Positions 1 through 64,000 of a stretch of DNA of 64,000 nucleotides are shown in pieces. The stretch comes from Pseudobacteriovorax antillogorgiicola. GTDB taxonomy: Bacteria; Bdellovibrionota_B; Oligoflexia; Oligoflexales; Oligoflexaceae. The notes beneath the pieces were generated by a model. The model saw only the letters and a program-made list of their open reading frames with translations, had not been told where the DNA came from and made no database searches. The position numbers and the translations under genes are program-made. The stretch is taken from assembly GCF_900177345.1 (NCBI RefSeq), contig NZ_FWZT01000003.1, forward strand, positions 62,001 through 126,000, read 5' to 3'. Within the stretch, counting starts at the first letter, position 1, and every line of letters starts with the position of its first letter.

Positions 1-243
1 CTTGCAAGCCAGGCTTCAGTGCCAACAGACTCTTTCGAAGAGCTTTTCTACCTTGAGTTAACATCATACGACTCTAAAACGGATGTTGGTCCAGATCATC
101 TTGAAGACGATATTTTGGGCACCAATATCCTGGCTGCGCCTGAACTTTGCTTCCGCGGCTTAGGGATTCCAGAGTACAGTTCTCCAATAGTGTATTCCCA
201 ATCATGTCGGCGCCTATCGATCCGAGCCCCACCTAAATCCTAA
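1..243 (+). CDS. C-terminal end of an unrecognised protein (partial at window edge)
   Basis: The frame is open from the first base to a TAA at 241-243, giving 80 residues. A GTG at 19 could also start it, but no ribosome-binding site precedes it and the frame runs off the edge, so a truncated upstream gene is the simpler reading. The peptide is rich in Asp, Glu and Ser with two Cys near the end; no family is recognised. The opposite strand is also partly open here, so coding status is uncertain. Confidence 0.3.
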   Translation, partial: LASQASVPTDSFEELFYLELTSYDSKTDVGPDHLEDDILGTNILAAPELCFRGLGIPEYSSPIVYSQSCRRLSIRAPPKS

Positions 244-362
244 TCGAAACATTGTTTTTTTGTCTCATTGGGTTTGAAACATCAGCAATTTAGGGCAGAT
301 GAGCCTTGCTGAGCCCAATCGTATACCCGTTGCGAAAAATCTTATGGATTTAAGGATATTAT

Positions 363-686
363 ATGAAGAAGAATCTTTCACCGATGGTGTTTTGGCCTAT
401 ATTCCTAATATTAATGGCACTTCTGGGAGCAGACTACTACCTACACGGCTCCGTCGCGCTGGATCACGTGGTTCTGGCTTCAGCCCTGATCACCGCCTTT
501 TTAGTAATACTATCGGACACCTTAGTGCTCAGGTCATCGGTATTTCTCGCAGTCCTTCTAGGGTTGATTGTAATCCAGTTAAGTGGGCTACCTCCCCTAT
601 TGGAGACAAATATGACTGCGTTTCTTTCCGCTTTGATCATGGGAGCAACGGCTTTCTTAGCTGACTCTGCGCGACAGCTTTCCTAG
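363..686 (+). CDS. Small hydrophobic membrane protein (hypothetical)
   Basis: A 107-aa protein with three or four hydrophobic helices: residues about 9-27, 33-52, 57-76 and 82-100. The start ATG is preceded by AAGGA at a proper spacing (about 353-357). I recognise no family. A second open frame overlaps it (299-664), but its composition is non-protein-like and it lacks membrane character, so this frame is preferred. A strong hairpin follows the stop at once, which suggests a monocistronic unit. Confidence 0.55.
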   Translation: MKKNLSPMVFWPIFLILMALLGADYYLHGSVALDHVVLASALITAFLVILSDTLVLRSSVFLAVLLGLIVIQLSGLPPLLETNMTAFLSALIMGATAFLADSARQLS

Positions 687-693
687 TTTATCT

Positions 694-719
694 AGAACAC
701 GCTCTCCCGAGCGTGTTCT
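694..719. terminator. Strong hairpin, probable terminator
   Basis: A perfect 11-bp stem (AGAACACGCTC / GAGCGTGTTCT) with a TCCC loop sits 8 bases after the stop at 686 and before the convergent DUF1993 gene ending at 758. It lacks a long T run, but its position between convergent genes fits a bidirectional terminator. Confidence 0.6.
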
Positions 720-757
720 CACCTTACAAGATCTGGTCCGTGCGACTAACCCACAAT

Positions 758-1267
758 TTATTTGAGAGCACCGAGAAAGTCTCCCTTACCAAGCTCAACC
801 CCATTATGACGAAGAATGTTGTAGGCAGTGGTTATATGAAAGTAAAAATTGGGTAGCAAGAAGGAAAGAAGAAATGACTGGCCCTGAAAGGTCATTGTTT
901 CTTTGCGAAGAGGCACTTCGATAACTCTTGCTTCAGAGCCATCGATCTGGTCTGGAGTGAAGTCACTAATGTAGCTCTTGGCATCATTCACCCTATCGAT
1001 GAGGTCTTGAAAGCTGGTCTCGTTATCCTCCCGTTTGCTTGGCTCCACCCCAGCGAGTCTCGCAATCCCCCGTCGCGGTATGTCGGTTCCAATCTGAACC
1101 TGTCTCAACAGTGGAAACATATTAGGGTAGAGACGACTACCAAGGAGAACGGAAGGATCGATGCCCTTGGCATCAGCATACTCCTGGCCTTTATTCAAGA
1201 TATTGATGAGGTTGGCAAACCCATGGATAACCGGCGGCACAGAAGCTTGGTACATAGATAGTGTCAT
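758..1267 (-). CDS. DUF1993 family protein (DinB-like helical fold)
   Basis: 169 aa. The N-terminus MTLSMYQASVP, the central segment with YPNMFPLLRQVQ, and the FQGQ...FLLPNFYFHITTAYNILRHNG stretch near the end are hallmarks of DUF1993, a family of about 170 residues predicted to fold like DinB four-helix bundles. Biochemical role unknown. An ATG five codons upstream (1282) is possible, but the ATG at 1267 has GGAG at nine bases and matches where the family begins. No operon partner. Confidence 0.8.
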   Translation of the reverse strand: MTLSMYQASVPPVIHGFANLINILNKGQEYADAKGIDPSVLLGSRLYPNMFPLLRQVQIGTDIPRRGIARLAGVEPSKREDNETSFQDLIDRVNDAKSYISDFTPDQIDGSEARVIEVPLRKETMTFQGQSFLLSFLLPNFYFHITTAYNILRHNGVELGKGDFLGALK

Positions 1268-1385
1268 CGTAGATTGCTCCATCTTGTTTTTAAAACCCTA
1301 TCTTAGGCCCCTTCCGTTACCAACGCAATCAGCCATTGCAATGCACAAGCACAGGGAAAAGCACACTTTGCTTCTCCCCTTTTCT

Positions 1386-2132
1386 TTAGTCACGGCTTTG
1401 CAACTTAGACAAGAGTCTCAGGATTTCTAGATATAACCAGATGAGAGTGACAAGCAAGCCAAATGCACCGAACCACTCCATGTATTTTGGAGCACCGCTT
1501 TCGGCACCTGCTTCAATAAAATCGAAGTCCATGACAAGATTCAATGCTGCAATGACCACAACGAATAAACTGAAACCGATTCCTATGGCTCCTGACTCAT
1601 GGATATAAGGGACTGTAACACCAAAAAACCCTAAAATAATCTGCAGCAAGTAAAACAAGGCGATACCACCAGTAGCAGCTGTAATTCCCAACTTGAAATT
1701 TTCCGTCGCCTTGATCAAACCAGATTTATAAGCCATCAGAAGGGCAATAAACACCATCATCGTGAGCCCTACCGCCTGAACGACAATTCCAGGGAACCTA
1801 AGCTCAAACATTGCTGAAATACCACCAAGAAATAGCCCTTCAAGACCCGCATAGAGAGGCACTGTATATGGCGACCACTGCTTCTTGAATATGGTAACCA
1901 GGGCAACGATAAACCCTCCAATCGAACCTCCCCAGATATAGCCCATAGGAGGGACTGGTTCCGCCTGACCGAAAAAACGCTCCCAGACAAACATGGCGGC
2001 AATCAGCAGAATCATTCCAGATATGAAGCACTTATTAACAGTTCCATTCAGAGTCATGACATCTGTGCTTCTCTGGGAGTAGGGAACTGAAAACGTGTCT
2101 TGTTTTAATGCCGGATTTCCCGATCTCATCAT
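1386..2132 (-). CDS. Bax inhibitor-1/YccA-family membrane protein
   Basis: 248 aa. The protein opens with the SGNPALKQDTF signature found at the N-terminus of one bacterial Bax inhibitor-1/YccA subfamily and continues with seven hydrophobic segments from about residue 35 to 240. Acidic residues in the last helices (MDFDFIEAG; WLYLEILRLL) correspond to the conserved BI-1 polar positions. In bacteria these inner-membrane proteins are linked to Ca2+/H+ leak or FtsH interaction; the exact role here is not predictable. GGAAGG lies upstream of the tandem ATGATG start. Confidence 0.85.
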   Translation of the reverse strand: MMRSGNPALKQDTFSVPYSQRSTDVMTLNGTVNKCFISGMILLIAAMFVWERFFGQAEPVPPMGYIWGGSIGGFIVALVTIFKKQWSPYTVPLYAGLEGLFLGGISAMFELRFPGIVVQAVGLTMMVFIALLMAYKSGLIKATENFKLGITAATGGIALFYLLQIILGFFGVTVPYIHESGAIGIGFSLFVVVIAALNLVMDFDFIEAGAESGAPKYMEWFGAFGLLVTLIWLYLEILRLLSKLQSRD

Positions 2133-2646
2133 TGTTGAAAACCTTCCTTACCTTCGAGGTGGGTACTTATAACCATTTCAATGCTCTATCTTAGCTCTGC
2201 TATCGGAACATCGCAATGGAATCGTAAGTAAAAGGCCGATGACTTTAGGGGACTGTGAAGGGTTGGCTAGCTATGCAAAGTATAAAAATGAACCTACCAC
2301 CATCATAAATGTGACTACAATGGATAGGTCCGTATGTTTCGCTAAAAATTTCAGTAGATATTTTGTCTGTTTCATTCATTCCCCCTTACACCTACGAGAC
2401 GAATCAAGGCCGACAATATTGCAAGTCCTACCTACTCCAGGCTTTGAATTAGAACGATCACTAACATGTATATTGTTGCTGAATAGAAGCACTTTAACTC
2501 CACTTATCAGGCTGTTAGCACGCCCATAAGACTGATTTTTAGGCAAATCCCAGATTTCGCAACTAATGCTCTTGTTTAGCCCTACCCCTAAGTGGTAGGA
2601 TAAGCATGCCATTTAGGCGTAAAAAGAATCAAAATATGGAATCATT
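2133..2646. other. Intergenic region, nothing recognised
   Basis: 514 bases between the divergent YccA-type gene and the CAP-domain gene. Short open frames occur on both strands (for example 2239-2529 plus, 2376-2612 minus) but they lack ribosome-binding sites and protein-like composition. No hairpin or repeat was recognised; it presumably carries the two divergent promoters. Confidence 0.5.
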
Positions 2647-3186
2647 ATGAAACCTTATCTTACACTTACCCTTCTTAGCCTGATCGTCGCATGCGGTTCA
2701 AATAACGGTCCTAGCAACGATGAGGCTCCTGATGGGACGGCTCCTCAGGCAGACCTCGTAGAGAGCAAAAACTGCGAGTCAGTCACATGCCAGGCAGAGG
2801 CAGAAGTTTTACGCGCTCTGAACCAGAAACGAACTGAGCTAGGGCTTGCCCCACTCTCTTGGTCAGAAGAACTTAGTTACGGTGCACGGGTATGGTCCGA
2901 CCAGCAGGCGTCTGCTAGCCAAATCTCCCATGATGGTTTTCCAGAGCGAAGGCTTCACTCCATTCAATCAATGTACCCAGATTTTGAAGAGTTCCTTTCC
3001 GCTGAAAACGTTGCTATGACCTACTCCTCCTCTGCAGAGGGACTAGCCATTGGTCAGCAGTTTTTCCAAATGTGGTGGAATAGCAAGGGCCATCAGCAAA
3101 ATATGCTTGGCAACCATAGTTCTATCGGGGTGGGCATCGTCGCCAAAGGTAATGGGTACTACGGCACCCAACTTTTCTTTTACTAA
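2647..3186 (+). CDS. CAP/SCP-domain lipoprotein (YkwD-like)
   Basis: 179 aa. A type II signal peptide ends in a lipobox (LIVAC, Cys16), so it should be a lipid-anchored envelope protein. From about residue 52 the CAP (cysteine-rich secretory/SCP-like) domain is clear: LNQKRTELGLAPLSW, the ISHDGF His motif, the SAENVA segment and WWNSKGHQQNMLG, ending in YYGTQLFFY. The two His and Glu positions of the CAP cavity are retained. Bacterial CAP proteins are extracellular; their substrates are mostly unknown. It ends 92 bases before the kinase gene and might be co-transcribed with it. Confidence 0.85.
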   Translation: MKPYLTLTLLSLIVACGSNNGPSNDEAPDGTAPQADLVESKNCESVTCQAEAEVLRALNQKRTELGLAPLSWSEELSYGARVWSDQQASASQISHDGFPERRLHSIQSMYPDFEEFLSAENVAMTYSSSAEGLAIGQQFFQMWWNSKGHQQNMLGNHSSIGVGIVAKGNGYYGTQLFFY

Positions 3187-3262
3187 GGCAGGTCTGAGTG
3201 ATTGTTATAACTCCCTCCCCCAAGACCCTTTACTCTTTGTGATCCTTTCCGATAATTCCCTC

Positions 3263-3269
3263 AGGAGGT
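3263..3269 (+). promoter_or_regulatory. Ribosome-binding site that supports a TTG start
   Basis: AGGAGGT lies nine bases before the TTG at 3279. This near-perfect Shine-Dalgarno sequence argues for TTG as the start of the following kinase gene rather than the in-frame ATG at 3300. Confidence 0.7.
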
Positions 3270-3278
3270 CACAAAGAA

Positions 3279-6152
3279 TTGCCACCAATATACCGGGTAA
3301 TGCTATCGATTTTAGCGATTAGCTACCTGTTCCGAACGAACTGGGCCGTGGCCCAAAGCCACAATGTTGTCAAAGGAGTCGCTGACCTAAGGTCTTCGGA
3401 TTTTTCCGACGGCAAGGTGATTCCATTATCCGGGCAGTGGGAGTTCTATTGGCAGCAATTGGTACCCGGAGTGGCCGTTGATGACCTTTCAGATATAGAT
3501 TCTAAGGATTTTATTGAGGTTCCGGGAAGTTGGGGGCGATCTGATCAACGGAGCACCTATGGCTATGGTACCTATCGAATCCGGGTAGATCTTGACAAGA
3601 TTCAAACTCTAGCGATTCGTTGGCCCACAATTTACTCATCAGCTAGGATCTTCATCGACGATCTTAAAATTCTAGATATTGGCAAAGTTGCAGACAAACC
3701 TGACCAACACATAATGCAATTGTCAGAACGAGCGATTAGCTTTCAACCCGAGAATCCCTCATTTTACTTAACGATACAAGTAACTAACTATGATATGTTC
3801 CTTGCTGGCTTAGCCAAGGCGACCATCGAAATCGGTTCACCCGAAGTCATATTTGCTAAGAATGAGAAGATAACCGCGTCGACTATGTTCCTAATCGGCT
3901 GCCTTTTTATGATGGGGATCTATCATTTTTGCTTGTTTGCACTTCGTCGTAAATCAAAATCTGCCGCTTACTTTGGAGCAAGCTGTCTTTTAATCGCTGC
4001 TTACACCTTGGTCGCAAGGGGTCGGCCCATAATCGTGTTTCTTCCCCACATTACGTCCAAAGAGCAAATTTTTCTGTTCAATCTATGGCTTCTCTCAATT
4101 CCCTCATTTCTATATTTTACCAACGAAATTATCCCTCGGTCCATCCCGAGACGATTTATACAATCAGTCGCCTGGTTTAAAGGGGTCTATCTCGCTTCTA
4201 TATTTGTTCTTGAGACTAAGGTCTTCTTAAACTTGTCCGTCATCGCTCAGGTTGTAGCCCTCATTAGTATGATATTTATATTTAAAGCATCCATCAAAGG
4301 CGTGTTTCAGAGAATCGAAGGGGCTCGGCTATTTCTTATGGGACTCCTTGTGTTACTAATTTCTACAGTGAACGACATGGCATTAGCGAGAGCCCTGATC
4401 CAGTCTATCCCTCTTGGAGCTACCGGCCTCTTCGCCTTCATCTTTTGCCAATCATTTTTATTGGCAAAAAGATTTTCAAATGCTTTTACAAGGGTTAGCC
4501 GCTCGGAGCGCAAGATTCGTCAGCTTTCTGGCGACCTCAAGAGTGAGCGTGACCATGTGATACAGCTCAATGAAACCTTAGAGCAACGTGTCGAAGAGCA
4601 AACGAGGGATATCCGCTCATTCATGACCAACCTTGAAATGGGAATATTTGCCATTCAAGGAGACAGTTTGGAGATTCATGGCGATATCTCAGATCACATG
4701 AAAGTCCTATTTGATGCTGAAAGCTTCGAAGGCGTGAATATTTGTAGCCTGCTTTTTGAACAGAGTCACCTTGATTCCAATGAACAGAATCTGGCTAAAA
4801 ATGTTCTCGTAGCAGCAATGGGAGAAGATCTCTTGGCTTTTGAAACCAATAGCCACGGCCTACCTTATGAAGTAGAGCGCCAAAACAAAAACGGTGAATC
4901 TCAGATTTTAGAACTCTCTTGGAACCCCATTGTCAACGACGACGATATTGTCAACAAGATCCTAGTTACAGTACGAGACGTAACCCTTATACGATCCTTA
5001 GAAGAAGAAGCCCTAACTAAAGAAGAAGACCTTCAGTTCATAGGCGAGCTATTGAACATAGATCCTGCAAAATTCAGGCGTTTTATAGATGACTGTTATG
5101 AGTTTGTCAGCGAAAATAGAAAGCTTATTAACTCAAAAAGTATACAAGAAAAAGATATGGAAGCCCTCAAGGTTCTATTTATCAATATGCATACTATGAA
5201 AGGAGCCGCAAGATCTCTGTACCTCAAAAAGATGACACAGGTATTCCATGAAACTGAACAATACTATGCAACCTTGCAAACAGATGCAAACATTGAATGG
5301 AGCATCGATAAGATGAACTCCGACCTTGACGAGGTCGTCGATATCATTCGGTCATACGAGAACTTGAGTAAGAATAAGCTAGGAAGGGATTTCGATGGTG
5401 AGCCACACATCGAATTTAGCGAGTCTGAAGTAGAAAAGATGCTTCACCTTATGACTCGATTCGAAAACGAAGAACCTATCAGCCTAGGCAATGATCACCT
5501 CTCCTTGCACAAGACGATATTTGAGCGGCTATATCTTAGACGCCAGCAAGTGATCGCAGAATCGTGCCAAGTTCTTCCCGCTCTGGCTAAGGACTTAGGC
5601 AAAAACAATCCGCGACTGATGATAGAAGACAATGAAATTTACATGAACTCCGTTGGTGAAGATATTCTTCGCAAGGTATTCGTCCATATTCTCAGAAATT
5701 CTATGGACCATGGCATTGAACCTCCTGATGTCAGGAGTGCCATTGGTAAAGATCCCGTCGGCAACATTTCCATAAGGATGACTTGGGAAACCTCAAAAGT
5801 CACCATCAGCTATCGCGACGATGGAGCTGGCCTTGACTTACAAAAGATTTCTAAAATGGCCATCCATCGAGGTGTCCTGAGCGAAGACAATGCAGGAACA
5901 CCATACCAAGTAGCACAGTGTATTTTCAACGCTGGATTCTCAACCGCCAAGCAAGTGAACGATATTTCAGGTCGGGGAGTGGGCATGGGTGCCATTAAGA
6001 AGTTCATCGAAGATGCTGAAGGCACCATCGAGATCAGTCTCGACCAACCTATCGCCGGGAGACAAAATCGCTCTTTCGCCTTTCTCATTGAACTTCCTCA
6101 GAATCTCTTCGCCCGTTATAAAGATTTCAAAGGCCAGCAAAACGTCGCATAG
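3279..6152 (+). CDS. 7TMR-DISM sensor with PAS, Hpt and CheA-like ATPase domains
   Basis: 957 aa starting at TTG. Order of parts: signal peptide (1-26); periplasmic 7TMR-DISM extracellular domain (about 35-190, with SGQWEFYW and the jelly-roll YRIRVDL stretch); seven-helix 7TMR-DISM membrane unit (about 200-400); coiled coil (405-445); PAS-like domain (445-570); Hpt domain (about 590-700) with phospho-acceptor His638 in MHTMKGAARS; and a CheA-type HATPase with N box HILRNSMDHGIE, DDGAGLD and GRGVGMGAI. There is no CheW domain and no receiver, so it is CheA-like but not a classical chemotaxis kinase. It should sense a periplasmic ligand and pass phosphate from the Hpt His to a separate regulator. 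Its C-terminal half is paralogous to the kinase at 33922-36615. Confidence 0.88.
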   Translation: MPPIYRVMLSILAISYLFRTNWAVAQSHNVVKGVADLRSSDFSDGKVIPLSGQWEFYWQQLVPGVAVDDLSDIDSKDFIEVPGSWGRSDQRSTYGYGTYRIRVDLDKIQTLAIRWPTIYSSARIFIDDLKILDIGKVADKPDQHIMQLSERAISFQPENPSFYLTIQVTNYDMFLAGLAKATIEIGSPEVIFAKNEKITASTMFLIGCLFMMGIYHFCLFALRRKSKSAAYFGASCLLIAAYTLVARGRPIIVFLPHITSKEQIFLFNLWLLSIPSFLYFTNEIIPRSIPRRFIQSVAWFKGVYLASIFVLETKVFLNLSVIAQVVALISMIFIFKASIKGVFQRIEGARLFLMGLLVLLISTVNDMALARALIQSIPLGATGLFAFIFCQSFLLAKRFSNAFTRVSRSERKIRQLSGDLKSERDHVIQLNETLEQRVEEQTRDIRSFMTNLEMGIFAIQGDSLEIHGDISDHMKVLFDAESFEGVNICSLLFEQSHLDSNEQNLAKNVLVAAMGEDLLAFETNSHGLPYEVERQNKNGESQILELSWNPIVNDDDIVNKILVTVRDVTLIRSLEEEALTKEEDLQFIGELLNIDPAKFRRFIDDCYEFVSENRKLINSKSIQEKDMEALKVLFINMHTMKGAARSLYLKKMTQVFHETEQYYATLQTDANIEWSIDKMNSDLDEVVDIIRSYENLSKNKLGRDFDGEPHIEFSESEVEKMLHLMTRFENEEPISLGNDHLSLHKTIFERLYLRRQQVIAESCQVLPALAKDLGKNNPRLMIEDNEIYMNSVGEDILRKVFVHILRNSMDHGIEPPDVRSAIGKDPVGNISIRMTWETSKVTISYRDDGAGLDLQKISKMAIHRGVLSEDNAGTPYQVAQCIFNAGFSTAKQVNDISGRGVGMGAIKKFIEDAEGTIEISLDQPIAGRQNRSFAFLIELPQNLFARYKDFKGQQNVA

Positions 6153-6191
6153 CCTTGTTTAAGCTGTCTTCAATGAATTGCAGTGCCTCGA

Positions 6192-6638
6192 TCACGAGGC
6201 CAAAGAATAGACTATCAGACCCACAAAAATCAGCAAAAACCCTATCATCAGAGGCGTTTCGTAGCGATCTAATATTTTCTCTAATCTAGAGCCAAACACC
6301 CGAACAAGGGCAGCAAGCCCAAAGTAACGAATCCCTCTAGAGATCGCAATCACAGCAATAAAGCCGTCAAGCCTCATGCCGATCAGTCCAGCTGATAAAG
6401 TCCCCAACTGGAACGGAACAGGAGTCACTCCAACGAGAAAAAGAGACCAGTAGCATTGGTCCTCTAAATCGGCTTTTATCCCCTCAAATTCTTTCAACAG
6501 CTCAAAGTATTTAAGGATAGGCTCTAGAATAGGCTCGAACATCGAATAGGCAAGTCCATAAGCAGCAATTCCACCTAGAACAGATCCAAGAGTCAGCATT
6601 CCAGCCATCAGCCATACTTCTCGATGACGGCGAGCCAT
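6192..6638 (-). CDS. YqaA-type VTT/DedA-family membrane protein, N-terminus in another frame
   Basis: The visible 148 residues match the YqaA branch of the VTT/SNARE-associated (DedA-like) family: MLTLGSVLGGIAAYGLAY, then GVTPVPFQLGTLSAGLIGM and ISRGIRYFGLA. These small inner-membrane proteins belong to a superfamily that includes lipid scramblases and flippases. The usual first 25 or so residues are missing from this frame but are encoded just upstream in the next frame (see 6639-6718), so the gene as given appears frameshifted at a run of four A (6648-6651). The ATG at 6638 lacks a ribosome-binding site, which supports the frameshift reading over a true short protein. Confidence 0.75.
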   Translation of the reverse strand: MARRHREVWLMAGMLTLGSVLGGIAAYGLAYSMFEPILEPILKYFELLKEFEGIKADLEDQCYWSLFLVGVTPVPFQLGTLSAGLIGMRLDGFIAVIAISRGIRYFGLAALVRVFGSRLEKILDRYETPLMIGFLLIFVGLIVYSLAS

Positions 6639-6718
6639 GATAGGTATAAAAGTGGCTCAATAGCTATAAAAAGTACTGTATTCTCAAGAAACGAAAGGAC
6701 CACCAACCAAAATGGCAT
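6639..6718 (-). pseudogene. Upstream, out-of-frame N-terminal part of the YqaA-type gene
   Basis: Read on the minus strand from the ATG at 6718, this piece encodes MPFWLVVLSFLENTVLFIAI followed by EPLLYLSW, the typical N-terminus of YqaA-like proteins (FLENT...EPL). One extra T in the TTTT run (A run at 6648-6651 on the plus strand) would read EPLFIPIMARRHREVW and join it in frame to the 6192-6638 product. As given, the frame stops near 6610. This may be an assembly error, a real inactivating mutation or a slippage site. Confidence 0.6.
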
Positions 6719-7129
6719 CCAGCGGGAGCGAACCGCTCGATAGATCGAGTGTTTAATCGTATCCTTGTTGTGTCAAGCCGCCTGCCTGATCAGCCATCAT
6801 GATCCCCTGAGTTGAAGCACAATTGGAAAACCAACAGTAGTTCGCTAGGCTAAAAAAGACAAATCCCAAAACAAAGTCTTTTTTATTGTATCTATGATAG
6901 CTTGATGACCTTTTCATTTGAGGCGTGTACCAAAGTCGAAGAGATAATGAAGCTAGGGAGTAGTAAGCTCCCCTCAAGGTATTCAGGTTGGATTCATGTC
7001 AAAGCTACTCTAGCAGTTGCACTGACAAACAGACATTTGACCCGGAACAGTCGTCCACCAACCTCCTGTGGATTGACCACCTACAAGGACTGCCCTCGCC
7101 CCTACCCTTGTCTGGAAATCTTTAAGATG
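6719..7129. other. Intergenic region with one doubtful small frame
   Basis: 411 bases between two minus-strand genes. A minus-strand frame (6753-6917 from an internal ATG) would encode a short peptide with a hydrophobic stretch followed by a Cys in FSNCAS, loosely like a lipobox, but no ribosome-binding site precedes it. I do not call a gene. Confidence 0.35.
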
Positions 7130-8044
7130 CTAAGCCTGTTTTTCCGCGAGCTCTACGTCCTGACTCTCATATACTTCGGGTAGATCTAGTTCTTGTTCGC
7201 AATCAACAAGTATCGTTCCTGGTTTTGATAAGAGGTAGCTGAAGCTAGCTTTTAAAGACGGTGATTTTTTCAAGTCATCCCTCAACTCTCGCAGCACATG
7301 AAAGTTGATATCCATCACTTTTTGGCTTTCCAAAGGCTTGACTAATCCATAGACGATGGGCTCATCTTTAACTTTGTAGCTCCCAAACATCTGATCCCAA
7401 ATTGAAAAAATAGCACCATAGTTAGTGTCCAGGTACTGTTGATTCGAACCATGGTGAACACGATGCAAACCTGGAGTGACGAAAATTCTAGAAAGCCATT
7501 CAAGGCGATCGTTGTCTAGATTAGTATGGACCCAAACCTGATATATTCGTGACCAAATCTTTATAATTACTATCATAAGAGCTGGAACCCCCATCAATGC
7601 AAGCGGCGCTAGAAAAATCCAACGATAGACCGCTTCAATAAATGACAGGCGACCTGTAACACTGAGGTTAAACTCACTTGAGCTATGATGCACACTGTGG
7701 AAGCCCCACACGGCATTTACTTCGTGACCACAACGATGATCCCAGTAGTAAACAAAGTCGACAAGAATAAAGGCTGCAAGCCAAACCAGCCCTGAGTCCA
7801 TTGATAAAACCCCGAATGGGCTCCATTGATTCAGACCACTCCACATGAAGAACGCCAAGGCATCAAGAATCAATAACCTGGCACCAAGATACAGAGCCAT
7901 GACTTTATAGTTCGCAAGAGTCTCCCCCCTGCTTATCTTGATCCTATGGCTGCGAAAGCTAAGGTAGACATCGAGTATCTGACTTCCCAGAAGAAAGAAC
8001 AGACCGAACACCTTCAGGGAATCCAAATTGAACAAAAAATCCAT
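7130..8044 (-). CDS. Fatty acid hydroxylase/sterol desaturase-family membrane protein
   Basis: 304 aa. The three di-iron histidine motifs of the family are present in order: HRCGH (HX3H), HSVHHSS (HX2HH) and HRVHHGSN (HX2HH), between hydrophobic helices at the N-terminus and around residue 150. The family performs O2-dependent hydroxylation or desaturation of lipids; substrate unknown, with sterol, carotenoid and fatty acid all possible. The start at 8044 is chosen because GGAG sits eight bases upstream; an in-frame ATG at 8092 would add 16 residues. No co-oriented partner within 400 bases. Confidence 0.85.
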   Translation of the reverse strand: MDFLFNLDSLKVFGLFFLLGSQILDVYLSFRSHRIKISRGETLANYKVMALYLGARLLILDALAFFMWSGLNQWSPFGVLSMDSGLVWLAAFILVDFVYYWDHRCGHEVNAVWGFHSVHHSSSEFNLSVTGRLSFIEAVYRWIFLAPLALMGVPALMIVIIKIWSRIYQVWVHTNLDNDRLEWLSRIFVTPGLHRVHHGSNQQYLDTNYGAIFSIWDQMFGSYKVKDEPIVYGLVKPLESQKVMDINFHVLRELRDDLKKSPSLKASFSYLLSKPGTILVDCEQELDLPEVYESQDVELAEKQA

Positions 8045-8454
8045 TAGCAAATCTCCAGCGAAATATGTGAGTCTCACTGGCGTCAAATGCAAACTTCATT
8101 CGACTCATGGCCACCTAATATCATTGCCTTTTTTCCAGAGATGGCTTCCTAACATTTATTCAGTTGTTCAATTTAGTGACAGATTTGCTTGAAAAATCTC
8201 TTTCCCTGTTTGGAAAATTTGAAGTTCCGGCACAGGAAATTTAAAGCATAACCTATAGCCCGCTAATATTACTTACAATTCAATGATTGCTGGAATCTAC
8301 TTAGGAGAGAGCCTTTTCATGAGCCAATGGGACCTCTAGCCCGGACTATGAGATGCGACCAACCCAGCACCGTGGTGTGGGTGTTTGGTCACGCTTGAAA
8401 ATCAGACGAGAGGCCTAGACTGGACATCATCAGTTTGAGATGAAATCCAGTGCT
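8045..8454. other. Intergenic region with an imperfect hairpin
   Basis: 410 bases between the end of acnB and the start of the hydroxylase gene. It contains an imperfect inverted repeat at about 8357-8390 (GACCAA ... TTGGTC with mostly paired interior), without a T run on the acnB side. No convincing gene. Confidence 0.4.
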
Positions 8455-11211
8455 CTATTTGGCAGATGGAGCAAACTTTGTTAAGACGATGCCTTCTACT
8501 GCCGACTTGTATTCGTCAACAGTCGGCACTCTACCAAGAATCGTTGAAAGCACGACAACCGGCGTGGACGCCAGTAGGGACTCCCCTTTTTTCTCCGCAG
8601 AATCCTCAACAACCCGCCCTTGAAACAAACGAGTTGAGGTAGCCATTACAGTATCGCCTTTCGCAGCTTTTTCCTGGTTTCCCATGCAGAGATTACAACC
8701 GGGGCGCTCAAGGTACATCATGTTCTCATACTCAACCCGAGCAGAGCTTTTTGGAGAGCTATCATCGAACTCAAACCCTGAATATTTCTGAAGGACGTCC
8801 CAATCCCCTTCAGCCTTTAGTTCGTCAACAATATTATAAGTCGGTGGTGCAACAACTAGTGGAGCCTTGAACTCTACTTTGCCATGCTGCTTTTCAATGT
8901 TCCTAAGCATTTGAGAGAGAATTTTCAAATCGCCTTTGTGAACCATACAGGAGCCAATAAAGCCTAAATCAACGGTTTTTTCGCCTTTATAGTAGGAAAT
9001 GGACCTTAAAGTATCGTGGGTGTAGCGCTTTGAAACGTCTTCGTTATGAACATCTGGATCTGCAATCACCGGCTCGTCGATCTGATCCAAATCTACAACG
9101 AACTCAGCAGCGTAATTCGCACTCTCGTCAGGCGAAAGCGCAGGCACCTCGCCAGACTTGATTTCGGCAATGCGCTGATCGGCTTTTGCAATAAGACCTC
9201 TTAAATCTTCAGCATGGTTATCCATACCCTTGTCGATCATGATCTGAATGCGACTTTTGGCAATTTCTAGTGATTCTATAAGGGCTTCATCTTTCGAGAT
9301 GCAAATCGAAGCTTTGGCTTTCATCTCCGCAGTCCAGTCAGTAAAGGTAAAAGCCTGGTCAGCAAGGAGAGTTTCAAGATGCACTTCGATAATCCGGCCT
9401 TGGAAGACATTCTCACCGAACTCTTTGAGCATCTGTGCCTGAGTCCCATGAACGACATCCCTAAAGTCCATATGATCCTTTAGCGCCCCCTTAAACGTAA
9501 CTTTCACAGACTCTGGAATCGGCATCGAGACTTCACCGGTAGCCAAGGCTAGAGCCACTGTGCCCGAGTCGGCACCAAAAGCAACCCCTTTCGACATTCG
9601 CGTATGGGAGTCTCCACCGATGATGATCGCCCGATCGTCCACTGTTAGATCGTTCAGAACTTTGTGAATAACATCCGTCAGCGGATGATATTTACCCTCA
9701 GGGTGTCTCGCAGTGATGAGACCAAATCGATTCATGAAACTCATCAACTTAGGGATATTTTGCTGAGCCTTACGATCCCATACAGAAGCCGTGTGGCAAC
9801 CGGATTGATAACCAACGTCCAAAGTCGGAGCGATGACGGTAGCAGCCATAGACTCAAGTTCCTGGGCTGTCATCAAGCCCGTGGTATCCTGAGAACCAAC
9901 TATATTTACCTTAACCCTAACATCAGATCCGGCATGAAGAACCTTACCTTCAGTGACATCCATAGCATTGCGGTTGAATATCTTCTCAACGGCTGTTAGC
10001 CCTTGACCAACATGTGAGATTTCTTTCGATGATGCAAAAACTGATTGCAACTCCTTGCCTAGTGTTGCAGCCGCGAAGCCCTGTAGCTTCTTACCAAAAA
10101 CCACCGCGTAGGACCCACCAGCTCGAATGGATTCTAGTTTTTGTGGAGTTAACGCTGAGGAAATGTCGATTAGCTCGTCATCTCCTCTGTAGAGCTTTTT
10201 GGTTTTGGTGTTGATCGTGAATACAGTTCCTGTTTCTACAGAATACACTTGTTCCAAAACAGGATCGCCGTTTTCGTCAAGAACAGCCTTGCCATCATTA
10301 CCTACTTTTTTCACCCAGTTTTTAAGGTCAATACCAATGCCCCCAGTAACATTGACCGTCGTCAAGAATATAGGGGAAATACCGTTGGTCCCCCCAACAA
10401 TGGGAGCGATATTGATAAAAGGCACATACGGGCTAGCCTGTTTGCCAGTCCAGAGAGCCACGTTGTTCACACCTGACATACGCGAAGAACCAACTCCCAT
10501 CGTGCCCTTCTCAGCGACGAGCATAACTCTTTTATCAGGGTGCTCTTCCTGTAACTGACGAATCTTGGCCTGGGCGTCCTCGGAGATCATGCACTTACCA
10601 TGAAGCTCTCGATCAGAGCGTGAGTGCGCTTGATTCCCCGGCGATAGCAAGTCAGTGGAAATATCACCCTCAGCTGCTACAAAGGAGACCACCTTAATCT
10701 CTTCATCAACTTCTGGAAGTTTTGTGAAGAAGTCGGCCTGGGCATAGCTTTCTAGGATCTCTTTCGCTAATTGATTGCCAGCCTCGTAGGCCTCCTTGAG
10801 TCGTTGGGTATCGGCCTCGTAAAGGAAAACCTGGGTTTTTAAGACATCAGCCGCGTTTTTTGCAATGTATGCTTCGTCACCGAGAGCAAGGTCGAGGAGA
10901 ACCTCGATCGAAGGCCCACCTTTCATATGGGAAAGTAGCTCAAAGGCAAACGAGGCGTCAATTTCAGGAATCTGAGCCTCACCAAGAATGATTTCCTTAA
11001 GAAACTTCGCCTTTACCGACGCGGCTGCAGTCGTGCCAGGAATCGTATTGTAAACTAGATACTTGATCGAATCCTTACGGTGTTCGTTGTTGGCGTCCTT
11101 GATCTGAGAGATAATCTCTTCCAGCAGTTCACCGCTATCGATTGGCTTTGGCTGCAAGTTTTGAGTTTTTCTTTCGGCAATTTCTTTTAGGTATTCAGTA
11201 TAAAGGCTCAT
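8455..11211 (-). CDS. acnB: Aconitate hydratase B (aconitase B)
   Basis: 918 aa, slightly longer than the roughly 865 aa of E. coli AcnB. It converts citrate to isocitrate through cis-aconitate in the TCA cycle, and the family often also acts on 2-methylaconitate. The N-terminal HEAT-like domain (about 1-165) is followed by the swivel and catalytic domains. The [4Fe-4S] ligands are visible as Cys in IGSCMVHKGD and the pair in RPGCNLCMGNQ. Catalytic segments include GGDSHTRMSKGVAFGADSG. GGAAG precedes the ATG. A small gene with a Fur box lies 218 bases upstream on the same strand, so iron-linked control is possible. The C-terminal tail is typical and the gene is intact. Confidence 0.97.
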   Translation of the reverse strand: MSLYTEYLKEIAERKTQNLQPKPIDSGELLEEIISQIKDANNEHRKDSIKYLVYNTIPGTTAAASVKAKFLKEIILGEAQIPEIDASFAFELLSHMKGGPSIEVLLDLALGDEAYIAKNAADVLKTQVFLYEADTQRLKEAYEAGNQLAKEILESYAQADFFTKLPEVDEEIKVVSFVAAEGDISTDLLSPGNQAHSRSDRELHGKCMISEDAQAKIRQLQEEHPDKRVMLVAEKGTMGVGSSRMSGVNNVALWTGKQASPYVPFINIAPIVGGTNGISPIFLTTVNVTGGIGIDLKNWVKKVGNDGKAVLDENGDPVLEQVYSVETGTVFTINTKTKKLYRGDDELIDISSALTPQKLESIRAGGSYAVVFGKKLQGFAAATLGKELQSVFASSKEISHVGQGLTAVEKIFNRNAMDVTEGKVLHAGSDVRVKVNIVGSQDTTGLMTAQELESMAATVIAPTLDVGYQSGCHTASVWDRKAQQNIPKLMSFMNRFGLITARHPEGKYHPLTDVIHKVLNDLTVDDRAIIIGGDSHTRMSKGVAFGADSGTVALALATGEVSMPIPESVKVTFKGALKDHMDFRDVVHGTQAQMLKEFGENVFQGRIIEVHLETLLADQAFTFTDWTAEMKAKASICISKDEALIESLEIAKSRIQIMIDKGMDNHAEDLRGLIAKADQRIAEIKSGEVPALSPDESANYAAEFVVDLDQIDEPVIADPDVHNEDVSKRYTHDTLRSISYYKGEKTVDLGFIGSCMVHKGDLKILSQMLRNIEKQHGKVEFKAPLVVAPPTYNIVDELKAEGDWDVLQKYSGFEFDDSSPKSSARVEYENMMYLERPGCNLCMGNQEKAAKGDTVMATSTRLFQGRVVEDSAEKKGESLLASTPVVVLSTILGRVPTVDEYKSAVEGIVLTKFAPSAK

Positions 11212-11429
11212 TGTCTTCCACAGTCTGTAAAACAGTTACAACACAGTTCGTCGCTAGTTAGCTCCGATAACCGCGCCCAGATTATCACTTTATAGACAAG
11301 TTATTAACGATATTTTTTTGGACTATTTGACAATGTCACTTCTACAATCAAGAAGCAAAACGGCCTACCAAAATTGCAGATACTGATTGGCTCCAAATGG
11401 CAGGCAGCGGAAGACATTGCTAGGCGGGA

Positions 11430-11561
11430 CTAGTACAACTCACCAATTTGGCGCTTAAATTCCCATTCAAGCTCTTCAAAAGTGTAATCCTCAAGATCAA
11501 TGTCCGTATTGTTTGCTTCGAAGAAGTCTGTGAGGGCATCAATTAGGTCGTTTTTACTCAT
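11430..11561 (-). CDS. 43-aa acidic small protein, probably iron-regulated
   Basis: Starts MSKNDLIDALTDFFEANN and ends KRQIGELY. The chosen ATG at 11561 has a near-perfect GGAGGAGAG ribosome-binding site; an upstream in-frame ATG (11645) would add 28 residues that overlap the Fur box and look non-coding. The peptide is strongly acidic (DIDLEDYTFEELEWEF) and probably helical; I recognise no family. A 19-base Fur-box match lies about 64 bases upstream, and acnB follows 218 bases downstream on the same strand. It may be a Fur-controlled small regulator or an upstream member of the acnB transcript; the function is inference only. Confidence 0.6.
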   Translation of the reverse strand: MSKNDLIDALTDFFEANNTDIDLEDYTFEELEWEFKRQIGELY

Positions 11562-11624
11562 TAAAACTCTCCTCCATTTAGACGCGTGACCAATAGCACA
11601 TTCCGCCATTGGACCTCGATTTAT

Positions 11625-11643
11625 GATAGTGATATTCATTATC
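11625..11643 (-). promoter_or_regulatory. Predicted Fur box
   Basis: GATAGTGATATTCATTATC matches the classical 19-base Fur consensus (GATAATGATAATCATTATC) at 17 of 19 positions. It lies upstream of the 43-codon gene starting at 11561 on the minus strand, a reasonable place for an operator at its promoter. The motif is palindromic, so strand is nominal. Confidence 0.65.
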
Positions 11644-11721
11644 ATATCAACTAAGTTGACTTAGGCAAACCCAAAGTTTGGCAATGGAGTATAAAGCAGT
11701 TCGCATATCCAAGAAGATCAT

Positions 11722-11748
11722 GGCTGGGCAGAATTTACAGGCCCAGCC
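11722..11748 (-). terminator. Hairpin after the subtilase/VWA operon
   Basis: An 8-bp perfect stem, GGCTGGGC / GCCCAGCC, with an 11-base loop lies ten bases beyond the stop codon at 11758 on the minus strand. No T run follows. Its place at the end of a five-gene operon fits a terminator or 3'-end stabiliser. Confidence 0.5.
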
Positions 11749-11757
11749 TAGGAGGCT

Positions 11758-14700
11758 TTAGCGATTTAGTTCGGTGACTATATAGTCGCTAAAATCGAAT
11801 ACGAAGTTATCGAAGTTCAGCGGGAACTCCAAGGAGTGATGAACAGGAGTACCCCCTAATTCGCGACTGAGAGCTTCGCCGAAGCCATTGGCTTGAGCGA
11901 ACGGCCCTAAATCTCCGCCGTAGTTAGCGACACTATAAGTAAAGTAAGTGTTCGCATACCGATCTTTCTTATCCAGCCAGAAATCTAGTAATCTGCCCGT
12001 ATCGGATGAAAAGTTATCTGCGTAGACGCTTTCTTCATCAGAAATCAGAACGATAAACTTCTTTTTGTGTTCATCAGGGCTGGAAGATTTGGCTAGCATC
12101 TCTAAGGCAACCTCGATGGCATCGAGGCCGACTTCTGTGCCTCCATCTGCAATCACCGCGCTCATAAACTCAGTGAAGTCTTCGAGGCTAGATGTTGGAT
12201 AGAGTCGATTTTCATCGACAAAAGCCTCGTAGCTTATGGCTCCTTGCCTTGAAGCACAGCCCCTTTCTTGCAATTCCGCAGCCAACTGTTGGGTCCAGAA
12301 CTTTACGTTATCAATTTCTCCCTGCATTGAACCTGACCGATCCAGTACAAAGATGATATCTGCCGCTGCACTAGTCTCGTCACATAGCAAACCGGGGTCC
12401 AAAGTATCTTGCGAACGTTCCACATGTCCCCAGCAACTCCGAGCAAAGGCTCGCGCTTCCTCGTATAGGTATCGATAGTTCCCAACTCCACTACCTGCCT
12501 GTCCGAGAACCAAAGGCATAAATACAGCGTCTTTTTTACTGGCGGTAAGAGGAAATGTCTCCCAAATCATATCAAAAGCAGAGGTTCCGAAAGCCTTGCA
12601 AATCTCTGACTGCCTTAGTCGCCTAAAGCTCATGGCAAGATCAACAGGTTCTACCGACAATTCGTTTGATAGCAGACTGCGCTGGGCGTTAATGAGTCCA
12701 GTGAAGATTTCATTTCGTCTCGCTTGGTGATTGGGTATCGCCTCATTTCGGGAAGCAAACTGATCATAATATCGCGTGAATATCTCGATTCCGTGTCGCA
12801 TCTCGCGGAAAGACTTGGGGGTTAAATCGCTCATGCCAGCAATGATCACACTTAACTGATCGAGAGCCCGTTTTCTCAAAACCTCTTGCTCACGCCATGG
12901 TCCACCATTTGAAACAAACGTGTTAGCAAATTCAGTGCTCATTAGAAGTGAAGGCTCATCAAGAGACTCCATGTAAGCCGTTAGCTCGGTCTTCTGCATC
13001 TGAGACCCGGCAGCCAAATTACTCATCCCTAAATTGAGCAGTTCACGATCGAAAGGTTTTATCTGTGACTCGTCAATAGAATCGAAAAGGCGCGGAATTA
13101 AAGTATGAGATCCTGATAGCTGGCAATTGTATATTTCTTTATCAGGTCCGTCCTTCCTAGGATCTAGCCCATACAAGGCTGCTAGGTCAGGAGTTAGACA
13201 CTGCCTGTAGTCTCGTTGTTTCGTTCGAACTAAATCGTCAGCTACCTGACTGATTCTCTGGTACTCACAAGGAATTTCGTAGTTAATGAGCGATGAATCG
13301 GGCAGGGCATCCATCATAATCGCACCTAATCGCTCCTGCAAGCACCGGGCTTTATTAGGCCGGATAAATAGTTCACCAAGAATCAAACGATCGCCAATAT
13401 AATCAAGTGCTTTCTTTTCCCTTTCAGATTGGGGTAACTCCATTTCATTGAGCTTGTCGACGAAAACATCCCAGTTGACCGCCTCAAAGTAAGAGCGTTT
13501 CGCAACCCGATACTCTTCGTGAGAGAAAACTCCTTGAGGATTCGTAAGACCCATAGCAGAGATCCAGGAAAGATTAATCAAAGTATGATCACTTAGGCCA
13601 TTGCTTTCAACAAAACGATTTGCTGGCCCCGAGAAATAGGAAAGATCAAGATGGTATATATCATCAGAGTCGACGTTGATGAGCCAAGGCATAGGCTGGC
13701 CAACAACATTTAGCTTCGGCTTATATTGTGCTAAGGGTTTCCAGTATTGATCAGTGGGAATCGAGGATGTCTGAGCTTCGATCTTACTCATCAGATTATT
13801 TTCAAGACTTTCTACATCGGATGCCAGGTTAGTCTGGCTCAATACATCCAAAAGCCGGAGGATTGGCTGAAACGAATACTGATTGGGGCCTGTGAGCCAT
13901 ATCAAGCTTTCATTCTGCATCTGAGTTGTCACGGTTGTATTGAGAGCTTTCAATATTGCTCCCTTTTGCGACTTGCTCAGCTCAACAATCAAATCCACGA
14001 TCATCTGCATGCGCTCTTCAGACCCCCGCTGAGACCTCTTCATCATCTCTCGTCTGAAGTTTACCCCGTTGAAAAGCTGCTCAAGAAACAGAGTTATGTC
14101 GTCGGGCCGGAAGCTATCATCAATCACCAAATGTCTTAGTAAGACAAGTTCAAGATTAAGTCGCTCTCCAAAGCGATTCTCGTATCGATTCTGCACGAGA
14201 TTGAAAAGGACCGGGGTTAACTTTCGATACTGTAGCCTCGCCTGTTCGAGATCTAGGCCAGCATCAAGCAAAGACTCATAGAAAACTTCCATGAAGTGAA
14301 TAGCTTGCCCATAGGCTTCAGTTCGGATACTAACTTCAACTAATTCCTTAATAATACCAAATTTATTTTCCTCTTCGAGGGTGGATTTCGGGTGGCAGAG
14401 TGTCACAAACTCTCTGGCATTTTTGATACAAGCGTCAGCTTGAGGATCATCTAGTTCAGACCCAGTCGCGAGATTTGTTAGGGTTGCTCGGCAGGCTTCC
14501 ATGCGATCGTTCAGGGCCTTAGGGCACATGATTGCCTGAGATTCTTCGGAACTCCACTTTGGTATGCTTGTAAGGCTTTGACTAGCTGCCAACCTTGCCA
14601 AACCAATGGCTCGGAGACCATTCACGACACCGCCGAATTTGGACTTTTGTATGATTCCGGTAACCACTTCAACCTTCTGAGGTGGCGTAAGGGAAGTCCA

Positions 14701-16017
14701 AAAAGCCTTATTCTGGGACTTAATCGTCGCCCCCACTTCCGCTGCTATACCTGTCACTAACGGAGCGGAGAAGCTTGTACCGCTTAAGACATTATTGAAG
14801 ATGGGGGTCGCTGAACCAGGTGCGCGAACCTCTCCCCAGGACGAAAACTGAGAATACTGGCCTGCTTGGCCTGTAGCTCCAACCTCTAAATGAGCATCAA
14901 TAGCTTCTTCAGGAACGGCTTGAGAGATCACGTCAATGCTGGGAAACTGGTCGATGGCAACTCGGGGCACATAGTAAGGCTCTTGGAGCCTAGCAAAATC
15001 ATTTCTAACTTGGCTTTCAGCACTTCTGAAAGCTGTATAGACCCCTTTTGATACGTTGTATCGTCGCATATGAGATGAGTTACCTGCTGCCTGGACGACA
15101 ATACAGCCTTTGGCTTTCCATCGTCCTTTAGCCTCCTGAAATTTTTTGGAAGGCAAACCATCTTCGTCATAATCAACTTCATCTTCTAGTGAGCCAAGAC
15201 TGACGTTAATAATTTTGAAGTCTTCCTTCTCCGGTAGACTTGACTCCTTGTCACAAATCGCATCGATGGATGCGATCAGGTCATCAGCTGTAGGATCGCA
15301 GATATCACCAAGATCAAAGCGGTAAGAGTTTAACTTCAAATTATGACTAATACCGTTGTTCCCACAACCCGCAATCATACCATTGACGTGGGTTCCGTGA
15401 AGGCTTGGAGTATCAAAAAATCCATTCACTGGTTTTTCACCGCGCAACTCGATCGGTGGATTTGTTGGATTGCTTAAATCCAATTCAATAGTTGCCTCGA
15501 CGCGGCTTCCCCTGGGTGTGACACGACCCATTGCAAAAGCAACATCCTTCATTGCATCGGCATAGGGGCTCTTTATTGCCTGCCGAGGAGATAATTGTGA
15601 GTAGTATTCATAGCCACTATCAAGAACAGCCACCTCCACCTTCTCAGGTAGGGAGCCTTGCATTTCCTGCATAATATCAGCGTCTGTTTTTTTCTTGTAC
15701 CAAGGCACAGGAGATGCATCACAGCCAAGGAATGGATACTGTGGAGCTTGAACGGCACAGATACCATCCACAACTATGATTCCACACTGAGGGTCTGTCA
15801 CTGGGTCGCAAGGACAGGTAGGGTCTATTGCTGGATCGCAATCTTGCTCTTCTGTTTCATCAGGTGGAAGACATTCGCCATCAGAGCACTCGGGTCTGTC
15901 CCCTGAAGACCGAAAGGATCGTTCCGTGGAATAACTCGAAGCGCCATTGCCACTACTTTGTTTATTACAAGCAGTGAAAACGACCTGAAACAACAAAGCG
16001 AGAAGAACTAATTTCAT
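11758..16017 (-). CDS. Giant lipoprotein: subtilisin-like protease fused to a VWA domain
   Basis: 1419 aa from the ATG at 16017, which overlaps the previous stop as ATGA. A lipobox (VFTAC) gives an N-terminal lipid anchor; a Cys/Asp/Pro-rich spacer follows (about 40-90). The S8 peptidase domain (about 125-475) keeps the catalytic triad: Asp in VAVLDSGYEY, His in LHGTHVNGM and Ser in LSGTSFSAPLVTG, plus the oxyanion Asn in AAGNSS. A long helical, unassigned middle (about 480-1170) leads to a C-terminal von Willebrand A domain with an intact MIDAS motif DRSGS and the metal-site Thr in DGGTEVGLDA. Subtilase plus VWA in one lipoprotein is unusual. It could mature or bind surface proteins; the role is inferred only. 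It is the last gene of the operon. Confidence 0.88.
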   Translation of the reverse strand: MKLVLLALLFQVVFTACNKQSSGNGASSYSTERSFRSSGDRPECSDGECLPPDETEEQDCDPAIDPTCPCDPVTDPQCGIIVVDGICAVQAPQYPFLGCDASPVPWYKKKTDADIMQEMQGSLPEKVEVAVLDSGYEYYSQLSPRQAIKSPYADAMKDVAFAMGRVTPRGSRVEATIELDLSNPTNPPIELRGEKPVNGFFDTPSLHGTHVNGMIAGCGNNGISHNLKLNSYRFDLGDICDPTADDLIASIDAICDKESSLPEKEDFKIINVSLGSLEDEVDYDEDGLPSKKFQEAKGRWKAKGCIVVQAAGNSSHMRRYNVSKGVYTAFRSAESQVRNDFARLQEPYYVPRVAIDQFPSIDVISQAVPEEAIDAHLEVGATGQAGQYSQFSSWGEVRAPGSATPIFNNVLSGTSFSAPLVTGIAAEVGATIKSQNKAFWTSLTPPQKVEVVTGIIQKSKFGGVVNGLRAIGLARLAASQSLTSIPKWSSEESQAIMCPKALNDRMEACRATLTNLATGSELDDPQADACIKNAREFVTLCHPKSTLEEENKFGIIKELVEVSIRTEAYGQAIHFMEVFYESLLDAGLDLEQARLQYRKLTPVLFNLVQNRYENRFGERLNLELVLLRHLVIDDSFRPDDITLFLEQLFNGVNFRREMMKRSQRGSEERMQMIVDLIVELSKSQKGAILKALNTTVTTQMQNESLIWLTGPNQYSFQPILRLLDVLSQTNLASDVESLENNLMSKIEAQTSSIPTDQYWKPLAQYKPKLNVVGQPMPWLINVDSDDIYHLDLSYFSGPANRFVESNGLSDHTLINLSWISAMGLTNPQGVFSHEEYRVAKRSYFEAVNWDVFVDKLNEMELPQSEREKKALDYIGDRLILGELFIRPNKARCLQERLGAIMMDALPDSSLINYEIPCEYQRISQVADDLVRTKQRDYRQCLTPDLAALYGLDPRKDGPDKEIYNCQLSGSHTLIPRLFDSIDESQIKPFDRELLNLGMSNLAAGSQMQKTELTAYMESLDEPSLLMSTEFANTFVSNGGPWREQEVLRKRALDQLSVIIAGMSDLTPKSFREMRHGIEIFTRYYDQFASRNEAIPNHQARRNEIFTGLINAQRSLLSNELSVEPVDLAMSFRRLRQSEICKAFGTSAFDMIWETFPLTASKKDAVFMPLVLGQAGSGVGNYRYLYEEARAFARSCWGHVERSQDTLDPGLLCDETSAAADIIFVLDRSGSMQGEIDNVKFWTQQLAAELQERGCASRQGAISYEAFVDENRLYPTSSLEDFTEFMSAVIADGGTEVGLDAIEVALEMLAKSSSPDEHKKKFIVLISDEESVYADNFSSDTGRLLDFWLDKKDRYANTYFTYSVANYGGDLGPFAQANGFGEALSRELGGTPVHHSLEFPLNFDNFVFDFSDYIVTELNR

Positions 16018-16919
16018 GGTACTTGTCCTGTACATTCTGGAGCAGTATTGACCGAATTACCTGTAAAGTAGCAGTGTTCAGTATTGTTGTTGATATCTTT
16101 AATTGAATCCACCTTATCCTGCACATTTGGTGCAAATAGCACCGATTTAACTTCTTTTGCCAGTTTCGATATTGCCATGGATTCATTCATTCTTTGATCT
16201 TCTAAAAGACTCAGTCGATCTAGTAGAATCGTTAAATTTGAAAGACGTTCTAACTTAGCTTCTAAATCCGTTACCCGGGTATTTAGATCACTAATCCTAT
16301 CATTTAGCCTTTTTTCCGTGTCCAGTAGCGACTGGTGCAGTGATCTCGCTAGGGATTGCGCGAAACTTGCTATATATATTAAACTAGAGCAATTCTGAAA
16401 ATCCTCTTTGACTGTGATATCGAAGGGAGCACTTTGACTAAAGCTAAAAGGCTCGGTGTTTCCAAGGCAGCTTTCTGTTTTTAAAAGTCTTTCATTGTGA
16501 GAATCTGTAATCTTAAAAAGCTCGTTAATAGATCTACAGAACCGGCTCTCCGCATCTCGACTATAGTCTCTTAAGCACGACTTGATTTTTTCCAAGACCT
16601 GACATTCTGCGTTGTCATCCTCGTTAAGGCACTCGTATAGGGGCTTAAATTGATTTTCGATAGCGTCATTAAAAGCCTGTGATTTGGCAGCTGAATTCTT
16701 GATCGATTCTTGCCAATCCTGAAGAGAGCGAACATCACCCTCAAGACCAAACTCGGTCTGCTGTGTATTCTCTCGTTCGGCATGAACTGAGCGATTGAGC
16801 TCTTCAATTTCACTACGGTTTGCTAAAGCTAGCTCATCAGATGTTTCAACATCCTGATCTAGTTTGTTACAAGCAGAAAAGATACTTGCGATGATTAGTA
16901 AAAAAGCAAGTTTTCTCAT
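16014..16919 (-). CDS. Coiled-coil lipoprotein, unknown function
   Basis: 301 aa. A lipoprotein signal peptide ends in FSAC (Cys17). The rest is mostly helical, with heptad-rich stretches at about residues 30-60 and 195-250 (LNTRVTDLEAKLERLSNLTIL). Several Cys pairs in the middle (about 90-150) suggest disulfides in the periplasm or on the surface. No domain family recognised. It overlaps by four bases with the gene before it and with the gene after it, so its product is probably made in fixed proportion with the LRR protein and the subtilase/VWA protein. Confidence 0.7.
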   Translation of the reverse strand: MRKLAFLLIIASIFSACNKLDQDVETSDELALANRSEIEELNRSVHAERENTQQTEFGLEGDVRSLQDWQESIKNSAAKSQAFNDAIENQFKPLYECLNEDDNAECQVLEKIKSCLRDYSRDAESRFCRSINELFKITDSHNERLLKTESCLGNTEPFSFSQSAPFDITVKEDFQNCSSLIYIASFAQSLARSLHQSLLDTEKRLNDRISDLNTRVTDLEAKLERLSNLTILLDRLSLLEDQRMNESMAISKLAKEVKSVLFAPNVQDKVDSIKDINNNTEHCYFTGNSVNTAPECTGQVP

Positions 16920-17635
16920 TGGGCGTTACCTACCTTGATCGATTTTTGGCTTTTTATTTTCTTTAATTGAACACAGCCTTGCTGAATTCCATAATTATCT
17001 TTTACTTTTCTAGATTTGCAGATGTGATCATTTAGGAAAAAGTTAAGATTAACTTTGTTTGCTAAATTAATCACAGATTCAGCATCAGTCAATGGATTGT
17101 GAGTCACATCCAACGACTCTAAGCTTTGGGGAATCTCATTAAACACCTTTAGGCTGGATAGCTTATTGCCTCGAAAAGAAAGATCCTTGAGAGAGCTGAG
17201 ATTTCGCATTCCGCCAATTCTTTTTGCGCCACCCAGGAAGTCCAAAAGCAAGGTTTTTATATTTGATAAGCTTCTTACCCGAAGTTTCTTAATAGGATTA
17301 TGGGACAGGTTCAACGAACTAAGGTGAGCGAGGTTAAATACTATATGAGGGTTTTCAATCTTATTGTTACTGAGATTTAAATCTTCCACCTGTTCTAGCA
17401 CACGAAGGGGTGAAGGATCCTGAATACCCTGTTGAGATAAATCGACCTTTTTTAGCTTGCGGAGAGACTCTTCTTTTTCATGACAAGTTCCCTCGTGGGC
17501 GGCTAGTGCTCTTAGCATCAAGTCCCGAGTCTTTTTAAAGCTAAGCGGGGCGTTATGATCGCAGAACTCCTGGCCCAATAAAGCCTGAGGTAGCACAATG
17601 AGACTGAGGCTGAAGATCAAAGTTTTTAGCATCAT
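16916..17635 (-). CDS. Secreted leucine-rich-repeat protein
   Basis: 239 aa from the ATG pair at 17635/17632. A Sec signal peptide (about 1-22, cleavage near LLGQ) is followed by at least five LRR units from about residue 50 to 190, such as LRKLKKVDLSQQGI, VEDLNLSNNKI, LSSLNLSHNPIKKL and LESLDVTHNPL. LRR arcs are protein-binding scaffolds. The C-terminus has a Cys pair and basic residues. It lies in the operon between the pentapeptide lipoprotein and the coiled-coil lipoprotein, with ATGA-type overlaps on both sides. The function is probably protein recognition in the periplasm or at the surface. Confidence 0.8.
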   Translation of the reverse strand: MMLKTLIFSLSLIVLPQALLGQEFCDHNAPLSFKKTRDLMLRALAAHEGTCHEKEESLRKLKKVDLSQQGIQDPSPLRVLEQVEDLNLSNNKIENPHIVFNLAHLSSLNLSHNPIKKLRVRSLSNIKTLLLDFLGGAKRIGGMRNLSSLKDLSFRGNKLSSLKVFNEIPQSLESLDVTHNPLTDAESVINLANKVNLNFFLNDHICKSRKVKDNYGIQQGCVQLKKIKSQKSIKVGNAQ

Positions 17636-19386
17636 GGTATCACCGAGCAATTGAGATTCGAACCATTCTTTACACACTGGTAGTTACCGCAGGTAGCTTG
17701 AATTTGCATCAAATTCAAATTATCAATTGCGGCGGGGGAAAGGATGGATTCTGAGAACTTCCAAGGTGCATTTGCGCCCTGAGGATGCCTTAACCTTCCG
17801 TATGGAGTAAGGGCTTTATTTGATGCTGTGCAGGACTGAACTCCAAAAATCCACTGATAGAATTGGTCAGCGACGCCACCTTTCAGGACAGCACCCGAGA
17901 AGTTACCATGATCGATCATGATTTGAAATTGGTTCTCTTCCCATGGCTTTGTGTTGTTAAAAGAGAAGCCATCACTAGTCATGTTGGAGAAGTTCGACTT
18001 TTTGATAGCGTGAAAGTTCAACGAGCTATTAAAAAATGAGCTTAATGATAAGTCGCTGCTAAAAACATTGATCACTGAATCGGATAGGTTATTAAACTGG
18101 CTATTTACCATCTCCGAGGAATAGATATGCCCTTTTAGTTCAATTACATTTTCGAATACTAAGCCACTAAACTTAACCCTGTGAAAGTTGACACCATCCA
18201 TCGGAGATTCCTGGAAAAGGACTCCTGTTGCAGCGTCACCGGCTTGGCTACCCACGATATCTGAGAAACGTGCATCCTTAAGCTGCGAACCAAGAAATGA
18301 AGTACCGTTGAAAATTGAGCCGATAAAGTGGCTCTGACTTAAATCCGCCTGATTGAATTGTACATTGGTAAGATTCGCTCCCTCACTAAATGTCGACAGT
18401 GGCAGCTCAGCTTCCGAGAATATGGAAGAGGAGATGTCTGAACTTCTAAAGTGAATCGAACCTACAGTTTTCTGAAATGAAGCTCCGTGCATGATAGAGC
18501 TTGCAAATTGCGTGTTACTCAGTGTGGTTTGGTTGAAGCTAAGACCTTCGAAGCTTTCGGGTATGGACCAAAACTGTTGCTCTTCCTCAAGACTAGCTTG
18601 GACAATGGGCTCTATCGGTGAAGAGTTTAGGTTTACTCCAGTGAATTGACTGCTGGTGATGGCCCCTTGATCAAAACGAATGTTGGCCCCTGACACTGAA
18701 GAAAAATTACTGGCAGAGAGGTTAGCCGCCTTGAAGTCGACGAAACTAAACTGGCTGTTATTGGTAAAATTTAAACCGGAAGATACAGCACCTTCAAAGG
18801 TTACCCGATGCAAGCGGGTCTCTTCGAAACTCACTTGGGCTAAACCCTTGTTTTCACTAGTATGATTGAAGTACGACTCCTGAATCACCCCTCGGACAAA
18901 CTTTGTGTATGAGAATGCACTATCGCCAAAATGGGATCGAATGATGGTCACGTCTTCAAAACGAACATTTGATCCTTGCGTCTCTTGAAAGTTAGAAGCT
19001 TCAATTGTCGAGCCAGACCAAACTAGGTTACTTAGTTCAGCGCCCGTAAAATCAGCTCTTACCCAGTTTCCTTGAGAGATGGTTGCGGACCTAAAGAAGC
19101 TACCTTTGAAACTAGCTTCGAATGCATCATTGTTAGCGAATGTTGATTCGCTTAAATTCGCTTGATCGAAGATCGTTTGACGAAGTATCGCATCGCTAAA
19201 GTTGGCTTTTGAAAGGTTGACACCAGAAAAGTCGCAGCCCGATAGGTCTCTGCCAGTGAAGTCATATGCAACTAGATTTGCGGACATATTTGGGCATCTG
19301 CCGTTGGTTTCTGGACTGTCACCACCCTGATACTGGGAACAAGATAGAGAAAAAAGACCTAACAATAGGATATATGATTTCATCAC
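17632..19386 (-). CDS. Pentapeptide-repeat lipoprotein
   Basis: 584 aa. A lipobox (SLSCS, Cys16) is followed by an exceptionally long run of degenerate pentapeptide repeats from about residue 40 to 510: A(N/D)(L/F)XX units such as DLSGCDFSGVNLSKANFSDA, NLSASNFSSV and DLSQSHFIGS. These fold into a right-handed quadrilateral beta-helix. Most such proteins are cytoplasmic, so a lipid-anchored, exported one of this size is less common. The C-terminal 80 residues contain four Cys (VQSC, ATC, YQC, LNC), probably forming disulfides. Second gene of the five-gene operon, overlapping both neighbours by four bases. Confidence 0.8.
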   Translation of the reverse strand: MMKSYILLLGLFSLSCSQYQGGDSPETNGRCPNMSANLVAYDFTGRDLSGCDFSGVNLSKANFSDAILRQTIFDQANLSESTFANNDAFEASFKGSFFRSATISQGNWVRADFTGAELSNLVWSGSTIEASNFQETQGSNVRFEDVTIIRSHFGDSAFSYTKFVRGVIQESYFNHTSENKGLAQVSFEETRLHRVTFEGAVSSGLNFTNNSQFSFVDFKAANLSASNFSSVSGANIRFDQGAITSSQFTGVNLNSSPIEPIVQASLEEEQQFWSIPESFEGLSFNQTTLSNTQFASSIMHGASFQKTVGSIHFRSSDISSSIFSEAELPLSTFSEGANLTNVQFNQADLSQSHFIGSIFNGTSFLGSQLKDARFSDIVGSQAGDAATGVLFQESPMDGVNFHRVKFSGLVFENVIELKGHIYSSEMVNSQFNNLSDSVINVFSSDLSLSSFFNSSLNFHAIKKSNFSNMTSDGFSFNNTKPWEENQFQIMIDHGNFSGAVLKGGVADQFYQWIFGVQSCTASNKALTPYGRLRHPQGANAPWKFSESILSPAAIDNLNLMQIQATCGNYQCVKNGSNLNCSVIP

Positions 19387-20381
19387 TGCGCTCCCCTCCC
19401 ATCAAGGGTATCAAAAACCGTGATGGTTCCATCTTCATCACCTGTGAGGACTTGACTACGAGATCGATCGCCTTGTATTGAGCTAAGACTACCGGCATAG
19501 CCGAGGACAGGGTTAGAGCTAAAAACACCATTCTGATAGCTAAACAACGCTATTTGGCTTACACTTTGACTCACTCTCTCCACCAAAAACAGTCTCTGCC
19601 CCATCTTCGCTAAGTCGAGTACTGAGCCAGAAGTCCGAGCGACGGAAACCTTATTGAATGTGACTCCGTCAAAACGGTAGAAAAATATCCCATCTTGCAG
19701 TGTACTAACAGCCAGGATCTCATCGCTGATTTCAAGAATGGCGCTATTATAGGCACTCACATATGTTTCCGATAATAACCGCGGTTGCCGGGGTTCACTT
19801 ATATCGAAAGCAATAAAGCCTTTGTCAAAATCGAGGAGGAAAAGCTTACTATCACGGACTATCAATTGCCTCGGATTGACGCTACCAGTCTCATAGAAAA
19901 CTTCATCAAGCACAAAGTTTGAGTCATCATCTACAGTCCCCGTAGCTAAGCCTTTACCCCGTATGTATGTATATAGAAGATCAGATCGCTGCCAAAGCTC
20001 CACCTTGGTAGCGGCTAGAGCGATGGGGTATCGCACATGATCGTAGTTAACTATGGCAGGTAACTCAGTGGGAATTGTGTCAGCGTCCCTGGGAACTAAA
20101 AATACACTCCCCTCTTGGCCTAGTTCAACGCTCACGATATCAAGTCGTTGCCCTAGCTCCTTCACTAGATTCGCACCATCATATCTAAATACAGTGTCGC
20201 TTTCGAGTGATGAAGCAACAAGAAAATTAGAGGAAATATGGATCTTATTCACCGGAGAATTGGTCTCATAACTAGCAACTTGGTTAAGAAATGGGGCCGG
20301 GGGCGGGTCAGACTTCTTTTTTCCACATGAAAAGCTAACAAAAAGCCCAAAGACTAATAGAAAAGATGAGATGATTTTCAT
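19383..20381 (-). CDS. Lipoprotein with beta-propeller-like repeats, first gene of operon
   Basis: 332 aa from the ATG at 20381, giving the signal peptide MKIISSFLLVFGLFVSFSC with Cys19 as lipid anchor; the frame is open further upstream, but those codons carry no signal. After a Pro-rich linker, repeated segments of about 45-50 residues (for example FLVASSLESDTVFRYDG, LFLLDFDKGFIAFDISEPRQPRLLSE, EILAVSTLQDGIFFYRFDG) resemble blades of a LVIVD/WD-like beta-propeller. Probably an exported binding protein. It starts 443 bases from the oppositely oriented motor operon, so the two operons share a promoter region. Confidence 0.65.
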   Translation of the reverse strand: MKIISSFLLVFGLFVSFSCGKKKSDPPPAPFLNQVASYETNSPVNKIHISSNFLVASSLESDTVFRYDGANLVKELGQRLDIVSVELGQEGSVFLVPRDADTIPTELPAIVNYDHVRYPIALAATKVELWQRSDLLYTYIRGKGLATGTVDDDSNFVLDEVFYETGSVNPRQLIVRDSKLFLLDFDKGFIAFDISEPRQPRLLSETYVSAYNSAILEISDEILAVSTLQDGIFFYRFDGVTFNKVSVARTSGSVLDLAKMGQRLFLVERVSQSVSQIALFSYQNGVFSSNPVLGYAGSLSSIQGDRSRSQVLTGDEDGTITVFDTLDGRGAQ

Positions 20382-20824
20382 TCTGTTTCCGTTCAACAAT
20401 TTCTTCAACAAATACCAGAACCGCAGGAACTCAGCTAAAAACAGCTGCTCAAAAATCTGCAATTCTTTTGCCAGTAGTAAGACACAGAACTTGCGACAAA
20501 TTGCAGTAGATTACACCTTCTTTTAACTAACTGTAATTACATGCCTAATATTTTTTTTCTGACTGATAGCAATAATTTACGACCCTATGCTGTCTATTGC
20601 GTCATGCTGATCAGCTTGTTGACGAGTGCACATCAGAATGTGGCAGCGAACCCGTCATTAGAGCAGGCATAGTTATTAAGCTGTTGAATATATGGAGACA
20701 TAAATTGAAATCAATTTCGACAAAAGGTTTAGAAGTTTGGAATAAGCATTGCACACTGTCGAGCAACCGGCGCACTAAGCGCTCTAAGCTGATTGTTGAT
20801 GTTCTTAAACTGGAGTTGACCTTG
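20382..20824. other. Divergent promoter region between lipoprotein operon and motor operon
   Basis: 443 bases separating two oppositely oriented multigene operons. The plus-strand frame of the next gene is open from 20597, but the part before 20825 lacks a signal sequence and looks non-coding. No operator was recognised. Confidence 0.5.
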
Positions 20825-21940
20825 ATGTTCTCACGTTCTTTAAAAAGAATTGCACTGCTATTGGGCATGACCTTCTTCATACCGACTATCCTATCTGCTG
20901 CTGATAGTATCAATCGTTCAAAAAGCTACCAGGCGATCAATAAGCTAAGCAAGCAGTTCGCAGAGGACATTGAGGATTACGGCTCCGTCGCGAACACTGT
21001 AGTGGTTACTGAGTTTAGCCAAAGCAGCGCCTTTGAAGCAGACCTGAGATCCTACATGGTCTTCAGTCTGGAGCAAGACCTCCAAGAGGCTAAAAATGAT
21101 GCCAAAGAATCTTCAGAAGATTCTGATAAAGAGAAGGATGATGAAGATTCTGAGAAAAAAGCTTCAAAGCCAAAAAATACATTTAAGTTTGTTCGTTGCT
21201 TTGGTTGCTTTAAGCCAAGAGCCATCTCTGATGGTAAAGATATTTACATACGCAAGGGCTTCGCAGACAACAATGAGCTAAAATTTGCCTTGGAAAAGAT
21301 TGGTGCTGACGCTTATATGACAGTGAATCTTGATAATAATGGCGATGAAGTTGTCATGCAAACTTCACTGTTCAGCACCAAAGATTCAAAGCTACTGACT
21401 TCAAAAGAGTACCGAACCACAGTCCAAGGCCCATCCCGCTCGGGTGTTGTCATGGGAATCGGAATGCAGTCCGCATCCTTCCACGACAGCAAGCTACCTT
21501 CTGTGATGGGTGCGCGCATCTCCATAGGTCAACGACTTGTTGGTCTAGGTGATATGGGTGTTGCTGTGACCTACCTAGGGAAGAACAGTGGATACCCAAG
21601 CCAAACAACCTTTAGCCTTTTCACAGACCTAAACCGAGCAGAAATCACCGGTGATCAGGGTAAATATGTCAACTGGCTGTTTCCAATCGATTTCGGTGTG
21701 ACTGACTTTAATGGCGATGTTCAATTCCAGCTGCAAGCTGGGGTTAAGATGCGCCTTGGAAGCATCCTCTATGTAAGCTTAACGGAGCGACAGCACGTTT
21801 TCCTTACCAAGCCTAGAAATGATGGTGAAGTGAAAGGAACTGAGCCAGTGGAGCCTGAGGGGGATGACGTTCTTTTCGAAAGTGATAAACCGATCTCGGG
21901 CGCTTTGATGTTTGGCGTCGGTGTAGACTTTACATTCTAA
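20825..21940 (+). CDS. Exported outer-membrane barrel protein with CsgG/FlgO-like N-terminal domain
   Basis: 371 aa from the ATG at 20825 (a TTG directly before it at 20822 is also possible). A Sec signal peptide ends near ILSAA. The N-terminal domain (about 30-200) has the look of CsgG/FlgO-type domains: a VVVTEFSQSSAFEADLRSYMV segment, an acidic Lys/Glu-rich insertion (about 75-110), then ALEKIGADAYMTVNL and a LLTSKEYRTT strand. The C-terminal 150 residues alternate polar and hydrophobic residues and end in GVGVDFTF, with the terminal Phe of outer-membrane barrels. The FlgO/CsgG comparison is a weak structural impression. First gene of the motor operon; AAGGAG of the next gene follows the stop. 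Confidence 0.65.
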   Translation: MFSRSLKRIALLLGMTFFIPTILSAADSINRSKSYQAINKLSKQFAEDIEDYGSVANTVVVTEFSQSSAFEADLRSYMVFSLEQDLQEAKNDAKESSEDSDKEKDDEDSEKKASKPKNTFKFVRCFGCFKPRAISDGKDIYIRKGFADNNELKFALEKIGADAYMTVNLDNNGDEVVMQTSLFSTKDSKLLTSKEYRTTVQGPSRSGVVMGIGMQSASFHDSKLPSVMGARISIGQRLVGLGDMGVAVTYLGKNSGYPSQTTFSLFTDLNRAEITGDQGKYVNWLFPIDFGVTDFNGDVQFQLQAGVKMRLGSILYVSLTERQHVFLTKPRNDGEVKGTEPVEPEGDDVLFESDKPISGALMFGVGVDFTF

Positions 21941-21950
21941 GGAGACTGCA

Positions 21951-22592
21951 ATGAAACATATAGCCCTTATAGTTGCGGGTCTTCTCTCCTCGCAAGCCCT
22001 GTCGGCCACAGGTGTGCTAAAAAAAGTTGAGATTAAAGAGATCTATGAAAATAATGGAGAAATGATCATTGAGACTGAAAAAGGGGTCCATCGCATCAAG
22101 ATCGATGACGCCCTAAAAAACGAGTCTAGCTATGACATCAAGCTTCATGAGCGAAACTTCATCGATGACGAGAGCCAGTTTATTCTAAGGCGTGAACTGT
22201 CATTAAAAGAAAAGACAAAGCTCACTCGACTTCTATTCAACGCTAAGTCTGACTATAGCAAACGAAATTTTGAAAAGTCACTAAAGCAAGTTGACGAGGC
22301 CTTAGATATTGATCCATGGAATTTTGAACTCTTCAACATGAAGGGATCAATCATGTACATGATGGGCTCTCCAGAGTTAGCCCTAAAATATTGGCAAAAA
22401 TCGATCTTGATCAATGAAAATCAAGAGAAACTAAAGAGCACCATTGCTAAAGTTGAGAGCGAGATTCCTGCGAAGACCGAAGAAAAGACCATAGTCTTAC
22501 CGGCTAGCAATGAGGACGCTGTGGATGAGGAGCCTTCTGAACAGGCACCAAAGCTAAAAATCAAGAAGACTGAAGAGGTTGCGAAAAAATGA
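21951..22592 (+). CDS. Periplasmic TPR protein
   Basis: 213 aa with a Sec signal peptide (cleavage near ALSA), AAGGAG seven bases before the ATG, and a four-base overlap with the next gene. Residues about 95-160 form two TPR-like helical hairpins (LLFNAKSDYSKRNFEKSLKQ, ALDIDPWNFELFNMKGSIMY, MGSPELALKYWQKSILIN). The C-terminal tail is charged and disordered, ending in a Lys-rich segment. TPR units are protein-binding, so this may be a periplasmic assembly factor joining the outer-membrane protein and the FliF-like ring protein. That role is inferred from position. Confidence 0.7.
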   Translation: MKHIALIVAGLLSSQALSATGVLKKVEIKEIYENNGEMIIETEKGVHRIKIDDALKNESSYDIKLHERNFIDDESQFILRRELSLKEKTKLTRLLFNAKSDYSKRNFEKSLKQVDEALDIDPWNFELFNMKGSIMYMMGSPELALKYWQKSILINENQEKLKSTIAKVESEIPAKTEEKTIVLPASNEDAVDEEPSEQAPKLKIKKTEEVAKK

Positions 22593-24232
22593 TAGCATTT
22601 AATAAGAGTTCATTTTTAGTGATGATCACTGCCTTTTCATACTGCTTCCAAGTTCTAGCTCAAAGTGAAAAACTTTCTGAGCAAATTCGATCCGACTTGG
22701 TAAAAGATATTTCAAGCTTGATCAGTGACAATGAGTTCCACCTTATCGTCTCCGCATCGAGTTCTGTTGAACGGGAGAAAGTTCTCCAAAAGGATGATCA
22801 GCAAGGTCAACGTATCGAAGAACCTGAACAAGAAGAACTTCCTCCTGGCTTACCAGGTTTTGGCGATGTGGTTGAGCAGAAGAAACCGGCACAAGCGAAA
22901 AAGGTAGATTATAAGGAAAGCTATACTTACAAAGAAACTACAAAGATTAATGAAATCCTCGTTAGATTTCTCGTCTTAAGTTCAGTTTCCGATGAAACCA
23001 CAGCTTTAGCGAAAACGATTATTTCAGAAAAAATTAGTCGTATCTATGGCGTGAAGCCAAACGTCCAACTCGTTAAGACGGACAAACTATTTCCTAATCA
23101 AAAAGAAGAACTCGATACTGCAACTTTCCTAAAAGAATTCCTAAACGGCTACGCCGGCAAAATTGTACTTGGAATCCTAGCTTTTATTGCACTCCTGATC
23201 ATTCTCATAATGATTTCAAAGCTTTTGAAAGAGCTTAAGAAGCTCGGCGATAAGTCAAAGTCCCTATCGGAGTCAACTTCTAATCCGGCATTGGCAGAAA
23301 AAGATATTTTTGAAGCTAATCAAGAGCACATTACCAAGATTCTAGAGTTTTTAACGAGCAATCCACTGCTCGGCCGGGAATTTCTACAAGGTTTAAACTT
23401 AGATCAAGCAAGTGCACTCTATGCTGCGGTGAGCACCAAGAAAAACAGAGAGCTTCTCGCTCGTAACTTCTCCTTTATGGAAACTGAGCTCCTTAAAAGT
23501 GGAGATAAGGCTGGCAATGAGTCATCAACCCTAGCATCATTGGCTGTTGAAGTGGAACACTTTCGAAAAATTCACGAAGCGCAGTCACAGCAACGATTCG
23601 GATTTTTGTCTCTCCTTTCAGGAACCGCAATCCTTGACCTGATACCGGAGCAAGATAAGTTTAGCAATTTGGCGGTCGCTTTTAAGTATCTGAATGGCAG
23701 TCAAACAGCAGATATTCTAGCCACTCTGAGCAATGATGAAAAAGCCAAGCTCATCCAAGGCATGGGTGCTAAGCGTGATGATGCAACGATAAACAGAGTC
23801 GAAGGAGCTTTGAAGGCTGCCTATGAGCAATCGAGGTTGTCTGCTCACGAAACATCCAAGAATGAGATCAATCAAATCAAAGAGATTTTGAATGCTGATC
23901 TAAACGCCAAGGAAACCTTAGCGAGCCTTGAAGCTGGTGGTATGAAGATTCCTGCGGCGCTTATGGCTTATAAGCTTAGCTGCCGTGACATTCTCATGCT
24001 GGCAAAGGAAGAGCTATCAAAAGTACTAGAAGGCCTGGAAAACGAAGACCTTGTCGCTGTAATTAGCAAGTATAAGGATATTTCTAGCAATATTTTGGAT
24101 AGTTTGAGTCCTGTAAGAAGACAGGTTGTTGAAGGAATGGCTCTTTCTTTTTCAGCTACCGAAGACCAGTTGAAGCAATCTCAGATGAACCTGCTTCGAA
24201 GCTACAGAATCACTTCAGGAATAGGTGAATAA
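22589..24232 (+). CDS. FliF-like/FliG-like fusion: putative rotor ring protein
   Basis: 547 aa. Visible parts: signal peptide or first membrane segment (1-24); periplasmic domain (about 25-185) resembling the FliF ring-building and collar region, with an acidic loop, a PPGLPGFG element, then YKETTKINEILVRFLVLSSV; a single transmembrane helix (about 191-213); a charged linker; and a cytoplasmic helical part (about 240-547) resembling FliG middle and C-terminal domains. The end carries a torque-helix-like stretch (CRDILMLAKEELSKVLEGLE at 465-484, then DLVAVISKYK and SPVRRQVVEGM). In flagella FliF and FliG are separate MS-ring and C-ring proteins. Here one chain would hold the rotor ring and its torque-receiving surface. 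It sits directly before motA and motB with overlapping ends. The similarity is my reading of motifs, not a search. Confidence 0.7.
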   Translation: MIAFNKSSFLVMITAFSYCFQVLAQSEKLSEQIRSDLVKDISSLISDNEFHLIVSASSSVEREKVLQKDDQQGQRIEEPEQEELPPGLPGFGDVVEQKKPAQAKKVDYKESYTYKETTKINEILVRFLVLSSVSDETTALAKTIISEKISRIYGVKPNVQLVKTDKLFPNQKEELDTATFLKEFLNGYAGKIVLGILAFIALLIILIMISKLLKELKKLGDKSKSLSESTSNPALAEKDIFEANQEHITKILEFLTSNPLLGREFLQGLNLDQASALYAAVSTKKNRELLARNFSFMETELLKSGDKAGNESSTLASLAVEVEHFRKIHEAQSQQRFGFLSLLSGTAILDLIPEQDKFSNLAVAFKYLNGSQTADILATLSNDEKAKLIQGMGAKRDDATINRVEGALKAAYEQSRLSAHETSKNEINQIKEILNADLNAKETLASLEAGGMKIPAALMAYKLSCRDILMLAKEELSKVLEGLENEDLVAVISKYKDISSNILDSLSPVRRQVVEGMALSFSATEDQLKQSQMNLLRSYRITSGIGE

Positions 24233-24236
24233 TAAC

Positions 24237-25016
24237 ATGAAAACCTCATTACAAATGCTACTATCACTCAGTGGCTTCGCATTAATCTTTGCCTCTCTAT
24301 ATCTTGGAGTCTTCGTTCTCGATGGGGTGAAACCTATCGCCTATTTTCTTCATTACCCTTCACTTCTAGTGGTTCTGGGTGGAGTTGTCGGTATCGCACT
24401 TAATACCTCCCATTGTGCGATCCTAGCTGAAATGGCTAGAAACTTAGTCATGAAGTCTGCTAGTGGCATGCGTCAGCGGACGAATACAGTAGACTCCCTA
24501 CTAGGCGAGTTAACCGATATCTACTATAAGGACGGTCCTCAGGGAATCAGTAAGAAAATTGACGAAGATAAGAATTTTGGATCTACTTGGAAGATGGTTG
24601 CGGAAAAATTAGAGGCTCGCATAGCCATTCCCGATATTAGATTAATTGTCGAACTCAAGAAGCGGCGACTACTCGCTGCTTTGAATACCCAGATTGCTTT
24701 GCTCCGAAAACTTTCTACACTCGCTCCGGCTTTCGGTATGTTTGGTACCATACTAGGCCTAGTAAAGCTTCTCGGTAACCTCCAAGATTTTTCGTCGATT
24801 GGCCCTAATATGTCTCTAGCACTATTGACCACCCTATATGGTATTTTCATTGCTCAAGTGGTCATTGGCCCACTGGTAGCGAAGCTAGAAAACCTAAAAG
24901 TTGAGAGAACTAAGAATACTGAGCAAGTACTGCTTTGGATCTATATGATTGAGAATCGTAAGCCTGCTTTCTATTTAGAATCTTCGCGAAAAACTCGTTC
25001 ACGGGTGAAAGCATGA
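24237..25016 (+). CDS. motA: MotA-like stator protein
   Basis: 259 aa from the ATG at 24237, which has AGGTG ten bases upstream; a GTG at 24225 overlapping the previous gene is the alternative. Four membrane helices in MotA arrangement: two near the N-terminus (about 8-30 and 40-56), a cytoplasmic loop of roughly 100 residues, then two more (about 158-180 and 190-215). Characteristic motifs are STLAPAFGMFGTILGLVKLL, with the conserved Pro of the ion path, and MSLALLTTLYGIFIAQVVIGP. The cytoplasmic loop is rich in Arg/Lys and Glu, as needed for contact with a FliG torque helix. MotA forms the rotating or stationary pentamer around two MotB. Start of the next gene overlaps its stop. Confidence 0.9.
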   Translation: MKTSLQMLLSLSGFALIFASLYLGVFVLDGVKPIAYFLHYPSLLVVLGGVVGIALNTSHCAILAEMARNLVMKSASGMRQRTNTVDSLLGELTDIYYKDGPQGISKKIDEDKNFGSTWKMVAEKLEARIAIPDIRLIVELKKRRLLAALNTQIALLRKLSTLAPAFGMFGTILGLVKLLGNLQDFSSIGPNMSLALLTTLYGIFIAQVVIGPLVAKLENLKVERTKNTEQVLLWIYMIENRKPAFYLESSRKTRSRVKA

Positions 25017-25690
25017 TAAACCCACAAGATGACCTATTCCTCAATGATGTAGAGGAAGACCTGGAAGACGATGGGGCCTCCAACGAAGGCTGGCTAACAA
25101 GCTTTGGTGACTTAATGAGTCTCCTTCTTGTTTTCTTTATCCTTCTTATGTCGGCATCTAAAGTCAGCACTGTAAAGTTTGAGCAGGTTAAAAACGCAGT
25201 GACCGGCAAGGTTCAGGACGGTGAAGTCAACCTGATTACTTTAGCCGAGGAACTTAATAAACAAATCAAGAAAGCCGACCTCGCCGACAAGGTCACAGTC
25301 GATCTTACCGACGAATCTGTCGACTTAGTTTTTCATGAGTCACTTCTATTTAAGTCTGGTAAGGCAGAGATTATTGAAGAAAATAAAGCCATCATTCATG
25401 AAGTGATAGCTGTATTAAAAAACATACCAGACTACACCAGGATCACCGTCGAAGGACATACCGACAATGTTCCTATCCGAAGTGCCAGATTTCGCAATAA
25501 TTGGGAATTATCTTCGGCGAGAGCATTGGTCATCGTCCAAAGCTTAGAAGATGTTGGCTTCCCTGGTAATAGGCTAGCCCTCCAAGGTTTTGGCAGCAAT
25601 CGCCCCCTTGTCCCTAACCTTGATGACGAAGGTAATCCTATTGCTGAAAACCAACGACTAAACCGACGTGTGGTAGTGAGGGTACATTGA
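25013..25690 (+). CDS. motB: MotB-like stator protein with OmpA-type peptidoglycan-binding domain
   Basis: 225 aa. An acidic cytoplasmic N-terminus (1-26) leads into the single membrane helix WLTSFGDLMSLLLVFFILLM with the ion-binding Asp33 in the expected place. A plug/linker region follows (about 50-100), then an OmpA/MotB peptidoglycan-binding domain (about 105-225) with LLFKSGKAEI, VEGHTDNVPI, NWELSSARA and LNRRVVVRVH. All key residues of an ion-driven, wall-anchored stator are present. With MotA it should use proton or sodium flow to drive the adjacent FliG-like rotor. Overlaps motA by four bases. Confidence 0.92.
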   Translation: MINPQDDLFLNDVEEDLEDDGASNEGWLTSFGDLMSLLLVFFILLMSASKVSTVKFEQVKNAVTGKVQDGEVNLITLAEELNKQIKKADLADKVTVDLTDESVDLVFHESLLFKSGKAEIIEENKAIIHEVIAVLKNIPDYTRITVEGHTDNVPIRSARFRNNWELSSARALVIVQSLEDVGFPGNRLALQGFGSNRPLVPNLDDEGNPIAENQRLNRRVVVRVH

Positions 25691-25962
25691 TGAAATTGAT
25701 CTATCTGATTAGTCTAGTCTTCATGACATCTTGTGTCACAAAAAAGAGCCCTTACAGGGATCCACCTCACGTAGAGAAATTGCCTGATCCCGCTTTCTTT
25801 CATTTTAGCAAGTGGGATTACAAGTGCCTCCCTTTCAAGAAAATGAATCCTGCACTATGGGAAGATGCCCTCAATTTTTACGGCAATAAAGGCTGGGAAT
25901 TAGTTGGCTTCATGACCCATAAAGGCCAAACATCCGCTTACTGCTTGAAGAGGAAAAGATAG
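25690..25962 (+). CDS. Small lipoprotein, DUF4177-like
   Basis: 90 aa from the ATG at 25690, which overlaps the motB stop codon. A lipoprotein signal peptide ends in FMTSC. The mature part (FSKWDYKCLPF ... ALWEDALNFYGNKGWELVGFM) has the aromatic pattern of DUF4177, a small beta-alpha domain that often begins with W-x-Y and carries GWELV. Two Cys after the anchor may pair. Location in the operon suggests an envelope accessory to the motor, possibly at the outer membrane; no specific function is known. Confidence 0.65.
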   Translation: MKLIYLISLVFMTSCVTKKSPYRDPPHVEKLPDPAFFHFSKWDYKCLPFKKMNPALWEDALNFYGNKGWELVGFMTHKGQTSAYCLKRKR

Positions 25963-25963
25963 T

Positions 25964-26863
25964 ATGAGTAAACTGTTAGCCTTTCTAGTCCTTCTCTCTA
26001 CAAGCGCAGCTCTTTCAGGAGCAGAGATCCCTGATAAGAAACCGCTGAAGGAAACCAAGGTTTTTACCTGCAATGTCCTATTCCCAAATGACAGCGTTGC
26101 TTTTCGGGAGGAAAGAATCTCCGAGTGCTTCACAGAAGTTGACCCCGAACTCATCACCTATATTCACATCGTCTCGACCGCCTCTACGACAGGAACCGCT
26201 GCTTACAATTTAGACTTGTCGGTACGTCGGTCTCAGAAGGTCAAGCGCTTTATCGAGAAGCAATTCCCCAACGTGAAACAGATTCACGAATTTGGTGGCG
26301 GGCAGAACCCTCGCTTTGGTCGACAAGCGAGAATTTTCATTGTCGTTCAGCCAAAAACGGAACAAGAAGCAAAAGAAGAGACTCCAATTGTAATTAAGGA
26401 AGTAGAAATCGAAAAAGAGCTGATTCTTGCCAAAAGAGGAGCCCGGGGCTTAGAGTTCGCCAATCAGATCGGCCTCGCCTGCGTTGATTGCTATGACCTA
26501 GATCACCGATCTTTGGGAGTTAGCCTTCGCAAGCCTATTTTTCTAAAGAATATGCCTAGTATTCGTCTCCTTGGTGGCGTTCAACTCAATCACTTCCAGT
26601 CAGCAAGCAAGAAGGACTTCCAAACTCTTGATGGAGAATTCGGTGCTCGCTATGTCCGTGATATCGAGATATTGAAAGATAGCCAGTGGTTTTGCGGAGC
26701 ATCAGGCCTCGCTGGTTTAGCCACCAACAACGACAAACTAGCGCTCAATGGCGGTCTTCGTACTGAATGTGGATTGGGCTATCAAGGAATTATGGGCAGT
26801 TTCCAATACACGCACTCATATCAAATCGTGCACTTTGGATTCAGTCTTGGCTTTGAAATATAA
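25964..26863 (+). CDS. Outer-membrane protein: degenerate OmpA-like domain followed by a beta-barrel
   Basis: 299 aa with a Sec signal peptide (cleavage near LSGA). Residues about 30-125 resemble an OmpA-type domain: NDSVAFREE, a central HIVSTAST stretch, YNLDLSVRRSQKVKRFIEKQ and FGRQARIFIVVQP. The Arg of LSxRR is kept, but the His-Thr-Asp of the peptidoglycan site is replaced by Ser-Thr-Ala, so wall binding may be lost or altered. After an acidic linker, the last 160 residues alternate as in a small barrel and end in SLGFEI. Last gene of the motor operon; it starts one base after the lipoprotein stop. Confidence 0.65.
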   Translation: MSKLLAFLVLLSTSAALSGAEIPDKKPLKETKVFTCNVLFPNDSVAFREERISECFTEVDPELITYIHIVSTASTTGTAAYNLDLSVRRSQKVKRFIEKQFPNVKQIHEFGGGQNPRFGRQARIFIVVQPKTEQEAKEETPIVIKEVEIEKELILAKRGARGLEFANQIGLACVDCYDLDHRSLGVSLRKPIFLKNMPSIRLLGGVQLNHFQSASKKDFQTLDGEFGARYVRDIEILKDSQWFCGASGLAGLATNNDKLALNGGLRTECGLGYQGIMGSFQYTHSYQIVHFGFSLGFEI

Positions 26864-27054
26864 GACAAGGCTCTCTGTAAATGTTTCACTCCTCCTAATG
26901 GATCGAGAGGTCACTAATCTAGGACTTCTCTGTAGTCCTTCTTGATCAAACGAATATCCTTGACATCTCTGGCACCGCAATCAAAAATCGGACCATAATC
27001 TATAGAAAGGGCGATCCGATTGCTGATCAACGTCGAATAATACTTTTATTTAGT

Positions 27055-27852
27055 ATGTATATTTTATCTTTGCTGCTAGTTATAAGCATACATAGTCCTA
27101 TAGCACTGGCAAACATAAACTTAACCATGGGTATTGTTCATTATCCTCCCCGTAGCGATCAAGGCCCGCCACCTCATGGTTTCACTATAGATTTAGTCAA
27201 CGAGATTTTTAAACAATCTAAGTTTTCTCCTAAATACACCGTCGTCAATTGGGCGAGGTCTCAAGTATCGGTCGCCAATGGAAGTATCGATCTAGCTTTG
27301 TATATGAAAGGGGTATCTGCTTCTAAAATCTCGGATCAATTGGATATCGGCAAACCAATTTTTCGCTCTCGATTATGCGTCTTTTATAACAAATCGAAGT
27401 TTCCTGAAAATATCACTTTCAATAGAATGAGTGATTTTTCTGGAAAGTATATGGGAAATCTTAATGGCTCAGGCCTAGAAGCCTTCTTCAAGAATAATGG
27501 CCTAAAAGTGGTCAATACTAGCACACTTTCTAGCCTGTTCAAGATGCTGTCCTTGGGGCGTTTGGACCTTGCCAATGCCGATGATGTCAGCGGTATTCAT
27601 GCTATATTCAGCCTAGGGAACGACGCCAGCACGAGAATAGGAATGCTCGATAAACCCATTAGCGTGACCGACATTTTCCTAGCCATAGGTAAGCATCGTG
27701 CCGACCACCAAATCATTCGTAAGCAGATAGAACAAGGCATGGCCAAAATATTAAAGAATGGCGCCTATAAGAGGTTGCTCGATCGATTGTATATGGGCCT
27801 TAAGTATGATGAATCAATTATCCCCTATGATTCATATCAGATAGAAAAGTAA
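27055..27852 (+). CDS. Periplasmic solute-binding-like protein (type II PBP, SBP_bac_3-like)
   Basis: 265 aa with a signal peptide ending near IALA. The pattern MGIVHYPPRS...GFTIDLVNEIFKQ, then VNWARSQVSVANGSIDLALYMKG and a C-terminal IEQGMAKILKNGAYKRLLDR is that of small polar-amino-acid-type binding proteins. No transporter permease or ATPase gene is near, so it may act as an orphan sensor partner or have another binding role. It resembles in kind the protein at 33118-33903, which is paired with a kinase. No clear ribosome-binding site precedes the ATG. Confidence 0.75.
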   Translation: MYILSLLLVISIHSPIALANINLTMGIVHYPPRSDQGPPPHGFTIDLVNEIFKQSKFSPKYTVVNWARSQVSVANGSIDLALYMKGVSASKISDQLDIGKPIFRSRLCVFYNKSKFPENITFNRMSDFSGKYMGNLNGSGLEAFFKNNGLKVVNTSTLSSLFKMLSLGRLDLANADDVSGIHAIFSLGNDASTRIGMLDKPISVTDIFLAIGKHRADHQIIRKQIEQGMAKILKNGAYKRLLDRLYMGLKYDESIIPYDSYQIEK

Positions 27853-27939
27853 CACCTTTTTGCCATACAGCGAGTTCGCTATTAGGCTCACCTGAATGGA
27901 AACTTGGAACTGAACTCAAACTCCGCTTGCTTCGTCCAT

Positions 27940-29139
27940 CTAGGCGCTTGCCTTTGGCGACGACTGCTGCTCTTCCTTGATCTTCTCTCGAAGTTTCTTT
28001 AAGGCATGGCGAGGTTTATCATAGTTTGGATTGATTTCGATCGCTTTAATGAAAGCTTTTCGAGCACTATCTAGATCCCCCATCTTCCAATATAGTTGAC
28101 CTGCATTGAAGTACAGCACATACCGAAAGACGTTTTCATGAACCTCGCTGAGAACTTCTTCGAATACTGCAACTGCGGCCTTGGTATCTTCAGTTTCATT
28201 CAATACGCGCAACGCTTCATTGTTAGCAAAATAAATCAGTTCGCTGTCGGTCATAGTTTCTTTTAACTTCGGGAGCGATGCGGCTATGTTGCCGCTCCTA
28301 AATTCAACTTTTGTCTCTATTTGCTGAGCCACAAGGTTATCTTTATCAATGGCGACCAGCTGCTTCATGTGCTTCTTGGCAGTTTTATACTCCTTAATCT
28401 CGAAGTTTGATAGACCGGCGTTTTCCAGTACTTTTATGTGATGTGGATTGACCTTCGCTAGGTCGTTTAAGTGTTGACTAGCATCCAAGAAGTTATTGCG
28501 AGCCATCAGTATCTTGGCCATACGGATCTTGCTAGGACCAGACTTAGGGTCTTTCTCTAAAACGTGTTCGAAGCAACGTTGCGCTTGATCATAGTCTTCC
28601 TTATGAAGATAGATATCTCCAAGCAGGAGGCGAGCTTTGGGATTATCGGGATTCGCATCTACCAAAGACTTAGTTAGCTCAAGTGCCATATCATCTAGCT
28701 TATTAAAGAAAGCCGTTTTCGCATTTCGATAGCCTTCCTCGAATTCAGTCAGATTGTTTTCTATTTTAGACATGTAGTTCAGTTTTTCTTCCACCCGATC
28801 CACAGTAAATGGCTTAACAAGGACATAAGGCAGATCCAAGTCTTGCAAGGTACAAATGTGATCACCTGAAACCTTGTCGGCAATGAAAAGGTGAGATTCG
28901 AGACCATAGTTACCGGTTTCTCGAATTTTCTGAATAAATACCAGGCCCGACATGGGGCTTACTTCCATTCGAGTGATAAATAGTTCAAATTGATTTCTGA
29001 TCACATGTTCGTAGGCTTCATCAGAATCCGTAAACGATTTGAACTTATTGAAATTCAAGCCTTTGAGTATTCGCTCATAGAAATCAACTTCATCTTTCGA
29101 TTTTAGGAGTAAACATATGTTACTATCAGAACTGATCAT
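27940..29139 (-). CDS. Pseudo-receiver with TPR repeats
   Basis: 399 aa. The first 125 residues have the response-regulator fold pattern, but the phospho-accepting Asp is replaced by Arg57 (FELFITRMEVSPMSGL) and the N-terminal acidic pair is absent; the KPF lysine remains. Residues about 135-390 are TPR repeats (for example AQRCFEHVLEKDPKSGPSKI, ARKAFIKAIEINPNYDKPRH). It is probably a phosphorylation-independent scaffold. The ATG follows directly after the stop of the CheY-like gene at 29140, so the two are co-translated and likely work together. Confidence 0.82.
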   Translation of the reverse strand: MISSDSNICLLLKSKDEVDFYERILKGLNFNKFKSFTDSDEAYEHVIRNQFELFITRMEVSPMSGLVFIQKIRETGNYGLESHLFIADKVSGDHICTLQDLDLPYVLVKPFTVDRVEEKLNYMSKIENNLTEFEEGYRNAKTAFFNKLDDMALELTKSLVDANPDNPKARLLLGDIYLHKEDYDQAQRCFEHVLEKDPKSGPSKIRMAKILMARNNFLDASQHLNDLAKVNPHHIKVLENAGLSNFEIKEYKTAKKHMKQLVAIDKDNLVAQQIETKVEFRSGNIAASLPKLKETMTDSELIYFANNEALRVLNETEDTKAAVAVFEEVLSEVHENVFRYVLYFNAGQLYWKMGDLDSARKAFIKAIEINPNYDKPRHALKKLREKIKEEQQSSPKASA

Positions 29140-29607
29140 CTAGTCTTCCCCAATGACTTTAAACCTCTTATTCGCGCTATCTACCTCAGAACTTTCTAGC
29201 TGACTCTGAAGCTCACTACGTCGTTTCAAGGCGTCTTCAATAAGGCTCAGTATTTTCTCTGCCGAAAAAGGTTTTTCAATAAAGGTTCCAAGTTCATAGC
29301 CTAGTAGTTCGTTGACGTCCTTCTGATTAAACGCCCCTGACATCAGGACAACAACCGTCCCAGCATTCTTTTCAGACCCTCGGATCTCTGATAGAAACTG
29401 AATCCCATTTAGTTGAGGCATCTCGATATCCGATAGAATCACGTCAAATTCTTTGCCATTTACGATATCTAGTCCTTTTAAACCATCGTTGGCTGTATCG
29501 ACCTTCCAGTCCGATTGCTCAAAACGCTCTTGAAGCACCTCTAAGAGGTCTGGATCATCATCAACGATCAAGATCCTGTCCGGCTTTATGGATTTTACCT
29601 TGCTCAT
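29140..29607 (-). CDS. Single-domain response regulator with short C-terminal tail
   Basis: 155 aa. An intact receiver (about 10-130): RILIVDDDPDLLEVL, phospho-acceptor Asp60 in DVILSDIEMP, the Ser/Thr switch in VVLMSGAF and Lys in EKPFSAEK. No output domain; the last 25 residues are charged. GAGGG precedes the ATG. It is joined to the pseudo-receiver/TPR gene and has no kinase beside it, so it may receive phosphate from one of the several Hpt-bearing kinases in the region. Confidence 0.9.
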   Translation of the reverse strand: MSKVKSIKPDRILIVDDDPDLLEVLQERFEQSDWKVDTANDGLKGLDIVNGKEFDVILSDIEMPQLNGIQFLSEIRGSEKNAGTVVVLMSGAFNQKDVNELLGYELGTFIEKPFSAEKILSLIEDALKRRSELQSQLESSEVDSANKRFKVIGED

Positions 29608-29977
29608 GGTTCCCTCGAAGCGCTATTTACTTGAGTCTATGAAGAGATCTTTGCCTCCATTGTAGCATTTCTTGTGTTCAGGGAGAAGGCTCCGCGTGCC
29701 TATTGGATGAATCGCCAGAGCACATTTTAGTGACTTAGCTCCTCGAGACTGTTTTAGAAAGCTACTGATTTGCTGACTAGTCGGTATGTAGCTATTATTT
29801 TTAGTAGAATACGAAAGTTCTATCATCCAGCCGTATTTTTTCGAATTCATTCCTGAAATAAGATTCACTATCTATCTAATTTTACGAACTATTTTAAGTA
29901 AAGTCATTTTGGACTTTTAGGAATGCTGATTGCAAAAATGTGAGTGCGATAACAAATTTGAACGGAGTGGACTCAAC
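29608..29977. other. Divergent intergenic region
   Basis: 370 bases between the response-regulator gene (minus) and the DUF1592-type gene (plus). A minus-strand open frame of 81 codons (29623-29868) lies here but has no ribosome-binding site or recognisable protein pattern, so it is not called. Confidence 0.45.
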
Positions 29978-31720
29978 ATGACATTCAAGAAGAAACTGAG
30001 CTGGATTACTGTAGGGCTGCTATGTGTTACTTCCTACTCCCAGTCTTGCACTAAAAAGCCAGAGGCACTATTGAATCGAATCGATACGGGAGGCCAGGAG
30101 TTTGCTAATCAAGAGCCACCAGGACCCGTAACCCCGGTGGAAGCGGAAAAATTCGACGCAGAACGTCAGAACGAAATTTTTAGCCTAATTGTAGATGGTG
30201 TGAGCCAAGAGACTTGTACCGATATTAATCAACGGTCTGAAGCTCGACTAATCACAGCTAATGAATACATACAGTCGGTGGAAAGTTCATTTGGTATTGA
30301 CCTTGACGATGAAGTCCTGAAAATCAGCTTACCAACAGAAACAGTTCAAGTTCTTGCCTACGACCACCTGAGTAATTTCAATAAGCTTTCTCGGGAGCGT
30401 TTAGAACGATACCTGGATGTGAATGTTAAAGTCGCCGAACAAATTCAATCAGATGCCGGCTCAATCATTGACTGTGGTCAACCTAAGCGAGACTGTATTG
30501 AATCTTGGCTTTCAGAAACCCTACCTAAAATATGGCGGATGAAAATCGATGGCGAGAGACTCCAACAAGAGATGAAGCTCGTTGATAGCTATGGTACTGA
30601 CGTCCAGGGTTTAGGACTGCTGGTTGAGAGAATTCTATTGTCTCATAATTTCCTTTTTCGCAAGCAGCTAGGCCTCGATGGACACCTTGATAGTTGGGAA
30701 GTTGCAACCGTCCTCGCTGATAGCCTTTGGGCTTCCCCGCCATCATCAAATCTTGTCGCACTAGCCGAAAGTGATAGTTTCAATAATCAGCAATCAGTTC
30801 GCCAACAAGCTCAAAGCATGATCAATGATCCCAAGTTCTATGAGGGGGTGAAGCGCTTTGTCAGTTCTTGGCTCATGACTAAGTTGATCGATAGCAAAGA
30901 CTTTGAAGCAACCGGCAATTCGGAAATCAATGCTGATATCAAAGCAATATTGAAAGAAGAATCGGCCGCATTTATCTATTTCTTAGTAAAATCAGAGCGT
31001 GATCAATTTTCAGAAATCTTCGATGCAAACTTTACGATGGGAGATGAGGCTTTCGCGGAAGTCTATGGCCTCACGGTGGGGAGCAACGATATTGAGATTC
31101 CTGGAGGTCTCAAGCCATTAAGTTACTCAGAATCAAGACAAGGGATACTCTCTCAGCCTAGCCTTGCAGTGATTACAAGCAACTTGGAAAGTACCAACCC
31201 ACCGAAACGCGGCAAACACATCATGGAAAAGTTTCTTTGCCAAAGCTTAGAAACTCCAGAAAACTTAGCTGAAGTCGTTGCTAACACACCATTCGACAAA
31301 AGTCTAAGCGTAGTCGACGCCTTCCACAAGGCTACAAGCAACGGGAGCTGTGGCGAGTGCCATTCGGTTGTTAATGGAGTTGGATTCGGTATGGAAGACA
31401 TTGGGCCGGATGGTCGCATCCAATCCACCGATAGCCATGGCTTCGATGTTATGACACCGGGCAACCTCTTTATCTCTATGAAGGACGATCAGTCCAAGAC
31501 CTTCTCGGGAGTCGCTGGCCTCAGCCAAACTCTAAAGGGAACTAAAGAAGTCGAGGTTTGTCTCGCAGTTCAAGCCTTCCGTATGATCTACGGCAGGTTA
31601 GAAAAGGAGCGAGATGTCTGTACTATCACGAATGCATACAAGCGAGCTAGTTCACAAGAACTTGAATTCGACAAGTTGTTTGTTGAGATGATTGTTGAAC
31701 GCTCACGACTGACGAAGTAG
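29978..31720 (+). CDS. DUF1592/DUF1588-type lipoprotein with CxxCH motif
   Basis: 580 aa from the ATG at 29978 (GGAGTGG seven bases upstream); the frame is open earlier, from 29930, but the signal peptide begins here. The lipobox is SYSQSC. The central part (about 200-300: LLVERILLSHNFLFRKQLG, FYEGVKRFVSSWL) fits DUF1592. The following YSESRQGILSQPSLAVITSN and PPKRGKHIMEKFLCQ fit DUF1588, which ends in a cytochrome-like CGECH motif; the C-terminus fits DUF1585. Such proteins occur with a DUF1552 protein, as here, in planctomycetes, myxobacteria and relatives. Substrate and redox role are unknown. The next gene follows after 27 bases. Confidence 0.82.
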   Translation: MTFKKKLSWITVGLLCVTSYSQSCTKKPEALLNRIDTGGQEFANQEPPGPVTPVEAEKFDAERQNEIFSLIVDGVSQETCTDINQRSEARLITANEYIQSVESSFGIDLDDEVLKISLPTETVQVLAYDHLSNFNKLSRERLERYLDVNVKVAEQIQSDAGSIIDCGQPKRDCIESWLSETLPKIWRMKIDGERLQQEMKLVDSYGTDVQGLGLLVERILLSHNFLFRKQLGLDGHLDSWEVATVLADSLWASPPSSNLVALAESDSFNNQQSVRQQAQSMINDPKFYEGVKRFVSSWLMTKLIDSKDFEATGNSEINADIKAILKEESAAFIYFLVKSERDQFSEIFDANFTMGDEAFAEVYGLTVGSNDIEIPGGLKPLSYSESRQGILSQPSLAVITSNLESTNPPKRGKHIMEKFLCQSLETPENLAEVVANTPFDKSLSVVDAFHKATSNGSCGECHSVVNGVGFGMEDIGPDGRIQSTDSHGFDVMTPGNLFISMKDDQSKTFSGVAGLSQTLKGTKEVEVCLAVQAFRMIYGRLEKERDVCTITNAYKRASSQELEFDKLFVEMIVERSRLTK

Positions 31721-31747
31721 AACTACACCTAGCAGGAGAGATACACA

Positions 31748-33007
31748 ATGGTAAAGCTAACAAGACGAAACTTTTTTAACTATGCCAGTCACACGATTGT
31801 TGCTGCAGCTCTTTGGAAAACATTTCAATCTACCCGCGCCTTTGGCGCTCAGGGACGTCGCAAGATTCTGATCTGCACGTCGCCCAATGGACACCATAAC
31901 TTTCAAGATACTGCCAATGCACTACAGAATGGACTTAGCGATAAGACTAAAGCCCAAACTCTCGTCTTAGAGGGCTTGAACTTTGCGGTCACACAAGGCG
32001 GCCTTGACTGGCATTTTGGTGAGACTTGCCTGCTAAGTTTCAGCGACAGCAAGCAACGTGCACCATCGTTCTTTACCGCTCTCGGCCTAAACAATAATGA
32101 CATCAAATACCTAGGGGTCGATGTCGGTGACCGTCATTACGCTCACGATTCGGGAAGTAACCCAATCAACGCAATACAGGACCCCCAGCTTGCGATGCGC
32201 ACCTTTTTCGGACGCTCCTTTCAAAGCGTCAATTCCCATGATTTGGCACTGATTCAAAGTGGTAAGAAGAATGTAATTGATCCATGTCTTGATGATGTCA
32301 AGCGCCTGCGCAACCTCCTTGGTTCTGACGCTGCCATTTTCAATAACTATTTAGATCAGCTCCAAAAGCACTACAATAGCCTCGCTGAACAAAGCGAAGG
32401 CGGAAATTCCGGCGGTGAAAACGCTGAAACCCCAGCAAGCATAGAAGATACTCCATTTGAAGCTCCCACCTGCAACAAAAGTCCAGCACTCAAAGGCGGA
32501 GGTTCCGTTGAGGCCAAGCACGAGGATATGCTAGAAGTCGCCTATCAACTCATGGCTTGTGATATGGCACAAGTGATCGTCCTTTCGTTTCTCAACACAA
32601 ATACCGATCCCCAGCATAACCTTATTCATTCTAATGGCTTTTCCGATGGCGGAGCCTCTTTCAAAGGGTTTACCAACTCAGTACACAATCGCATGGCAAA
32701 GTTCGCAAATCGATTGACTGAAGGAGACTATAATATTTTGGATAGGTCTGCGATGGTCTATATCAGCGAAGGAGGAGCCCACGCCGATAGCCCAAATGGC
32801 TCTTTCAACACAGGACACCCAACCCACAACATACCGTGTGCCGTCTATGGTAGCTTGGGTGGTGCCATCACTAAGAATGGTATTTTTAAGGCCAACGGTC
32901 AGACAAACAAAAACTTATGGCGTCAGTTAGCAGATGCCATGACTCCAGATGGTGAAGCTGATCTAGATAGTATTGGTGGTGGAGGCATTACACCTATCGG
33001 AATCTAA
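31748..33007 (+). CDS. DUF1552 family protein with Tat-like signal
   Basis: 419 aa. The N-terminus LTRRNFF carries a twin-arginine followed by a hydrophobic stretch and AFGAQ, so export by Tat is likely. The body has the DUF1552 pattern: SPNGHH near the start, a HFGETCLLSF region, a VDVGDRHYAHDSGSN segment and a late GGAHADSPNGSFNTGHP. His- and Asp-rich motifs suggest metal binding, as in sulfatase/phosphatase-like folds. It pairs with the upstream DUF1592-type lipoprotein (AGGAGAG ribosome-binding site). No function has been established for the pair. Confidence 0.82.
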   Translation: MVKLTRRNFFNYASHTIVAAALWKTFQSTRAFGAQGRRKILICTSPNGHHNFQDTANALQNGLSDKTKAQTLVLEGLNFAVTQGGLDWHFGETCLLSFSDSKQRAPSFFTALGLNNNDIKYLGVDVGDRHYAHDSGSNPINAIQDPQLAMRTFFGRSFQSVNSHDLALIQSGKKNVIDPCLDDVKRLRNLLGSDAAIFNNYLDQLQKHYNSLAEQSEGGNSGGENAETPASIEDTPFEAPTCNKSPALKGGGSVEAKHEDMLEVAYQLMACDMAQVIVLSFLNTNTDPQHNLIHSNGFSDGGASFKGFTNSVHNRMAKFANRLTEGDYNILDRSAMVYISEGGAHADSPNGSFNTGHPTHNIPCAVYGSLGGAITKNGIFKANGQTNKNLWRQLADAMTPDGEADLDSIGGGGITPIGI

Positions 33008-33117
33008 ATGAGGTATCAAATCAAGTGACTCAATCTTAGCGAGTGAATCGCAAAGTGGGATACTCTATTCCATCACACTCGAAAGGTTTACCAGACAATT
33101 TCGCAGCCATCTTGCCC

Positions 33118-33903
33118 CTAAGGACGAGATGGTTTTTTCGTTTTTTCCACCTTTGTCCAGTGATCATAAATCTTCTGATAACTACCATCCTGCCTTGCTT
33201 TCTTTAAGCCTAGATTAAACACTTTACAAAGGTTCGCATCAAGAAATCCTGCTCGAAACGGCGTTGTAGGTAGAATAGAGTGTTTCGTCACAGGTATTTC
33301 GGCAACCTCACTATGGCGATCTCGCTCAGCTAGTTGCTTTCGATAGTAATCAAAAATTGTCGACTCCATTACAATAAGGTCGGCTCTTTTAAAAAAAAGT
33401 TGTTTGACTACCCCTAATATATTCGAAGACTCACCATAAGACATGACCGATGGGCTATCAACGGCCTTGTTATATTCATCTCCTAGATAGAGCTTAGCAT
33501 CCTGAAACGAGCTTATCCGAGGTTTGTCTAATTTGGTAATATCTTTGGGTCTTGCAAGACTAGGATAGTTTTGACTTTCCAATGTTATCGCCATATTTTC
33601 AAAATTGATATAGACCTCAGTATAACAAAGCCCTTCGACTTCGCTTTGTCGATCGACAATTCCAATTCCCTGTACTTTCTGGTTTTTAAGATAAGTTCGT
33701 GTTCTCTTATTTGGAAGAACCCTAACCTGAACTTTGGAGCCAGTCGCTTGAATAAAGTGATTGATAAGATCAACAGCCAGTCCTCGGCCATCGGCAAAAG
33801 CAAAAGGTGGAATATCGCCAAAAGACATCGGTATGTCTTTGGCAGCAAGGTTATCCGTAGCGAAAGCCAGTTCTAAGAGAAGTAAAGAACTCATCCATTT
33901 CAT
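33118..33903 (-). CDS. Periplasmic solute-binding-like protein paired with a sensor kinase
   Basis: 261 aa with a short signal peptide. IPMSFGDIPPFAFADGRGLAVDLINHF and the C-terminal FNLGLKKARQDGSYQKIYDHWTK mark a type II periplasmic binding protein (SBP_bac_3-like). The gene starts 18 bases after the stop of the kinase gene and is transcribed with it, so it probably presents a ligand to that kinase rather than to a transporter; none is encoded nearby. Ligand unknown. Confidence 0.78.
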   Translation of the reverse strand: MKWMSSLLLLELAFATDNLAAKDIPMSFGDIPPFAFADGRGLAVDLINHFIQATGSKVQVRVLPNKRTRTYLKNQKVQGIGIVDRQSEVEGLCYTEVYINFENMAITLESQNYPSLARPKDITKLDKPRISSFQDAKLYLGDEYNKAVDSPSVMSYGESSNILGVVKQLFFKRADLIVMESTIFDYYRKQLAERDRHSEVAEIPVTKHSILPTTPFRAGFLDANLCKVFNLGLKKARQDGSYQKIYDHWTKVEKTKKPSRP

Positions 33904-33921
33904 GATGTTATACCACTTAAA

Positions 33922-36615
33922 TTAAACAGAGTTGATAACATGAAGCTTACCTTTATTGTAAGGTTCTCTCAGAATAAAGTCGAATCTGAATGCTATGGAT
34001 CGAAACCCTGCTGTAGCTTCTCCAAGCTCAATGGTGATAGTTCCTCCATGGCTTTCTACCAAATGTTTCACAGCATCCAGGCCCACACCGCGCCCTGATA
34101 CTTCAGTTACAGTAGGCTTTGTCGACAGTCCCGAATTAAAAATCGAGTGAGCTAGGTCCCAATCGCTAAATGAGCGATGATCAATTCCATCCTTTGACAA
34201 AGATGCTCTCAGTGCTTGGATATCCAAGCCACGGCCATCATCTTGATAGTGAATCTGCAACCGTTGACCATCATGTAATCCTAGATCAACTTGAATCAAG
34301 CCTTGAGGATCCTTGCGCTTCATGAGTCGCTCTTCAGGTGCCTCAATACCGTGGTCAATACTGTTATGAATGAGATGGACGAATACACTTCGTACAGCAT
34401 CAAATTGATCCCGATCCATAAATATATCAATCTTGGTATACTCAACGATGGGAGTTCGCTTATTTAACTCACTTGCGGTTTCACAAATCCCCCCCTGGAT
34501 CGACTCAAAAAGATAGTCAAGTCCTAACTGACCATCAAGAATACGCTTAAATTTATTGTGAAAGGGAAATAAGCTCTGAGCTGGCCGACCTGAATCTATT
34601 TCTTGGTCGATCTCATCTAGCATTGCCATCAACTGAGGAATTTTCGAATCCTGCCCCAGTTTTTGGAGCTTCTGATCGTAAATATCACGATAGATTCCAA
34701 TGCAATCTTCTAATTCGTTTAGCCCATGGCGAAGTGTGGAACGATCCCACTTCATTTTGGGGTCTTGACGCAGCATGCTATAAACTTTCTCTGCATTATG
34801 TATCGCTTCAGCCATCTGCTTAAAGCCCAATGCGCGGGAGTTACCCTTTAGGGTATGAAGGGTTCTAAAAATACTGTTGATCACTTCAGGGTTCCGCTGA
34901 CCGTTCAAGTCTATGGCTTCACGAACTTCACCGATGGCACGATCCATACTATACATGAACTCCGAATACCGTTCGGAACCAACAGTCACAATTTCTGTAA
35001 TCACCGCGAACTGCCGAGACTGGTTTTTCGCTAGTTCTTCTAATTTTCGCACCTCAGTTACATCTTTTACCGACAAAATGATGCGCTCAACGGTACCATC
35101 CTGATCAATAATTGGATTCCATTCCAATTCAAGGATCTTTTCCCGGCCCGACGGGGAGAAATAATGCATAGAACTCACAAAAGCTTCATAATTCACGTGA
35201 AAGTTCATTTCATGCTCTCCGATCGCCACTCTTAAGGCCGAGTCCATGCGAGCCTTAATGTCATTTGATAAATCGGACGACGAGAATAGAACATCCATAA
35301 GTTGGCCATTGGCAATCTGATCAGATTCCAAGATCTGTTCCATTTGCTTCGAATACTCTTGATGTATTAGCTGCCCCGGAGTGATCGTTAAGATCCCCAT
35401 ATTGATGTTTTCAAGCATGGCCTGAATATCATCCTTCTTGCGCCTTAGTTCTTGAGTTCGCTGGTTAACTATAGCCTCCAAGTTTCGATTCTGCTGTTCC
35501 AAGAGAACGTTCACATGGAGATTTTCGAGTCTAATTGCAGCCGTACGGGCTAAGTTTTCGAGGACACTAACCAAATAGGGCACTAAGTCGTATTCCTTGG
35601 GTACAACTGCCACAATCACGCCGAACCATGATTGATCTTCCTTTACAATGGGAATGTAGACACCTAATCCACTTTCCAGTCTATGGGCCTTAATCTGTCT
35701 GGTGCGCAGCGATGCCCTTAGGTATTCGGCGCCCTTGTCCCGCATAAATTCTTTTGACACCATTCGATCAGAGAGTTGGCTTCCTTCCACAAGGCCGTCG
35801 TCTTGCCCTTTGCGATAATAACAAACTTTTTCAGTGCCCAGCTTCTGGCCGCAGAACTGCACCAGCAGCTCTTCTATGTTATGAGACTCGTAGAGCTGAT
35901 TCAGTTTTTGGCTGAGATCGTTGATCTCGATCAAATCACTGATCTTCAGCTGGATCGCATCCCGCATGGCCATAAAATTCTTTGCCAGGTTTCCGACCTC
36001 ATTGTTTTCCTGAATGACGAAGTTATGATCAAGTTCACCATCAGCGAGCTTACGAGCACCGTCGCCAAGATTACTAAGCGGCTCTTCAACAATTCGTCTA
36101 AGGAAAATGCGAACTAATATTGATAGGATCATGATACAGAGACCCCCGAGCATCAAGATAATCACCGCGGTCTCTAGAGCCTCTTTTTGGACTCTTTTGA
36201 TGGAGAATATGACAAAAACACGACCAATTTCCTCCCCTTCACGAGTCACGATTGCTTCAGAGCAAAAATTATCGTTTGAATCGCAGAACCGTGTCTTTGT
36301 TTGGGTATCGCTCAAAGACTCATCTGAGCGATAGATCCAATCGATTTGAGGATCGGTGATTTCCATGTAAAGGATGTCAGGATCGCGAGTAAATTCGTCA
36401 CCATACTCGACAATGGTATTTTCACTGTAGTTCCAGATTGGCGAGCTCAGAGCTTTGGTCGTCATCCGCATGCTTTGATGTGCACGTTGCTTCAAATTTT
36501 CCAAGGCATCATTGAATTGCTTGATCCCAACTGCCGAACTGAGAAGTAGGGTTCCGATTGCAATGGTGCTGATAATCTTGCGGCTAACTTGAACAGCAAT
36601 GCTTTTGAACTTCAA
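33922..36615 (-). CDS. Membrane sensor kinase: HAMP, GAF-like, PAS, Hpt and CheA-like ATPase
   Basis: 897 aa. Transmembrane helices at about 12-32 and 150-172 bracket a periplasmic domain with MTTKALSSPIWNYSE near its start. A HAMP domain (about 173-225) follows, then a GAF-like region (about 235-370), a coiled coil, PAS (about 395-535), Hpt (about 555-660, His in TLHTLKGNSRALGF) and a CheA-type HATPase (HLIHNSIDHGIE, YQDDGRGLD, SGRGVGLDAV). No CheW domain or receiver. The C-terminal half is clearly paralogous to the kinase at 3279-6152 (WNPI...D.TV..I+..V+DVT in both PAS domains). A binding-protein gene follows on the same transcript. Confidence 0.88.
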   Translation of the reverse strand: MKFKSIAVQVSRKIISTIAIGTLLLSSAVGIKQFNDALENLKQRAHQSMRMTTKALSSPIWNYSENTIVEYGDEFTRDPDILYMEITDPQIDWIYRSDESLSDTQTKTRFCDSNDNFCSEAIVTREGEEIGRVFVIFSIKRVQKEALETAVIILMLGGLCIMILSILVRIFLRRIVEEPLSNLGDGARKLADGELDHNFVIQENNEVGNLAKNFMAMRDAIQLKISDLIEINDLSQKLNQLYESHNIEELLVQFCGQKLGTEKVCYYRKGQDDGLVEGSQLSDRMVSKEFMRDKGAEYLRASLRTRQIKAHRLESGLGVYIPIVKEDQSWFGVIVAVVPKEYDLVPYLVSVLENLARTAAIRLENLHVNVLLEQQNRNLEAIVNQRTQELRRKKDDIQAMLENINMGILTITPGQLIHQEYSKQMEQILESDQIANGQLMDVLFSSSDLSNDIKARMDSALRVAIGEHEMNFHVNYEAFVSSMHYFSPSGREKILELEWNPIIDQDGTVERIILSVKDVTEVRKLEELAKNQSRQFAVITEIVTVGSERYSEFMYSMDRAIGEVREAIDLNGQRNPEVINSIFRTLHTLKGNSRALGFKQMAEAIHNAEKVYSMLRQDPKMKWDRSTLRHGLNELEDCIGIYRDIYDQKLQKLGQDSKIPQLMAMLDEIDQEIDSGRPAQSLFPFHNKFKRILDGQLGLDYLFESIQGGICETASELNKRTPIVEYTKIDIFMDRDQFDAVRSVFVHLIHNSIDHGIEAPEERLMKRKDPQGLIQVDLGLHDGQRLQIHYQDDGRGLDIQALRASLSKDGIDHRSFSDWDLAHSIFNSGLSTKPTVTEVSGRGVGLDAVKHLVESHGGTITIELGEATAGFRSIAFRFDFILREPYNKGKLHVINSV

Positions 36616-37066
36616 TCAAACCTTCATGAGTCTTTATTAAGATAACGTAAACAAATCTAGAAATCCCGCTCGCAAACCATCAACACAACCAAGAACCACA
36701 ATTGGATTTACCGATTCTCTCTCCTTCTTAGATCGGTTCGCAGCTGGTTTCCTTAACAAATATATGGAGTGACTTCAACGTTTTCAGGCATATCCCAGAA
36801 GCATTTCCCAGTCCAACTTAAATCCGGGGAGGAAAAATCTTTCTTAATCGTAAGAATATATGGAATTGCTTTGAAGCATTTGACGTTTGAAGACCCGCAG
36901 CTGGACTGGCTTGATCAAGACAAGGCTAGGAGCGAGGAAGAGGCAATATGTTGATGACGAGCGACAAGGGGTTATAATTTACCAAGGCATATTATACGCT
37001 TGTGTTCTCATCATCAATAGCCCCTGGCTCGTTTTAGTCCAAACCTGAAATTGACTATTAATTCCC
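36616..37066. other. Intergenic region, nothing recognised
   Basis: 451 bases between two minus-strand signalling genes. A 61-codon plus-strand frame (36769-36954) has no ribosome-binding site. No hairpin or repeat recognised; it should contain the promoter of the kinase gene. Confidence 0.45.
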
Positions 37067-37825
37067 TTACACTGCGGTATCAGCTCGTTTCTTTTCTTGA
37101 AGTCTATTGTTCAAGGCCTCGATGCCATTTGCTGCAACACTCGTCAGATCGAGGATATTGCATCGAATCAGGGTATTAGTATCCTTACATTGTTCGTACG
37201 CAAGTTTTTTGCCACGAGACTCAGCCTTCTTGCGTGCCGCACTTACCGTCATGGTATTTTCAACCCTTAATGTAAAAAATGGGGTATCAGCTTCAAGGAA
37301 GCGCGCGAGTCGAGGTGAATACACTTTAATGGAGTAGCCCTTGACAATATGCCCAGACACCTCAAGTAGCATTGTAAACCTGGTTAGCTCTAGAATAGTA
37401 ATGTGTGGTTTCATGGGACTATCCACTATCTCCCCATGAGTGTTGTCTAGTTTGATCCGAACGTCGTCTTCCTCAAGATTCTGTGAATTAGCGCCTCCCA
37501 TCAATAAAGCAATGGTTTCCCGAAGCTTTTTGGGACTTACAGGCTTGTGGATAAGCTCATCAGCTCCGAACCGCAGTGCCGTATCTCGCAAACCCTCTTG
37601 GTGACTTGCGGTCACAAAGCAAAATTTGAAAAACCTCTCAGCCCTCTTGGGAACAATATGAGATAGAACATCAAAGCCATTTTCGCCATCACCTAAGTTG
37701 ATATCGCATAGAACGAGTCGGATATGGGGGTTATCAAGAAACACCTGTTCCGCCTCAGGGCCATTACTTGCCTCAAAGACTCGATAACCCTCGTCTTCTA
37801 GAATCTTACGCAGTAATTCTGTCAT
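37067..37825 (-). CDS. Response regulator with unassigned C-terminal domain; receiver start in another frame
   Basis: 252 visible residues. A receiver from its first helix onward (TELLRKILEDEGYRVFEASN, Asp41 in LVLCDINLGDGENG, Thr in CFVTASH, Lys in HKPVSPKK), then a linker and a C-terminal domain (about 125-252) of mixed strands and helices that I cannot assign. The first strand and acidic pair of the receiver (expected ALVVED) are absent here but present just upstream in the adjacent frame, which implies a one-base deletion near 37837. The ATG at 37825 is thus probably not the authentic start, and it lacks a ribosome-binding site. Confidence 0.7.
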   Translation of the reverse strand: MTELLRKILEDEGYRVFEASNGPEAEQVFLDNPHIRLVLCDINLGDGENGFDVLSHIVPKRAERFFKFCFVTASHQEGLRDTALRFGADELIHKPVSPKKLRETIALLMGGANSQNLEEDDVRIKLDNTHGEIVDSPMKPHITILELTRFTMLLEVSGHIVKGYSIKVYSPRLARFLEADTPFFTLRVENTMTVSAARKKAESRGKKLAYEQCKDTNTLIRCNILDLTSVAANGIEALNNRLQEKKRADTAV

Positions 37826-37938
37826 AAGGCTCGTGTCTCGACCACAAGCGCAGCATCCCGCCGGTAGTCATCTTCGTTCGCACCTTCCGATGTGGGCACT
37901 AATTTCACGGCAGACCCTCCCTCTCTCAACAGCCTCAT
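37826..37938 (-). pseudogene. Out-of-frame N-terminal part of the response regulator
   Basis: From the ATG at 37938 the minus strand reads MRLLREGGSAVKLVPTSEGA ... RRDAALVVE and then stops. Adding one G to GAGACACG (about 37837) gives AALVVEDTSLMTELLRKIL, a textbook receiver N-terminus that runs in frame into the 37067-37825 product. It is either a sequencing or assembly error or a real frameshift mutation. Confidence 0.55.
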
Positions 37939-38131
37939 CGGCTCAAAGTTGAAAGCATTAACTGACTTAGTGGTAAATCTCGCTAAAAAAACTAACTTTG
38001 CTCTATTTGGGCCAACAATGATCGAATACGCGCAGTTTCACCATCGATTTTCGTACATGACCGTACTTTTACCGTTGGCAAGGGAATTGCTTAAAATCCA
38101 ATGAGTAGTTTTAACACCTTGGGAGTACGTT

Positions 38132-38563
38132 ATGTCAAAGATCCGCACAAATCACCCTGTTTCCGAAATCATGACAAGAGAGCCAGTAGCCATTGATCGA
38201 ACTACTAAGGTTTCTGAGGTTGCAAAGATTTTTTCCGAAAATTCGTTTACCCATTTGCCGGTTTTAGAGTCGGGCCGATTGGTCGGTATCGTGAGCTTGT
38301 CCGACCTTCTCAGAGTCAGCTATTCAGATTCATTTGGTCAGGACGAGCGCCAAGTTTGGGCGGTCCTTGATAATATGAAAACCATTGACGATCTAATGAC
38401 CCAAAACCCTACCACCATCAACCCCAAAGCAACTTTAAGAGACGCTGCAAAAGTCCTAGCCCGTGAAAGTTTTCATTCGCTTCCTGTGGTCGACACTAAA
38501 AATGAGGACTTTCTAGGAATTATCACAACAACCGACATCATGGAGTATCTAGCAGAAGCTTGA
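38132..38563 (+). CDS. CBS-domain pair protein
   Basis: 143 aa consisting almost only of two CBS motifs: VSEIMTREPVAIDRTTKV...FTHLPVLESGRLVGIVSLSDLLR and IDDLMTQNPTTINPKATL...FHSLPVVDTKNEDFLGIITTTDIMEYL. Bateman modules of this sort bind adenine nucleotides and report energy state. GGGAGT precedes the ATG. It stands alone, with a hairpin after it, and has a relative at 46268-46744. Confidence 0.92.
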   Translation: MSKIRTNHPVSEIMTREPVAIDRTTKVSEVAKIFSENSFTHLPVLESGRLVGIVSLSDLLRVSYSDSFGQDERQVWAVLDNMKTIDDLMTQNPTTINPKATLRDAAKVLARESFHSLPVVDTKNEDFLGIITTTDIMEYLAEA

Positions 38564-38573
38564 CGAACTCAAA

Positions 38574-38595
38574 GGCACCTCTGACAGGGGGTGCC
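38574..38595 (+). terminator. Hairpin after CBS gene
   Basis: A 6-bp stem, GGCACC / GGTGCC, with a 10-base loop, located 10 bases after the stop codon. No T tract; a weak candidate terminator. Confidence 0.35.
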
Positions 38596-38704
38596 CTAGC
38601 CCTAATGAAAATACAATCGTCCCATGAATTCTTTTAGACTTATAGTCTTGCTAATCATGTAGTATAAGTCTCTCTTGGGATCGAATCACTTCTAAGGGGT
38701 TTCA

Positions 38705-39859
38705 ATGAACAGCACTATACGATTTCTTATATCTATCCTTTTTGCTACCCAAGGCGCGATACTACTCGCAGAAACTCGAACGGAAACCAAGCGTTTCTCG
38801 CTCAACGATATCACAGAATTGGAGATGGATTTCTCTCACCTTGATCTGGAAATCGTTGCATCCAATGACGAAAGCATCGGTCTTACGTTAACTCAAGATT
38901 TTCAAGGAAATGTAAAACCTGAATGCCTCATGACCATAAGCAGCGAAAAAAGCACAAAAAATCTAAGCCTTGAAACGAAGTTTGTCGAAAGCAGCACATC
39001 GCGACGCTGTAGTGTCGATCGTCAGCTTAAAGTACTTTTGGGTTCTACGAAACTGGCTGCCCTTAAACTCGATTTGAATCACGGCAAATTGAAGTGGGAT
39101 ACATTAATAGCTTTGCAAGCAGATATTGAAACCGCTCATGGTAGAAGTGAAATTTCAAGAGCCCAAGTGACTGGGAGCTTCAAACTCGAAGCCAAGCACG
39201 GAGACTTAAAAGTTGGTTCCATTCAGGCAAAGTCCGTAGACATTGAAGGCAAGCACGGGGACGCAAATATCTCTGCCATCCGTGCCCTCGAACAAGCTAG
39301 CATAGCCTGGCGACATGGAGACCAAGATATTGAAGACGTATCTGCATCTCATCTTGAGATCGTTCAAAATCATGGTGACCTGCAAATTGAAGGCTTTAAA
39401 GGTAATACCACAAAAGGTGAAAACTCTCACGGGAGTGCCAAACTTGCCATTACAGCTCAATCGCTACAATGGGAAAGCCGTCATAGCAAGCTGACTCTGA
39501 GTGGGAAAGTCAGTAAGAGCGTTAATATTGAAGGAGAGCATGGATCGTTCAATCTCGATGGGCAATTTGGACAGGTTACTCTGATGGGAAGCCACACAGC
39601 AATCGAGTTCAGGCAAGCGAGCCTCGACAAAGGCTTTTCCCTAGACGCTCGAACCAGTCATCAAGATATCGATGTTTTTCTTCCCAAGGAGTTTAAGTCA
39701 GAGCTTGATCTTCGAGCTGATAAGATCAATATTATCGACTCCGATCGCAGCCAATCATTCGCTAGACGAGTCCAACAAAAAAATAAGGACGCCAGCAGCA
39801 ATCAGTTGCTGAAGCTTCACAGCTCTCATGGCGATATCAATATCCGAAAAACCCTATAG
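38705..39859 (+). CDS. Exported DUF4097-like beta-helix protein
   Basis: 384 aa with a signal peptide (cleavage near LLAE) and AGGGG before the ATG. The mature part is a repetitive beta structure of the DUF4097/auto-transporter-adhesin-head type, with a recurring His-Gly turn at intervals of about 20 residues: NHGKLKW, AHGRSEI, KHGDLKV, KHGDANI, RHGDQDI, NHGDLQI, SHGSAKL, EHGSFNL, SHGDINI. Probably a periplasmic or surface beta-helix; function unknown. It converges on the TonB-receptor gene, ending one base before it. Confidence 0.75.
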   Translation: MNSTIRFLISILFATQGAILLAETRTETKRFSLNDITELEMDFSHLDLEIVASNDESIGLTLTQDFQGNVKPECLMTISSEKSTKNLSLETKFVESSTSRRCSVDRQLKVLLGSTKLAALKLDLNHGKLKWDTLIALQADIETAHGRSEISRAQVTGSFKLEAKHGDLKVGSIQAKSVDIEGKHGDANISAIRALEQASIAWRHGDQDIEDVSASHLEIVQNHGDLQIEGFKGNTTKGENSHGSAKLAITAQSLQWESRHSKLTLSGKVSKSVNIEGEHGSFNLDGQFGQVTLMGSHTAIEFRQASLDKGFSLDARTSHQDIDVFLPKEFKSELDLRADKINIIDSDRSQSFARRVQQKNKDASSNQLLKLHSSHGDINIRKTL

Positions 39860-41869
39860 TTAGCTTTCATAAGAGACTTTCAGAAAGACAAGCCGAGGAA
39901 TCCGACGGATTGTGGTTTCTCGGTAGCTCACTACATCTGGATAGACTCTCTCTAATCCCATCATCCCCTTGAATCCAACGTCAAAGCTCAGCCACTCACT
40001 CCAACCAAAAGAAAGATTTGAAGCGATATCAAAATATGGTCTAGCGTTGTAACGAGGACCGATATACTGAGCCCGGATTCCCAGGCTGGCCTTAGAGTTG
40101 AGCTGCCAAACGCCGCCTAGGTTTGCCAGAAAACGAGGTGTGAAATTTACAGCTGGGTCATTGTCACGAACACTATATCCCTGACGCAAATAACTGGTAT
40201 TTGCAAGGAAAGTAAAATCACTCTGTCGATAGCTCAGTTCTGCCTCCAAGCCATCTCGTTCAAAGCCGTCCAGATTTGAGACCAGTCCATTTCTACGCTG
40301 AATAACGTCATCGATCTTATAATAGAAGCCGTTGAGACTGAGGCTCCAGGCTTGGCCCTGGTACTGATACTGTAAGTCGATAGTTTGATTCGTTTCCGCC
40401 CGTACTTTTTCCGTACGAGCACGACCATTGCTATCAATGATAGAGTTTTGACTAAACGTTGGGGAGTTGAAACCGGAAGCCTGAAGCAACTTCAACGTTG
40501 ACTTCTGATCCAACTGCCAGACAAATGACAATCTAGGGGTAAGCTTAGCATCGGTAAACTCATTCTTTGTTAGTCTAGCGCCCAGTATCGTACGAAAATC
40601 ATGGCTCATGTCCCAGTCAAGTTGCAGATACAGACTGTCTTCTCGTGCTTCTTGCTCGCCATATAGCAAAATACTATCGTAGCCAGGAGTGGTACTGATT
40701 CCACCACCAATTGAATCAATAATCGCACCATTAGATTGATCCCGATAGAGGTAATCTCCAGTAGACCTTAATTCGGTTTCAAAGCCTATTAGTACACTCA
40801 CCTCATTTGATATTTGCCTTAAATCTTGCACTCCAGTGCGAATTCTAAAGTTTTTCCAACCATCACTTGCAAACTCGATTGAACCATCTTCATCGAAACC
40901 ATAGATTAGAAATAGATCTTCGACTTCTGTTTTCGAAAAAAACAAGTTGTAGTCGAGAAAGACTTTGGTCTGTTCATCACCTTCCTGCCAGAGATATTGG
41001 CTACTTAAGAGGGCTGCATAGCGATTGAAAGTATTAGGGCTTATAAGCGTGCCGTTGGTCACAGCATGCTCCTCGCTCCTAAACCAATGCGCTTGAACGT
41101 CCAAACCACCAGATTGATAGTTGAAGTAAACCGTATCTCTCTCAATATTATCGTCTAAAGTTCCGCTGAGATTCTCTAGAAAGCTTCCACTACTCTGATC
41201 TACCGTAAGACTATTACGAACTTCAAGTTCCTCATAGTCTTTCCGTTCGATGCTGCCATGGATTAGCCAGGAACGATCATCCTCATCCCCGTAAGCACCG
41301 TGCACCGCACTGACTCCCCAGCTCCCAAACTGATTGGTAACTAGATTTAAAGAAGAATCTTGCCTGTTGCGAGTAACAACTTTAATCACTCCTGCAGACG
41401 CATTGGTTCCATAAAGCACTGCTCCTGGACCTCGAATAACCTCGATTCGTTCAACCAAGTCTATGTGAATGTCGTCGACTGGAATGTCTCCTGTAGCCGC
41501 CAACCAATACGGCGTTTCATTAAGTAAAAATAAGATCTTCTGATTGCGGCTATCCACTAAACCTCTAATCTCAACATTTCTGGTGCCATTCAAGCTCCGA
41601 TTGACCAAAAACCCAGTAAATAGTTCAAGAGCCTCTTGGACACTATATATACCAAGCTTTTTAAGTTGATCTTGAGAGAACTGAGAGACAATGGCAGGCA
41701 CCTTTTGTAGGCTTTCTTCGTGCACGCTAGCAACGCTCACCTTAGTCCCTAACAATTCCTCTAGTGACATCCCCACCAAATTTTCATCAGCAAATCCTTC
41801 ATCCCAAAGTACGAATGACGTCAGGCAGATGGTAAGAACTATACACCAAATTTTTCCAAAAAAGATCAT
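39860..41869 (-). CDS. TonB-dependent outer-membrane receptor
   Basis: 669 aa from the ATG at 41869 (GAGGG just upstream); a TTG at 41887 that overlaps the kinase gene is an alternative. Signal peptide, then SLEELLGTKVSVASVHEESL, a plug domain (about 55-160: VPAIVSQFSQDQLKKLGI, NVEIRGL, LVERIEVIRGPGAVLYGTNA) and a 22-strand-type barrel ending in LVFLKVSYES. The plug opening resembles vitamin B12/colicin-type receptors, and no Fur box is evident. It is the last gene of an operon with YfiR and a histidine kinase, an arrangement that suggests a regulatory role or uptake linked to sensing. Ligand unknown. Confidence 0.9.
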   Translation of the reverse strand: MIFFGKIWCIVLTICLTSFVLWDEGFADENLVGMSLEELLGTKVSVASVHEESLQKVPAIVSQFSQDQLKKLGIYSVQEALELFTGFLVNRSLNGTRNVEIRGLVDSRNQKILFLLNETPYWLAATGDIPVDDIHIDLVERIEVIRGPGAVLYGTNASAGVIKVVTRNRQDSSLNLVTNQFGSWGVSAVHGAYGDEDDRSWLIHGSIERKDYEELEVRNSLTVDQSSGSFLENLSGTLDDNIERDTVYFNYQSGGLDVQAHWFRSEEHAVTNGTLISPNTFNRYAALLSSQYLWQEGDEQTKVFLDYNLFFSKTEVEDLFLIYGFDEDGSIEFASDGWKNFRIRTGVQDLRQISNEVSVLIGFETELRSTGDYLYRDQSNGAIIDSIGGGISTTPGYDSILLYGEQEAREDSLYLQLDWDMSHDFRTILGARLTKNEFTDAKLTPRLSFVWQLDQKSTLKLLQASGFNSPTFSQNSIIDSNGRARTEKVRAETNQTIDLQYQYQGQAWSLSLNGFYYKIDDVIQRRNGLVSNLDGFERDGLEAELSYRQSDFTFLANTSYLRQGYSVRDNDPAVNFTPRFLANLGGVWQLNSKASLGIRAQYIGPRYNARPYFDIASNLSFGWSEWLSFDVGFKGMMGLERVYPDVVSYRETTIRRIPRLVFLKVSYES

Positions 41870-41876
41870 ATCGCCC

Positions 41877-43487
41877 TCACTTTGCAAGTGATGACTGCAA
41901 GGGCAGAGACTGAGAAAGGGGGATTTGGATGACGAAAGTCGGACCTTCCTTTGCTTGCTTGAAAAAGATATCGCCGCCGATTTCCTTCATATAATTGTAA
42001 CAACTATGGAGGCCGAAGCCATGTCCATGAGTCTTGGTAGTGAAGCCACTGGTAAATAGCTTATTCACAACTTCCGCAGCAATGGGTTCGCCATTGTCGC
42101 AAAACTCTAAGGTATAGAATTCTGCCGTACTTTGCCCGCTCAGTGTGATGATTTTCGGCTCAATATGCTTTTCTGAAAGCGATTCGTAGGCATTGTTGAG
42201 GAGATTGATGAGCACATTGATAACCTTACTCTTTTGAACCCTTACCAAGTCGTTGTCCTTCAGTTCTAGATTAAGTTGAATCTTACGATTCTTGATATAG
42301 GTTTCTTTAATTGACAGAAAGATATCAATAAGCTGTTTTACAGATACATCTTCGAAGTAGCCCTGGTGTGATGCTAGTGTCTGCTGGAAATGGATGATAT
42401 CAAGACAAACATTGACATTACTTACGAGCCTGTTGAGGGTTTGATTTGCCTGTTGTTCAGCGTCCCCAAAGTTCTCGAAAAACGTCACATAGAACTCGCT
42501 GATCAACTTAAGTCGTTCTAGATTTTCATGATCACGATCAAGAGACTTTTGAAACTCTTTGCTAACCATCAATCCCTTGGTAATGAATTCTTCAAATTGG
42601 GTGCTTTCTCGATACAAAGAAAGGTCCGTGTTGATGCTCGTGAGGACATTACCAATGTTGTGTACGGTACCGGAGGCGACTTCAGCCATACCAGCTTTGT
42701 GAGCCTCCTCAACTAGTTTTTCTTGAGCTTGCTTAAGGCTTTTCGACTTTTCTTCAACGAGCTTCTCCAAATCTGCGTTGATCCGATTGAGGTCGGCATC
42801 CCTCTTTCGAATCTCATCGATCAAACTGATAAAACGGACTGAAAAGGTTTGCAGCTCTTTCAAATAGTAGCTTTTACTTTCAGGGACCTCTTCATACTGG
42901 TAATTCTTCTGGGTTGCGACGTCTTCAACATACCTTAACAGACGACTAAATGGGCGCGATACCTTCCGAGACAAAAGCCTTGCCAGCCAAAACAGAATAA
43001 ATACTAGTAGCAGTACTACCGCACCCAAATAAGCTAGGGTGTCCAGCAACAGATCGAGATGCTTGGTGGCATCCAGATGAATGATCGATCGACCAACGAC
43101 TTCGCCTTCGTGCCTGATCAAACTCTCGTGGCGATAGAAGCCACTCCAAAGTCCCGGATCGCCATCAAAGGTACTTTCATCAGGCCCCTCCTCTGGGTAC
43201 GAAACGAAAACTTCGTCTTGTGAGTTAAAGACAACAATACGCCTCACTTGATTTAAATTGCCAAAAGTCGCTATCCCTTGGCTGGCTGACTCACGGTAGT
43301 CAAACAATAAGGGCGGGATAATTTCTGAATGCATGACTTTGGTAATGAGCTTCGCTTCTGTGATCTGCTCTTCCCGAAATCTTTCAAAAACGAAAAATAG
43401 GATAAAGGCGATGATTAGACATAGGGCTGCCAAAAGACCAATCAAGAAGTTAAAGAAAATAAATTTGTCGATTGTTACATTCTTCAA
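41877..43487 (-). CDS. Membrane histidine kinase (HAMP, HisKA-like, HATPase)
   Basis: 536 aa. Two transmembrane helices (about 12-35 and 150-170) enclose a periplasmic sensor domain. HAMP (about 170-225), a long coiled coil (228-265), then the dimerisation helix with His276 in ASGTVHNIGNVLTSI and an HATPase with NVLINLLNNAYESL, CDNGEPI and FTTKTHGHGFGLH. No receiver. It lies one base after YfiR and overlaps slightly with the upstream part of the TonB-receptor gene, so YfiR could be its periplasmic input. No cognate regulator is adjacent. Confidence 0.9.
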   Translation of the reverse strand: MKNVTIDKFIFFNFLIGLLAALCLIIAFILFFVFERFREEQITEAKLITKVMHSEIIPPLLFDYRESASQGIATFGNLNQVRRIVVFNSQDEVFVSYPEEGPDESTFDGDPGLWSGFYRHESLIRHEGEVVGRSIIHLDATKHLDLLLDTLAYLGAVVLLLVFILFWLARLLSRKVSRPFSRLLRYVEDVATQKNYQYEEVPESKSYYLKELQTFSVRFISLIDEIRKRDADLNRINADLEKLVEEKSKSLKQAQEKLVEEAHKAGMAEVASGTVHNIGNVLTSINTDLSLYRESTQFEEFITKGLMVSKEFQKSLDRDHENLERLKLISEFYVTFFENFGDAEQQANQTLNRLVSNVNVCLDIIHFQQTLASHQGYFEDVSVKQLIDIFLSIKETYIKNRKIQLNLELKDNDLVRVQKSKVINVLINLLNNAYESLSEKHIEPKIITLSGQSTAEFYTLEFCDNGEPIAAEVVNKLFTSGFTTKTHGHGFGLHSCYNYMKEIGGDIFFKQAKEGPTFVIQIPLSQSLPLQSSLAK

Positions 43488-43488
43488 T

Positions 43489-44004
43489 TTAATTCTCTTC
43501 GATCTTGTAGGCCAGTTTTAATAATCGAGAATCAACCAAAATTGATCTAGCTCTAGCATTGGCCAGATAAATGATAAACTTCACATAACCATCCTTTTCA
43601 AGGAGCTTCACTAACGTATGTTTGCGACTCCAACCATCAGCATCAGAAGTTTCTATTAGAGCTGCATTGGGATAAGAACCGACTTTCGCCTCAGCTTTTG
43701 GGCTAGCTATTCCTGAGTAGAGCACGACATCACAGCTCTTTGGGCTTGACTGAAGATCATGCACAAGTAGACCACTATCCTTAGCAGACTTGTGCTGAAG
43801 GACTTGCCTTAGCATCTCTAGGTGCTCCTGCGCATTAAATACACACAGATGAGGGGATGTCTGGGAGCTTTTGCTCCATTGAATAAAAGACAAAAGTCGA
43901 ATCACCAGGACAGCCTCGACTTTTTCTTTCTGGAACACCTTAGCTTCAGCAGAAAGGCCAAATAGGCTAAGGGAAGCAGACAGAATGTAGTTCAGAAGTC
44001 GCAT
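43489..44004 (-). CDS. YfiR-family (DUF4154) periplasmic protein
   Basis: 171 aa with a signal peptide (cleavage near LSAEA). The sequence VEAVLVIRLLSFIQWS, LCVFNAQEHLEML, CDVVLYSG and VKFIIYLANARARSILVDSRLLKLA matches the YfiR/DUF4154 pattern. In Pseudomonas, YfiR is a periplasmic repressor of the diguanylate cyclase YfiN. Here the following gene encodes a histidine kinase, not a cyclase, so YfiR probably controls that kinase. First gene of the operon. Confidence 0.85.
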   Translation of the reverse strand: MRLLNYILSASLSLFGLSAEAKVFQKEKVEAVLVIRLLSFIQWSKSSQTSPHLCVFNAQEHLEMLRQVLQHKSAKDSGLLVHDLQSSPKSCDVVLYSGIASPKAEAKVGSYPNAALIETSDADGWSRKHTLVKLLEKDGYVKFIIYLANARARSILVDSRLLKLAYKIEEN

Positions 44005-44337
44005 GGTGAATATTTACCAGAGTCAGTTTAGCTGGAAGTTAATTTTTTTCAATATTAGCATTAAGATGCCCCCCTTCCTATACCATATTATGAATTTCTG
44101 TCTGTTTTTCTGCATTCTATCTAACACACCAAAGTGAACTTGTAAGTCACGCAAGTCGCTCCTTGAGTGTATTACAAAGTTCGCAAGTCCGTTAAGAGCA
44201 ATCGTAAGAAGTAGTCATTTGTATCCTTGGAGCTGCAGAACAATCCAGTGTCACCTTTCGCAGCAAATTAAGAAGCGGCGCAGCTAAAATTCGTTACCAA
44301 TGGATCCGATAGAGACCTAAATCTATTAGGACCATAT
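44005..44337. other. Divergent intergenic region
   Basis: 333 bases between the YfiR gene (minus) and the small SH3-like gene (plus). AT-rich; no gene, hairpin or operator recognised. Confidence 0.45.
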
Positions 44338-44712
44338 ATGAAACTTTTGACATTCATCTTAGTGAACCTACTTATCACTCCTGCACTATGGGGAAAGTCT
44401 TCGAAAATATTTAGGGAAGAGTATAGTTCCCTTGAAGATGTCGCCATCGATATACCTAGAAACCCTGAAAAGTATCAATGGATCATTCGTGATACTATAG
44501 ACGGCAAAAAAATCAGTACCAATGGTGCTCCAGTTGTTCGATTCTATGGTGGGAGTATGGTTATCGTTTCCTCTGTGCCCTCCGGCACACCGATTACTTT
44601 AGATTCGCTCAGAATTTGGGGGAGTATCAACTACTGGCCTGTACTGTACAAGGATGATCAAGGCCAGGAGCAGCAAGGCTGGGTCAGTGGTATGTTCGTT
44701 GAGAGAAAGTGA
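44338..44712 (+). CDS. Small secreted SH3-like protein
   Basis: 124 aa with a Sec signal peptide (cleavage near ALWG) and AGGA before the ATG. The second half (about 55-124) has short strands ending in YWPVLYKDDQGQEQQGWVSGMFVERK, the GWV turn typical of bacterial SH3-like domains. These often bind cell-wall peptides. No family is assigned with confidence. It stands alone and is followed by a hairpin. Confidence 0.6.
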   Translation: MKLLTFILVNLLITPALWGKSSKIFREEYSSLEDVAIDIPRNPEKYQWIIRDTIDGKKISTNGAPVVRFYGGSMVIVSSVPSGTPITLDSLRIWGSINYWPVLYKDDQGQEQQGWVSGMFVERK

Positions 44713-44717
44713 TCGAG

Positions 44718-44745
44718 GAGCAACCCAGTATCACCTGAGTTGCTC
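44718..44745 (+). terminator. Hairpin terminator
   Basis: The stem GAGCAAC / GTTGCTC, extended by CAG / CTG after a mismatch, starts five bases after the stop and is followed by TACTTGTT. It lies between convergent genes and could serve both. Confidence 0.55.
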
Positions 44746-44798
44746 TACTTGTTAAAGGGAGTCTCATAGCTCATGCTTGGACTCAAAAACCAAAAAAC

Positions 44799-45995
44799 CT
44801 AACGATTTAAGATGGCGCGATCGAGACCAAAGACAAACGCATCCCCTTTACCAATACGAGAATCATCCACAACCCGAAACCAACCACCGTCATCCCACAC
44901 AGCTCCACCTAGCCCTAAATCGATGATACCTTGAGTCATGAGACGATAATACTCCTTGACCACCGGCTCCGCACGGGATGCCTGTTGATAACGACCAACC
45001 CCATACTCACCATAATAAATTCCAACCCGGCCATAACCTTTCCAAGCGAGGACATTCTGAAAACCATTGCGGATATCAGCGGTAAGCTTAGCTAGGTTGG
45101 ATCTATAGTAGCCATTATTGCCTTCGGGCCCACAAAATCGCCAAGGATCATAAGAGTGAACGGCAACCATTACAAAGGGGTCTTGCCCACCCCCTGGTAA
45201 ACTGCTGATTAAGGGGTATACATAGCGTAGCATAGCGTGATTCCCTTGAGCATTTGGCGATACCATCACGAGCCTCTGGGCATTCATACCACCCGTGGCA
45301 CGAATCGCCTCATAGGCAGCTAGATTGAGATCTCTCGTCCATTGCTGCGATTTTCCATCATACGGTGAGGCACCACCATTAAAATCTCCCAAGCGCCCTT
45401 CAGGCTCATTCAGGATATGAAAAACAAGCTTTGAGGAGTAGTCCTTGAATTCCCAGGCGATGTCAGACCAAAGACCATAAAAGCGGTTTCGCATTGCCTC
45501 GCTGCCATCATAGCCTTTCTTAAGCCACAGCTCATGGTGAGCATTAATAATGACCCAAAGCCCCTTGCTCAAGGCATAGTCGATGGTCGCCTTCAGGTCC
45601 TTAAAGCGGCCCAGGCTTCGATTCAACCCACCACCCGGAAGGGCAAGTGTACCATTCTCATGGTTTTCAAGCCAAGTGATCGGAATTCGAACATTAGTAA
45701 AGCCACGGCTTACGTATTGATCGATCAGACTCTTGGTAAATGCAGCATCGTGCCGACGCCAATTGGAGCCTTTTCCATAGGCATCGAACGTATTCCCGAG
45801 ATTAAATCCTCGCCCCATAGCCTTCGCCGCAGCCAACCCAGAGAGAGACTGTCGCACTAGAGGGTCAGTTTTTTGAGCGAAGCTCATTACATGTTTTTCG
45901 CTACCTATACCCTGGTAGGCAAATGCTTCTGAGCTCTTAGCCCCTAGAAAACAAGCCACAGACGCTAGAATCGATATACCAAGTCTAAATTCCAT
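44799..45995 (-). CDS. Glycoside hydrolase family 5 (endoglucanase/mannanase type)
   Basis: 398 aa with a signal peptide and a short N-terminal spacer. The GH5 fold starts at MGRGFNLGNTFDAY; GFTNVRIPITW gives the conserved Arg, and VIINAHHELW the His pair. The catalytic acid/base is Glu197 in HILNEPEG, and the nucleophile is Glu330 in IYYGEYGVGRY. It should hydrolyse beta-1,4-linked polysaccharides such as cellulose or mannan outside the cell; the exact specificity is not readable. No carbohydrate-binding module. It lies close to the LPMO gene, which points to a polysaccharide-use locus. Confidence 0.93.
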   Translation of the reverse strand: MEFRLGISILASVACFLGAKSSEAFAYQGIGSEKHVMSFAQKTDPLVRQSLSGLAAAKAMGRGFNLGNTFDAYGKGSNWRRHDAAFTKSLIDQYVSRGFTNVRIPITWLENHENGTLALPGGGLNRSLGRFKDLKATIDYALSKGLWVIINAHHELWLKKGYDGSEAMRNRFYGLWSDIAWEFKDYSSKLVFHILNEPEGRLGDFNGGASPYDGKSQQWTRDLNLAAYEAIRATGGMNAQRLVMVSPNAQGNHAMLRYVYPLISSLPGGGQDPFVMVAVHSYDPWRFCGPEGNNGYYRSNLAKLTADIRNGFQNVLAWKGYGRVGIYYGEYGVGRYQQASRAEPVVKEYYRLMTQGIIDLGLGGAVWDDGGWFRVVDDSRIGKGDAFVFGLDRAILNR

Positions 45996-46216
45996 ACTAA
46001 CCTCAATGTTGATTAATTTCCCATAACTGGTTCGCTAGTTTTGCTGCCATCTGTTAATTTTTTAAAAATATGAATTAAGGATTTGACTTTTATCCAGTTT
46101 CCCAATTGAAAAGCGAACGAGGACAAAAAAACAACACTTTGGTAGGACTATGGTTCGAAATGGCATTCTTTAGAGTTCATTGAGGCAGGGTGAGGCGAAT
46201 ATTCCCATGAGAGTTG

Positions 46217-46250
46217 AAAAGGCAAGCCCCAAGTACTAGGCTTGCCTTTT
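46217..46250 (-). terminator. Strong intrinsic terminator
   Basis: A 12-bp perfect stem AAAAGGCAAGCC / GGCTTGCCTTTT with a 10-base loop, just after the stop of the minus-strand CBS gene at 46268. The A-rich and T-rich flanks make it work in both directions. Confidence 0.8.
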
Positions 46251-46267
46251 CAGGCTCCAGAGACGTG

Positions 46268-46744
46268 CTATGCAATCGCGCATCGAGCTGACTGCTGCAC
46301 TTTGATCATAGACTTCATCACATCGTGACTGGACACCACGCCGACAGGCCTACCTTCTTCTACAACTACAGCCTTCTGACCACTACTATGAAACATCTGA
46401 TAGACGGTAGACGTTAGGCTTGTATCCCGAGTCAGGGTCATGGGGAAGTGGTTCATGCAGTCTCGGACAGCGGCCGTTCGGACTCTCTCAAAAATGTCTT
46501 CGGCAGTCTCTGCTGAATCAAGGTACTCGCCAAAAATTGTTGCAACCGAAAGACCACGTCCATCAACACGACTGTAGTGGGGTAGAAAATCGTTTTCAGT
46601 GACGGTCCCCTGAAGAATACCGCGATCATCTATTACCGGAAGAACGCCAATTTTTTTCTCGACCATTAATTGAACCGCGTCTTCCAATCGCCAATCCTGA
46701 TGGCAAGTGATGACCGGTGATGACATTATATCTGACACGCGCAT
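46268..46744 (-). CDS. CBS-domain pair protein
   Basis: 158 aa from the ATG at 46744, which has GGAG at six bases; an in-frame ATG further upstream (46774) is less likely. Two CBS motifs: MRVSDIMSSPVITCHQDW...IGVLPVIDDRGILQGTVTENDFL and VRDCMNHFPMTLTRDTSL...QKAVVVEEGRPVGVVSSHDVM. Probably an adenine-nucleotide-binding regulatory module. It shares organisation with 38132-38563 but is clearly diverged. Monocistronic, closed by a strong terminator. Confidence 0.9.
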   Translation of the reverse strand: MRVSDIMSSPVITCHQDWRLEDAVQLMVEKKIGVLPVIDDRGILQGTVTENDFLPHYSRVDGRGLSVATIFGEYLDSAETAEDIFERVRTAAVRDCMNHFPMTLTRDTSLTSTVYQMFHSSGQKAVVVEEGRPVGVVSSHDVMKSMIKVQQSARCAIA

Positions 46745-47021
46745 GGAATCTCCTTTCACTAAATTCCCAACCATTTAGATTATCGAAAGATTACACGGCG
46801 GATAAAAATAGAAAAGTTGCATTACTATTCCCTATAAAAACGATAATTCAGTCTTATCGTAAGGTTTGCTCTGTATCTGAGATGCAACAAAAAAGGGCGA
46901 TTTTGAGCGGGTTTTGGGCAGCTCTTTGTAAAACACGCACAGATCACTGGAGTTTCACTTGAGCATCGCCACCAATTCATAAAAAACTTCCTTTATCGTA
47001 AACTTACTCATGGGAGTGACT

Positions 47022-47897
47022 ATGAAAACGGGAATTTTAACAGCATTATTATCAGGGATTGCAAGCCAGACCGCTTTCTCTCACGGCTACGTTGCGGAGC
47101 CTTTTTCAAGAGGCTTAGCCTGTCGTGAGGGATTAAACGAGGATTGTGGAGCCATTGTGTGGGAACCACAAAGCATTGAAGGAGAGGATGGCTTTCCTCA
47201 GTTCGGCCCACAAGATGGCTCTATCGCAAGCGCAGGGCTTCAAAGTTTTGCCCCCCTGAACGAGCAGAGCTTAGAACGTTGGTACAAAACAGAAATTGAA
47301 CATCACATCAACTTTAGATGGCACTTCACAGCGCCTCACGCTAGCAAAGACTGGCGCTACTTTATAACTAAGGACCATTGGAACCCAGATCAGCCACTAA
47401 CCAGGGCTTCCTTTGATCTTAGTCCTTTCTGCGTCTACGAAGGTGCTATGAAGCGACCTCCTAAAAGCCTCACACACCACTGCATGATTCCAGAATCAAA
47501 GGCTGGTTATCACGTGGTTTTGGCTATCTGGGATGTTGGTGACACGGTCAATAGTTTTTATAACACTATCGATGTAATTCTCCCAGAAGGCGACCCGGGA
47601 CAAGACCCAGAGCCAACACCTGATCCAGAGCCAACACCTGATCCAGAGCCAACACCTGATCCAGAGCCAGAGCCAGAACCAAACCCAAATCTCTGTGACG
47701 TTGATTATGACTTCCCAGATGGCTTCAAAGAGTACCGATCAGGCACGATTGTCTACCAACCAAAAACTGGTTCAAGCTACCAATGCCGACCTTTTCCCTA
47801 CAGTGGCTACTGCCAGCAATGGTCTGAAGGGTCTAATCAGTTTGAACCTGGAATCGGAAGCGCTTGGCAACTCGCTTGGGAGCTTTGCCAGAAGTAA
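47022..47897 (+). CDS. AA10 lytic polysaccharide monooxygenase with C-terminal CBM5/12-like module
   Basis: 291 aa from the ATG at 47022 (GGGAG five bases upstream; an ATG at 47010 is less likely). The signal peptide is cut before His21, giving the mature N-terminus HGYVAEPFSRG. His21 and His106 (FTAPHASKD) form the copper histidine brace of AA10 enzymes. The core (21-195) continues with CVYEGAMKRPP, HHCMIP and YHVVLAIWDVGDTVNSFYN. A Pro/Glu/Asp linker (about 195-225) made of repeats leads to a C-terminal module with CDVDY, GTIVYQPKTGSSYQC and paired Cys, resembling CBM5/12 chitin-binding modules. It should cleave crystalline chitin or cellulose oxidatively; the CBM type favours chitin. Confidence 0.92.
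   Translation: MKTGILTALLSGIASQTAFSHGYVAEPFSRGLACREGLNEDCGAIVWEPQSIEGEDGFPQFGPQDGSIASAGLQSFAPLNEQSLERWYKTEIEHHINFRWHFTAPHASKDWRYFITKDHWNPDQPLTRASFDLSPFCVYEGAMKRPPKSLTHHCMIPESKAGYHVVLAIWDVGDTVNSFYNTIDVILPEGDPGQDPEPTPDPEPTPDPEPTPDPEPEPEPNPNLCDVDYDFPDGFKEYRSGTIVYQPKTGSSYQCRPFPYSGYCQQWSEGSNQFEPGIGSAWQLAWELCQK
47607..47660 (+). repeat. Three 18-bp tandem repeats in LPMO linker
   Basis: Three identical copies of CCAGAGCCAACACCTGAT encode PEPTPD units of the flexible linker; a degenerate tail (CCAGAGCCAGAGCC) follows. Identical codons in each copy suggest recent slippage expansion, so linker length may vary between strains. Confidence 0.9.
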
Positions 47898-47913
47898 ATA
47901 ACACTTGTAGAAA

Positions 47914-48756
47914 CTATTTAGGCAGCTTCACCATGCTAGTTCGATGACTGTATTCTGTTTCAACTAGATCTGCACTGCCTTTAGCAATACGATCCAAGTC
48001 TTTAACCACCTGCGCGATGCGATCGGTAGATCGCTGCGCCTTGTCAACGAGGCTTTGGTCGTATTGCCCTTTGCAAGTTAATAAGTCGAGACTTCCCTTA
48101 AGAGACCCTAAAGGGTTATTAATCTCATGGTTATAGGTAATAATAAGCTGCCGTGCTTTCTCTTGATGAGCGAGTTCTTCTCTAAGTTTTTGGTGCTCTT
48201 TACGGCCCCTAATTGCATACAAACCAACAAAGAATGAAGCGAAGGCATAGCAAAGATACTGCATCATGCGATGGGTTGGATTAATTTCTTGTCCGAGATG
48301 TTTTTTTGGGGGTAGCAGGTCAACGGCCTCGATCGAGAACCCTCCCAGAATAGCAACTAAAACTAGTGCTGTTACCAAGGAAGAATGACGAACAGAGGTA
48401 ATTTGAGTTGCCATAATCGGCATCAAGACAAGGGCCATGGTAGCCGGCGCATTATTAATCCCACGTTTGTCACAAATACCTACGAAAATCATTAGGACAA
48501 AAGCGAATAGAGTTGCCGTCCGCCACCGATCAAGCTCAGGGTTTCGCCATTGCATGTAGCAAGATCCAAGAGCAAAAATCCTAAGCGAGGCTGAAAGAAA
48601 AAGGATCAGTGGTTCCAAGTGCGAGAAACTGAGAGTAGCTGCCAAAGATATCCAGGCAAATATTGCTCCAACAAGAGATATCGTAAAGCCAATTCTAGCC
48701 TTAAACTGGGTATTTTCATCGAGGAAATGGAGTCTCTCATGGAAGCTCTTGAACAT
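47914..48756 (-). CDS. Membrane protein with HisKA-like dimerisation helix, no ATPase domain
   Basis: 280 aa from the ATG at 48756; a GTG at 48810 would add 18 residues. Six hydrophobic helices (about 20-180) form an MASE-like membrane sensor. A short coiled coil leads to a HisKA-type segment, ITYNHEINNPLGSLKGSLDL, with the H-E-x-N-N-P phospho-acceptor box. The protein ends about 60 residues later at MVKLPK, so the catalytic HATPase domain is absent. It may be a truncated kinase, be phosphorylated in trans, or serve as a phosphatase-like adaptor. No adjacent ATPase fragment was found. Confidence 0.78.
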   Translation of the reverse strand: MFKSFHERLHFLDENTQFKARIGFTISLVGAIFAWISLAATLSFSHLEPLILFLSASLRIFALGSCYMQWRNPELDRWRTATLFAFVLMIFVGICDKRGINNAPATMALVLMPIMATQITSVRHSSLVTALVLVAILGGFSIEAVDLLPPKKHLGQEINPTHRMMQYLCYAFASFFVGLYAIRGRKEHQKLREELAHQEKARQLIITYNHEINNPLGSLKGSLDLLTCKGQYDQSLVDKAQRSTDRIAQVVKDLDRIAKGSADLVETEYSHRTSMVKLPK

Positions 48757-48874
48757 CACAATTTCTCTGTAAGCTACACTTGCAAGGTTAGAGAATGGCC
48801 TTCTGACCACACTCCCATTATAGCATTACTTCTAATCTACTTTATACCTGACAGAATATATGACGGCTATGGTA

Positions 48875-49003
48875 ACTAGTGCTTAGTCACATTGGATTCT
48901 CGGCTAGGCGTCGAGGAATGATTGAGGGGATAGTACTCCCGTACAGCGACGATTGAGAGACGAAGACAACAACGCCGAGGATTCAATGTGACTAAGCACT
49001 AGT
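48875..49003. repeat. 129-bp element bounded by 30-bp inverted repeats
   Basis: Left arm 48875-48904 (begins ACTAGTGCTTAGTCACATTG) and right arm 48974-49003 (ends CTAAGCACTAGT) are inverted copies differing at two positions. Read as plus-strand RNA both differences are G-U pairs, so the 30-bp stem would be uninterrupted. The 69-base interior contains smaller complementary pieces (CGTCG / CGACG; GTAC / GTAC). The right arm supplies the stop codon of the gene at 48999. It may be a REP/MITE-like element, a structured RNA or a long-loop terminator. Confidence 0.8.
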
Positions 49004-49562
49004 CAGAGATCAACATGCTGTTGAGCCAAACCGTAGAGCCGTTGCCCTTAACATCTGTCTGCAAATCCTCGATAGCATATCCATCGGCCATTTCAATTTC
49101 TATTTTTCCCTGATTCCCTCGGGCTCTGATCTCAACGAGAGATATGTTAAGATTCGATCGAATAGTTACCGCCTGCTGATTGCCTGCGATAAATAGGCAC
49201 AAGGCTGCGACTGAAACCGGTTCTTCGCTAACTAACTCAAGATCAAACTGTGATTGGTTTCCGGTAATTCGAGCAACTATGGCTTTGTTATCCTCAATCG
49301 ATACGGATTCTTGGTTGCCATTAATTTTTAATTCGGTGTAGCTGCCATCCTCTAATTTGGAGCACTTAACATTCGAATTTGTATCGCCTTTCTCGTCACC
49401 TTTTTCTGACCCTTTTTCTTCGTTACCAGGTTCCGGCCTTTGATCTGCTGAAACAACATTCACTTCAGTGCCAGATCGAAGTGCCGTTTCACCTGCAAAC
49501 TCTTCCGACTCACAGGCTAATAGTGATAGAAACGACATCAAAAGCACAACAATAAATTTCAT
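48999..49562 (-). CDS. DUF3060-like lipoprotein
   Basis: 187 aa from the ATG at 49562, chosen because GGAGG lies nine bases upstream. Lipobox LLAC. A Glu/Lys/Gly-rich low-complexity linker (about 40-65) precedes a repetitive beta domain (about 70-187) with recurrent GNQ turns: INGNQESVSI, ITGNQSQFDL, IAGNQQAVTI, ARGNQGKIEI, VKGNGSTVWL, as in DUF3060. Function unknown. The stop codon lies in the inverted-repeat element, which may mean that insertion of the element trimmed or set the C-terminus. Confidence 0.72.
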   Translation of the reverse strand: MKFIVVLLMSFLSLLACESEEFAGETALRSGTEVNVVSADQRPEPGNEEKGSEKGDEKGDTNSNVKCSKLEDGSYTELKINGNQESVSIEDNKAIVARITGNQSQFDLELVSEEPVSVAALCLFIAGNQQAVTIRSNLNISLVEIRARGNQGKIEIEMADGYAIEDLQTDVKGNGSTVWLNSMLISD

Positions 49563-50053
49563 TTGAATCATCCTCCATAAAGTGTGGGTTCTATATAGTT
49601 CGTGATAGGGTGGAAAGACCTCAGACGCTGAACTTTTTACGAAACTTTGCGAACAAGCAACTATCGGTACAAAGGAATCATTGGATCTAAGGTTCAAAAA
49701 CTGCTGAATTTGCTGATCAGAAAGAAGTTTAGGATCTTTTTCATTTTGCGATCGAAGTTTGTACAGATCTATTCGGTCGAAAATGTAAGAAACCTAACGT
49801 AGCTGTCTTATAAATCGTATTATCAAAGGTTTACACCGTCCTAATTTGTACATATTTCGATTCTATTATAACTCCGACAGCCAATAGCCTGGCACCATGA
49901 GTTTGTACCAAAAAAGTTCAAAAGCACCTATTCTCTGAAGGATAATATTCAGTTTTTATTAGATAAAGAGCGATACATTTTTTGCCCTTAGTTTTATTCG
50001 CAGCAAGGCCGATAGATTGATTAGACACCGCACATATTTTCGGGGGAAGGATA
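49563..50053. other. AT-rich divergent intergenic region
   Basis: 491 bases between the DUF3060-like gene and the next lipoprotein gene. The minus-strand frame stays open to 49697 but has no signal sequence there. The rest is AT-rich, likely holding two promoters; no motif is recognised with confidence. Confidence 0.45.
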
Positions 50054-50596
50054 ATGGGTAACCAAGGTATTTACATGTTAATGATTTTGTTAGGCTTAGC
50101 TTCCTGTGCGGACTCGGGCCAGTTTTCGAAAAGCTCCATTAAGCATGCTGAAGCACCTCAGGTGGCTGATGCAACTCCAGAGACGCCTGACGTTGTGGAG
50201 TCATCACCCGAAGCTCCTGAAGAATTAGCAGCCGAGCCAGCAGAGGAATACACCGCCCTAGATGAATGCCTCAACACTTGGGAGAACCACCCCTTTTCCC
50301 TCGAAGAAATAAAAAACCCAACTCTAGCGAACATCGATCAAAATAAGGGCAATGGCGACCTCATTTACTCCGATCCAACAGCCACTGAACTGCCAGCACT
50401 TTATCTGGTAACGATCGGTCTCAATGTCGCCAACAAAGGCATGATGGAACTCAGAAATCCAAATGGGTGGTACTGCTTGTACTTCACGGGTCGAATCGCA
50501 AACAACTTTCAGATATTAATGGGTCAAGAAAGTATGTTAGCCACAGTTTCACAAGAAACTCAAACGGCTAATAATTTTAAAGTTATAAGACAGTAG
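50054..50596 (+). CDS. Lipoprotein of unknown function
   Basis: 180 aa (start ATG at 50054 with AAGG; the ATG at 50075, with AAGGT at seven bases, is equally good). Signal peptide with lipobox GLASC. An acidic Pro/Glu/Ala-rich linker (about 30-75) precedes a globular part of about 105 residues with two Cys (DECLNTW, WYCLYF), ending NNFKVIRQ. No family recognised, though the last section with GRIANNFQILMGQ loosely recalls DUF3060 turns. It lies 66 bases before the TIGR02147 gene and may be co-transcribed with it. Confidence 0.6.
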   Translation: MGNQGIYMLMILLGLASCADSGQFSKSSIKHAEAPQVADATPETPDVVESSPEAPEELAAEPAEEYTALDECLNTWENHPFSLEEIKNPTLANIDQNKGNGDLIYSDPTATELPALYLVTIGLNVANKGMMELRNPNGWYCLYFTGRIANNFQILMGQESMLATVSQETQTANNFKVIRQ

Positions 50597-50662
50597 CACG
50601 CATTATTTTTGATAATTCCCACAGTTCACAAGAGGGAAAAGCTCTTCAGATAGGGGAAAACA

Positions 50663-51544
50663 GTGAACGACACCCTAAAAATTATCCATGAAAAGGTTCT
50701 AGTCGAGCTAAAGCCCAGTAGCTTTCTCGATTACAAGGTCTTTCTCAGCAGCCTATTTTCTACCATGAAAGGCCTCGATACTGGCTACTCATACTATCAG
50801 TTTGCCGAGGACATGGGTTTTGCACGAACCAATATCATGTACCAGTATATGGCTGGTCAAAGAAAGATGAGTTCCAAGGCGGCTGAGCAGATCAGCAAGC
50901 ATCTGCAACTGAAAGGTTCGGAAAAGAAGTACTTCCAGCTCCTGGCGGAATATTGCAACACAAGCTCAACCCGCAAGCGCGATGACTTGTTCAAGGCTTT
51001 GTTAGAAATCAAACAAAGCAAGTTGGAAGATACCTACGATAAGGATATCCTCACCTACCTTAGCGAGTGGTACCACCCGGTTATTCGAGAACTCATTGGG
51101 CTTGAATCAACACCGAATAAACCTGCAGATTTAGCCGATATGATCCAACCACGAGTCCGACCAGAACAAGTTAAGAAGAGTATCGACTTGCTAAAGCGTA
51201 TCGGTCTGGTGGAAGAAGATGAAACCGGAATGCTTACCCAAACAAGTAAGAACATCGCAACAGGCCACAGAATTAGAGGCATGGCCATAAAGTCCTACCA
51301 TCAGGCGATGATTGAACGCGCAAAGGATTCACTGTCTACCGTAAAGGGAAGTGAGAGAAATATTAGTGCGATGACTATCGCTATCGACGAAAAGAACTAC
51401 GAACTGGTCCGATCCCTTATCCATGAGTTCAATGAAAAAGTTTTCTCTTTGTCACAAGACATTGAAAGTCAGGATCGAATTTATCAGTTTAATGTTCAGT
51501 TCTTTCCATTCGTGACTCCTCAAGACAAAGGGACCAAAAAGTGA
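50663..51544 (+). CDS. TIGR02147/DUF4423 family putative regulator
   Basis: 293 aa from a GTG with AGGGGA upstream. The N-terminal part (about 20-90: FLDYKVFLSSLFSTMKG, YYQFAEDMGFARTNIMYQYM) is a helix-turn-helix-like module. The rest, with DILTYLSEWYHPVIREL, VRPEQVKKSIDLLKRIGLVEED and a winged-helix-like region, is typical of the TIGR02147 family known from Fibrobacter and Bdellovibrionota. These proteins are thought to be transcription regulators. The stop overlaps the GTG of the DUF4382 gene by four bases, so that gene is a likely target or partner. Confidence 0.88.
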   Translation: MNDTLKIIHEKVLVELKPSSFLDYKVFLSSLFSTMKGLDTGYSYYQFAEDMGFARTNIMYQYMAGQRKMSSKAAEQISKHLQLKGSEKKYFQLLAEYCNTSSTRKRDDLFKALLEIKQSKLEDTYDKDILTYLSEWYHPVIRELIGLESTPNKPADLADMIQPRVRPEQVKKSIDLLKRIGLVEEDETGMLTQTSKNIATGHRIRGMAIKSYHQAMIERAKDSLSTVKGSERNISAMTIAIDEKNYELVRSLIHEFNEKVFSLSQDIESQDRIYQFNVQFFPFVTPQDKGTKK

Positions 51545-52404
51545 GATTGGAACTAATGGCTTTTTTAAACCTTATAGTATGTTTCTCACTAGTTTCTGCT
51601 TGTGGAACCTATATCGGAAACCCCGAAGAAGATGACGAGGTCCAAAACTCGGAGACCCCAGATGATGACGGCACCACAGTGAATACTCCTGAAGACCCCA
51701 ATGAGATCAGTGACAAGCTTTTCACACTTGCCTTAACGGATGCCGCTGTGGATGATCTGTCCGCATTCTATATTACCGTGGCTTCGATAACCGTAAAATC
51801 AACAGACGAAGATGATGTCTCGATTCCAGTTTCTGTCACCGATGAAATCAATCTTTTAGACTATCAAGGTAGTGACTCTATACTGTTCGCCGGGACTGAT
51901 GACATCCCCTACGGCACCTACTCTGAAGTTCGTCTCGTCCTAAGCACCGAATCCGCACCTAGAGCCCTTGACCTTGAGGGCAACGAAGTGGCAGTCTCCG
52001 CCCCTAGTGCGACAAGCTCAGGTATTAAAATTACAACCGAGTTTGAAGTAACGGAATCGGGCAGCTCATTAACCTTGGATTTCGACCTTAGAAAGTCGCT
52101 CAAGGTGACTGGCAATACCATCAAGCTTTCCCCAAGGATAAGAGCTGTTTCAACGGAGGAAAGCTTTGAGATCAATGGGAGCAGTAGTGCCATTGTTGCT
52201 TGTCTTTATGAAGCCTCTATCGAGCCTGATGATGATACTGGCTGTGATCAGTCGGTTAGCTCCGCAAATGTTAAATCAGGGACGTTCGAGATCGGCTTCG
52301 TAGCACCAGGTAGCTACAAGATAAGATACTTCAACTCTGACGGTAGCACATCGGATTCCAGCAGCTTTGAAGTAACCGACTCAAACGTGACAATTAACCA
52401 ATAA
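51541..52404 (+). CDS. DUF4382 lipoprotein
   Basis: 287 aa from a GTG that overlaps the previous stop (an ATG at 51556 would also give a signal peptide). Lipobox LVSAC. An acidic linker (about 25-55) leads to a DUF4382 domain (about 60-200: FTLALTDAAVDDLSAFYITVASITVKS, INLLDYQG, IPYGTYSEVRLVL). A second beta domain (about 215-287) ends with GFVAPGSYKIRYF, like a carboxypeptidase-regulatory fold. A surface lipoprotein of unknown role, paired with TIGR02147 genes in related genomes. Confidence 0.82.
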   Translation: MRLELMAFLNLIVCFSLVSACGTYIGNPEEDDEVQNSETPDDDGTTVNTPEDPNEISDKLFTLALTDAAVDDLSAFYITVASITVKSTDEDDVSIPVSVTDEINLLDYQGSDSILFAGTDDIPYGTYSEVRLVLSTESAPRALDLEGNEVAVSAPSATSSGIKITTEFEVTESGSSLTLDFDLRKSLKVTGNTIKLSPRIRAVSTEESFEINGSSSAIVACLYEASIEPDDDTGCDQSVSSANVKSGTFEIGFVAPGSYKIRYFNSDGSTSDSSSFEVTDSNVTINQ

Positions 52405-52518
52405 CAATTAGCAAAATCCTTGGCTAGGAACATTTGTCCTAGTCAAGGCGCTCAGCTCTTCACGACTAAACATGATTTAGTTTGCCTCATCAATTTCAAT
52501 TAATTACCATAAATAGAC

Positions 52519-52537
52519 AATTACTATTCTCATTGGC
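52519..52537 (+). promoter_or_regulatory. Possible weak Fur box
   Basis: AATTACTATTCTCATTGGC (reverse complement GCCAATGAGAATAGTAATT) matches the Fur consensus at about 12 of 19 positions and lies 25 bases before the TTG start of the TonB-receptor gene. The match is marginal; the context (a TonB-dependent receptor) is the main support. Confidence 0.3.
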
Positions 52538-52562
52538 TTGCATATGATGAAAGAGGTTACAG

Positions 52563-54611
52563 TTGCAGCTTATTAAGCCTCGACTCGAACATTGTCTTAG
52601 TTGGTTTCTGCTATTTTCTTGGTTCACAGGTAGCTCTCTGCTAGCTCAGGAACAGGACATGCCCGCCTCTCTCAACCTCGCTGAACTGTTGGATTTAGAT
52701 GTGTCGATCGCAACCAAGAGTGAGACCAACTTACGTGAAACGCCGGGGATCGTATCGGTGGTTACCCGTGAGCAAATGCTAGCCATGGGAGCGAGAGACG
52801 TGATCGATGTCATCCAGCGCATGGTGCCTGGCTTTAGCATTGTTACTGAAATTGAAGGCGCACAACTGTTGAGTATACGAGGGTTAAATGCCATTGATGG
52901 CAAATTCCTCGTCATGATCAATGGTCTCGATATCAATGGGGAGAAGTTTGGTATTGTGCAATTTGCCAAACACTTCCCTATCCATGCACTTGAAAGGATC
53001 GAGATCATTAGAGGGCCTGGTTCGTCTATCTATGGAGGCTATAGCTCACTGGGCGTGATCCACCTTATCACTCGTAACGATCAAAGACCTGGAAGCTATA
53101 GCATCGTAGATGCCGAGCAAGGGCATGAGGCCTTTATCAATGGAGTTGTATCAAGTGGTTATGCTGGAGTTGAAGGCGACCTAAAGGGAAGCGTTAACCT
53201 CACAGTGAGCCAAGGAGTTCTCAATGATGGAACATCCACCAGCTTCTATGGAGATCCAATCACACTTTCTGATGCCAAGATCAACAGCTTGCAAGGAACT
53301 TGGGATATCAAATATGCTGAAACCTACGCCAAGGGTTTGATAGACCTTTATCGTGCTCCAGCCTACTACTTTGATGAACCTAATGAAGCTCCGTGGCAGC
53401 ACATCAGAGAACGCTGGGATACCTATCAAGTTGAAATCGGACATAGTATTGAGGCTTCCGAAGCTCTTAGCATAACCCCCTATGCCAACTACAAATTGCA
53501 GTATCCTTATTGGATTGACCAAGGGCCCTACTGGTTTCGAAACAAAGTTGACCGAACCATGGCTGGTTTCAACGTTTCCTATCGTAAAGGGCCATTGAGT
53601 ATACTTGGAGGCTACCAAGGATTTATTCATACTATCTACCGCGCTGAAAACCTAAACCTAGCAGTCAACGAAGAAGTTCTTAGGAATGACCCTGCCATAG
53701 ACCGAATCAGCTATCGAAATGATTCCGTTTTTGCTCAGATGGTTTACAGCCATTCTCTTGCTAATATCACACTGGGAGCCCGATATGATAAGACCGATAT
53801 TCATGGGAGCTTTTTTGCTCCAAGAGTTGGTTTGACCAAGGTCTGGTCCAACCTGCACATCAAGTTTATGACTGCTCAGAGCTTTCGTGTACCGGGAGGC
53901 ATTATTCCTAATCGAGTCGAAGACGCCAACAAGTTTGAAATCGATCCCGAAACGACTCTTAACAACGAACTTGAGCTAGGCTATCAGTTTGGCAAGCACA
54001 CTTGGGTTGCAGTCAACCTTTTTGATCATATTATTTCCGATCCGATCCGCTATAGTCCTGGTGATAGCGGCATTGGAAGTTACCGGAACGAAGACCCTAT
54101 CGGCACCCGAGGCTTTGAATTGGACTTCCGCTATATCAAAAGTCGGATATCAAGCATCTTCACCTATGCATATTATGAAGTGACTGAAAATGATACTGAT
54201 GATTCCTTGGCACCAGACCACCCTAAGGAATCGCTGGGGCAGTCTCGTCATAAGTTAAACTGGGTTCTTTCCCTACCTGTTGCGAAAAACTTGTCAATCA
54301 ATCCTTCTGTGGTCTATCTTGGCGAAACATTCGCTTACACAGAGCAAGGGGCCGTTACAGGGGTGGATGACAGCGGTGATGAGCAACGTGCCGACCCAGA
54401 GCTACAGACTTTGGCCCCCCAAGGCCTTGTCAATGTCAATCTTCGCTATCAAAACCTAATCGGTATAACGGGCTTTGAAGGCTCACTTGGCATCCAAAAC
54501 TTGGGCAATCAAGATGTCTCAATTGCCCAACCCTACAAGGCAGAATATCCCGTAGCTCCCTTGCCGTTTGGGAAGCGATCGCTTTTATTGCGCCTTCTCT
54601 GGGAGCATTAG
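52563..54611 (+). CDS. TonB-dependent outer-membrane receptor
   Basis: 682 aa from a TTG (AGAGG six bases upstream; no ATG occurs before the mature region). Signal peptide to about residue 28 (SSLLAQ), then SLNLAELLDLDVSIATKSET, plug domain (about 50-165: PGIVSVVTREQMLAMGARDV, LLSIRGL, ALERIEIIRGPGSSIYGGYS) and a barrel ending in LLLRLLWEH. The N-terminal ELLDLDVSIA pattern is shared with the receptor at 39860-41869, so the two belong to the same subclass. Ligand unknown; a weak Fur-like site upstream hints at iron. Confidence 0.9.
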   Translation: MQLIKPRLEHCLSWFLLFSWFTGSSLLAQEQDMPASLNLAELLDLDVSIATKSETNLRETPGIVSVVTREQMLAMGARDVIDVIQRMVPGFSIVTEIEGAQLLSIRGLNAIDGKFLVMINGLDINGEKFGIVQFAKHFPIHALERIEIIRGPGSSIYGGYSSLGVIHLITRNDQRPGSYSIVDAEQGHEAFINGVVSSGYAGVEGDLKGSVNLTVSQGVLNDGTSTSFYGDPITLSDAKINSLQGTWDIKYAETYAKGLIDLYRAPAYYFDEPNEAPWQHIRERWDTYQVEIGHSIEASEALSITPYANYKLQYPYWIDQGPYWFRNKVDRTMAGFNVSYRKGPLSILGGYQGFIHTIYRAENLNLAVNEEVLRNDPAIDRISYRNDSVFAQMVYSHSLANITLGARYDKTDIHGSFFAPRVGLTKVWSNLHIKFMTAQSFRVPGGIIPNRVEDANKFEIDPETTLNNELELGYQFGKHTWVAVNLFDHIISDPIRYSPGDSGIGSYRNEDPIGTRGFELDFRYIKSRISSIFTYAYYEVTENDTDDSLAPDHPKESLGQSRHKLNWVLSLPVAKNLSINPSVVYLGETFAYTEQGAVTGVDDSGDEQRADPELQTLAPQGLVNVNLRYQNLIGITGFEGSLGIQNLGNQDVSIAQPYKAEYPVAPLPFGKRSLLLRLLWEH

Positions 54612-54632
54612 AGCTGGGCAGATAGGCTCTAA
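54608..54632. terminator. Hairpin between convergent genes
   Basis: The stem TTAGAGC / GCTCTAA with an 11-base loop overlaps the stop codons of the TonB receptor and the convergent redoxin gene. It probably ends transcription from both sides. Confidence 0.5.
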
Positions 54633-55237
54633 GAAGCGTTGGCTAGTGCTGTCAATGCCTGATTGACTTCCTTATTTGCTGCCCGTACCTTGTAGTCTTG
54701 ATTTGCATAGGCGTAGACGATCTTGCCATCTTTACCAACAACATAAACGGCTGGTATGGGCACAATATGATGTCGCTTGCCCGAAGCCGCTTCGAGATCT
54801 ATTTGGTATTTTTCTTTGTAAGTTTTCACAAGATCTTCTGGAACCTTATACTCCAGTTTCATCGTCTTAACGATTTTAGCTCCGTTATCACTGACTATGT
54901 GCCAATCATCTTTTAAGTTCCCCTTGGTCTTAATTCCCTCGGCTGGCTTATCAACGCTGATGGCGACGATCTTTCCCTTGGTTTTCTTTAAAACTGGCAG
55001 AACCTCTTGATTAACAGCCTGAAGCTGACGATTGCAGTAGGGACACCACCCACCTCGATAGAACAGAACGACCAAAGGCCCATCTTTCACCAATTGCTTG
55101 GTATCCACAGCTTGGCCATTTATATCCTTGGTCGCAAAATGGGGAAACATATCTCCTTTGGAAAGACCTGGCTGAGCGAGTAAAGAACCCGAGACAAGAA
55201 GAAGCCCAATACTGAACAGGCGACGGAGTGCTTGCAT
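54629..55237 (-). CDS. Exported AhpC/TSA-family redoxin
   Basis: 202 aa with a signal peptide (cleavage near LLAQ) and GAGGT before the ATG. A thioredoxin-fold peroxiredoxin-like domain: FATKDINGQAVDTKQLV, PLVVLFYRGGWCPYCNRQL with a CPYC motif, ISVDKPAEG and the cis-Pro region HHIVPIPAVYVVGKDGKIV. The CxxC motif, as in thioredoxin-like AhpC/TSA proteins, suggests thiol-disulfide exchange or peroxide reduction in the periplasm. Monocistronic. Confidence 0.87.
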   Translation of the reverse strand: MQALRRLFSIGLLLVSGSLLAQPGLSKGDMFPHFATKDINGQAVDTKQLVKDGPLVVLFYRGGWCPYCNRQLQAVNQEVLPVLKKTKGKIVAISVDKPAEGIKTKGNLKDDWHIVSDNGAKIVKTMKLEYKVPEDLVKTYKEKYQIDLEAASGKRHHIVPIPAVYVVGKDGKIVYAYANQDYKVRAANKEVNQALTALANAS

Positions 55238-55412
55238 AACGATTACCTCATAAATGTTTTTATTCCTTAGTGACGTAGCATCCAGTTTCCAGACTCATGA
55301 CAAAGAAACTCACCAATGCGAATACGAACGTCTTGCTCTTAGGTTACAGTGAACTCAAGATCTCGGAAAGATAATATTGCCCCAAACCGTGACCTACCGA
55401 CTACAGGGATCT

Positions 55413-57464
55413 TCAGGCAGCTGCCTTTGAGGAGCTAATCTGATTCATAAGGTCGTCCTCGATCACATTGAAGAGCTTGGCGTGAACGGATGACAAATCT
55501 TCTAAGTGACCGGACTTCCATGAGTTCCAAGTCGCCAGATCCACTGTTTGAGTACCAAAATGTGCTAGCTTGGCGAGCATCTCGTCGATGGTTTCCGAAA
55601 GAGGCACAATGAGCTGTGAAACTGGAAGCTCTGGGCAGGCTTTTCGAGCCTCAGCCAGAATATGATTCAGGTAATCTTGGTCCTGAAAACTCTCCTCCAA
55701 TCTTGCAATTGGCACCTGGCTCATTTCACCTGCTTTTTGATGACTTTCGAACTCGGACTGGTTGCCACGCATATCATCATCATCAAATAGAAAGTTATTA
55801 AGTCCTTGATGAAGGTAAAACCGATCAATTGCCAAAACCGCACCATAGTCCTTCGAATATGCCACTGATCCTAAGTAAGGTATCTTTCTTTGTAACTCCT
55901 CCATCGGGAAGAAAAACAGATCAAAGGTTCCCAGCAGCTCATCAACTCCGATTGCAACAGGGGTTCCACCGAGGTCCAACGCGAGATAGCACTGTTTCTC
56001 AAACATCGCTGTGGAATGATCGATGTCTTTCAAATGAAGTAAGGTATAGATATCACCGTTATCCGTTTCTAAAGCGCCCATATCAACGCGACTGCGATCG
56101 GGGTAGTAGCAATCGACGATACACGCCTTCGACAGGCTATAGACTTGCTGACCATAGCGGAATAATACCGCTTCCTCTTCAAAGAAGGCAATGGGGATAT
56201 TGATCTCAAATCGAGTATATTGGTCGACTTCTGAGTCAAAGTACACGCTACCACCGGCGTTTTCCACCTGCGATCGCACCACATCCATACCGACTCCGCG
56301 CCCGGAAAGATCTGTGACGGTGTCATTCGATGAAAATCCTGGATGAAAAATTAAAGCCTGTCGCTCATAAAAATTCAGCTGTTCTAATTCGGTTTGGCTG
56401 ATGACCCCTTTCTCAACCGCCCGAGCTGCAATCTGATTGCCATGCAAACCCTTACCGTCTTCTTCAAAAGTGACCACGATCCTGCCACTTCGTTGCTCAA
56501 CTGCGATACGAACCGCACCTGTTTCTGGTTTGCCCTTCTCAAGCCGATCTTCTGGCATTTCGATACCGTGATCAATGGCATTGCGACAGAGGTGAGTCAT
56601 GCAATCCGAGAGGATTTGAAACCAAGTGATATCAATGTTAACTTCGCTCATACCAGATACTTTGGTACACACCTTCTTCCGCAATCGGTTGGCTAGATCA
56701 ACGAGAAGGCTTTCTGATTTGGTCGCAAGCGGCGCTAGGCTAACCTGCCGGCTGGATTGGAGAGTGACAATGGATTGTTCAAGGAGCTGCAAAACCTGGT
56801 GCCGGTGGCCCGACCGCCTATCAGTTAGGGTAAAAAGAGCCTGACAAAGGTTGCTAGTCAAGCTATCCAAATCCTGTTCTCGGATGCCATAGGTGTGCTG
56901 CTTGCGATTGCCTTGATCTCTTTTATTCGAACTTAAGTCCGCCTTCTCAACGAAATCCAATAAACCGCGATAGTTGGTCCGATTTTTGGGCTTTCCTTTC
57001 GGAGAGTAGGCCTGATGCTCTTTATCATAAAGCCTCAGAAAAGCTTGATGATAGAAGGCCAAAGCCCGGAGTTGGGATTGAAAGGCTTCAGCTTTTAAAA
57101 TATCGGGACCCATCACTTCAACCAGTGTTCGAAGACAGTTCAAAAATGGGACAAGAGTTTGATAGGTTCCAGAGTTAAATTCCTGCTTTTGATCACGAAT
57201 GGCACAGAAGATGTCTTCGATGGAATGAATGAACTTTGATGTCTTCTTGAGCTTGAATTGAGCTGTTGTCCCTTTTAAGGTGTGTAGGATTCTCATAGCC
57301 AGATTGAGATCCTCTGTCGATGGATAATGGTCCTTTTCAAAGAACATCATTTGGAGGTCTTTAATTAAGTCGTAGACTTCTGACTGAAAGTTCTGAAGCA
57401 TCTCCTCATACTGCTCACCTAAAAACTCACGATGTAACTCTAGTTCTTGCAAGTCCTTTATCAT
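55413..57464 (-). CDS. CheA-type kinase (Hpt, dimerisation, HATPase, CheW)
   Basis: 683 aa from the ATG at 57464 (a TTG at 57488 would add eight residues). P1 Hpt domain with His61 in RILHTLKGTTAQF; an unassigned middle (about 110-230); dimerisation and HATPase domains (about 230-430: HLCRNAIDHGIE, FEEDGKGLHG, LSGRGVGMDVV); then a CheW-like P5 domain (about 435-575: AVLFRYGQQVYSLSKACIVD, PVAIGVDELLG). The last 100 residues are extra and unassigned. A classical P2 domain is not obvious. It is transcribed with the response-regulator gene six codons or so upstream and is divergent from the PYP chromophore ligase gene, which makes it a candidate for light signalling. No methyl-accepting receptor gene is in the window. 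Confidence 0.88.
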   Translation of the reverse strand: MIKDLQELELHREFLGEQYEEMLQNFQSEVYDLIKDLQMMFFEKDHYPSTEDLNLAMRILHTLKGTTAQFKLKKTSKFIHSIEDIFCAIRDQKQEFNSGTYQTLVPFLNCLRTLVEVMGPDILKAEAFQSQLRALAFYHQAFLRLYDKEHQAYSPKGKPKNRTNYRGLLDFVEKADLSSNKRDQGNRKQHTYGIREQDLDSLTSNLCQALFTLTDRRSGHRHQVLQLLEQSIVTLQSSRQVSLAPLATKSESLLVDLANRLRKKVCTKVSGMSEVNIDITWFQILSDCMTHLCRNAIDHGIEMPEDRLEKGKPETGAVRIAVEQRSGRIVVTFEEDGKGLHGNQIAARAVEKGVISQTELEQLNFYERQALIFHPGFSSNDTVTDLSGRGVGMDVVRSQVENAGGSVYFDSEVDQYTRFEINIPIAFFEEEAVLFRYGQQVYSLSKACIVDCYYPDRSRVDMGALETDNGDIYTLLHLKDIDHSTAMFEKQCYLALDLGGTPVAIGVDELLGTFDLFFFPMEELQRKIPYLGSVAYSKDYGAVLAIDRFYLHQGLNNFLFDDDDMRGNQSEFESHQKAGEMSQVPIARLEESFQDQDYLNHILAEARKACPELPVSQLIVPLSETIDEMLAKLAHFGTQTVDLATWNSWKSGHLEDLSSVHAKLFNVIEDDLMNQISSSKAAA

Positions 57465-57494
57465 TATCAGCCTAAACTCCCCACCCAAAAGGAT

Positions 57495-58241
57495 CTAAAA
57501 AATGCCGAAACCCGCTAATTTCTTGCCGTGATTGCCATCACTATCATCGTCTTCATCGGCATCAGTAAGGGGGTCACCTAAAACGCGAAGCTGCTCATCG
57601 AACGTGATTTCCATCGCTGAATTCAAGCCAACGGCTAAGCGCTTTTGAAGGCTCAACAATTTGTCGCGATCCAGGCTTTGATTTGACTCTAGATGCAAGA
57701 GGACTAGCTCCGTTTGACCTTTCAGAAACGTGAGGACATTGACAAGCTTATATAGAAATTCTGATTCACCCTGATCTTCAGTGCTATTCATTCCGGCTAG
57801 CCTAGCAGCAATATTGGTGAGAGCTACGTGGGTATCAGAAAAATCACCTTCCAGCACCTTCACAGTTTCTGTAAGATTCCGCGAGAACTTTAGAGCCTGC
57901 TTCATCTTCGAAACAACATCTTCAGTTTGAAATGGCTTTTCTAAAAAATCATAGGCTCCTTGACGAATCGCTTCAATGGTGTGTTCCTTCTCTGCGAACG
58001 CTGTGAGAAATACGAAGGGTTTCTGATAGCCTAGACGCCGTGCTGCCTGGAGAAATTCAACACCACCCATATGCGGCATCTTAATATCAGATATAACAAG
58101 CTCCACTTTATCGAGGTGAGCTTGGAGGCTCGCCAGCGCAGCCTTCCCGTTGTCTGCTTCAATAGCCTGTTCCTCTATCTCCGAAACTAATAGGTTCAGG
58201 ATTTGCCTGATACCAGCTTCGTCGTCCACCAGTAAAATCAT
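57495..58241 (-). CDS. Response regulator with helical C-terminal domain
   Basis: 248 aa. A complete receiver (1-120): ILLVDDEAGIRQIL, Asp52 in LVISDIKMPHMGG, Thr in FVFLTAFAEKE, Lys in EKPFQTEDV. The rest (125-248) is helical and may form an Hpt-binding or phosphatase-like bundle; it carries a very acidic tail (DADEDDDSD). No DNA-binding motif. It is followed by the CheA gene after 30 bases, so the two form a signalling pair. The pcl-like gene starts 112 bases away on the other strand. Confidence 0.88.
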   Translation of the reverse strand: MILLVDDEAGIRQILNLLVSEIEEQAIEADNGKAALASLQAHLDKVELVISDIKMPHMGGVEFLQAARRLGYQKPFVFLTAFAEKEHTIEAIRQGAYDFLEKPFQTEDVVSKMKQALKFSRNLTETVKVLEGDFSDTHVALTNIAARLAGMNSTEDQGESEFLYKLVNVLTFLKGQTELVLLHLESNQSLDRDKLLSLQKRLAVGLNSAMEITFDEQLRVLGDPLTDADEDDDSDGNHGKKLAGFGIF

Positions 58242-58352
58242 AAGAACCTCCAGACTTGTTCAGTGGTCACTTTGGATCTTGTTTAAGTTACTTTGTGGTA
58301 TGATGGTCAAGACCTTACGTGGACATACCAGCTAAACGGTTGAGGACCAACT

Positions 58353-59711
58353 ATGAATCGACAATTCATAGAAAACTTTCGATCACGACTGAAAGAGCGA
58401 TCAGAACCGACAATCCAATGGATTGCAGGTGGCGAAGAGAATGTGCTCAGTGCGAGTGCCTTGTGGAATGTAAGCCTGAGGCGAAGACACGACTGGCGAA
58501 GTCAAGGTGTTCCTGCTGGAGCTCTCATTGCCTGCACAGGAAGTAGCCATGAGAGAATTATTGACTTTTTTGCAGCCCTCAATGGCGGCTTCGCTCTTGC
58601 TTTCACCGAAAATCTTGATCCTGAGGGGCTAGCCAGTCTTCACCGTCTTTCAAAGCGGCAGATCTGGATAAATTCTAACGGTCAGCTCCAAGGGACAACG
58701 CACTCAGAAGTATCCTTAGACTCCGCCAGTATTGAAAGAATCTGGCTTCAAACTAGTGGTACCAGTGGTACCAAGAAGTGGGTTGGTTACAACGATCACG
58801 GCATTCTTCATCAGCTTCAGAGTCACGAGGGATTCTTCAGCGAACAACGGGGTGCCCTGAGGCTATCTTTGCTGCCAAACACCCATGCATTCGGATTGAT
58901 TCTTGATCAGTTACTTGGGCTATGGATCGGTCAGTCGCTATTCCTTCTTGCTCATAAAAGCCTTGGAATTCGAAATCTATATCAGTTCATGAGCATCGGC
59001 CAAGAATTTGTTTCAGCTATGGTTCCCAGGCAACTTGAAATTTTTTTGCATTCTTTAGAGGCTCAGCAGCAACGTTTTGATATCACTATTCACACGGGAG
59101 GAGCGCCCCTTCGTGAGTCCTTGCTAGCAAAGGCCAGTGAGCTGGGCGTTCGCATCATTGAAGGTTACGGCCTAACTGAATTAGGCCCAGGAGTGACGAT
59201 GCTGGGGGAGCCCGTAGGCTGCAAAGTTCGCGTTGATTCCACTGATAGGGGGGACATTGGCGAGATCTTAGTATGCAGCCCATCTCTTGGAACTATGGAC
59301 CCCAGTCAACAACGATTTAAAGAAGGATATCTTGCCACTGGAGACCTTGGAAAATGGCTGACTAATGGCAAACTGAAAGTAGTTGGTCGCAAAGGCAACT
59401 TGATCAAGAATAGCCATGGGAAGTGGATAACTTTAGCCAGCCTGGAAGAAAGAATCATAACTAGGTTCAAGCTCAGAGAGTGTGCAATATTTCGTAAATC
59501 CAATGGGTGTTTTCAAGCATCTGTCCTTAAAAAAGATCCTAATGATATCATGAAGGTAAATATGCTCCGCAAACATCTGGAGCAATCGCTCAGCAGCCAG
59601 GTGAGCATTCATATCCACCAAAGCCTAGATGAGCTTTTCGTGGAGTCACAGCTTAAAAAAGCAAAGTCCATTCGCGACGCTCTACAAGCTTGGGTTATGA
59701 AGGAGTTCTAA
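58353..59711 (+). CDS. pcl: p-Coumarate-CoA ligase-like enzyme (AMP-dependent synthetase)
   Basis: 452 aa, GAGG seven bases before the ATG. The adenylate-forming motifs are present in order: P-loop QTSGTSGTKKW (about 130), IHTGGAPLRESLL, EGYGLTELGPG (about 270), ATGDLGKW and GRKGNLIKNSHGKWI. The family activates carboxylic acids as acyl-AMP and then acyl-CoA. At about 450 aa it is shorter than plant 4CL (about 540). In PYP-containing bacteria, a ligase of this family charges p-coumarate for attachment to the PYP cysteine. The nearby pyp and tal genes make this the likely role; without them it would only be called an acyl-CoA synthetase. Confidence 0.85.
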   Translation: MNRQFIENFRSRLKERSEPTIQWIAGGEENVLSASALWNVSLRRRHDWRSQGVPAGALIACTGSSHERIIDFFAALNGGFALAFTENLDPEGLASLHRLSKRQIWINSNGQLQGTTHSEVSLDSASIERIWLQTSGTSGTKKWVGYNDHGILHQLQSHEGFFSEQRGALRLSLLPNTHAFGLILDQLLGLWIGQSLFLLAHKSLGIRNLYQFMSIGQEFVSAMVPRQLEIFLHSLEAQQQRFDITIHTGGAPLRESLLAKASELGVRIIEGYGLTELGPGVTMLGEPVGCKVRVDSTDRGDIGEILVCSPSLGTMDPSQQRFKEGYLATGDLGKWLTNGKLKVVGRKGNLIKNSHGKWITLASLEERIITRFKLRECAIFRKSNGCFQASVLKKDPNDIMKVNMLRKHLEQSLSSQVSIHIHQSLDELFVESQLKKAKSIRDALQAWVMKEF

Positions 59712-59775
59712 AGCTTGGCTCCCGGCAATCCGAACGGCAGCTCATTGATAGAAATCATGGTAAAGAGGATTCCCG

Positions 59776-60246
59776 ATGGATGTTTCAGATCTCAAGAAAA
59801 GCATTCGTAACTTTCAAAAGCTCGAAGGCCCGAAGATTACGGCTGACAAGGTGCGTACCCTCTTTGATTCAAACGACTTCAAGACGACTTATGCCGAACT
59901 GATGACCGAAGTTCCCAAAGAGCTTCATCGCGATCTGATGGAGTTTGCCGCGGAAGGTATTGATAAGATCACCAATTCTGTAGAGAATGTGGATGACACT
60001 GATGAAATACAGTACATGATTGCGATCAACTATATGTTACTGAAATGCGAATGGACTCTAATGAACTGTCAATTAAACTATAAAATCATGGCGACGGGTG
60101 AAGATCCGGATCAAATTGATATGTTTAAGGCCTCAATCATTACAGCTCTCCTCGCTCAGGTTGAGCCCTATCTTAACGACCAGGCAACTCAGGAAATTAC
60201 CACCATATTGAATTCACGAATCCGTGAGATGGTGGAAGCGGCTTAA
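59776..60246 (+). CDS. Unknown 156-aa helical protein in the PYP island
   Basis: A soluble, mostly helical, acidic protein; AGAGG precedes the ATG. Predicted helices at about 4-15, 22-45 (ITADKVRTLFDSNDFKTTYA), 50-70, 78-105 (EIQYMIAINYMLLKCEWTLM) and 115-150. No signal peptide and no family recognised. It follows the ligase gene by 64 bases on the same strand and overlaps the tail of the convergent lyase gene by 33 bases. The location suggests a function in chromophore transfer or PYP signalling, but that is inference. Confidence 0.7.
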   Translation: MDVSDLKKSIRNFQKLEGPKITADKVRTLFDSNDFKTTYAELMTEVPKELHRDLMEFAAEGIDKITNSVENVDDTDEIQYMIAINYMLLKCEWTLMNCQLNYKIMATGEDPDQIDMFKASIITALLAQVEPYLNDQATQEITTILNSRIREMVEAA

Positions 60247-61617
60247 CAGGTCACCCTTCTCAGGGAGGTTCCAATTCTGCCATTGGATTAAACTCAATGC
60301 AGGAGGCACTGCTCGACCCGACTTCTGAACCCCTCCGCGCAGAGCTATAAAGCTAGCCCCACGGAAGACATCTCGCGCAAGAGCCATCAGTTCATCAAGG
60401 TGAACAAGCATGGTCATACCCGCCGGGACTAAATCCTGATTGTGACTTTCGCTAGAAAAACTCGCTTGAATCGACCTTGGAGTTTGGGTTCTAACTTTTT
60501 GATAAAGACTTGATAGAAGTTGGTGCAAGCCCTTTAGATGGTCGTGACCATTCCAAAGATTATCGGCGAGGCCTGTTTCGTTGCCATCCATCATTAAAAG
60601 GACCTGACGATCTAAAAGCTCACAGAGCTTGGCAACAATATCGATAGCTAAGTCAGAGCCTGTTGCCAAACCTGATGCATAGAATAGGCCTCCATGCCAA
60701 GGGCTATCACCATCATGGGGTATGATCGGGTTGTCCGCTACCGCTAGTGCTTCCGAAACCGCTTTACACTTTGCAAATTCCAAAAGATCGTAGCAATTAC
60801 CAAGAATTTGAGGGCTACATCGGATGGAATACTTGCTTTGAACCTTTGTTTGCTTGGACTCAATCAGTAGCGTTTCTCGCCAATTCTGAAGTGCCTGGGC
60901 GAGCTGAGAAGCGGCAAAGCAATTCCCCTTTAGGTGAGAGTTAATTTCGAACCCAAGGCCTTGAAAGTGTTCCTCGGGGCTGTCTAGGACGAGAGCATTG
61001 ATGGCTGTAATCTCGGCAGCACGAAACCAGAGCTGCTCGACAATTTGTAGCTGGAGCACCAACCAAGACGCCATCATAGCATTTGTATTGACTAGGCCAA
61101 TAACATCTCTAGGCCCGCGAATTTCATGGGAAAATAGCGGTACCAAAGCGTGAGCCATCGGAATGAGATCACCACTCGCACCCAGGCTGCCGTATCGTGG
61201 CACCAGGGGAAGGCTCTCCTCATTGCTTAATGCAAGCAAATCACTAATAGTTTCAGGGTGAATGCCGGATACTCCACGAGATGCTTTAAAAGCTTGAAGC
61301 CTAAGACCAAGTCGAACAACGGGAACCGGTAAAGGCGAACCAACACCAACTTGCAGGTAATGAAGAAGATCACGTTGCCAGAACTCAAACTCTCCCGCGT
61401 TCCTCGCATCTTTCACATTGTGGCCATAACTCGTGTGCAAGCCATAACAGGGTTTATCAGTCTGACCTGCAATCCTGACTAATGTCTCGTAACTTGCCAA
61501 ACAATGAGATAAGCGTTCCTTGCTTATATTGCACGGGAGATCACGTGAAAAATGGCTGATAGATTCAATACAAACATCAGCTTGGCCAAGATCATCAATG
61601 TCGAGATAAGCACTCAT
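60214..61617 (-). CDS. tal: Aromatic amino acid ammonia-lyase (tyrosine ammonia-lyase candidate)
   Basis: 467 aa, shorter than the 500-520 aa usual for the family. The MIO prosthetic group would form from Ala147-Ser148-Gly149 in YGSLGASGDLIPMAHA. The catalytic Tyr59 lies in CYGLHTSYG. NTNAMMASW and SVAD-type Asn/Gln motifs follow (VADNPIIPHDGD; DNLWNGHDHLKG). At the substrate-selectivity pair, which is Ser-His in histidine lyases, Phe-Leu in phenylalanine lyases and His-Leu in Rhodobacter tyrosine lyase, this protein has Tyr87-Leu88. That speaks against histidine as substrate. With pyp and pcl adjacent, production of p-coumarate from tyrosine is the likely job. Divergent from pyp by 157 bases. 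Confidence 0.85.
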   Translation of the reverse strand: MSAYLDIDDLGQADVCIESISHFSRDLPCNISKERLSHCLASYETLVRIAGQTDKPCYGLHTSYGHNVKDARNAGEFEFWQRDLLHYLQVGVGSPLPVPVVRLGLRLQAFKASRGVSGIHPETISDLLALSNEESLPLVPRYGSLGASGDLIPMAHALVPLFSHEIRGPRDVIGLVNTNAMMASWLVLQLQIVEQLWFRAAEITAINALVLDSPEEHFQGLGFEINSHLKGNCFAASQLAQALQNWRETLLIESKQTKVQSKYSIRCSPQILGNCYDLLEFAKCKAVSEALAVADNPIIPHDGDSPWHGGLFYASGLATGSDLAIDIVAKLCELLDRQVLLMMDGNETGLADNLWNGHDHLKGLHQLLSSLYQKVRTQTPRSIQASFSSESHNQDLVPAGMTMLVHLDELMALARDVFRGASFIALRGGVQKSGRAVPPALSLIQWQNWNLPEKGDLLSRFHHLTDS

Positions 61618-61774
61618 GATTCTATTTTTCCTCAGTAAACTGGAGTTCCTTGGAACTAATTATAGCACACTTCTTAAGGGTCGCATTCGTAAAGGGTGAT
61701 TCTACCTATCAAACTTTGTTGTTTCGATCCGAAGGGTTCATCACTAATAACGAAATCAACGAAGGATATTTAAT

Positions 61775-62395
61775 ATGAGTTCAACCCTTTCGAAACTACA
61801 GCAGGTTGTTTCCAACGAGGCGCCGCAAGGCAATACTGCCCCTGCTCCAGCCGGTGATGCTGATGACCTAGTCGCTAGCCTAGAAGAACAGCTCAATGAT
61901 TTTTACTCAGACCAGGCATTCGCAGCAGAGCACTTTCCAAATCAGTCCATGCGATCGGTTTTAGAGTGGGCTGTCAGTGCCAAGGAGAAGCTCGCTCAAG
62001 CAAAGGCAAGTGGAACTGTTGAAGACTTTTCCTTCGTACCAGGCAACGTGATGAGCAGTCTTCCACAGATGGATCAAGCCACAGCCGATGGCCTCGACTT
62101 TGGTCTTGTTGAAGTCGATGATCAGGGCGTTATCAAGATCTACAATCAATACGAATGCCAACTTGCTGGAATACAACCTGGCACAACTATCGGCAAGAAC
62201 TTTTTCACCGATGTCGCTCCCTGCACCAATAACAAACTTTTCTTGGGACGTTTTAAAAATGGTGTTCAAGCAAACAGCCTAGAAGTGGCATTCAACTACA
62301 CCTTCACCTATAAAATGAGACCGACTGCGGTCGCCATTGCCATGTACCGGGAGCCAGCTAGCAATCGTAACTTTGTGTTTGTTAAGAAGCGTTAG
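61775..62395 (+). CDS. pyp: Photoactive yellow protein with N-terminal extension
   Basis: 206 aa, AGGAT eight bases before the ATG. Residues 82-206 are a PYP PAS domain that aligns to Halorhodospira PYP with a constant offset of 81: Tyr123 (Y42), Glu127 (E46), Cys150 (C69, chromophore attachment, in KNFFTDVAPCT) and Met181 (M100) are all retained. Ala131 replaces Thr50 and Ile133 replaces Arg52, changes expected to alter absorption or cycle speed. The first 81 residues are extra: an Ala/Pro-rich stretch then a helical segment (DDLVASLEEQLNDFYSDQAF ... VLEWAVSAKEKLAQ). Most PYPs are about 125 aa. The chromophore is p-coumaric acid, provided by the neighbouring lyase and ligase. Ends before a hairpin. 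Confidence 0.93.
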   Translation: MSSTLSKLQQVVSNEAPQGNTAPAPAGDADDLVASLEEQLNDFYSDQAFAAEHFPNQSMRSVLEWAVSAKEKLAQAKASGTVEDFSFVPGNVMSSLPQMDQATADGLDFGLVEVDDQGVIKIYNQYECQLAGIQPGTTIGKNFFTDVAPCTNNKLFLGRFKNGVQANSLEVAFNYTFTYKMRPTAVAIAMYREPASNRNFVFVKKR

Positions 62396-62397
62396 AA

Positions 62398-62417
62398 GAA
62401 GGCCACTCAAGGCCTTC
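62398..62417 (+). terminator. Hairpin after pyp
   Basis: A 7-bp stem, GAAGGCC / GGCCTTC, with a six-base loop, two bases after the pyp stop. Followed by a C-rich, not T-rich, stretch; a moderate candidate for transcript termination. Confidence 0.5.
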
Positions 62418-62619
62418 CCCCCACCCCCTTGTCAGTCCGACCGAACTATTACGGAGAGTCATTAAACTTTGTTAGACTATGTGCTACGTTTTTACTGTCA
62501 AATTCGCAAAAATTACTCGCTCTATAATATTGTTTTTATTGATCTTATCAACACATCTCACCTCTTTCGACAGGGCCTCCGATAGGTTATTAGACGACCA
62601 GTATGCAACGAGGTAATTT

Positions 62620-63711
62620 ATGCTCACGAGAAGCATGCTAGGGTGCTTGCTGATTAGCATCACCTTAACATCCTGCGGAGTTAAGGCTCATCTCATAGGG
62701 GAACTAAATGAGTCTTCACGTCCCGCTACAAACGATGATGATAGCACTCCTGAAGCGACTGCCATCAACGAACCTATAAGTGTTGGAGGCGCCTTTCTCA
62801 GCTGTGGTGTTTCTCCTGATGAGGCGTACCAAAAGTATCTGAATGAATCTACAATTGCCGTGGTCGCCTGCCAAATCGCGGAAGACGATGGCCAGGCCAT
62901 GAGCCTTCCCGAAGGGATTAATATTGATTTTTCCACCTATAATCCCAATGGTGACCTTGTTATGGTTGAGCAGCTCGAACGAATCGAAGACCAGGGGAGC
63001 ATTTGGATCTTAGCAATGACAACCTTTAGCCGACCCTGGCTAATGCTAGCTAAGCTTGGTAATAACCAGGAGTTTGAAACAGAAATCGACATGGGTGACT
63101 ATACACCGCCGCAGCAGGCTATCAGCGAACTCGAAGCTGCAAATGCTGATGAGGCTCTGCGCCTTGGTCCAGAGCTACTGATGAACGGTAGCTTCTCAGA
63201 GCCACAGGTGATTAACCCTCAATTTACTGATGGATCGACTGGCTGGAGCCACTACGACCCTTCCGTTGTCATCGGCTGGCAGGCTGAGTGGAATAACTCG
63301 ACATGCAATAACCCAGTCCGAGTTGAAGTCCAAAGAAACAATATCGGCCAGCAGTGGCTAGATTTAGCAGGATCTTGTGCTGTGGGCACAACCCCACCTG
63401 CTGGTGGCTCAAACCTCAAGCTAACACAATCGATCGCAACAACAGCTGGAAGCAGTTATAGGCTCAGCTTTCGCTACTTGATGCGCAACTCTAATGCAAT
63501 CGACTTTCGCATCGAGGTAAACGACGAGGCTTTATTTGATTCCAACGTGAACCAAGTTACCCCCCGTTCGTGGCAGTCTGTCGAGTTAGATTTTGTGGCT
63601 CAGACCGATCAAACCACATTTTCTGTGATGGAAATTGGTAGGGACCCTTTATCAGGAACATTGTTTGATTCGATTTCAGTCAAGGAAATTAGCCGAAGAC
63701 TAATTCCATAA
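62620..63711 (+). CDS. Lipoprotein with DUF642/CBM-like beta-sandwich
   Basis: 363 aa. Lipobox LTSC. The N-terminal half (about 20-180) is unassigned, with two Cys (LSCGVS, VACQIA). From about residue 185 a carbohydrate-binding-like jelly roll appears: LLMNGSFSEPQ at its start, a GWSHYDPSVVIGWQAEW segment, LDLAGSCAVG, LKLTQSIATTAGSSYRLSFRY and a closing LFDSISVKEI, the pattern of DUF642 and CBM4/6-type modules. Probably a surface-exposed glycan-binding lipoprotein. Ends just before a hairpin. Confidence 0.75.
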   Translation: MLTRSMLGCLLISITLTSCGVKAHLIGELNESSRPATNDDDSTPEATAINEPISVGGAFLSCGVSPDEAYQKYLNESTIAVVACQIAEDDGQAMSLPEGINIDFSTYNPNGDLVMVEQLERIEDQGSIWILAMTTFSRPWLMLAKLGNNQEFETEIDMGDYTPPQQAISELEAANADEALRLGPELLMNGSFSEPQVINPQFTDGSTGWSHYDPSVVIGWQAEWNNSTCNNPVRVEVQRNNIGQQWLDLAGSCAVGTTPPAGGSNLKLTQSIATTAGSSYRLSFRYLMRNSNAIDFRIEVNDEALFDSNVNQVTPRSWQSVELDFVAQTDQTTFSVMEIGRDPLSGTLFDSISVKEISRRLIP

Positions 63712-63714
63712 CTA

Positions 63715-63731
63715 GGCCACATGAGGTGGCC
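63715..63731. terminator. Hairpin between convergent genes
   Basis: The stem GGCCAC / GTGGCC with a five-base loop, followed by TTT on the plus strand, between two convergent genes. A short bidirectional terminator candidate. Confidence 0.55.
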
Positions 63732-63742
63732 TTTAACAACCC

Positions 63743-64000
63743 TCAATATATGTATGCCGTCACGCCCACAGTATAACCAGATAGATCGATTCCATTGTAG
63801 TCTTGAACTCGATATCCAGCAAAAACCCCGAACTGCTGAATGTGATAGACAAGCTTGGCATCAAGCTCATTGATGTTGTAATAATCATTGATGTTGCTAC
63901 GAATGAAGTCGACTTCAATGCCGAGCTGCTGACCTGGGAAAAGGCTCAGACCAGCTCCATAGGCGAGACCGACGTGACCATCAACGATATGAGCCCCTAA
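63743..64000 (-). CDS. C-terminal part of an outer-membrane beta-barrel protein (partial at window edge)
   Basis: The minus strand is open from the window edge to a TGA at 63743-63745, giving 85 residues of alternating hydrophobic and polar strands: GHVGLAYGAGLSLFPGQQLG, IEVDFIRSNI, LDAKLVYHIQQFGVFAGYRV and GYTVGVTAYIY. The terminal aromatic residue and repeated aromatic girdle fit a small outer-membrane barrel such as YfaZ/OmpW-like proteins, though the family is not identifiable from this part. A plus-strand frame covering the same bases is a shadow. Confidence 0.72.
   Translation of the reverse strand, partial: LGAHIVDGHVGLAYGAGLSLFPGQQLGIEVDFIRSNINDYYNINELDAKLVYHIQQFGVFAGYRVQDYNGIDLSGYTVGVTAYIY

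Follow-up and report, generated by a model that had tools for sequence, protein, structure and literature searches.

Do seven genes of Pseudobacteriovorax antillogorgiicola, among which homologues of a flagellar rotor and of its stator are found, serve the flagellum of this bacterium, or do they encode a machine of their own? Stators of the MotAB flagellar type push on FliG to drive flagellar rotation, and a FliG-type rotor together with a MotAB stator is what the operon contains. The answer favoured here, from a window of 64,000 nucleotides and from related genomes, is that the genes likely encode a dedicated, ion-driven, non-flagellar rotor-stator machine of the cell envelope, a judgement which concerns the machine and leaves its output aside.

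The operon and its distribution

The seven open reading frames reported by the first-pass annotation were all found in place on the forward strand (Table 1), which confirms its observation, and its reading of a rotor-stator operon is supported. The gaps between successive genes are 10, -4, -8, -4, -4 and 1 bases; scans for promoters and terminators gave about as many sites as in shuffled sequences, and the transcript ends are left unclaimed. The operon carries its own outer-membrane proteins and no export gate, FliM/N, rod, hook or filament genes; the epithet "filament-less" holds for the operon itself and for those relatives that lack FlhA.

Table 1. Features of the operon and of its upstream neighbourhood (positions in the window)
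Feature	Positions	Strand	Description
Operon	20825-26863	+	Seven co-oriented, nearly overlapping genes; Pseudobacteriovorax antillogorgiicola, contig NZ_FWZT01000003.1
Gene 1	20825..21940	+	371 aa outer-membrane protein: signal peptide, TolB-N/LpoB-like periplasmic domain, C-terminal 8-strand-type beta barrel
CxxC of gene 1 (Cys125-Cys128)	21197..21208	+	Invariant in alignment
Gene 2	21951..22592	+	213 aa periplasmic TPR protein with signal peptide
Gene 3	22589..24232	+	547 aa fused rotor protein: signal peptide, FliF-RBM3-like ring domain, one TM helix, FliG-like N/M/C array
Split RBM3-like domain, gene 3 residues 24-164	22658..23080	+	Disordered loop 68-110
Single TM helix, gene 3 residues 192-210	23162..23218	+	
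FliG-like helical array, gene 3 residues 233-542	23285..24214	+	
Gene 4, MotA	24225..25016	+	263 aa, flagellar-type stator subunit
Gene 5, MotB	25013..25690	+	225 aa; plug and OmpA-like peptidoglycan-binding domain; Asp33 at 25109-25111
Gene 6	25687..25962	+	91 aa small lipoprotein; weak DUF4177/Sp36 match
Gene 7	25964..26863	+	299 aa: OmpA-like domain, then C-terminal barrel
Propeller-like lipoprotein	19383..20462	-	359-aa ORF; WD40-like match only at E 0.08
Pentapeptide-repeat lipoprotein	17632..19386	-	584 aa; homologues adjoin operon in two relatives
Leucine-rich-repeat protein	16916..17677	-	253 aa; LRR proteins adjoin operon in two relatives too
Predicted coiled-coil lipoprotein	16014..16919	-	301 aa
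Lipoprotein with subtilase (S8) and VWA domains	11758..16035	-	1425 aa

The first five genes (barrel, TPR, FliF/G, MotA and MotB) recur in the same order and on the same strand in five other genomes from three other families of the order, at about 20-45% identity, and in a split arrangement in one further genome (G038); this conservation is far beyond chance. FliF/G-MotAB operons are also present in unrelated bacterial genomes. In a scan of contigs with MotA, the matches listed were mostly ordinary flagellar MotA or TolQ, and included one useful locus (L128, labelled Silvanigrellales). FliG_C also matched in G298 and G317, but these two genomes are not counted, the fused FliF/G not being confirmed there by the family models.

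As to the relation of the operon to flagellar genes, neither FlhA nor FliM/FliN (PF01052) is matched in eight carriers of the fused gene (G026, G008, G038, G124, G129, G266, G100 and G139), an absence which rests on drafts that are 84-98% complete; two type-I relatives, G019 and G022, do have FlhA. The host genome has, elsewhere, flagellar FlhA and FliM/FliN (C23), FliF (C25), FliG (C33) and other MotA genes. The first-pass annotation had itself raised the case of a genome devoid of separate fliF, fliG and motAB, in which the operon would simply provide the normal flagellar parts; given the separate set of the host, and the fused-gene genomes without FlhA, FliM and FliN, the parts of the operon are not flagellar, and the seven genes are not the missing pieces of a flagellum.

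A fused rotor protein and its stator

Gene 3 is a natural fusion of the ring (FliF) and switch (FliG) halves of a rotor in one short protein, with a signal peptide where FliF has its first helix. Its link to FliG needed family profiles and not single-sequence searches: alone, it has a sole Pfam match, to MgtE_N and below the cut-off (22.6 bits), and phmmer against the PDB found nothing. The family profile matches canonical FliG across bacteria at profile positions 342-555 (E to 6.6e-24); hhalign of the family against FliG gives 95% (E 3.7e-8), and PF01706 is above cut-off in four orthologues. The likeness to FliF is seen only with the wider family or by structure: the periplasmic halves of 25 pooled members, cut out from the rest, align with FliF RBM3-TM2 at 95.5% (E 1.6e-8), the controls (RBM1/2, gene 1, MotB) giving 0.1-0.5%. 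The periplasmic half did not align with RBM1/2 of FliF, PF08345 had no match at E 1e-3 to the family in ten genomes, and hhalign of the six type-I sequences alone against FliF failed (E 0.12). By Foldseek against the PDB, the best 30 matches of gene 3 are FliF or FliG chains only; the AF2 model (pTM 0.33) does not fix the placement of the domains. The first-pass annotation, which called this product FliF/FliG-like, had made the claim depend on a structural match to either protein; profiles and Foldseek gave both.

Gene 4 matches MotA_ExbB in Pfam (67 bits), and its assignment to the flagellar type of stator is based on further comparisons: PDB and NCBIfam favour MotA/PomA/MotP with scores far above TolQ, and in the MotA tree it lies apart from the ExbB/TolQ-type rows at 100/99, the type-I MotA proteins forming a separate clade (100/100). 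The tree requires at least two changes, which bears on a single versus a repeated origin of the fused family from flagellar FliG. As to the "intact" MotA proline motifs, the description stands for the TM3 proline (P168), invariant in seven orthologues; that of TM4 also occurs in this MotA, though it is not conserved throughout. In gene 5, matched by MotB_plug (50 bits) and OmpA (61 bits), both the peptidoglycan-binding domain and Asp33 are confirmed, and related MotB proteins conserve Asp33. What sets the so-called FIT (flagellar-type) stators apart, according to a 2025 characterisation (PMC12505986), are traits linked with flagellar motility, namely the torque interface, the plug and the domain that binds peptidoglycan; within that framework, MotA of the operon belongs to the flagellar clade, and its MotB has a plug as well as an OmpA-like domain for peptidoglycan binding. 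Reading the alignments by eye shows that the torque charges of E. coli (MotA R90/E98, FliG D288/D289) are not conserved in this operon, and the MotA-FliG interface must therefore differ.

The outer-membrane barrel predicted for gene 1 was borne out and refined to an 8-strand-type barrel preceded by a TolB-N/LpoB-like domain (about residues 58-184); Foldseek matches of its AF2 model (pLDDT 67) are to TolB, LpoB and the OmpA barrel. The TPR match of gene 2 and the OmpA match of gene 7 are below the Pfam cut-offs. Homologues of gene 6 follow MotB in three relatives, and a gene 7 homologue sits in the divergent cluster in two.

Known machines and alternative readings

With the flagellar motor the operon shares the RBM3 ring domain, the FliG N/M/C array and flagellar-type MotA and MotB. 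The FliF MS ring, however, is built from RBM1, RBM2 and RBM3 with two TM helices, whereas here FliF and FliG are fused in one short protein having only an RBM3-like domain and a single TM helix after the signal peptide. That gene 3 and MotAB are an accessory or spare set, i.e., alternative rotor and stator parts of an ordinary flagellum, might be suggested by the flagellar genes of the host and by FlhA in G019 and G022; the relatives without export gate and switch, the absence of RBM1/2 and of the first FliF helix from gene 3, the dedicated outer-membrane proteins and the separate MotA clade make it very unlikely. Engineered or mutant FliF-FliG fusions of Salmonella and Vibrio assemble rings (PMC6079021, PMC11481574), and share with gene 3 a covalent MS-ring/C-ring protein; the present fusion is natural, limited to RBM3 and encoded in a separate operon, and its ring is a putative one.

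Among motors outside the flagellum, a Tol-Pal- or Ton-like energiser, in which MotAB would act directly on outer-membrane proteins and gene 3 would be a static scaffold and no rotor, is quite unlikely: the TolB/LpoB-like domain of gene 1 and the OmpA-like domain of gene 7 speak in its favour, but the A subunit is not of the TolQ type, MotA and MotB have the cytoplasmic loop region and the peptidoglycan-binding B subunit of flagellar stators, the same operon supplies the FliG-type partner on which such stators push, and neither a TolA nor a TonB homologue turned up in it. A Zorya-kind anti-phage machine, also a MotAB-like ion-driven motor outside flagella, is extremely improbable; ZorB models do match MotB, as they might match MotB proteins in general, but ZorA, ZorC, ZorD and ZorE are without match in the operon, which has a rotor protein in place of effectors, partners of MotAB that are outer-membrane and periplasmic proteins and neither nucleases nor helicases, and a core block whose order is conserved across several families. 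The distinction from Zorya drawn by the first-pass annotation is thus sound. The Agl-Glt gliding machinery likewise combines stator homologues with envelope-spanning partners; Myxococcus AglRS, however, fall in a generic transporter clade (PMC12505986), in contrast to the flagellar-type stator and FliG-type rotor found here. The Gld motor of type IX secretion is also an ion-driven 5:2-type motor acting on outer-membrane and surface proteins, and PorV-like barrels accompany some relatives of the operon; GldLM is described as like MotAB but not homologous, with no mention of a FliG- or FliF-like rotor (PMC13104615), and the operon proteins have no Gld-specific match in Pfam or NCBIfam.

That 2026 gliding review (PMC13104615) mentions no motor whose rotor is FliG or FliF, and searches of the open literature brought up no description of a non-flagellar FliG/MotAB machine; given its recurrence in distantly related bacteria, several of them without flagellar genes, the operon probably encodes a rotary machine of the envelope of a type not yet described.

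Proposed mechanism and surface partners

For the dedicated rotor-stator machine, the following mechanism may be envisaged. MotA and MotB would form a flagellar-type stator, with MotB as its anchor in the peptidoglycan and the flow of ions past Asp33 as its source of power, and MotA would push gene 3 at its FliG-like C-terminus. Numerous gene-3 copies would build one ring, with a periplasmic RBM3 collar tied by the single TM helix to a cytoplasmic FliG ring; since both are joined in one chain, rotor and collar would turn as one covalent unit. In the flagellum RBM1 and RBM2 are the parts housing the export gate, and a ring without them fits with the absence of export genes; given that several genomes have no FliM/FliN, direction switching as in the flagellar motor is probably absent. 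The collar might then transmit torque to the outer membrane by way of the TPR protein and of the TolB/LpoB-like domain in the gene-1 barrel protein; surface proteins could there be moved, or assisted in their export. Ring assembly, rotation and this torque path we infer from the parts. The "self-contained ion-driven envelope machine" of the first-pass annotation holds as regards parts, homology and the lack of export, rod, hook and filament genes in the operon; gliding, surface-protein movement and envelope mechanics keep the rank of suggestions.

It is moreover somewhat probable that such operons represent a widespread, hitherto unrecognised class of rotary envelope motors, having single-chain FliF(RBM3)-FliG rotors, flagellar-type MotAB stators, no type III export apparatus, and lineage-specific outer-membrane outputs which move or secrete surface proteins. 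That a FliF/FliG rotor and a FIT stator occur together in genomes devoid of export gate and switch shows that a flagellum is not needed for the torque core to exist, which bears on flagellar origins: the core may have arisen by reduction of a flagellum, or may be a motor lineage of its own. One rotor and two stator proteins would also offer biophysics a minimal, genetically compact pair, and a surface machine is predicted in a group of bacteria that have large genomes and have been little studied.

Coupling to surface proteins, by gliding or secretion, is the least certain part of the mechanism and somewhat less likely than not; it is tentatively proposed from the neighbouring genes, and the surface partners vary between lineages. 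A variant compatible with the preferred mechanism, in which the same rotary core would secrete or assemble surface lipoproteins and repeat proteins (type IX-like) instead of moving the cell, is possible though on the unlikely side: the repeat lipoproteins adjoining the operon in P. antillogorgiicola and the weak matches to the barrel families TraF_2 and DUF5723 that follow MotB in G026 and G019 are consistent with it, as is the operon of G124, with a PorV/UPF0164-like barrel and a giant FN3 protein carrying a weak Por_Secre_tail match, but these PorV and Por_Secre_tail matches are below the Pfam cut-offs, and no translocon candidate was identified within the window. Giant FN3/Ig proteins are neighbours of the operon in its relatives. 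The conserved neighbourhood extends upstream, on the minus strand; the pentapeptide/LRR/S8 cluster adjoins the operon in three genomes, and an S8 protease is likewise found in the cluster of the relative L017.

Composition of the operon and its fused FliF/FliG-like protein

Seven genes on the plus strand, separated by gaps of 10, -4, -8, -4, -4, and 1 bases, compose the operon, in agreement with the overlapping or nearly touching, co-oriented genes described in the first-pass annotation. By Pfam alone, only MotA, MotB and the OmpA-like domain of the latter are identified, the other products giving weak matches.

Operon features and related loci (window positions unless a locus, L, is named; G, genome, G000 being the window's own; C, contig of G000)
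Feature	Position	Strand	Place or source
Operon	20825-26863	+	window
Gene 1, outer-membrane protein	20825-21940	+	first in operon
CxxC of gene 1	21197-21208	+	periplasmic domain
Gene 2, periplasmic TPR protein	21951-22592	+	second
Gene 3, 547-aa membrane protein	22589-24232	+	third
MotA	24225-25016	+	fourth
MotB	25013-25690	+	fifth
91-aa lipoprotein		+	sixth
OmpA-domain barrel protein (gene 7)	25964-26863	+	seventh
Divergent surface-protein cluster	11758-20462	-	upstream of operon
Second system: TPR lipoprotein, MotA, MotB, 565-aa fused rotor-like protein	L079:4128-8327		G000:C22
Stand-alone FliG paralogue, 331 aa	L067:7653-8648		G000:C14
818-aa FliG_C protein	L066:6090-8546		G000:C2
Possible Zorya-like defence locus	L077:5872-12701		G000:C4
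FN3-rich protein and barrel	L104:8517-12941		G124
FliF/G, 1282-aa protein, MotA, MotB	L105:138-6873		G129

In the gene 3 product and its orthologues, a signal peptide (recognized by reading the sequences) precedes a single strong membrane helix (residues 192-210 in the window protein) and a long C-terminal half. The FliG-like nature of this half, as first proposed, is confirmed: a profile built from six orthologues and searched against 383 genomes spanning the domain matched, over positions 342-555, the ordinary FliG (~340 aa) of many families (E to 6.6e-24); PF01706 (FliG_C) is over its cut-off in four orthologues, and the profile-profile comparison of the family with flagellar FliG from the same order gave 95% (E 3.7e-8). 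When the AlphaFold2 model (mean pLDDT 74.5, pTM 0.33) was compared by Foldseek with 350,542 PDB chains, ranks 1-30 were all FliF or FliG (E 1.2e-4 to 0.11), followed by SpoIIIAG, a protein containing the ring-building motif (RBM).

The proposed FliF likeness holds for RBM3: alignment of FliF RBM3-TM2 with the periplasmic half taken from 25 family members gives 95.5% (E 1.6e-8), the controls (FliF RBM1/2, gene 1, MotB) remaining at 0.1-0.5%. This similarity is not detectable from the six closest sequences alone, and it is therefore the wider family, together with structure, that supports the FliF reading. The model comprises a helix to residue 41, a strand (50-66), a disordered loop (68-110), a strand (112-130), a helix (135-153), a strand (158-164), the membrane helix and a helical array whose end reaches a pLDDT near 90; this predicted order, with its long interrupting loop, resembles the RBM3 of Salmonella FliF, described as split (PMC6079021).

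As to gene 1, a predicted model (pLDDT 67) and Foldseek indicate that the periplasmic part has TolB- and LpoB-like folds, and that the remainder resembles 8-strand barrels of the OmpA/PagL type; both cysteines of its CxxC are invariant across seven orthologues.

Stator and relation to known ion-driven systems

Among solved structures, the window MotA is closest to flagellar MotA and PomA (8gqy, 82 bits), TolQ scoring far lower (20 bits); NCBIfam likewise ranks MotP/PomA above TolQ, none reaching the equivalog cut-off. Since scores with the MotA/PomA and MotP/PomA models exceed that with TolQ, identity with Tol-Pal was rejected. In a tree of 44 A-subunits, ExbB/TolQ-type sequences split off at 100/99, and the window MotA forms with six orthologues a 100/100 clade, which lies on the flagellar side at the end of a long stem. 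MotB retains the ion-binding Asp (Asp33) and matches the OmpA-like domain, so that the intact residue and peptidoglycan-binding domain noted earlier both stand. By eye, alignments show that the paired charges of E. coli (MotA R90/E98, FliG D288/D289) are absent in the window proteins, and that the FliG torque helix of some relatives (L019, L070) retains an R-D-E pattern; each pair probably has a rotor-stator interface of its own.

Searches with Zorya models excluded identity of the operon with Zorya, upholding the initial distinction. Elsewhere in the genome, a 361-aa gene precedes MotA, MotB and a 1432-aa SF1/AAA_11 helicase-like protein matching defence models (L077), where no ZorA model match was obtained.

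That the operon might simply supply the missing parts of the genome's flagellum, a finding that would have refuted the first-pass annotation, is contradicted by separate FlhA and FliM/N (C23), FliF (C25) and FliG (C33) genes. In G026 (93% complete), genome searches found FlhA, YscJ_FliF_C and FliM/N all absent, and the sole FliG_C match is gene 3 of its barrel-TPR-FliF/G-MotA-MotB operon; FlhA and FliM/N are likewise absent from G008, G038, G124, G129, G266, G100, and G139 in such searches. Draft incompleteness might account for one or two of these genomes, hardly for all eight. The system probably shares the working principle of the flagellar rotor-stator core yet is not a flagellum, lacking three defining features (full FliF, export gate, switch). 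In the open-access literature, subscription journals and most preprints being outside the scope, no account of the system was found; its parts are flagellar homologues, and there is a fair chance that it merits recognition as a separate class of machine.

The genome also encodes 18 MotA/TolQ/ExbB-family matches, a large ion-driven motor set, and a second stand-alone FliG besides the flagellar one (C33); several genomes of the order likewise have second FliGs. Its 818-aa protein, which seems to combine a pair of RBM-like domains with a TM helix and FliG_C, lies near genes resembling pilM/N/O/P; FliG_C proteins of about this length occur in most of ten tested genomes of the order.

Proposed mode of action

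Ion flow via MotAB would rotate a single-chain FliF/FliG ring. In the flagellum, RBM1/2 encircle the export gate; because they are missing here, the gene 3 ring would be an open collar and not an export platform. Without FliM/N a CheY-type switch cannot dock, so that rotation is predicted to be one-way, or under some other switch, and the TPR protein and gene 1 may be positioned to relay motion to the outer membrane. That engineered FliF-FliG fusions form rings (PMC6079021; PMC11481574) makes a fused rotor mechanically plausible.

Distribution and neighbouring surface proteins

Full-length gene 3 of the window type occurs in 7 of the 43 genomes of the order, spread over four families; in the family to which the window belongs, just one of seven has it. 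The full barrel-TPR-FliF/G-MotA-MotB block is kept, in unchanged order and at ~20-45% identity to the window, in G026, G015, G033, G022, and G019; in G038 barrel-TPR-FliF/G is divergent from MotAB. In several genomes of the class, the window's included (L079), MotA, MotB and small TPR lipoproteins accompany a second fused-rotor subtype (565-694 aa, in most with a coiled coil ahead of the TM helix). Outside the phylum, FliF/G adjoins MotA and MotB in G124, G129, G266, G139, and G180, and a fused gene is also present in G246, G100, and G175. Against TIGR00207 (fliG), the G124 protein reaches 127.8 bits, and its N-terminus weakly matches spore_III_AG; the FliF/G of G129 carries a fused C-terminal TPR-like domain.

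A surface-protein output is proposed because surface proteins repeatedly accompany FliF/G-MotAB systems. The divergent cluster encodes propeller-like, pentapeptide-repeat, LRR, coiled-coil, and S8-VWA proteins, the majority of which carry signal sequences of the lipoprotein type; at two other loci (L017, L018) the operon is flanked by homologues of the pentapeptide protein and gene 7 and by LRR proteins, and at one of them by an S8 protease. Weak barrel-family matches lie downstream of MotB in G026 and G019, and giant Ig-domain proteins are adjacent to the L110 and L079 systems. In G124, two genes lie upstream of FliF/G on the same strand, one for a 1474-aa FN3-rich protein that weakly matches Por_Secre_tail and one for a PorV/UPF0164-like barrel, hinting at type IX-like cargo. 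Close to the second system of the window's genome lie genes for a pentapeptide lipoprotein and, in divergent orientation, for a giant Ig/FN3 protein.

Follow-up and report, generated by a model that had tools for sequence, protein, structure and literature searches.

A putative one-chain rotor protein with FliF- and FliG-like parts, encoded beside stator genes in Pseudobacteriovorax antillogorgiicola

Analysis of a 64,000-nucleotide stretch of the Pseudobacteriovorax antillogorgiicola genome (within contig NZ_FWZT01000003.1; hereafter the window) revealed an intact open reading frame of 547 aa with an ATG start (22589-24232, plus strand), whose predicted product joins a periplasmic domain resembling RBM3 of FliF, one transmembrane helix and a FliG-like cytoplasmic half. 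On the basis of sequence comparisons we propose, with a probability of roughly 0.7, that this protein, referred to as type A, serves as the rotor subunit in a compact motor that is ion-driven and not flagellar. To our knowledge, the combination of FliF, FliG and MotAB is usually met only in flagella.

Layout of the type A protein and homology of its halves

A search with the single protein in 56 genomes of the phylum gave a type A set composed of the window copy and five others, and an alignment-based search added two type A paralogues in genome G038 and a truncated copy in G040. The first five relatives are 21-25% identical to the window copy and have the same layout in common, which is also that of all seven other full-length type A proteins, whose frames are intact. 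A profile built from these seven, with the window protein left out, recovered the window protein at E 2.1e-71. The type A profile also reached true flagellar FliG and FliG_C proteins of 600-830 aa, which were designated types B and C.

The N-terminal signal peptide predicted for the type A protein occupies the place of FliF membrane helix 1. It is followed by a single strong transmembrane helix, present at this same place in 31 of the 31 family members scanned, with six K/R residues after it and two before, so an N-out/C-in topology is predicted. The signal, the periplasmic domain and the one transmembrane helix given in the preliminary description (there at 191-213) were recovered, the helix being placed at residues 192-210. 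The PPGLPGFG loop reported there for the periplasmic domain lies at residues 85-92, between the RBM3-like halves, and its residues P89, G90 and F91 are invariant across six orthologues. AlphaFold2 models of the two halves of the window protein, obtained from single sequence without an alignment, reached pLDDT values of 47.9 and 48.4 and pTM values of 0.24 and 0.27.

Judged from its sequence, the cytoplasmic half is homologous to most of FliG. When the whole PDB was searched with a profile of 25 type A and B members, FliG chains came first (E 4.6e-34) and next MgtE, a known relative that shares the FliG fold. Comparison of the A+B profile with flagellar FliG of the same phylum by hhalign gave 99.0% (E 2.5e-18, a one-against-one and not a database E-value) over FliG columns 26-346 of 353; type A alone gave 96.9%, and the reversed control 0.4%. 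Pfam FliG_C was matched at E 0.05 by 22 of the 25 members, and over the cut-off in three type A orthologues. The window protein alone had only a sub-threshold FliG-related Pfam match (MgtE_N, 1.5e-4) and no phmmer match in the PDB. It did not match TIGR00207 (NCBIfam equivalog cut-off 226.7 bits), for which the best type A member scanned scored 29.8 bits. The FliG-like character proposed for the cytoplasmic part was thus upheld, and its extent was revised to residues 245-547 or so, with FliG_C at about 455-540.

Assignment of the FliF part is less secure than that of the FliG part and calls for more caution: the type A periplasmic domain probably represents a split RBM3 of the FliF type. RBM3 of FliF has been described as split (PMC6079021). 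The N-terminal half of the A+B profile aligned with flagellar FliF by hhalign at 92.8% (E 4e-7, again one-against-one) over FliF columns 246-426, while reversed and unrelated controls gave at most 1.5%. Against the whole PDB, the N-half profile placed the FliF M-ring chains 6scn (E 0.0033) and 12dr (E 0.0046) among its best four matches. The other two of these four, and most of the rest, were coiled coils, aligned to the stretch of this kind in type B; FliF was the best match outside the coiled coils (E 0.003). The alignment to 6scn covers the two parts of the split RBM3 in their proper order, and FliF_C matches, weak and below threshold, precede FliG_C in the right order in several type B proteins. 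The hhalign comparison of type A alone with FliF was not significant, the window protein alone had no significant FliF match, and a flagellar FliF profile (HMM) did not find the fusion family above shuffled sequences. RBM1 and RBM2 are missing from type A, the match being confined to FliF columns of about 246-426 and the N-half measuring about 165 residues. In place of the two-helix FliF layout with both termini cytoplasmic, type A has a signal-like N-terminus, presumably cleaved, and one internal helix.

The order FliF RBM3, membrane helix, FliG, suggested before any database search, was therefore returned by the profile searches, which matched FliG and FliF and were not limited to generic helical proteins or another ring family. 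The much reduced FliF part suggested at the same time agrees with the retention of RBM3 alone.

The operon and its stator genes

The fusion gene is preceded by genes for an outer-membrane protein (gene 1) and a TPR protein (gene 2) and followed by those for MotA and MotB (Table 1). The start of gene 1 was reassigned to ATG 20825 from TTG 20597. A gap of 10 bases separates genes 1 and 2, and from gene 2 through the small gene after MotB successive reading frames share 4-8 bases, the arrangement of a translationally coupled operon. A promoter and terminator scan of the region performed no better than chance, and a plasmid search returned zero matches.

Table 1. Predicted genes and protein features of the type A locus (window coordinates; residue numbers refer to the type A protein).
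Feature	Position	Strand	Basis
Pentapeptide-repeat lipoprotein, possible accessory	17632..19386	-	Pfam; repeat-rich similarity to L046 and L047 neighbours
Beta-propeller-like lipoprotein, divergent neighbour, possible accessory	19383..20462	-	Weak WD40 match; propeller-like genes at same place in L046, L047
Gene 1, outer-membrane-protein-like; signal peptide, CsgG/FlgT-like N-domain (by eye), predicted barrel	20825..21940	+	Full-length homologues only in eight type A genomes
Gene 2, exported TPR protein	21951..22592	+	TPR_2 E 3e-5; homologues at type A loci
Type A FliF(RBM3)-TM-FliG fusion, 547 aa	22589..24232	+	ORF, family and PDB profile searches, hhalign
Putative signal peptide, residues 1-24; candidate cleavage after VLA	22589..22660	+	Sequence; orthologues' N-terminus comparable
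Split RBM3-like domain, first half, residues 25-62	22661..22774	+	hhalign to FliF columns 246-426; N-half profile 5-62 aligns to FliF 235-292
Insert separating RBM3 halves, contains PPGLPGFG (residues 85-92)	22775..22912	+	Matches inter-half segment of FliF RBM3 (alignment; PMC6079021)
RBM3-like domain, second half, residues 109-168	22913..23092	+	N-half profile 95-127 aligns to FliF 406-438; hhalign
Transmembrane helix, residues 192-210, K/R-rich on C-terminal side	23162..23218	+	Hydropathy
FliG-like cytoplasmic half, residues 245-547	23321..24229	+	hhalign, Pfam, PDB profile search
FliG_C-like domain, residues ~455-540	23951..24208	+	Pfam FliG_C over cut-off in orthologues P0001, P0003, P0005; alignment
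Torque-helix equivalent, residues ~506-522; Arg510 invariant; no R281/D288/D289 equivalents	24104..24154	+	Alignment
MotA-type stator subunit; start overlaps fusion by 8 bases	24225..25016	+	PF01618 E 1.4e-18; MotP 82.8 bits vs TolQ 28.8; grouping with Mot proteins
MotB-type stator subunit; membrane Asp conserved, MotB plug, OmpA peptidoglycan-binding domain	25013..25690	+	MotB_plug 2.1e-13, OmpA 1.8e-16; alignment
Small secreted or lipoprotein-like protein	25687..25962	+	Homologue at same place in L047 (E 2e-11)
OmpA-like outer-membrane protein	25964..26863	+	Homologues adjoining type A operon in L046 (E 1.6e-29), L047 (2.5e-40)

The MotA and MotB genes immediately downstream, which the preliminary description leaves out, provide the strongest context. 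Type A MotA proteins group with Mot proteins, apart from ExbB/TolQ, and the pair has the MotA_ExbB domain, the conserved prolines, the MotB channel Asp, the plug and the OmpA domain. The Zorya anti-phage system was also considered and was ruled out: ZorA does not match the window MotA, and only MotB resembles its counterpart ZorB.

The divergent propeller-like lipoprotein had no sequence match at E 1e-3 to the propeller-like genes of L046 and L047. Near the operon (11758-16035) lies a gene for a lipoprotein-like protein of 1425 aa, in which subtilisin-like and von Willebrand A-like parts were distinguished by eye. Directly after the type A MotB, one family of the phylum encodes homologous barrel-like proteins of about 370 aa (L044 8882-9991, L048 9412-10524, L042 961-2088).

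Family types, distribution and torque residues

The five-gene order is kept, across families, in six genomes: that of the window, G015, G019, G022, G026 and G033. The type A locus of G038 is rearranged, its MotAB pair being divergent, and that of G040 is truncated by the contig end. Full-length homologues of gene 1 were found in exactly the eight type A genomes among the 56. The related fusions of types B and C also occur with MotAB. Type B mostly adjoins another MotA-MotB pair, and a TPR protein is encoded near one type B locus. Type C, a separate clade, is found in Silvanigrellales in an operon with a gene-1 relative (hhalign 98.3%), a TPR protein (97.0%), MotA and MotB; for the TPR proteins, the similarity between the two types A and C may be a generic one.

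In a tree of the FliG middle and C-terminal parts, type A (support 99/93), type B (98/93) and type C (100/100) each form a clade, and so do A+B (93/80) and A+B+C (96/94); the branches are long, and the attachment to flagellar FliG is not settled. The final tree left out out_L228 and out_L235, badly placed outgroup rows probably translated in wrong frames, together with two long type B rows. No fusion occurred among the matches listed for 297 Desulfobacterota genomes, all of which were frames of 228-396 aa, FliG-sized or shorter. Among 16 genomes reached via other loci, fusions were present in the Silvanigrellales one only, and a contig scan via MotA yielded mostly unrelated MotA/ExbB loci.

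The source genome itself (G000) appears to hold a type C system distributed over three loci: a fusion (L040 1091-3547, G000:C2), a gene-1/TPR pair (L250 3320-5360, G000:C5) and a MotAB pair (L213, G000:C10) whose MotA is 46% identical to the type C MotA of Silvanigrellales. The N-half of this type C protein (residues 55-300) looks like two tandem RBM3-like units, the halves of which match each other (hhalign 96.8%, E 2.8e-10). The same genome has 18 MotA/ExbB-family matches in all, and at L215, L217, L218 and L220 further MotA-like genes adjoin MotB-like genes and unknown neighbours. Type B operons (L187 6993-8768, L185 0-413) encode an extra membrane protein, which matches SpoIIE phosphatase weakly, and MotB is followed there by a gene that looks FecR-like by eye.

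The preliminary description had placed a torque helix at residues 465-490 and suggested that its charged residues be compared with the MotA loop. Alignment puts the equivalent helix at about 506-522 instead, with an invariant Arg510, and the canonical charges proved not to be conserved in either the type A rotor or its MotA. The E. coli FliG torque residues R281, D288 and D289 are missing from type A, except that orthologue P0005 retains the acidic pair; charges of the R281/D288/D289 type are kept in many type B proteins. On the stator side, R90 of E. coli MotA is absent from seven type A MotA proteins and position 98 is acidic (Asp) in one, while R90/E98 are commonly kept in type B stators. 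Loss on both sides in type A and common retention on both sides in type B are expected if rotor and stator change together. The FliM-binding motif EHPQ is present in all aligned flagellar FliG proteins and in no type A or B protein. From the loss of the torque charges and of EHPQ we infer a non-switching motor with a changed rotor-stator contact; the missing canonical charges could also mean that the type A torque interface no longer works as it does in flagella.

A proposed motor, rival readings and known systems

In the mechanism that we propose, the exported RBM3 domain would assemble the subunits into a periplasmic ring, and the single membrane helix would carry a cytoplasmic FliG-like torque ring on the same chain, MS-ring and C-ring thus being one polypeptide. 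MotA5MotB2 units encoded by the operon, anchored to peptidoglycan by MotB, would rotate as ions flow through them, pushing the FliG ring. Since EHPQ is lost and contacts with FliM/FliN would be absent, the motor is probably not switchable. Torque or rotation could be passed via the periplasmic ring, probably with the TPR protein as a link, to the outer-membrane product of gene 1, which would move or energise something at the outer membrane. Because of the mixture of outer-membrane, TPR and lipoprotein neighbours, surface (gliding) motility is our leading guess for the output, offered tentatively; energisation of, or transport at, the outer membrane is the main alternative. Bdellovibrio, a relative of this group, glides, and identification of its motor is called an open challenge in a recent review (PMC13104615). 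We give somewhat better than an even chance to the wider proposal of a free-standing rotary machine, occurring in at least three subfamilies in the phylum, in which a one-chain FliF-FliG rotor, dedicated MotAB, a TPR protein and an outer-membrane protein transmit rotation to the outer membrane without a flagellum, an export apparatus or a switch.

The occurrence of flagellar genes bears on whether the fusion could instead be a flagellar accessory, i.e. an additional or alternative rotor, or a component resembling the E-ring, of the polar flagellum in these bacteria. FlhA, FliF_C, FliM/FliN and a separate FliG were not detected in two draft genomes carrying type A, G026 (93% complete) and G038 (84%), and FlhA, FliF, FliM/FliN and a separate FliG were not detected in G008 (96%), which has type B only. 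FlhA and FliM/FliN were not detected in G015 either; this genome has FliF and FliG and was therefore not counted among the flagellum-free carriers. As type A occurs in genomes without detectable flagellar core genes, it cannot be explained merely as a flagellar rotor whose parts were joined. An accessory role would suit the source genome, which has FlhA, FliF, two FliG and FliM/FliN, as well as type C, found mostly in genomes with flagellar genes, and G040, in which a gene-1 relative adjoins fliM; the E-ring protein FlgY, moreover, has a FliG/MgtE-like head (PMC13023049). We nevertheless consider this role unlikely in view of the carriers in which flagellar core genes were not detected, the operon's own MotAB, the outer-membrane gene that is missing from genomes without type A, and the loss of EHPQ.

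A non-rotating arrangement, in which MotAB would act in the manner of TolQR/ExbBD through a periplasmic connection and the fusion would form a static FliG-like collar, is likewise rather doubtful. It would account for the loss of the canonical rolling-contact charge pairs on both sides in type A, and motors of the ExbBD, TolQR and AglRQS type work without a FliG ring (PMC9389320). A static collar fits poorly, however, with the retention of the FliG-homologous half in all types, with a MotB that has its own peptidoglycan-binding domain, as in flagellar stators, and with type B, in which rotor and stator commonly retain the canonical charges. It also seems improbable that the N-half, instead of deriving from FliF, is an RBM ring domain like that of SpoIIIAG and belongs to a transport channel. 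The N-half matched SpoIIIAG weakly, in the PDB (E 0.28) and in NCBIfam (E 0.012, one member); the FliF matches were stronger (E 0.0033 and 0.0046), SpoIIIAG belongs to the RBM relatives in its own right, and a domain that is joined to FliG and encoded next to MotAB is more readily traced to FliF.

If the rotor reading is correct, a compact motor whose rotor is a single chain, and for which neither an export gate nor a switch is detectable in some carriers, would demonstrate that the flagellar torque module is usable by itself or was so used in the past, and questions on the origin and modularity of the flagellar motor would become testable in a small system. The type A system is also a candidate for driving motility or envelope functions in this bacterial group. 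No description of a natural FliF-FliG fusion was found in searches of the open PMC literature, nor in the available sections of papers that deal with 5:2 motors, the evolution of MotAB and gliding (PMC9389320, PMC12505986, PMC13104615).

Among known systems, the AglRQS-Glt machinery of Myxococcus offers an analogy only: it combines a MotAB-like motor with periplasmic and outer-membrane parts, and the available sections of PMC9389320 and PMC13104615 mention no FliF/FliG-like rotor. The neighbouring MotA and MotB resemble MotAB/PomAB stators in their conserved prolines, channel Asp, plug and OmpA domain, but R90 and E98 are replaced in the type A MotA and the genes sit in the fusion operon. As in FliG (TIGR00207, PF01706, PF14841), most of whose length, including FliG_C, can be aligned, the type A protein is encoded next to MotA/MotB; unlike FliG, it is fused to a membrane ring domain and scores far below the NCBIfam equivalog cut-off. 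With FliF (PF01514/PF08345) it shares a split RBM3 followed by a membrane helix through which the chain enters the cytoplasm and reaches FliG. It differs in lacking RBM1, RBM2 and the N-terminal membrane helix, in its predicted exported N-terminus, in carrying FliG on the same chain and in occurring without detectable export-gate genes. Closest in design are the engineered FliF-FliG fusions (PMC6079021; PDB 8z4d), which also place a FliF ring domain, a membrane helix and FliG in one chain; these join a near-complete FliF to FliG, whereas the type A protein is natural, about 550 aa long, and has one RBM and one membrane helix.

Follow-up and report, generated by a model that had tools for sequence, protein, structure and literature searches.

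An N-terminally extended PYP of Pseudobacteriovorax antillogorgiicola carries a LEEQL helical unit and may be linked through p156 to CheA-type kinases

The photoactive yellow protein (PYP), a blue-light sensor, encoded in the 64,000-nucleotide stretch of Pseudobacteriovorax antillogorgiicola DNA analysed here (the window) appears to have swallowed its partner. That is, sequence comparison suggests that in Bdellovibrionota a LEEQL unit, lying in a helical hairpin, has been fused to the N-terminus of PYP; in other loci of the same PYP clade, such units are encoded by separate genes. A second protein, p156, accompanies this PYP clade and is found in close relatives as part of CheA-like kinases. 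We think it rather probable that a light signal runs from PYP via the LEEQL helix and p156 to a CheA-type kinase, and on to a response regulator. The features concerned are as follows.

55413–57488, minus strand: CheA-like histidine kinase with Hpt, HATPase and CheA-type P5 (Pfam Hpt, E 4e-8; HATPase, E 4e-13).
57495–58241, minus strand: response regulator, a receiver (PF00072, E 3e-23) and a C-terminal part of about 120 aa without a family match.
58353–59711, plus strand: AMP-binding CoA ligase, putative p-coumaroyl-CoA ligase (PF00501, E 2e-13), with homologues beside PYP in other loci.
59776–60246, plus strand: p156, an undescribed all-helical domain protein, stand-alone in the window (no match in Pfam or NCBIfam; AlphaFold2 pLDDT 91.6).
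60214–61617, minus strand: aromatic amino acid lyase, putative tyrosine ammonia-lyase (PF00221, E 6e-62), divergent from PYP.
61775–62395, plus strand: PYP with N-terminal extension, 206 aa (model and PDB matches, AlphaFold2, homologues).
61775–62017, plus strand: the N-terminal extension, residues 1–81 (AlphaFold2; conserved in Bdellovibrionota PYPs).
61871–61915, plus strand: LEEQL-LY unit (VASLEEQLNDFYSDQ), residues 33–47, resembling the repeats of separate PYP-adjacent proteins.
62027–62392, plus strand: PYP/PAS photosensor domain, residues 85–206, with Y123, E127, C150 and M181, and with A131 and I133 at positions 50 and 52.

Membership of the PYP family has been defined by similarity to PYP together with Cys69 (PMC9664959). 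The window protein has both, the cysteine being C150, along with Y123 and E127. The TIGR02373 (photo_yellow) model matches residues 90–205 with E 7e-36 and 123 bits, which is below its curated cut-off of 143.05 bits; this model catches only about 20% of PYP homologues (PMC9664959). H. halophila PYP chains in the PDB match the ORF with E values from 1e-26 to 2e-27, and AlphaFold2 predicts a PAS core of the PYP type, with pLDDT mostly over 90. Alignment to the PDB chains bears out the constant offset of 81 to Halorhodospira PYP that the first-pass annotation had given, together with all of its residue equivalents: Tyr42 corresponds to Y123, Glu46 to E127, Cys69 to C150, Met100 to M181, Thr50 to A131 and Arg52 to I133. 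Assignment to PYP clade C (Xing et al. 2022), defined by loss of Phe92, Phe96 and Trp119, was considered and rejected: Phe92 and Phe96 are retained, and position 119 is Phe. Promoter and terminator scans gave results no better than shuffles.

Covalently bound p-coumaric acid and a photocycle in the window PYP are indirectly supported by the adjoining lyase and CoA ligase genes. The PF00221 match and a GASGD motif in the translation identify an aromatic lyase fold with the Ala-Ser-Gly triad, and the enzyme putatively acts on tyrosine rather than on histidine or phenylalanine. Elsewhere, the genome encodes another full-length member of this lyase family. The CoA ligase gene is followed by p156, on the strand opposite to that of the kinase and response regulator genes, which lie 6 bases apart (55413–58241).

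The same annotation had expected the replacements at positions 50 and 52 to alter colour and kinetics; that they make this PYP special is not borne out. Across 984 PYPs, the consensus residues are Ala50 and Leu52 (Dohmen et al. 2025, PMC12826048), and every one of the 22 PYPs in the window's clade pairs Ala50 with Val52, Ile52 or Phe52, so A131 and I133 are ordinary residues. Thr50/Arg52 is found in 23 classical PYPs (L030–L052). Since Ala50 is present in 22/22 clade PYPs, whether extended or short, it is H. halophila PYP that is the exception at these positions. For Ala50 PYPs, the absorption measured to date lies at 435–465 nm (Dohmen et al. 2025, PMC12826048). The colour of the window PYP may be shifted, in a direction that is not predictable from residues 50 and 52.

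In the AlphaFold2 model, the extension consists of a low-confidence leader (residues 1–26), within which an additional helix spans residues 3–14, followed by main helices at residues 27–53 and 59–78. Homologous extensions are present in Pseudobacteriovorax, Oligoflexus and other Bdellovibrionota MAGs. The extension contains one unit of a 'SLEEQLxxLY' helical repeat. ORFs with 'SLEEQLxxLYxE' repeats were found in all 14 short-PYP loci of the clade (L016–L029), usually adjoining PYP, and in none of the 23 classical PYP loci. A profile was trained on the repeats of the separate LEEQL proteins only, with no extended PYP in the training set and with L018, L020, L022 and L026 (4 of the 14 short-PYP loci) outside it. 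When searched against 3753 six-frame ORFs, the whole window included, the profile found the extended PYPs of L060 (E 1.4e-5), the window (2.9e-4) and L014 (0.0025), and then those of L012, L015 and L013. These ranked after the training set and other PYP-neighbour ORFs, and the first unrelated ORF (E 1.4) came below all of them. The degenerate units of L010 and L011 were not significant with the repeat profile (E about 7.6), and these extensions are grouped with the others by whole-extension alignment only. Profile–profile comparison of the extension with the LEEQL proteins gave a probability of 93% and E 4.5e-7; the units are coiled-coil-like, and therefore part of the similarity could stem from composition.

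The PYPs accompanied by p156 form a single clade in the tree (100/93), inside which the extended PYPs form a single subclade (100/94), consistent with a single fusion event in Bdellovibrionota. Locus L022 is, judged by its sequence, a separate second fusion of LEEQL repeats and PYP with the same order of parts: a PYP-like domain without the chromophore cysteine ends a 1266-residue open frame full of LEEQL repeats. The L022 region 1766–6817, from a Bacteroidota MAG, encodes three PYP-type domains, one of them, without the cysteine, on the very long LEEQL-repeat region. No stand-alone LEEQL protein in the window's genome matched alignment A5, in a search run without a positive control.

It had been proposed that the extension of about 81 residues is helical and may be the output or docking part of the protein. 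Its reality and helical nature are upheld by its translation, its conservation in homologues and the AlphaFold2 helices. The docking role fits the comparative evidence, in that the repeat of a neighbouring partner has been fused on; the contacts are what we infer. Alternatively, the extension might be an oligomerisation or solubility helix only, contacting no partner, with PYP signalling via its PAS surface as in H. halophila. The coiled-coil-like character of the extension and its low-confidence leader would suit such a helix, and classical PYPs work without any extension (PMC9664959). We nevertheless consider this explanation unlikely, as the extension has a conserved unit in common with separate PYP-neighbour genes, and the fused form carries an invariant FP....RS motif, seemingly beyond the needs of an oligomeriser. 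The preferred role for the LEEQL helix, that of partner contact, leads to the question of the partner, for which p156 is the candidate.

AlphaFold2 predicts p156 to be a confident helical bundle. Foldseek returned no match at E under 0.001, and the p156 sequence profile gave no convincing match in the PDB. The best VIA-align hit (Z 7.3) was rejected as a fold match, being within the range of common helical arrangements. The informative similarity is to kinases: p156 aligns to the last ~130 residues of a CheA-like kinase whose gene immediately precedes that of the extended PYP in L010–L015. That is, in these loci p156 is the C-terminal domain of the kinase.

The distribution of p156 follows that of the PYP clade. 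A profile search seeded with seven sequences found p156 in all clade loci except L009, L016 and L019, and a whole-genome search found it in the genomes of these three as well. Thus, p156 is present in 21/21 genomes of the window's PYP clade, 18 of which contributed loci to the profile, and in 0/23 classical-PYP genomes. Within the phylum, it was found in 5/5 PYP genomes and in 0/53 others. One of 250 Burkholderiales and one of 282 Myxococcota genomes have it, both of them carrying the window's PYP clade; it is absent from the other PYP genomes of these groups (4 in Burkholderiales and 28 in Myxococcota). Among the matches listed, none came from the 551 sampled genomes without PYP. What is independent of the profile is limited to the absences and to the finds in the L009, L016 and L019 genomes and on contig C13 of the window's genome (see below). 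Fisher tests on the co-occurrence give extreme values, which relatedness among the genomes inflates; nor are the counts independent events, since the PYP clade is a single lineage, passed on by descent and by transfer.

The window kinase has the parts expected of a CheA. Its residues 257–537 match CheA structures (E 2e-41), indicating a P4 ATPase and a P5 CheW-like core, and its Hpt (P1) domain has the phosphorylatable His in an LHTLKG motif. The Pfam CheW model finds no match in it. The kinase is homologous to CheA-p156 fusions and is itself without a p156 domain. Two further window ORFs, at 3243–6149 and 33925–36615, match a CheA core profile (E 2e-36 and 1e-29).

In the short-PYP loci, nine p156 proteins of ~480–580 residues have a remainder homologous to the P4–P5 core of CheA (hhalign 97%, E 2.8e-11), with degraded ATP-binding motifs; some of these p156-CheA core proteins have a CheW-like end (E 3e-8 and 1e-6). 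Separate CheA-like kinases are also encoded in L018, L019 and L026, and in several loci the only CheA-like part within 6 kb is the degenerate core. In L021, the genes for PYP, LEEQL, p156-CheA-like, TAL and pCL form a single row on one strand. In L012 and L013, the extended PYP is followed by CheY- and CheX-type genes.

Contig C13 of the window's genome encodes a CheA-p156 fusion of 682 residues with no PYP near. Given this fusion and the stand-alone p156 of the window, the genome holds both arrangements. Moreover, p156 is not always tied to a PYP locus, since C13, which is without PYP, carries the genome's one CheA-p156 fusion. At this place (L064:7471–10048; G000:C13), the fusion is preceded by a ~166-aa gene with homologues in front of CheA in L010–L015. 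Lipoprotein-like genes in a similar layout, compared by eye, are found at window 62620–63711, beside PYP, and at L064:10696–11745, beside the distant fusion; they may be paralogues.

Two other observations concern the surroundings of extended PYPs. A ~170-aa domain without a Pfam match follows extended PYP, as a separate gene in four MAGs (L012:6545–7063, L013:6555–7076, L014:6559–7074 and L015:6519–7031) and fused to the lyase N-terminus in two Oligoflexus MAGs (L010:6629–7200 and L011:6629–7200). In Pseudobacteriovorax DT_89 (the genome of L009), the PYP gene is split between L060:1222–1667, which encodes PYP residues 1–145 beside the lyase, and L055:1350–1851, which encodes residues 40–206 behind a zinc-ribbon transposase-like N-terminus. 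The pieces have 318 bp in common at 100% identity, and the split results either from an insertion accompanied by duplication or from faulty assembly of the MAG.

PYP might instead act on another output, such as gene regulation or c-di-GMP, with the CheA-like kinase serving another sensor and being merely nearby. The window kinase without p156, and the CheA-p156 fusion residing elsewhere in the genome where PYP is absent, would agree with this, and clade C PYPs have been linked to GGDEF proteins (PMC9664959). Against it, most clade loci pair PYP with CheA-like kinase genes or p156-CheA cores, and the scan of cluster genes brought up neither a GGDEF nor an EAL gene. A different output is, in our judgement, quite unlikely.

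The first-pass annotation had named a true start further inside the gene, with the first 80 codons untranslated, as the result that would undo the extension. The check was made, and the extension proved to be protein-coding. The ORF starts with ATG, with an AAGGA-type ribosome-binding sequence just 5′ of it, and in each intact homologue of the extended PYP a ribosome-binding-type sequence stands before an ATG in the equivalent position. Within the extension, codons differ mostly at the third position: the counts at positions 1/2/3 are 23/12/50 between the window and L060, and 12/14/47 between L013 and L015. An internal start fails because of the ribosome-binding-type sequence, the matching starts and the third-position bias in homologues; these, with the conserved protein sequence, make spurious read-through of an untranslated leader scarcely credible.

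Returning to the pathway from PYP to CheA, the fusion, co-occurrence, clustering and domain make-up described above are established at the level of sequence. We infer that the parts bind one another in the order LEEQL, p156, CheA, and that signalling would depend on light and run in the direction given here. The chromophore would be supplied by the window lyase and CoA ligase. By analogy with model PYP, light would isomerise p-coumaric acid on Cys150, and the PAS core would partly unfold. The change would pass through the LEEQL helices to p156, a stand-alone protein here and a fused domain of CheA-like kinases in close relatives. In turn, p156 would adjust the kinase at 55413–57488, whose activity would reach the response regulator at 57495–58241.

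The PYP of H. halophila and classical single-domain PYPs resemble the window PYP in their PAS photosensor, in the equivalents of Tyr42, Glu46, Cys69 and Met100, and in their neighbouring lyase and CoA ligase genes. The classical proteins have Thr50/Arg52, whereas the window PYP has Ala50/Ile52, the N-terminal LEEQL extension and a link to p156, which is absent from the classical-PYP genomes tested. Ppr of Rhodospirillum (Rhodocista) centenum is a PYP-phytochrome-histidine kinase whose kinase domain binds CheW (PMC2993699). As in our proposal, PYP feeds a histidine kinase, but Ppr is one polypeptide with a phytochrome and another kinase type, in contrast to the separate proteins, CheA-type kinase and p156 of the window. 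The MCP-PYP fusions of Methylomicrobium and Nitrincola (PMC12826048) likewise couple PYP to chemotaxis-type machinery. There, PYP sits on the chemoreceptor C-terminus, whereas the window PYP is linked with a CheA-like kinase and p156, and the cluster genes that were scanned include no receptor gene. With CheA/CheW/CheX systems, the window and its relatives share Hpt, HATPase and a CheW-like core, and in the relatives CheY and CheX genes. They differ in the addition of p156, fused or separate, and in a soluble photoreceptor gene that replaces the usual receptor.

Earlier work has already connected PYP with kinases and with chemoreceptors (PMC9664959, PMC12826048); the 2025 paper on PYP operons (PMC12826048) makes no mention of CheW. 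Outside supplementary tables, nothing beyond counts was found on Bdellovibrionota PYP. Neither p156 nor LEEQL proteins were found as PYP partners in the searchable literature, which leaves aside supplementary tables and most subscription literature.

PYP is among the most studied photoreceptors, yet the protein to which single-domain PYP passes its signal still awaits identification (PMC9664959, PMC5812497), an "important gap" according to PMC12826048. The evidence seems to us evenly balanced on a broader proposal, as follows. The p156 and LEEQL proteins may be two families, neither described before, that serve a single PYP clade; together they would form a photosensory adaptor linking PYP straight to CheA-type kinases, with no chemoreceptor in between, and the window PYP would be a version with the adaptor helix built in. 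With p156 occurring in every clade genome tested, missing from classical-PYP genomes and fused to CheA-type cores, a short list of testable proteins is at hand. In addition, the natural p156-CheA and LEEQL-PYP fusions could inform the design of light switches for kinases.
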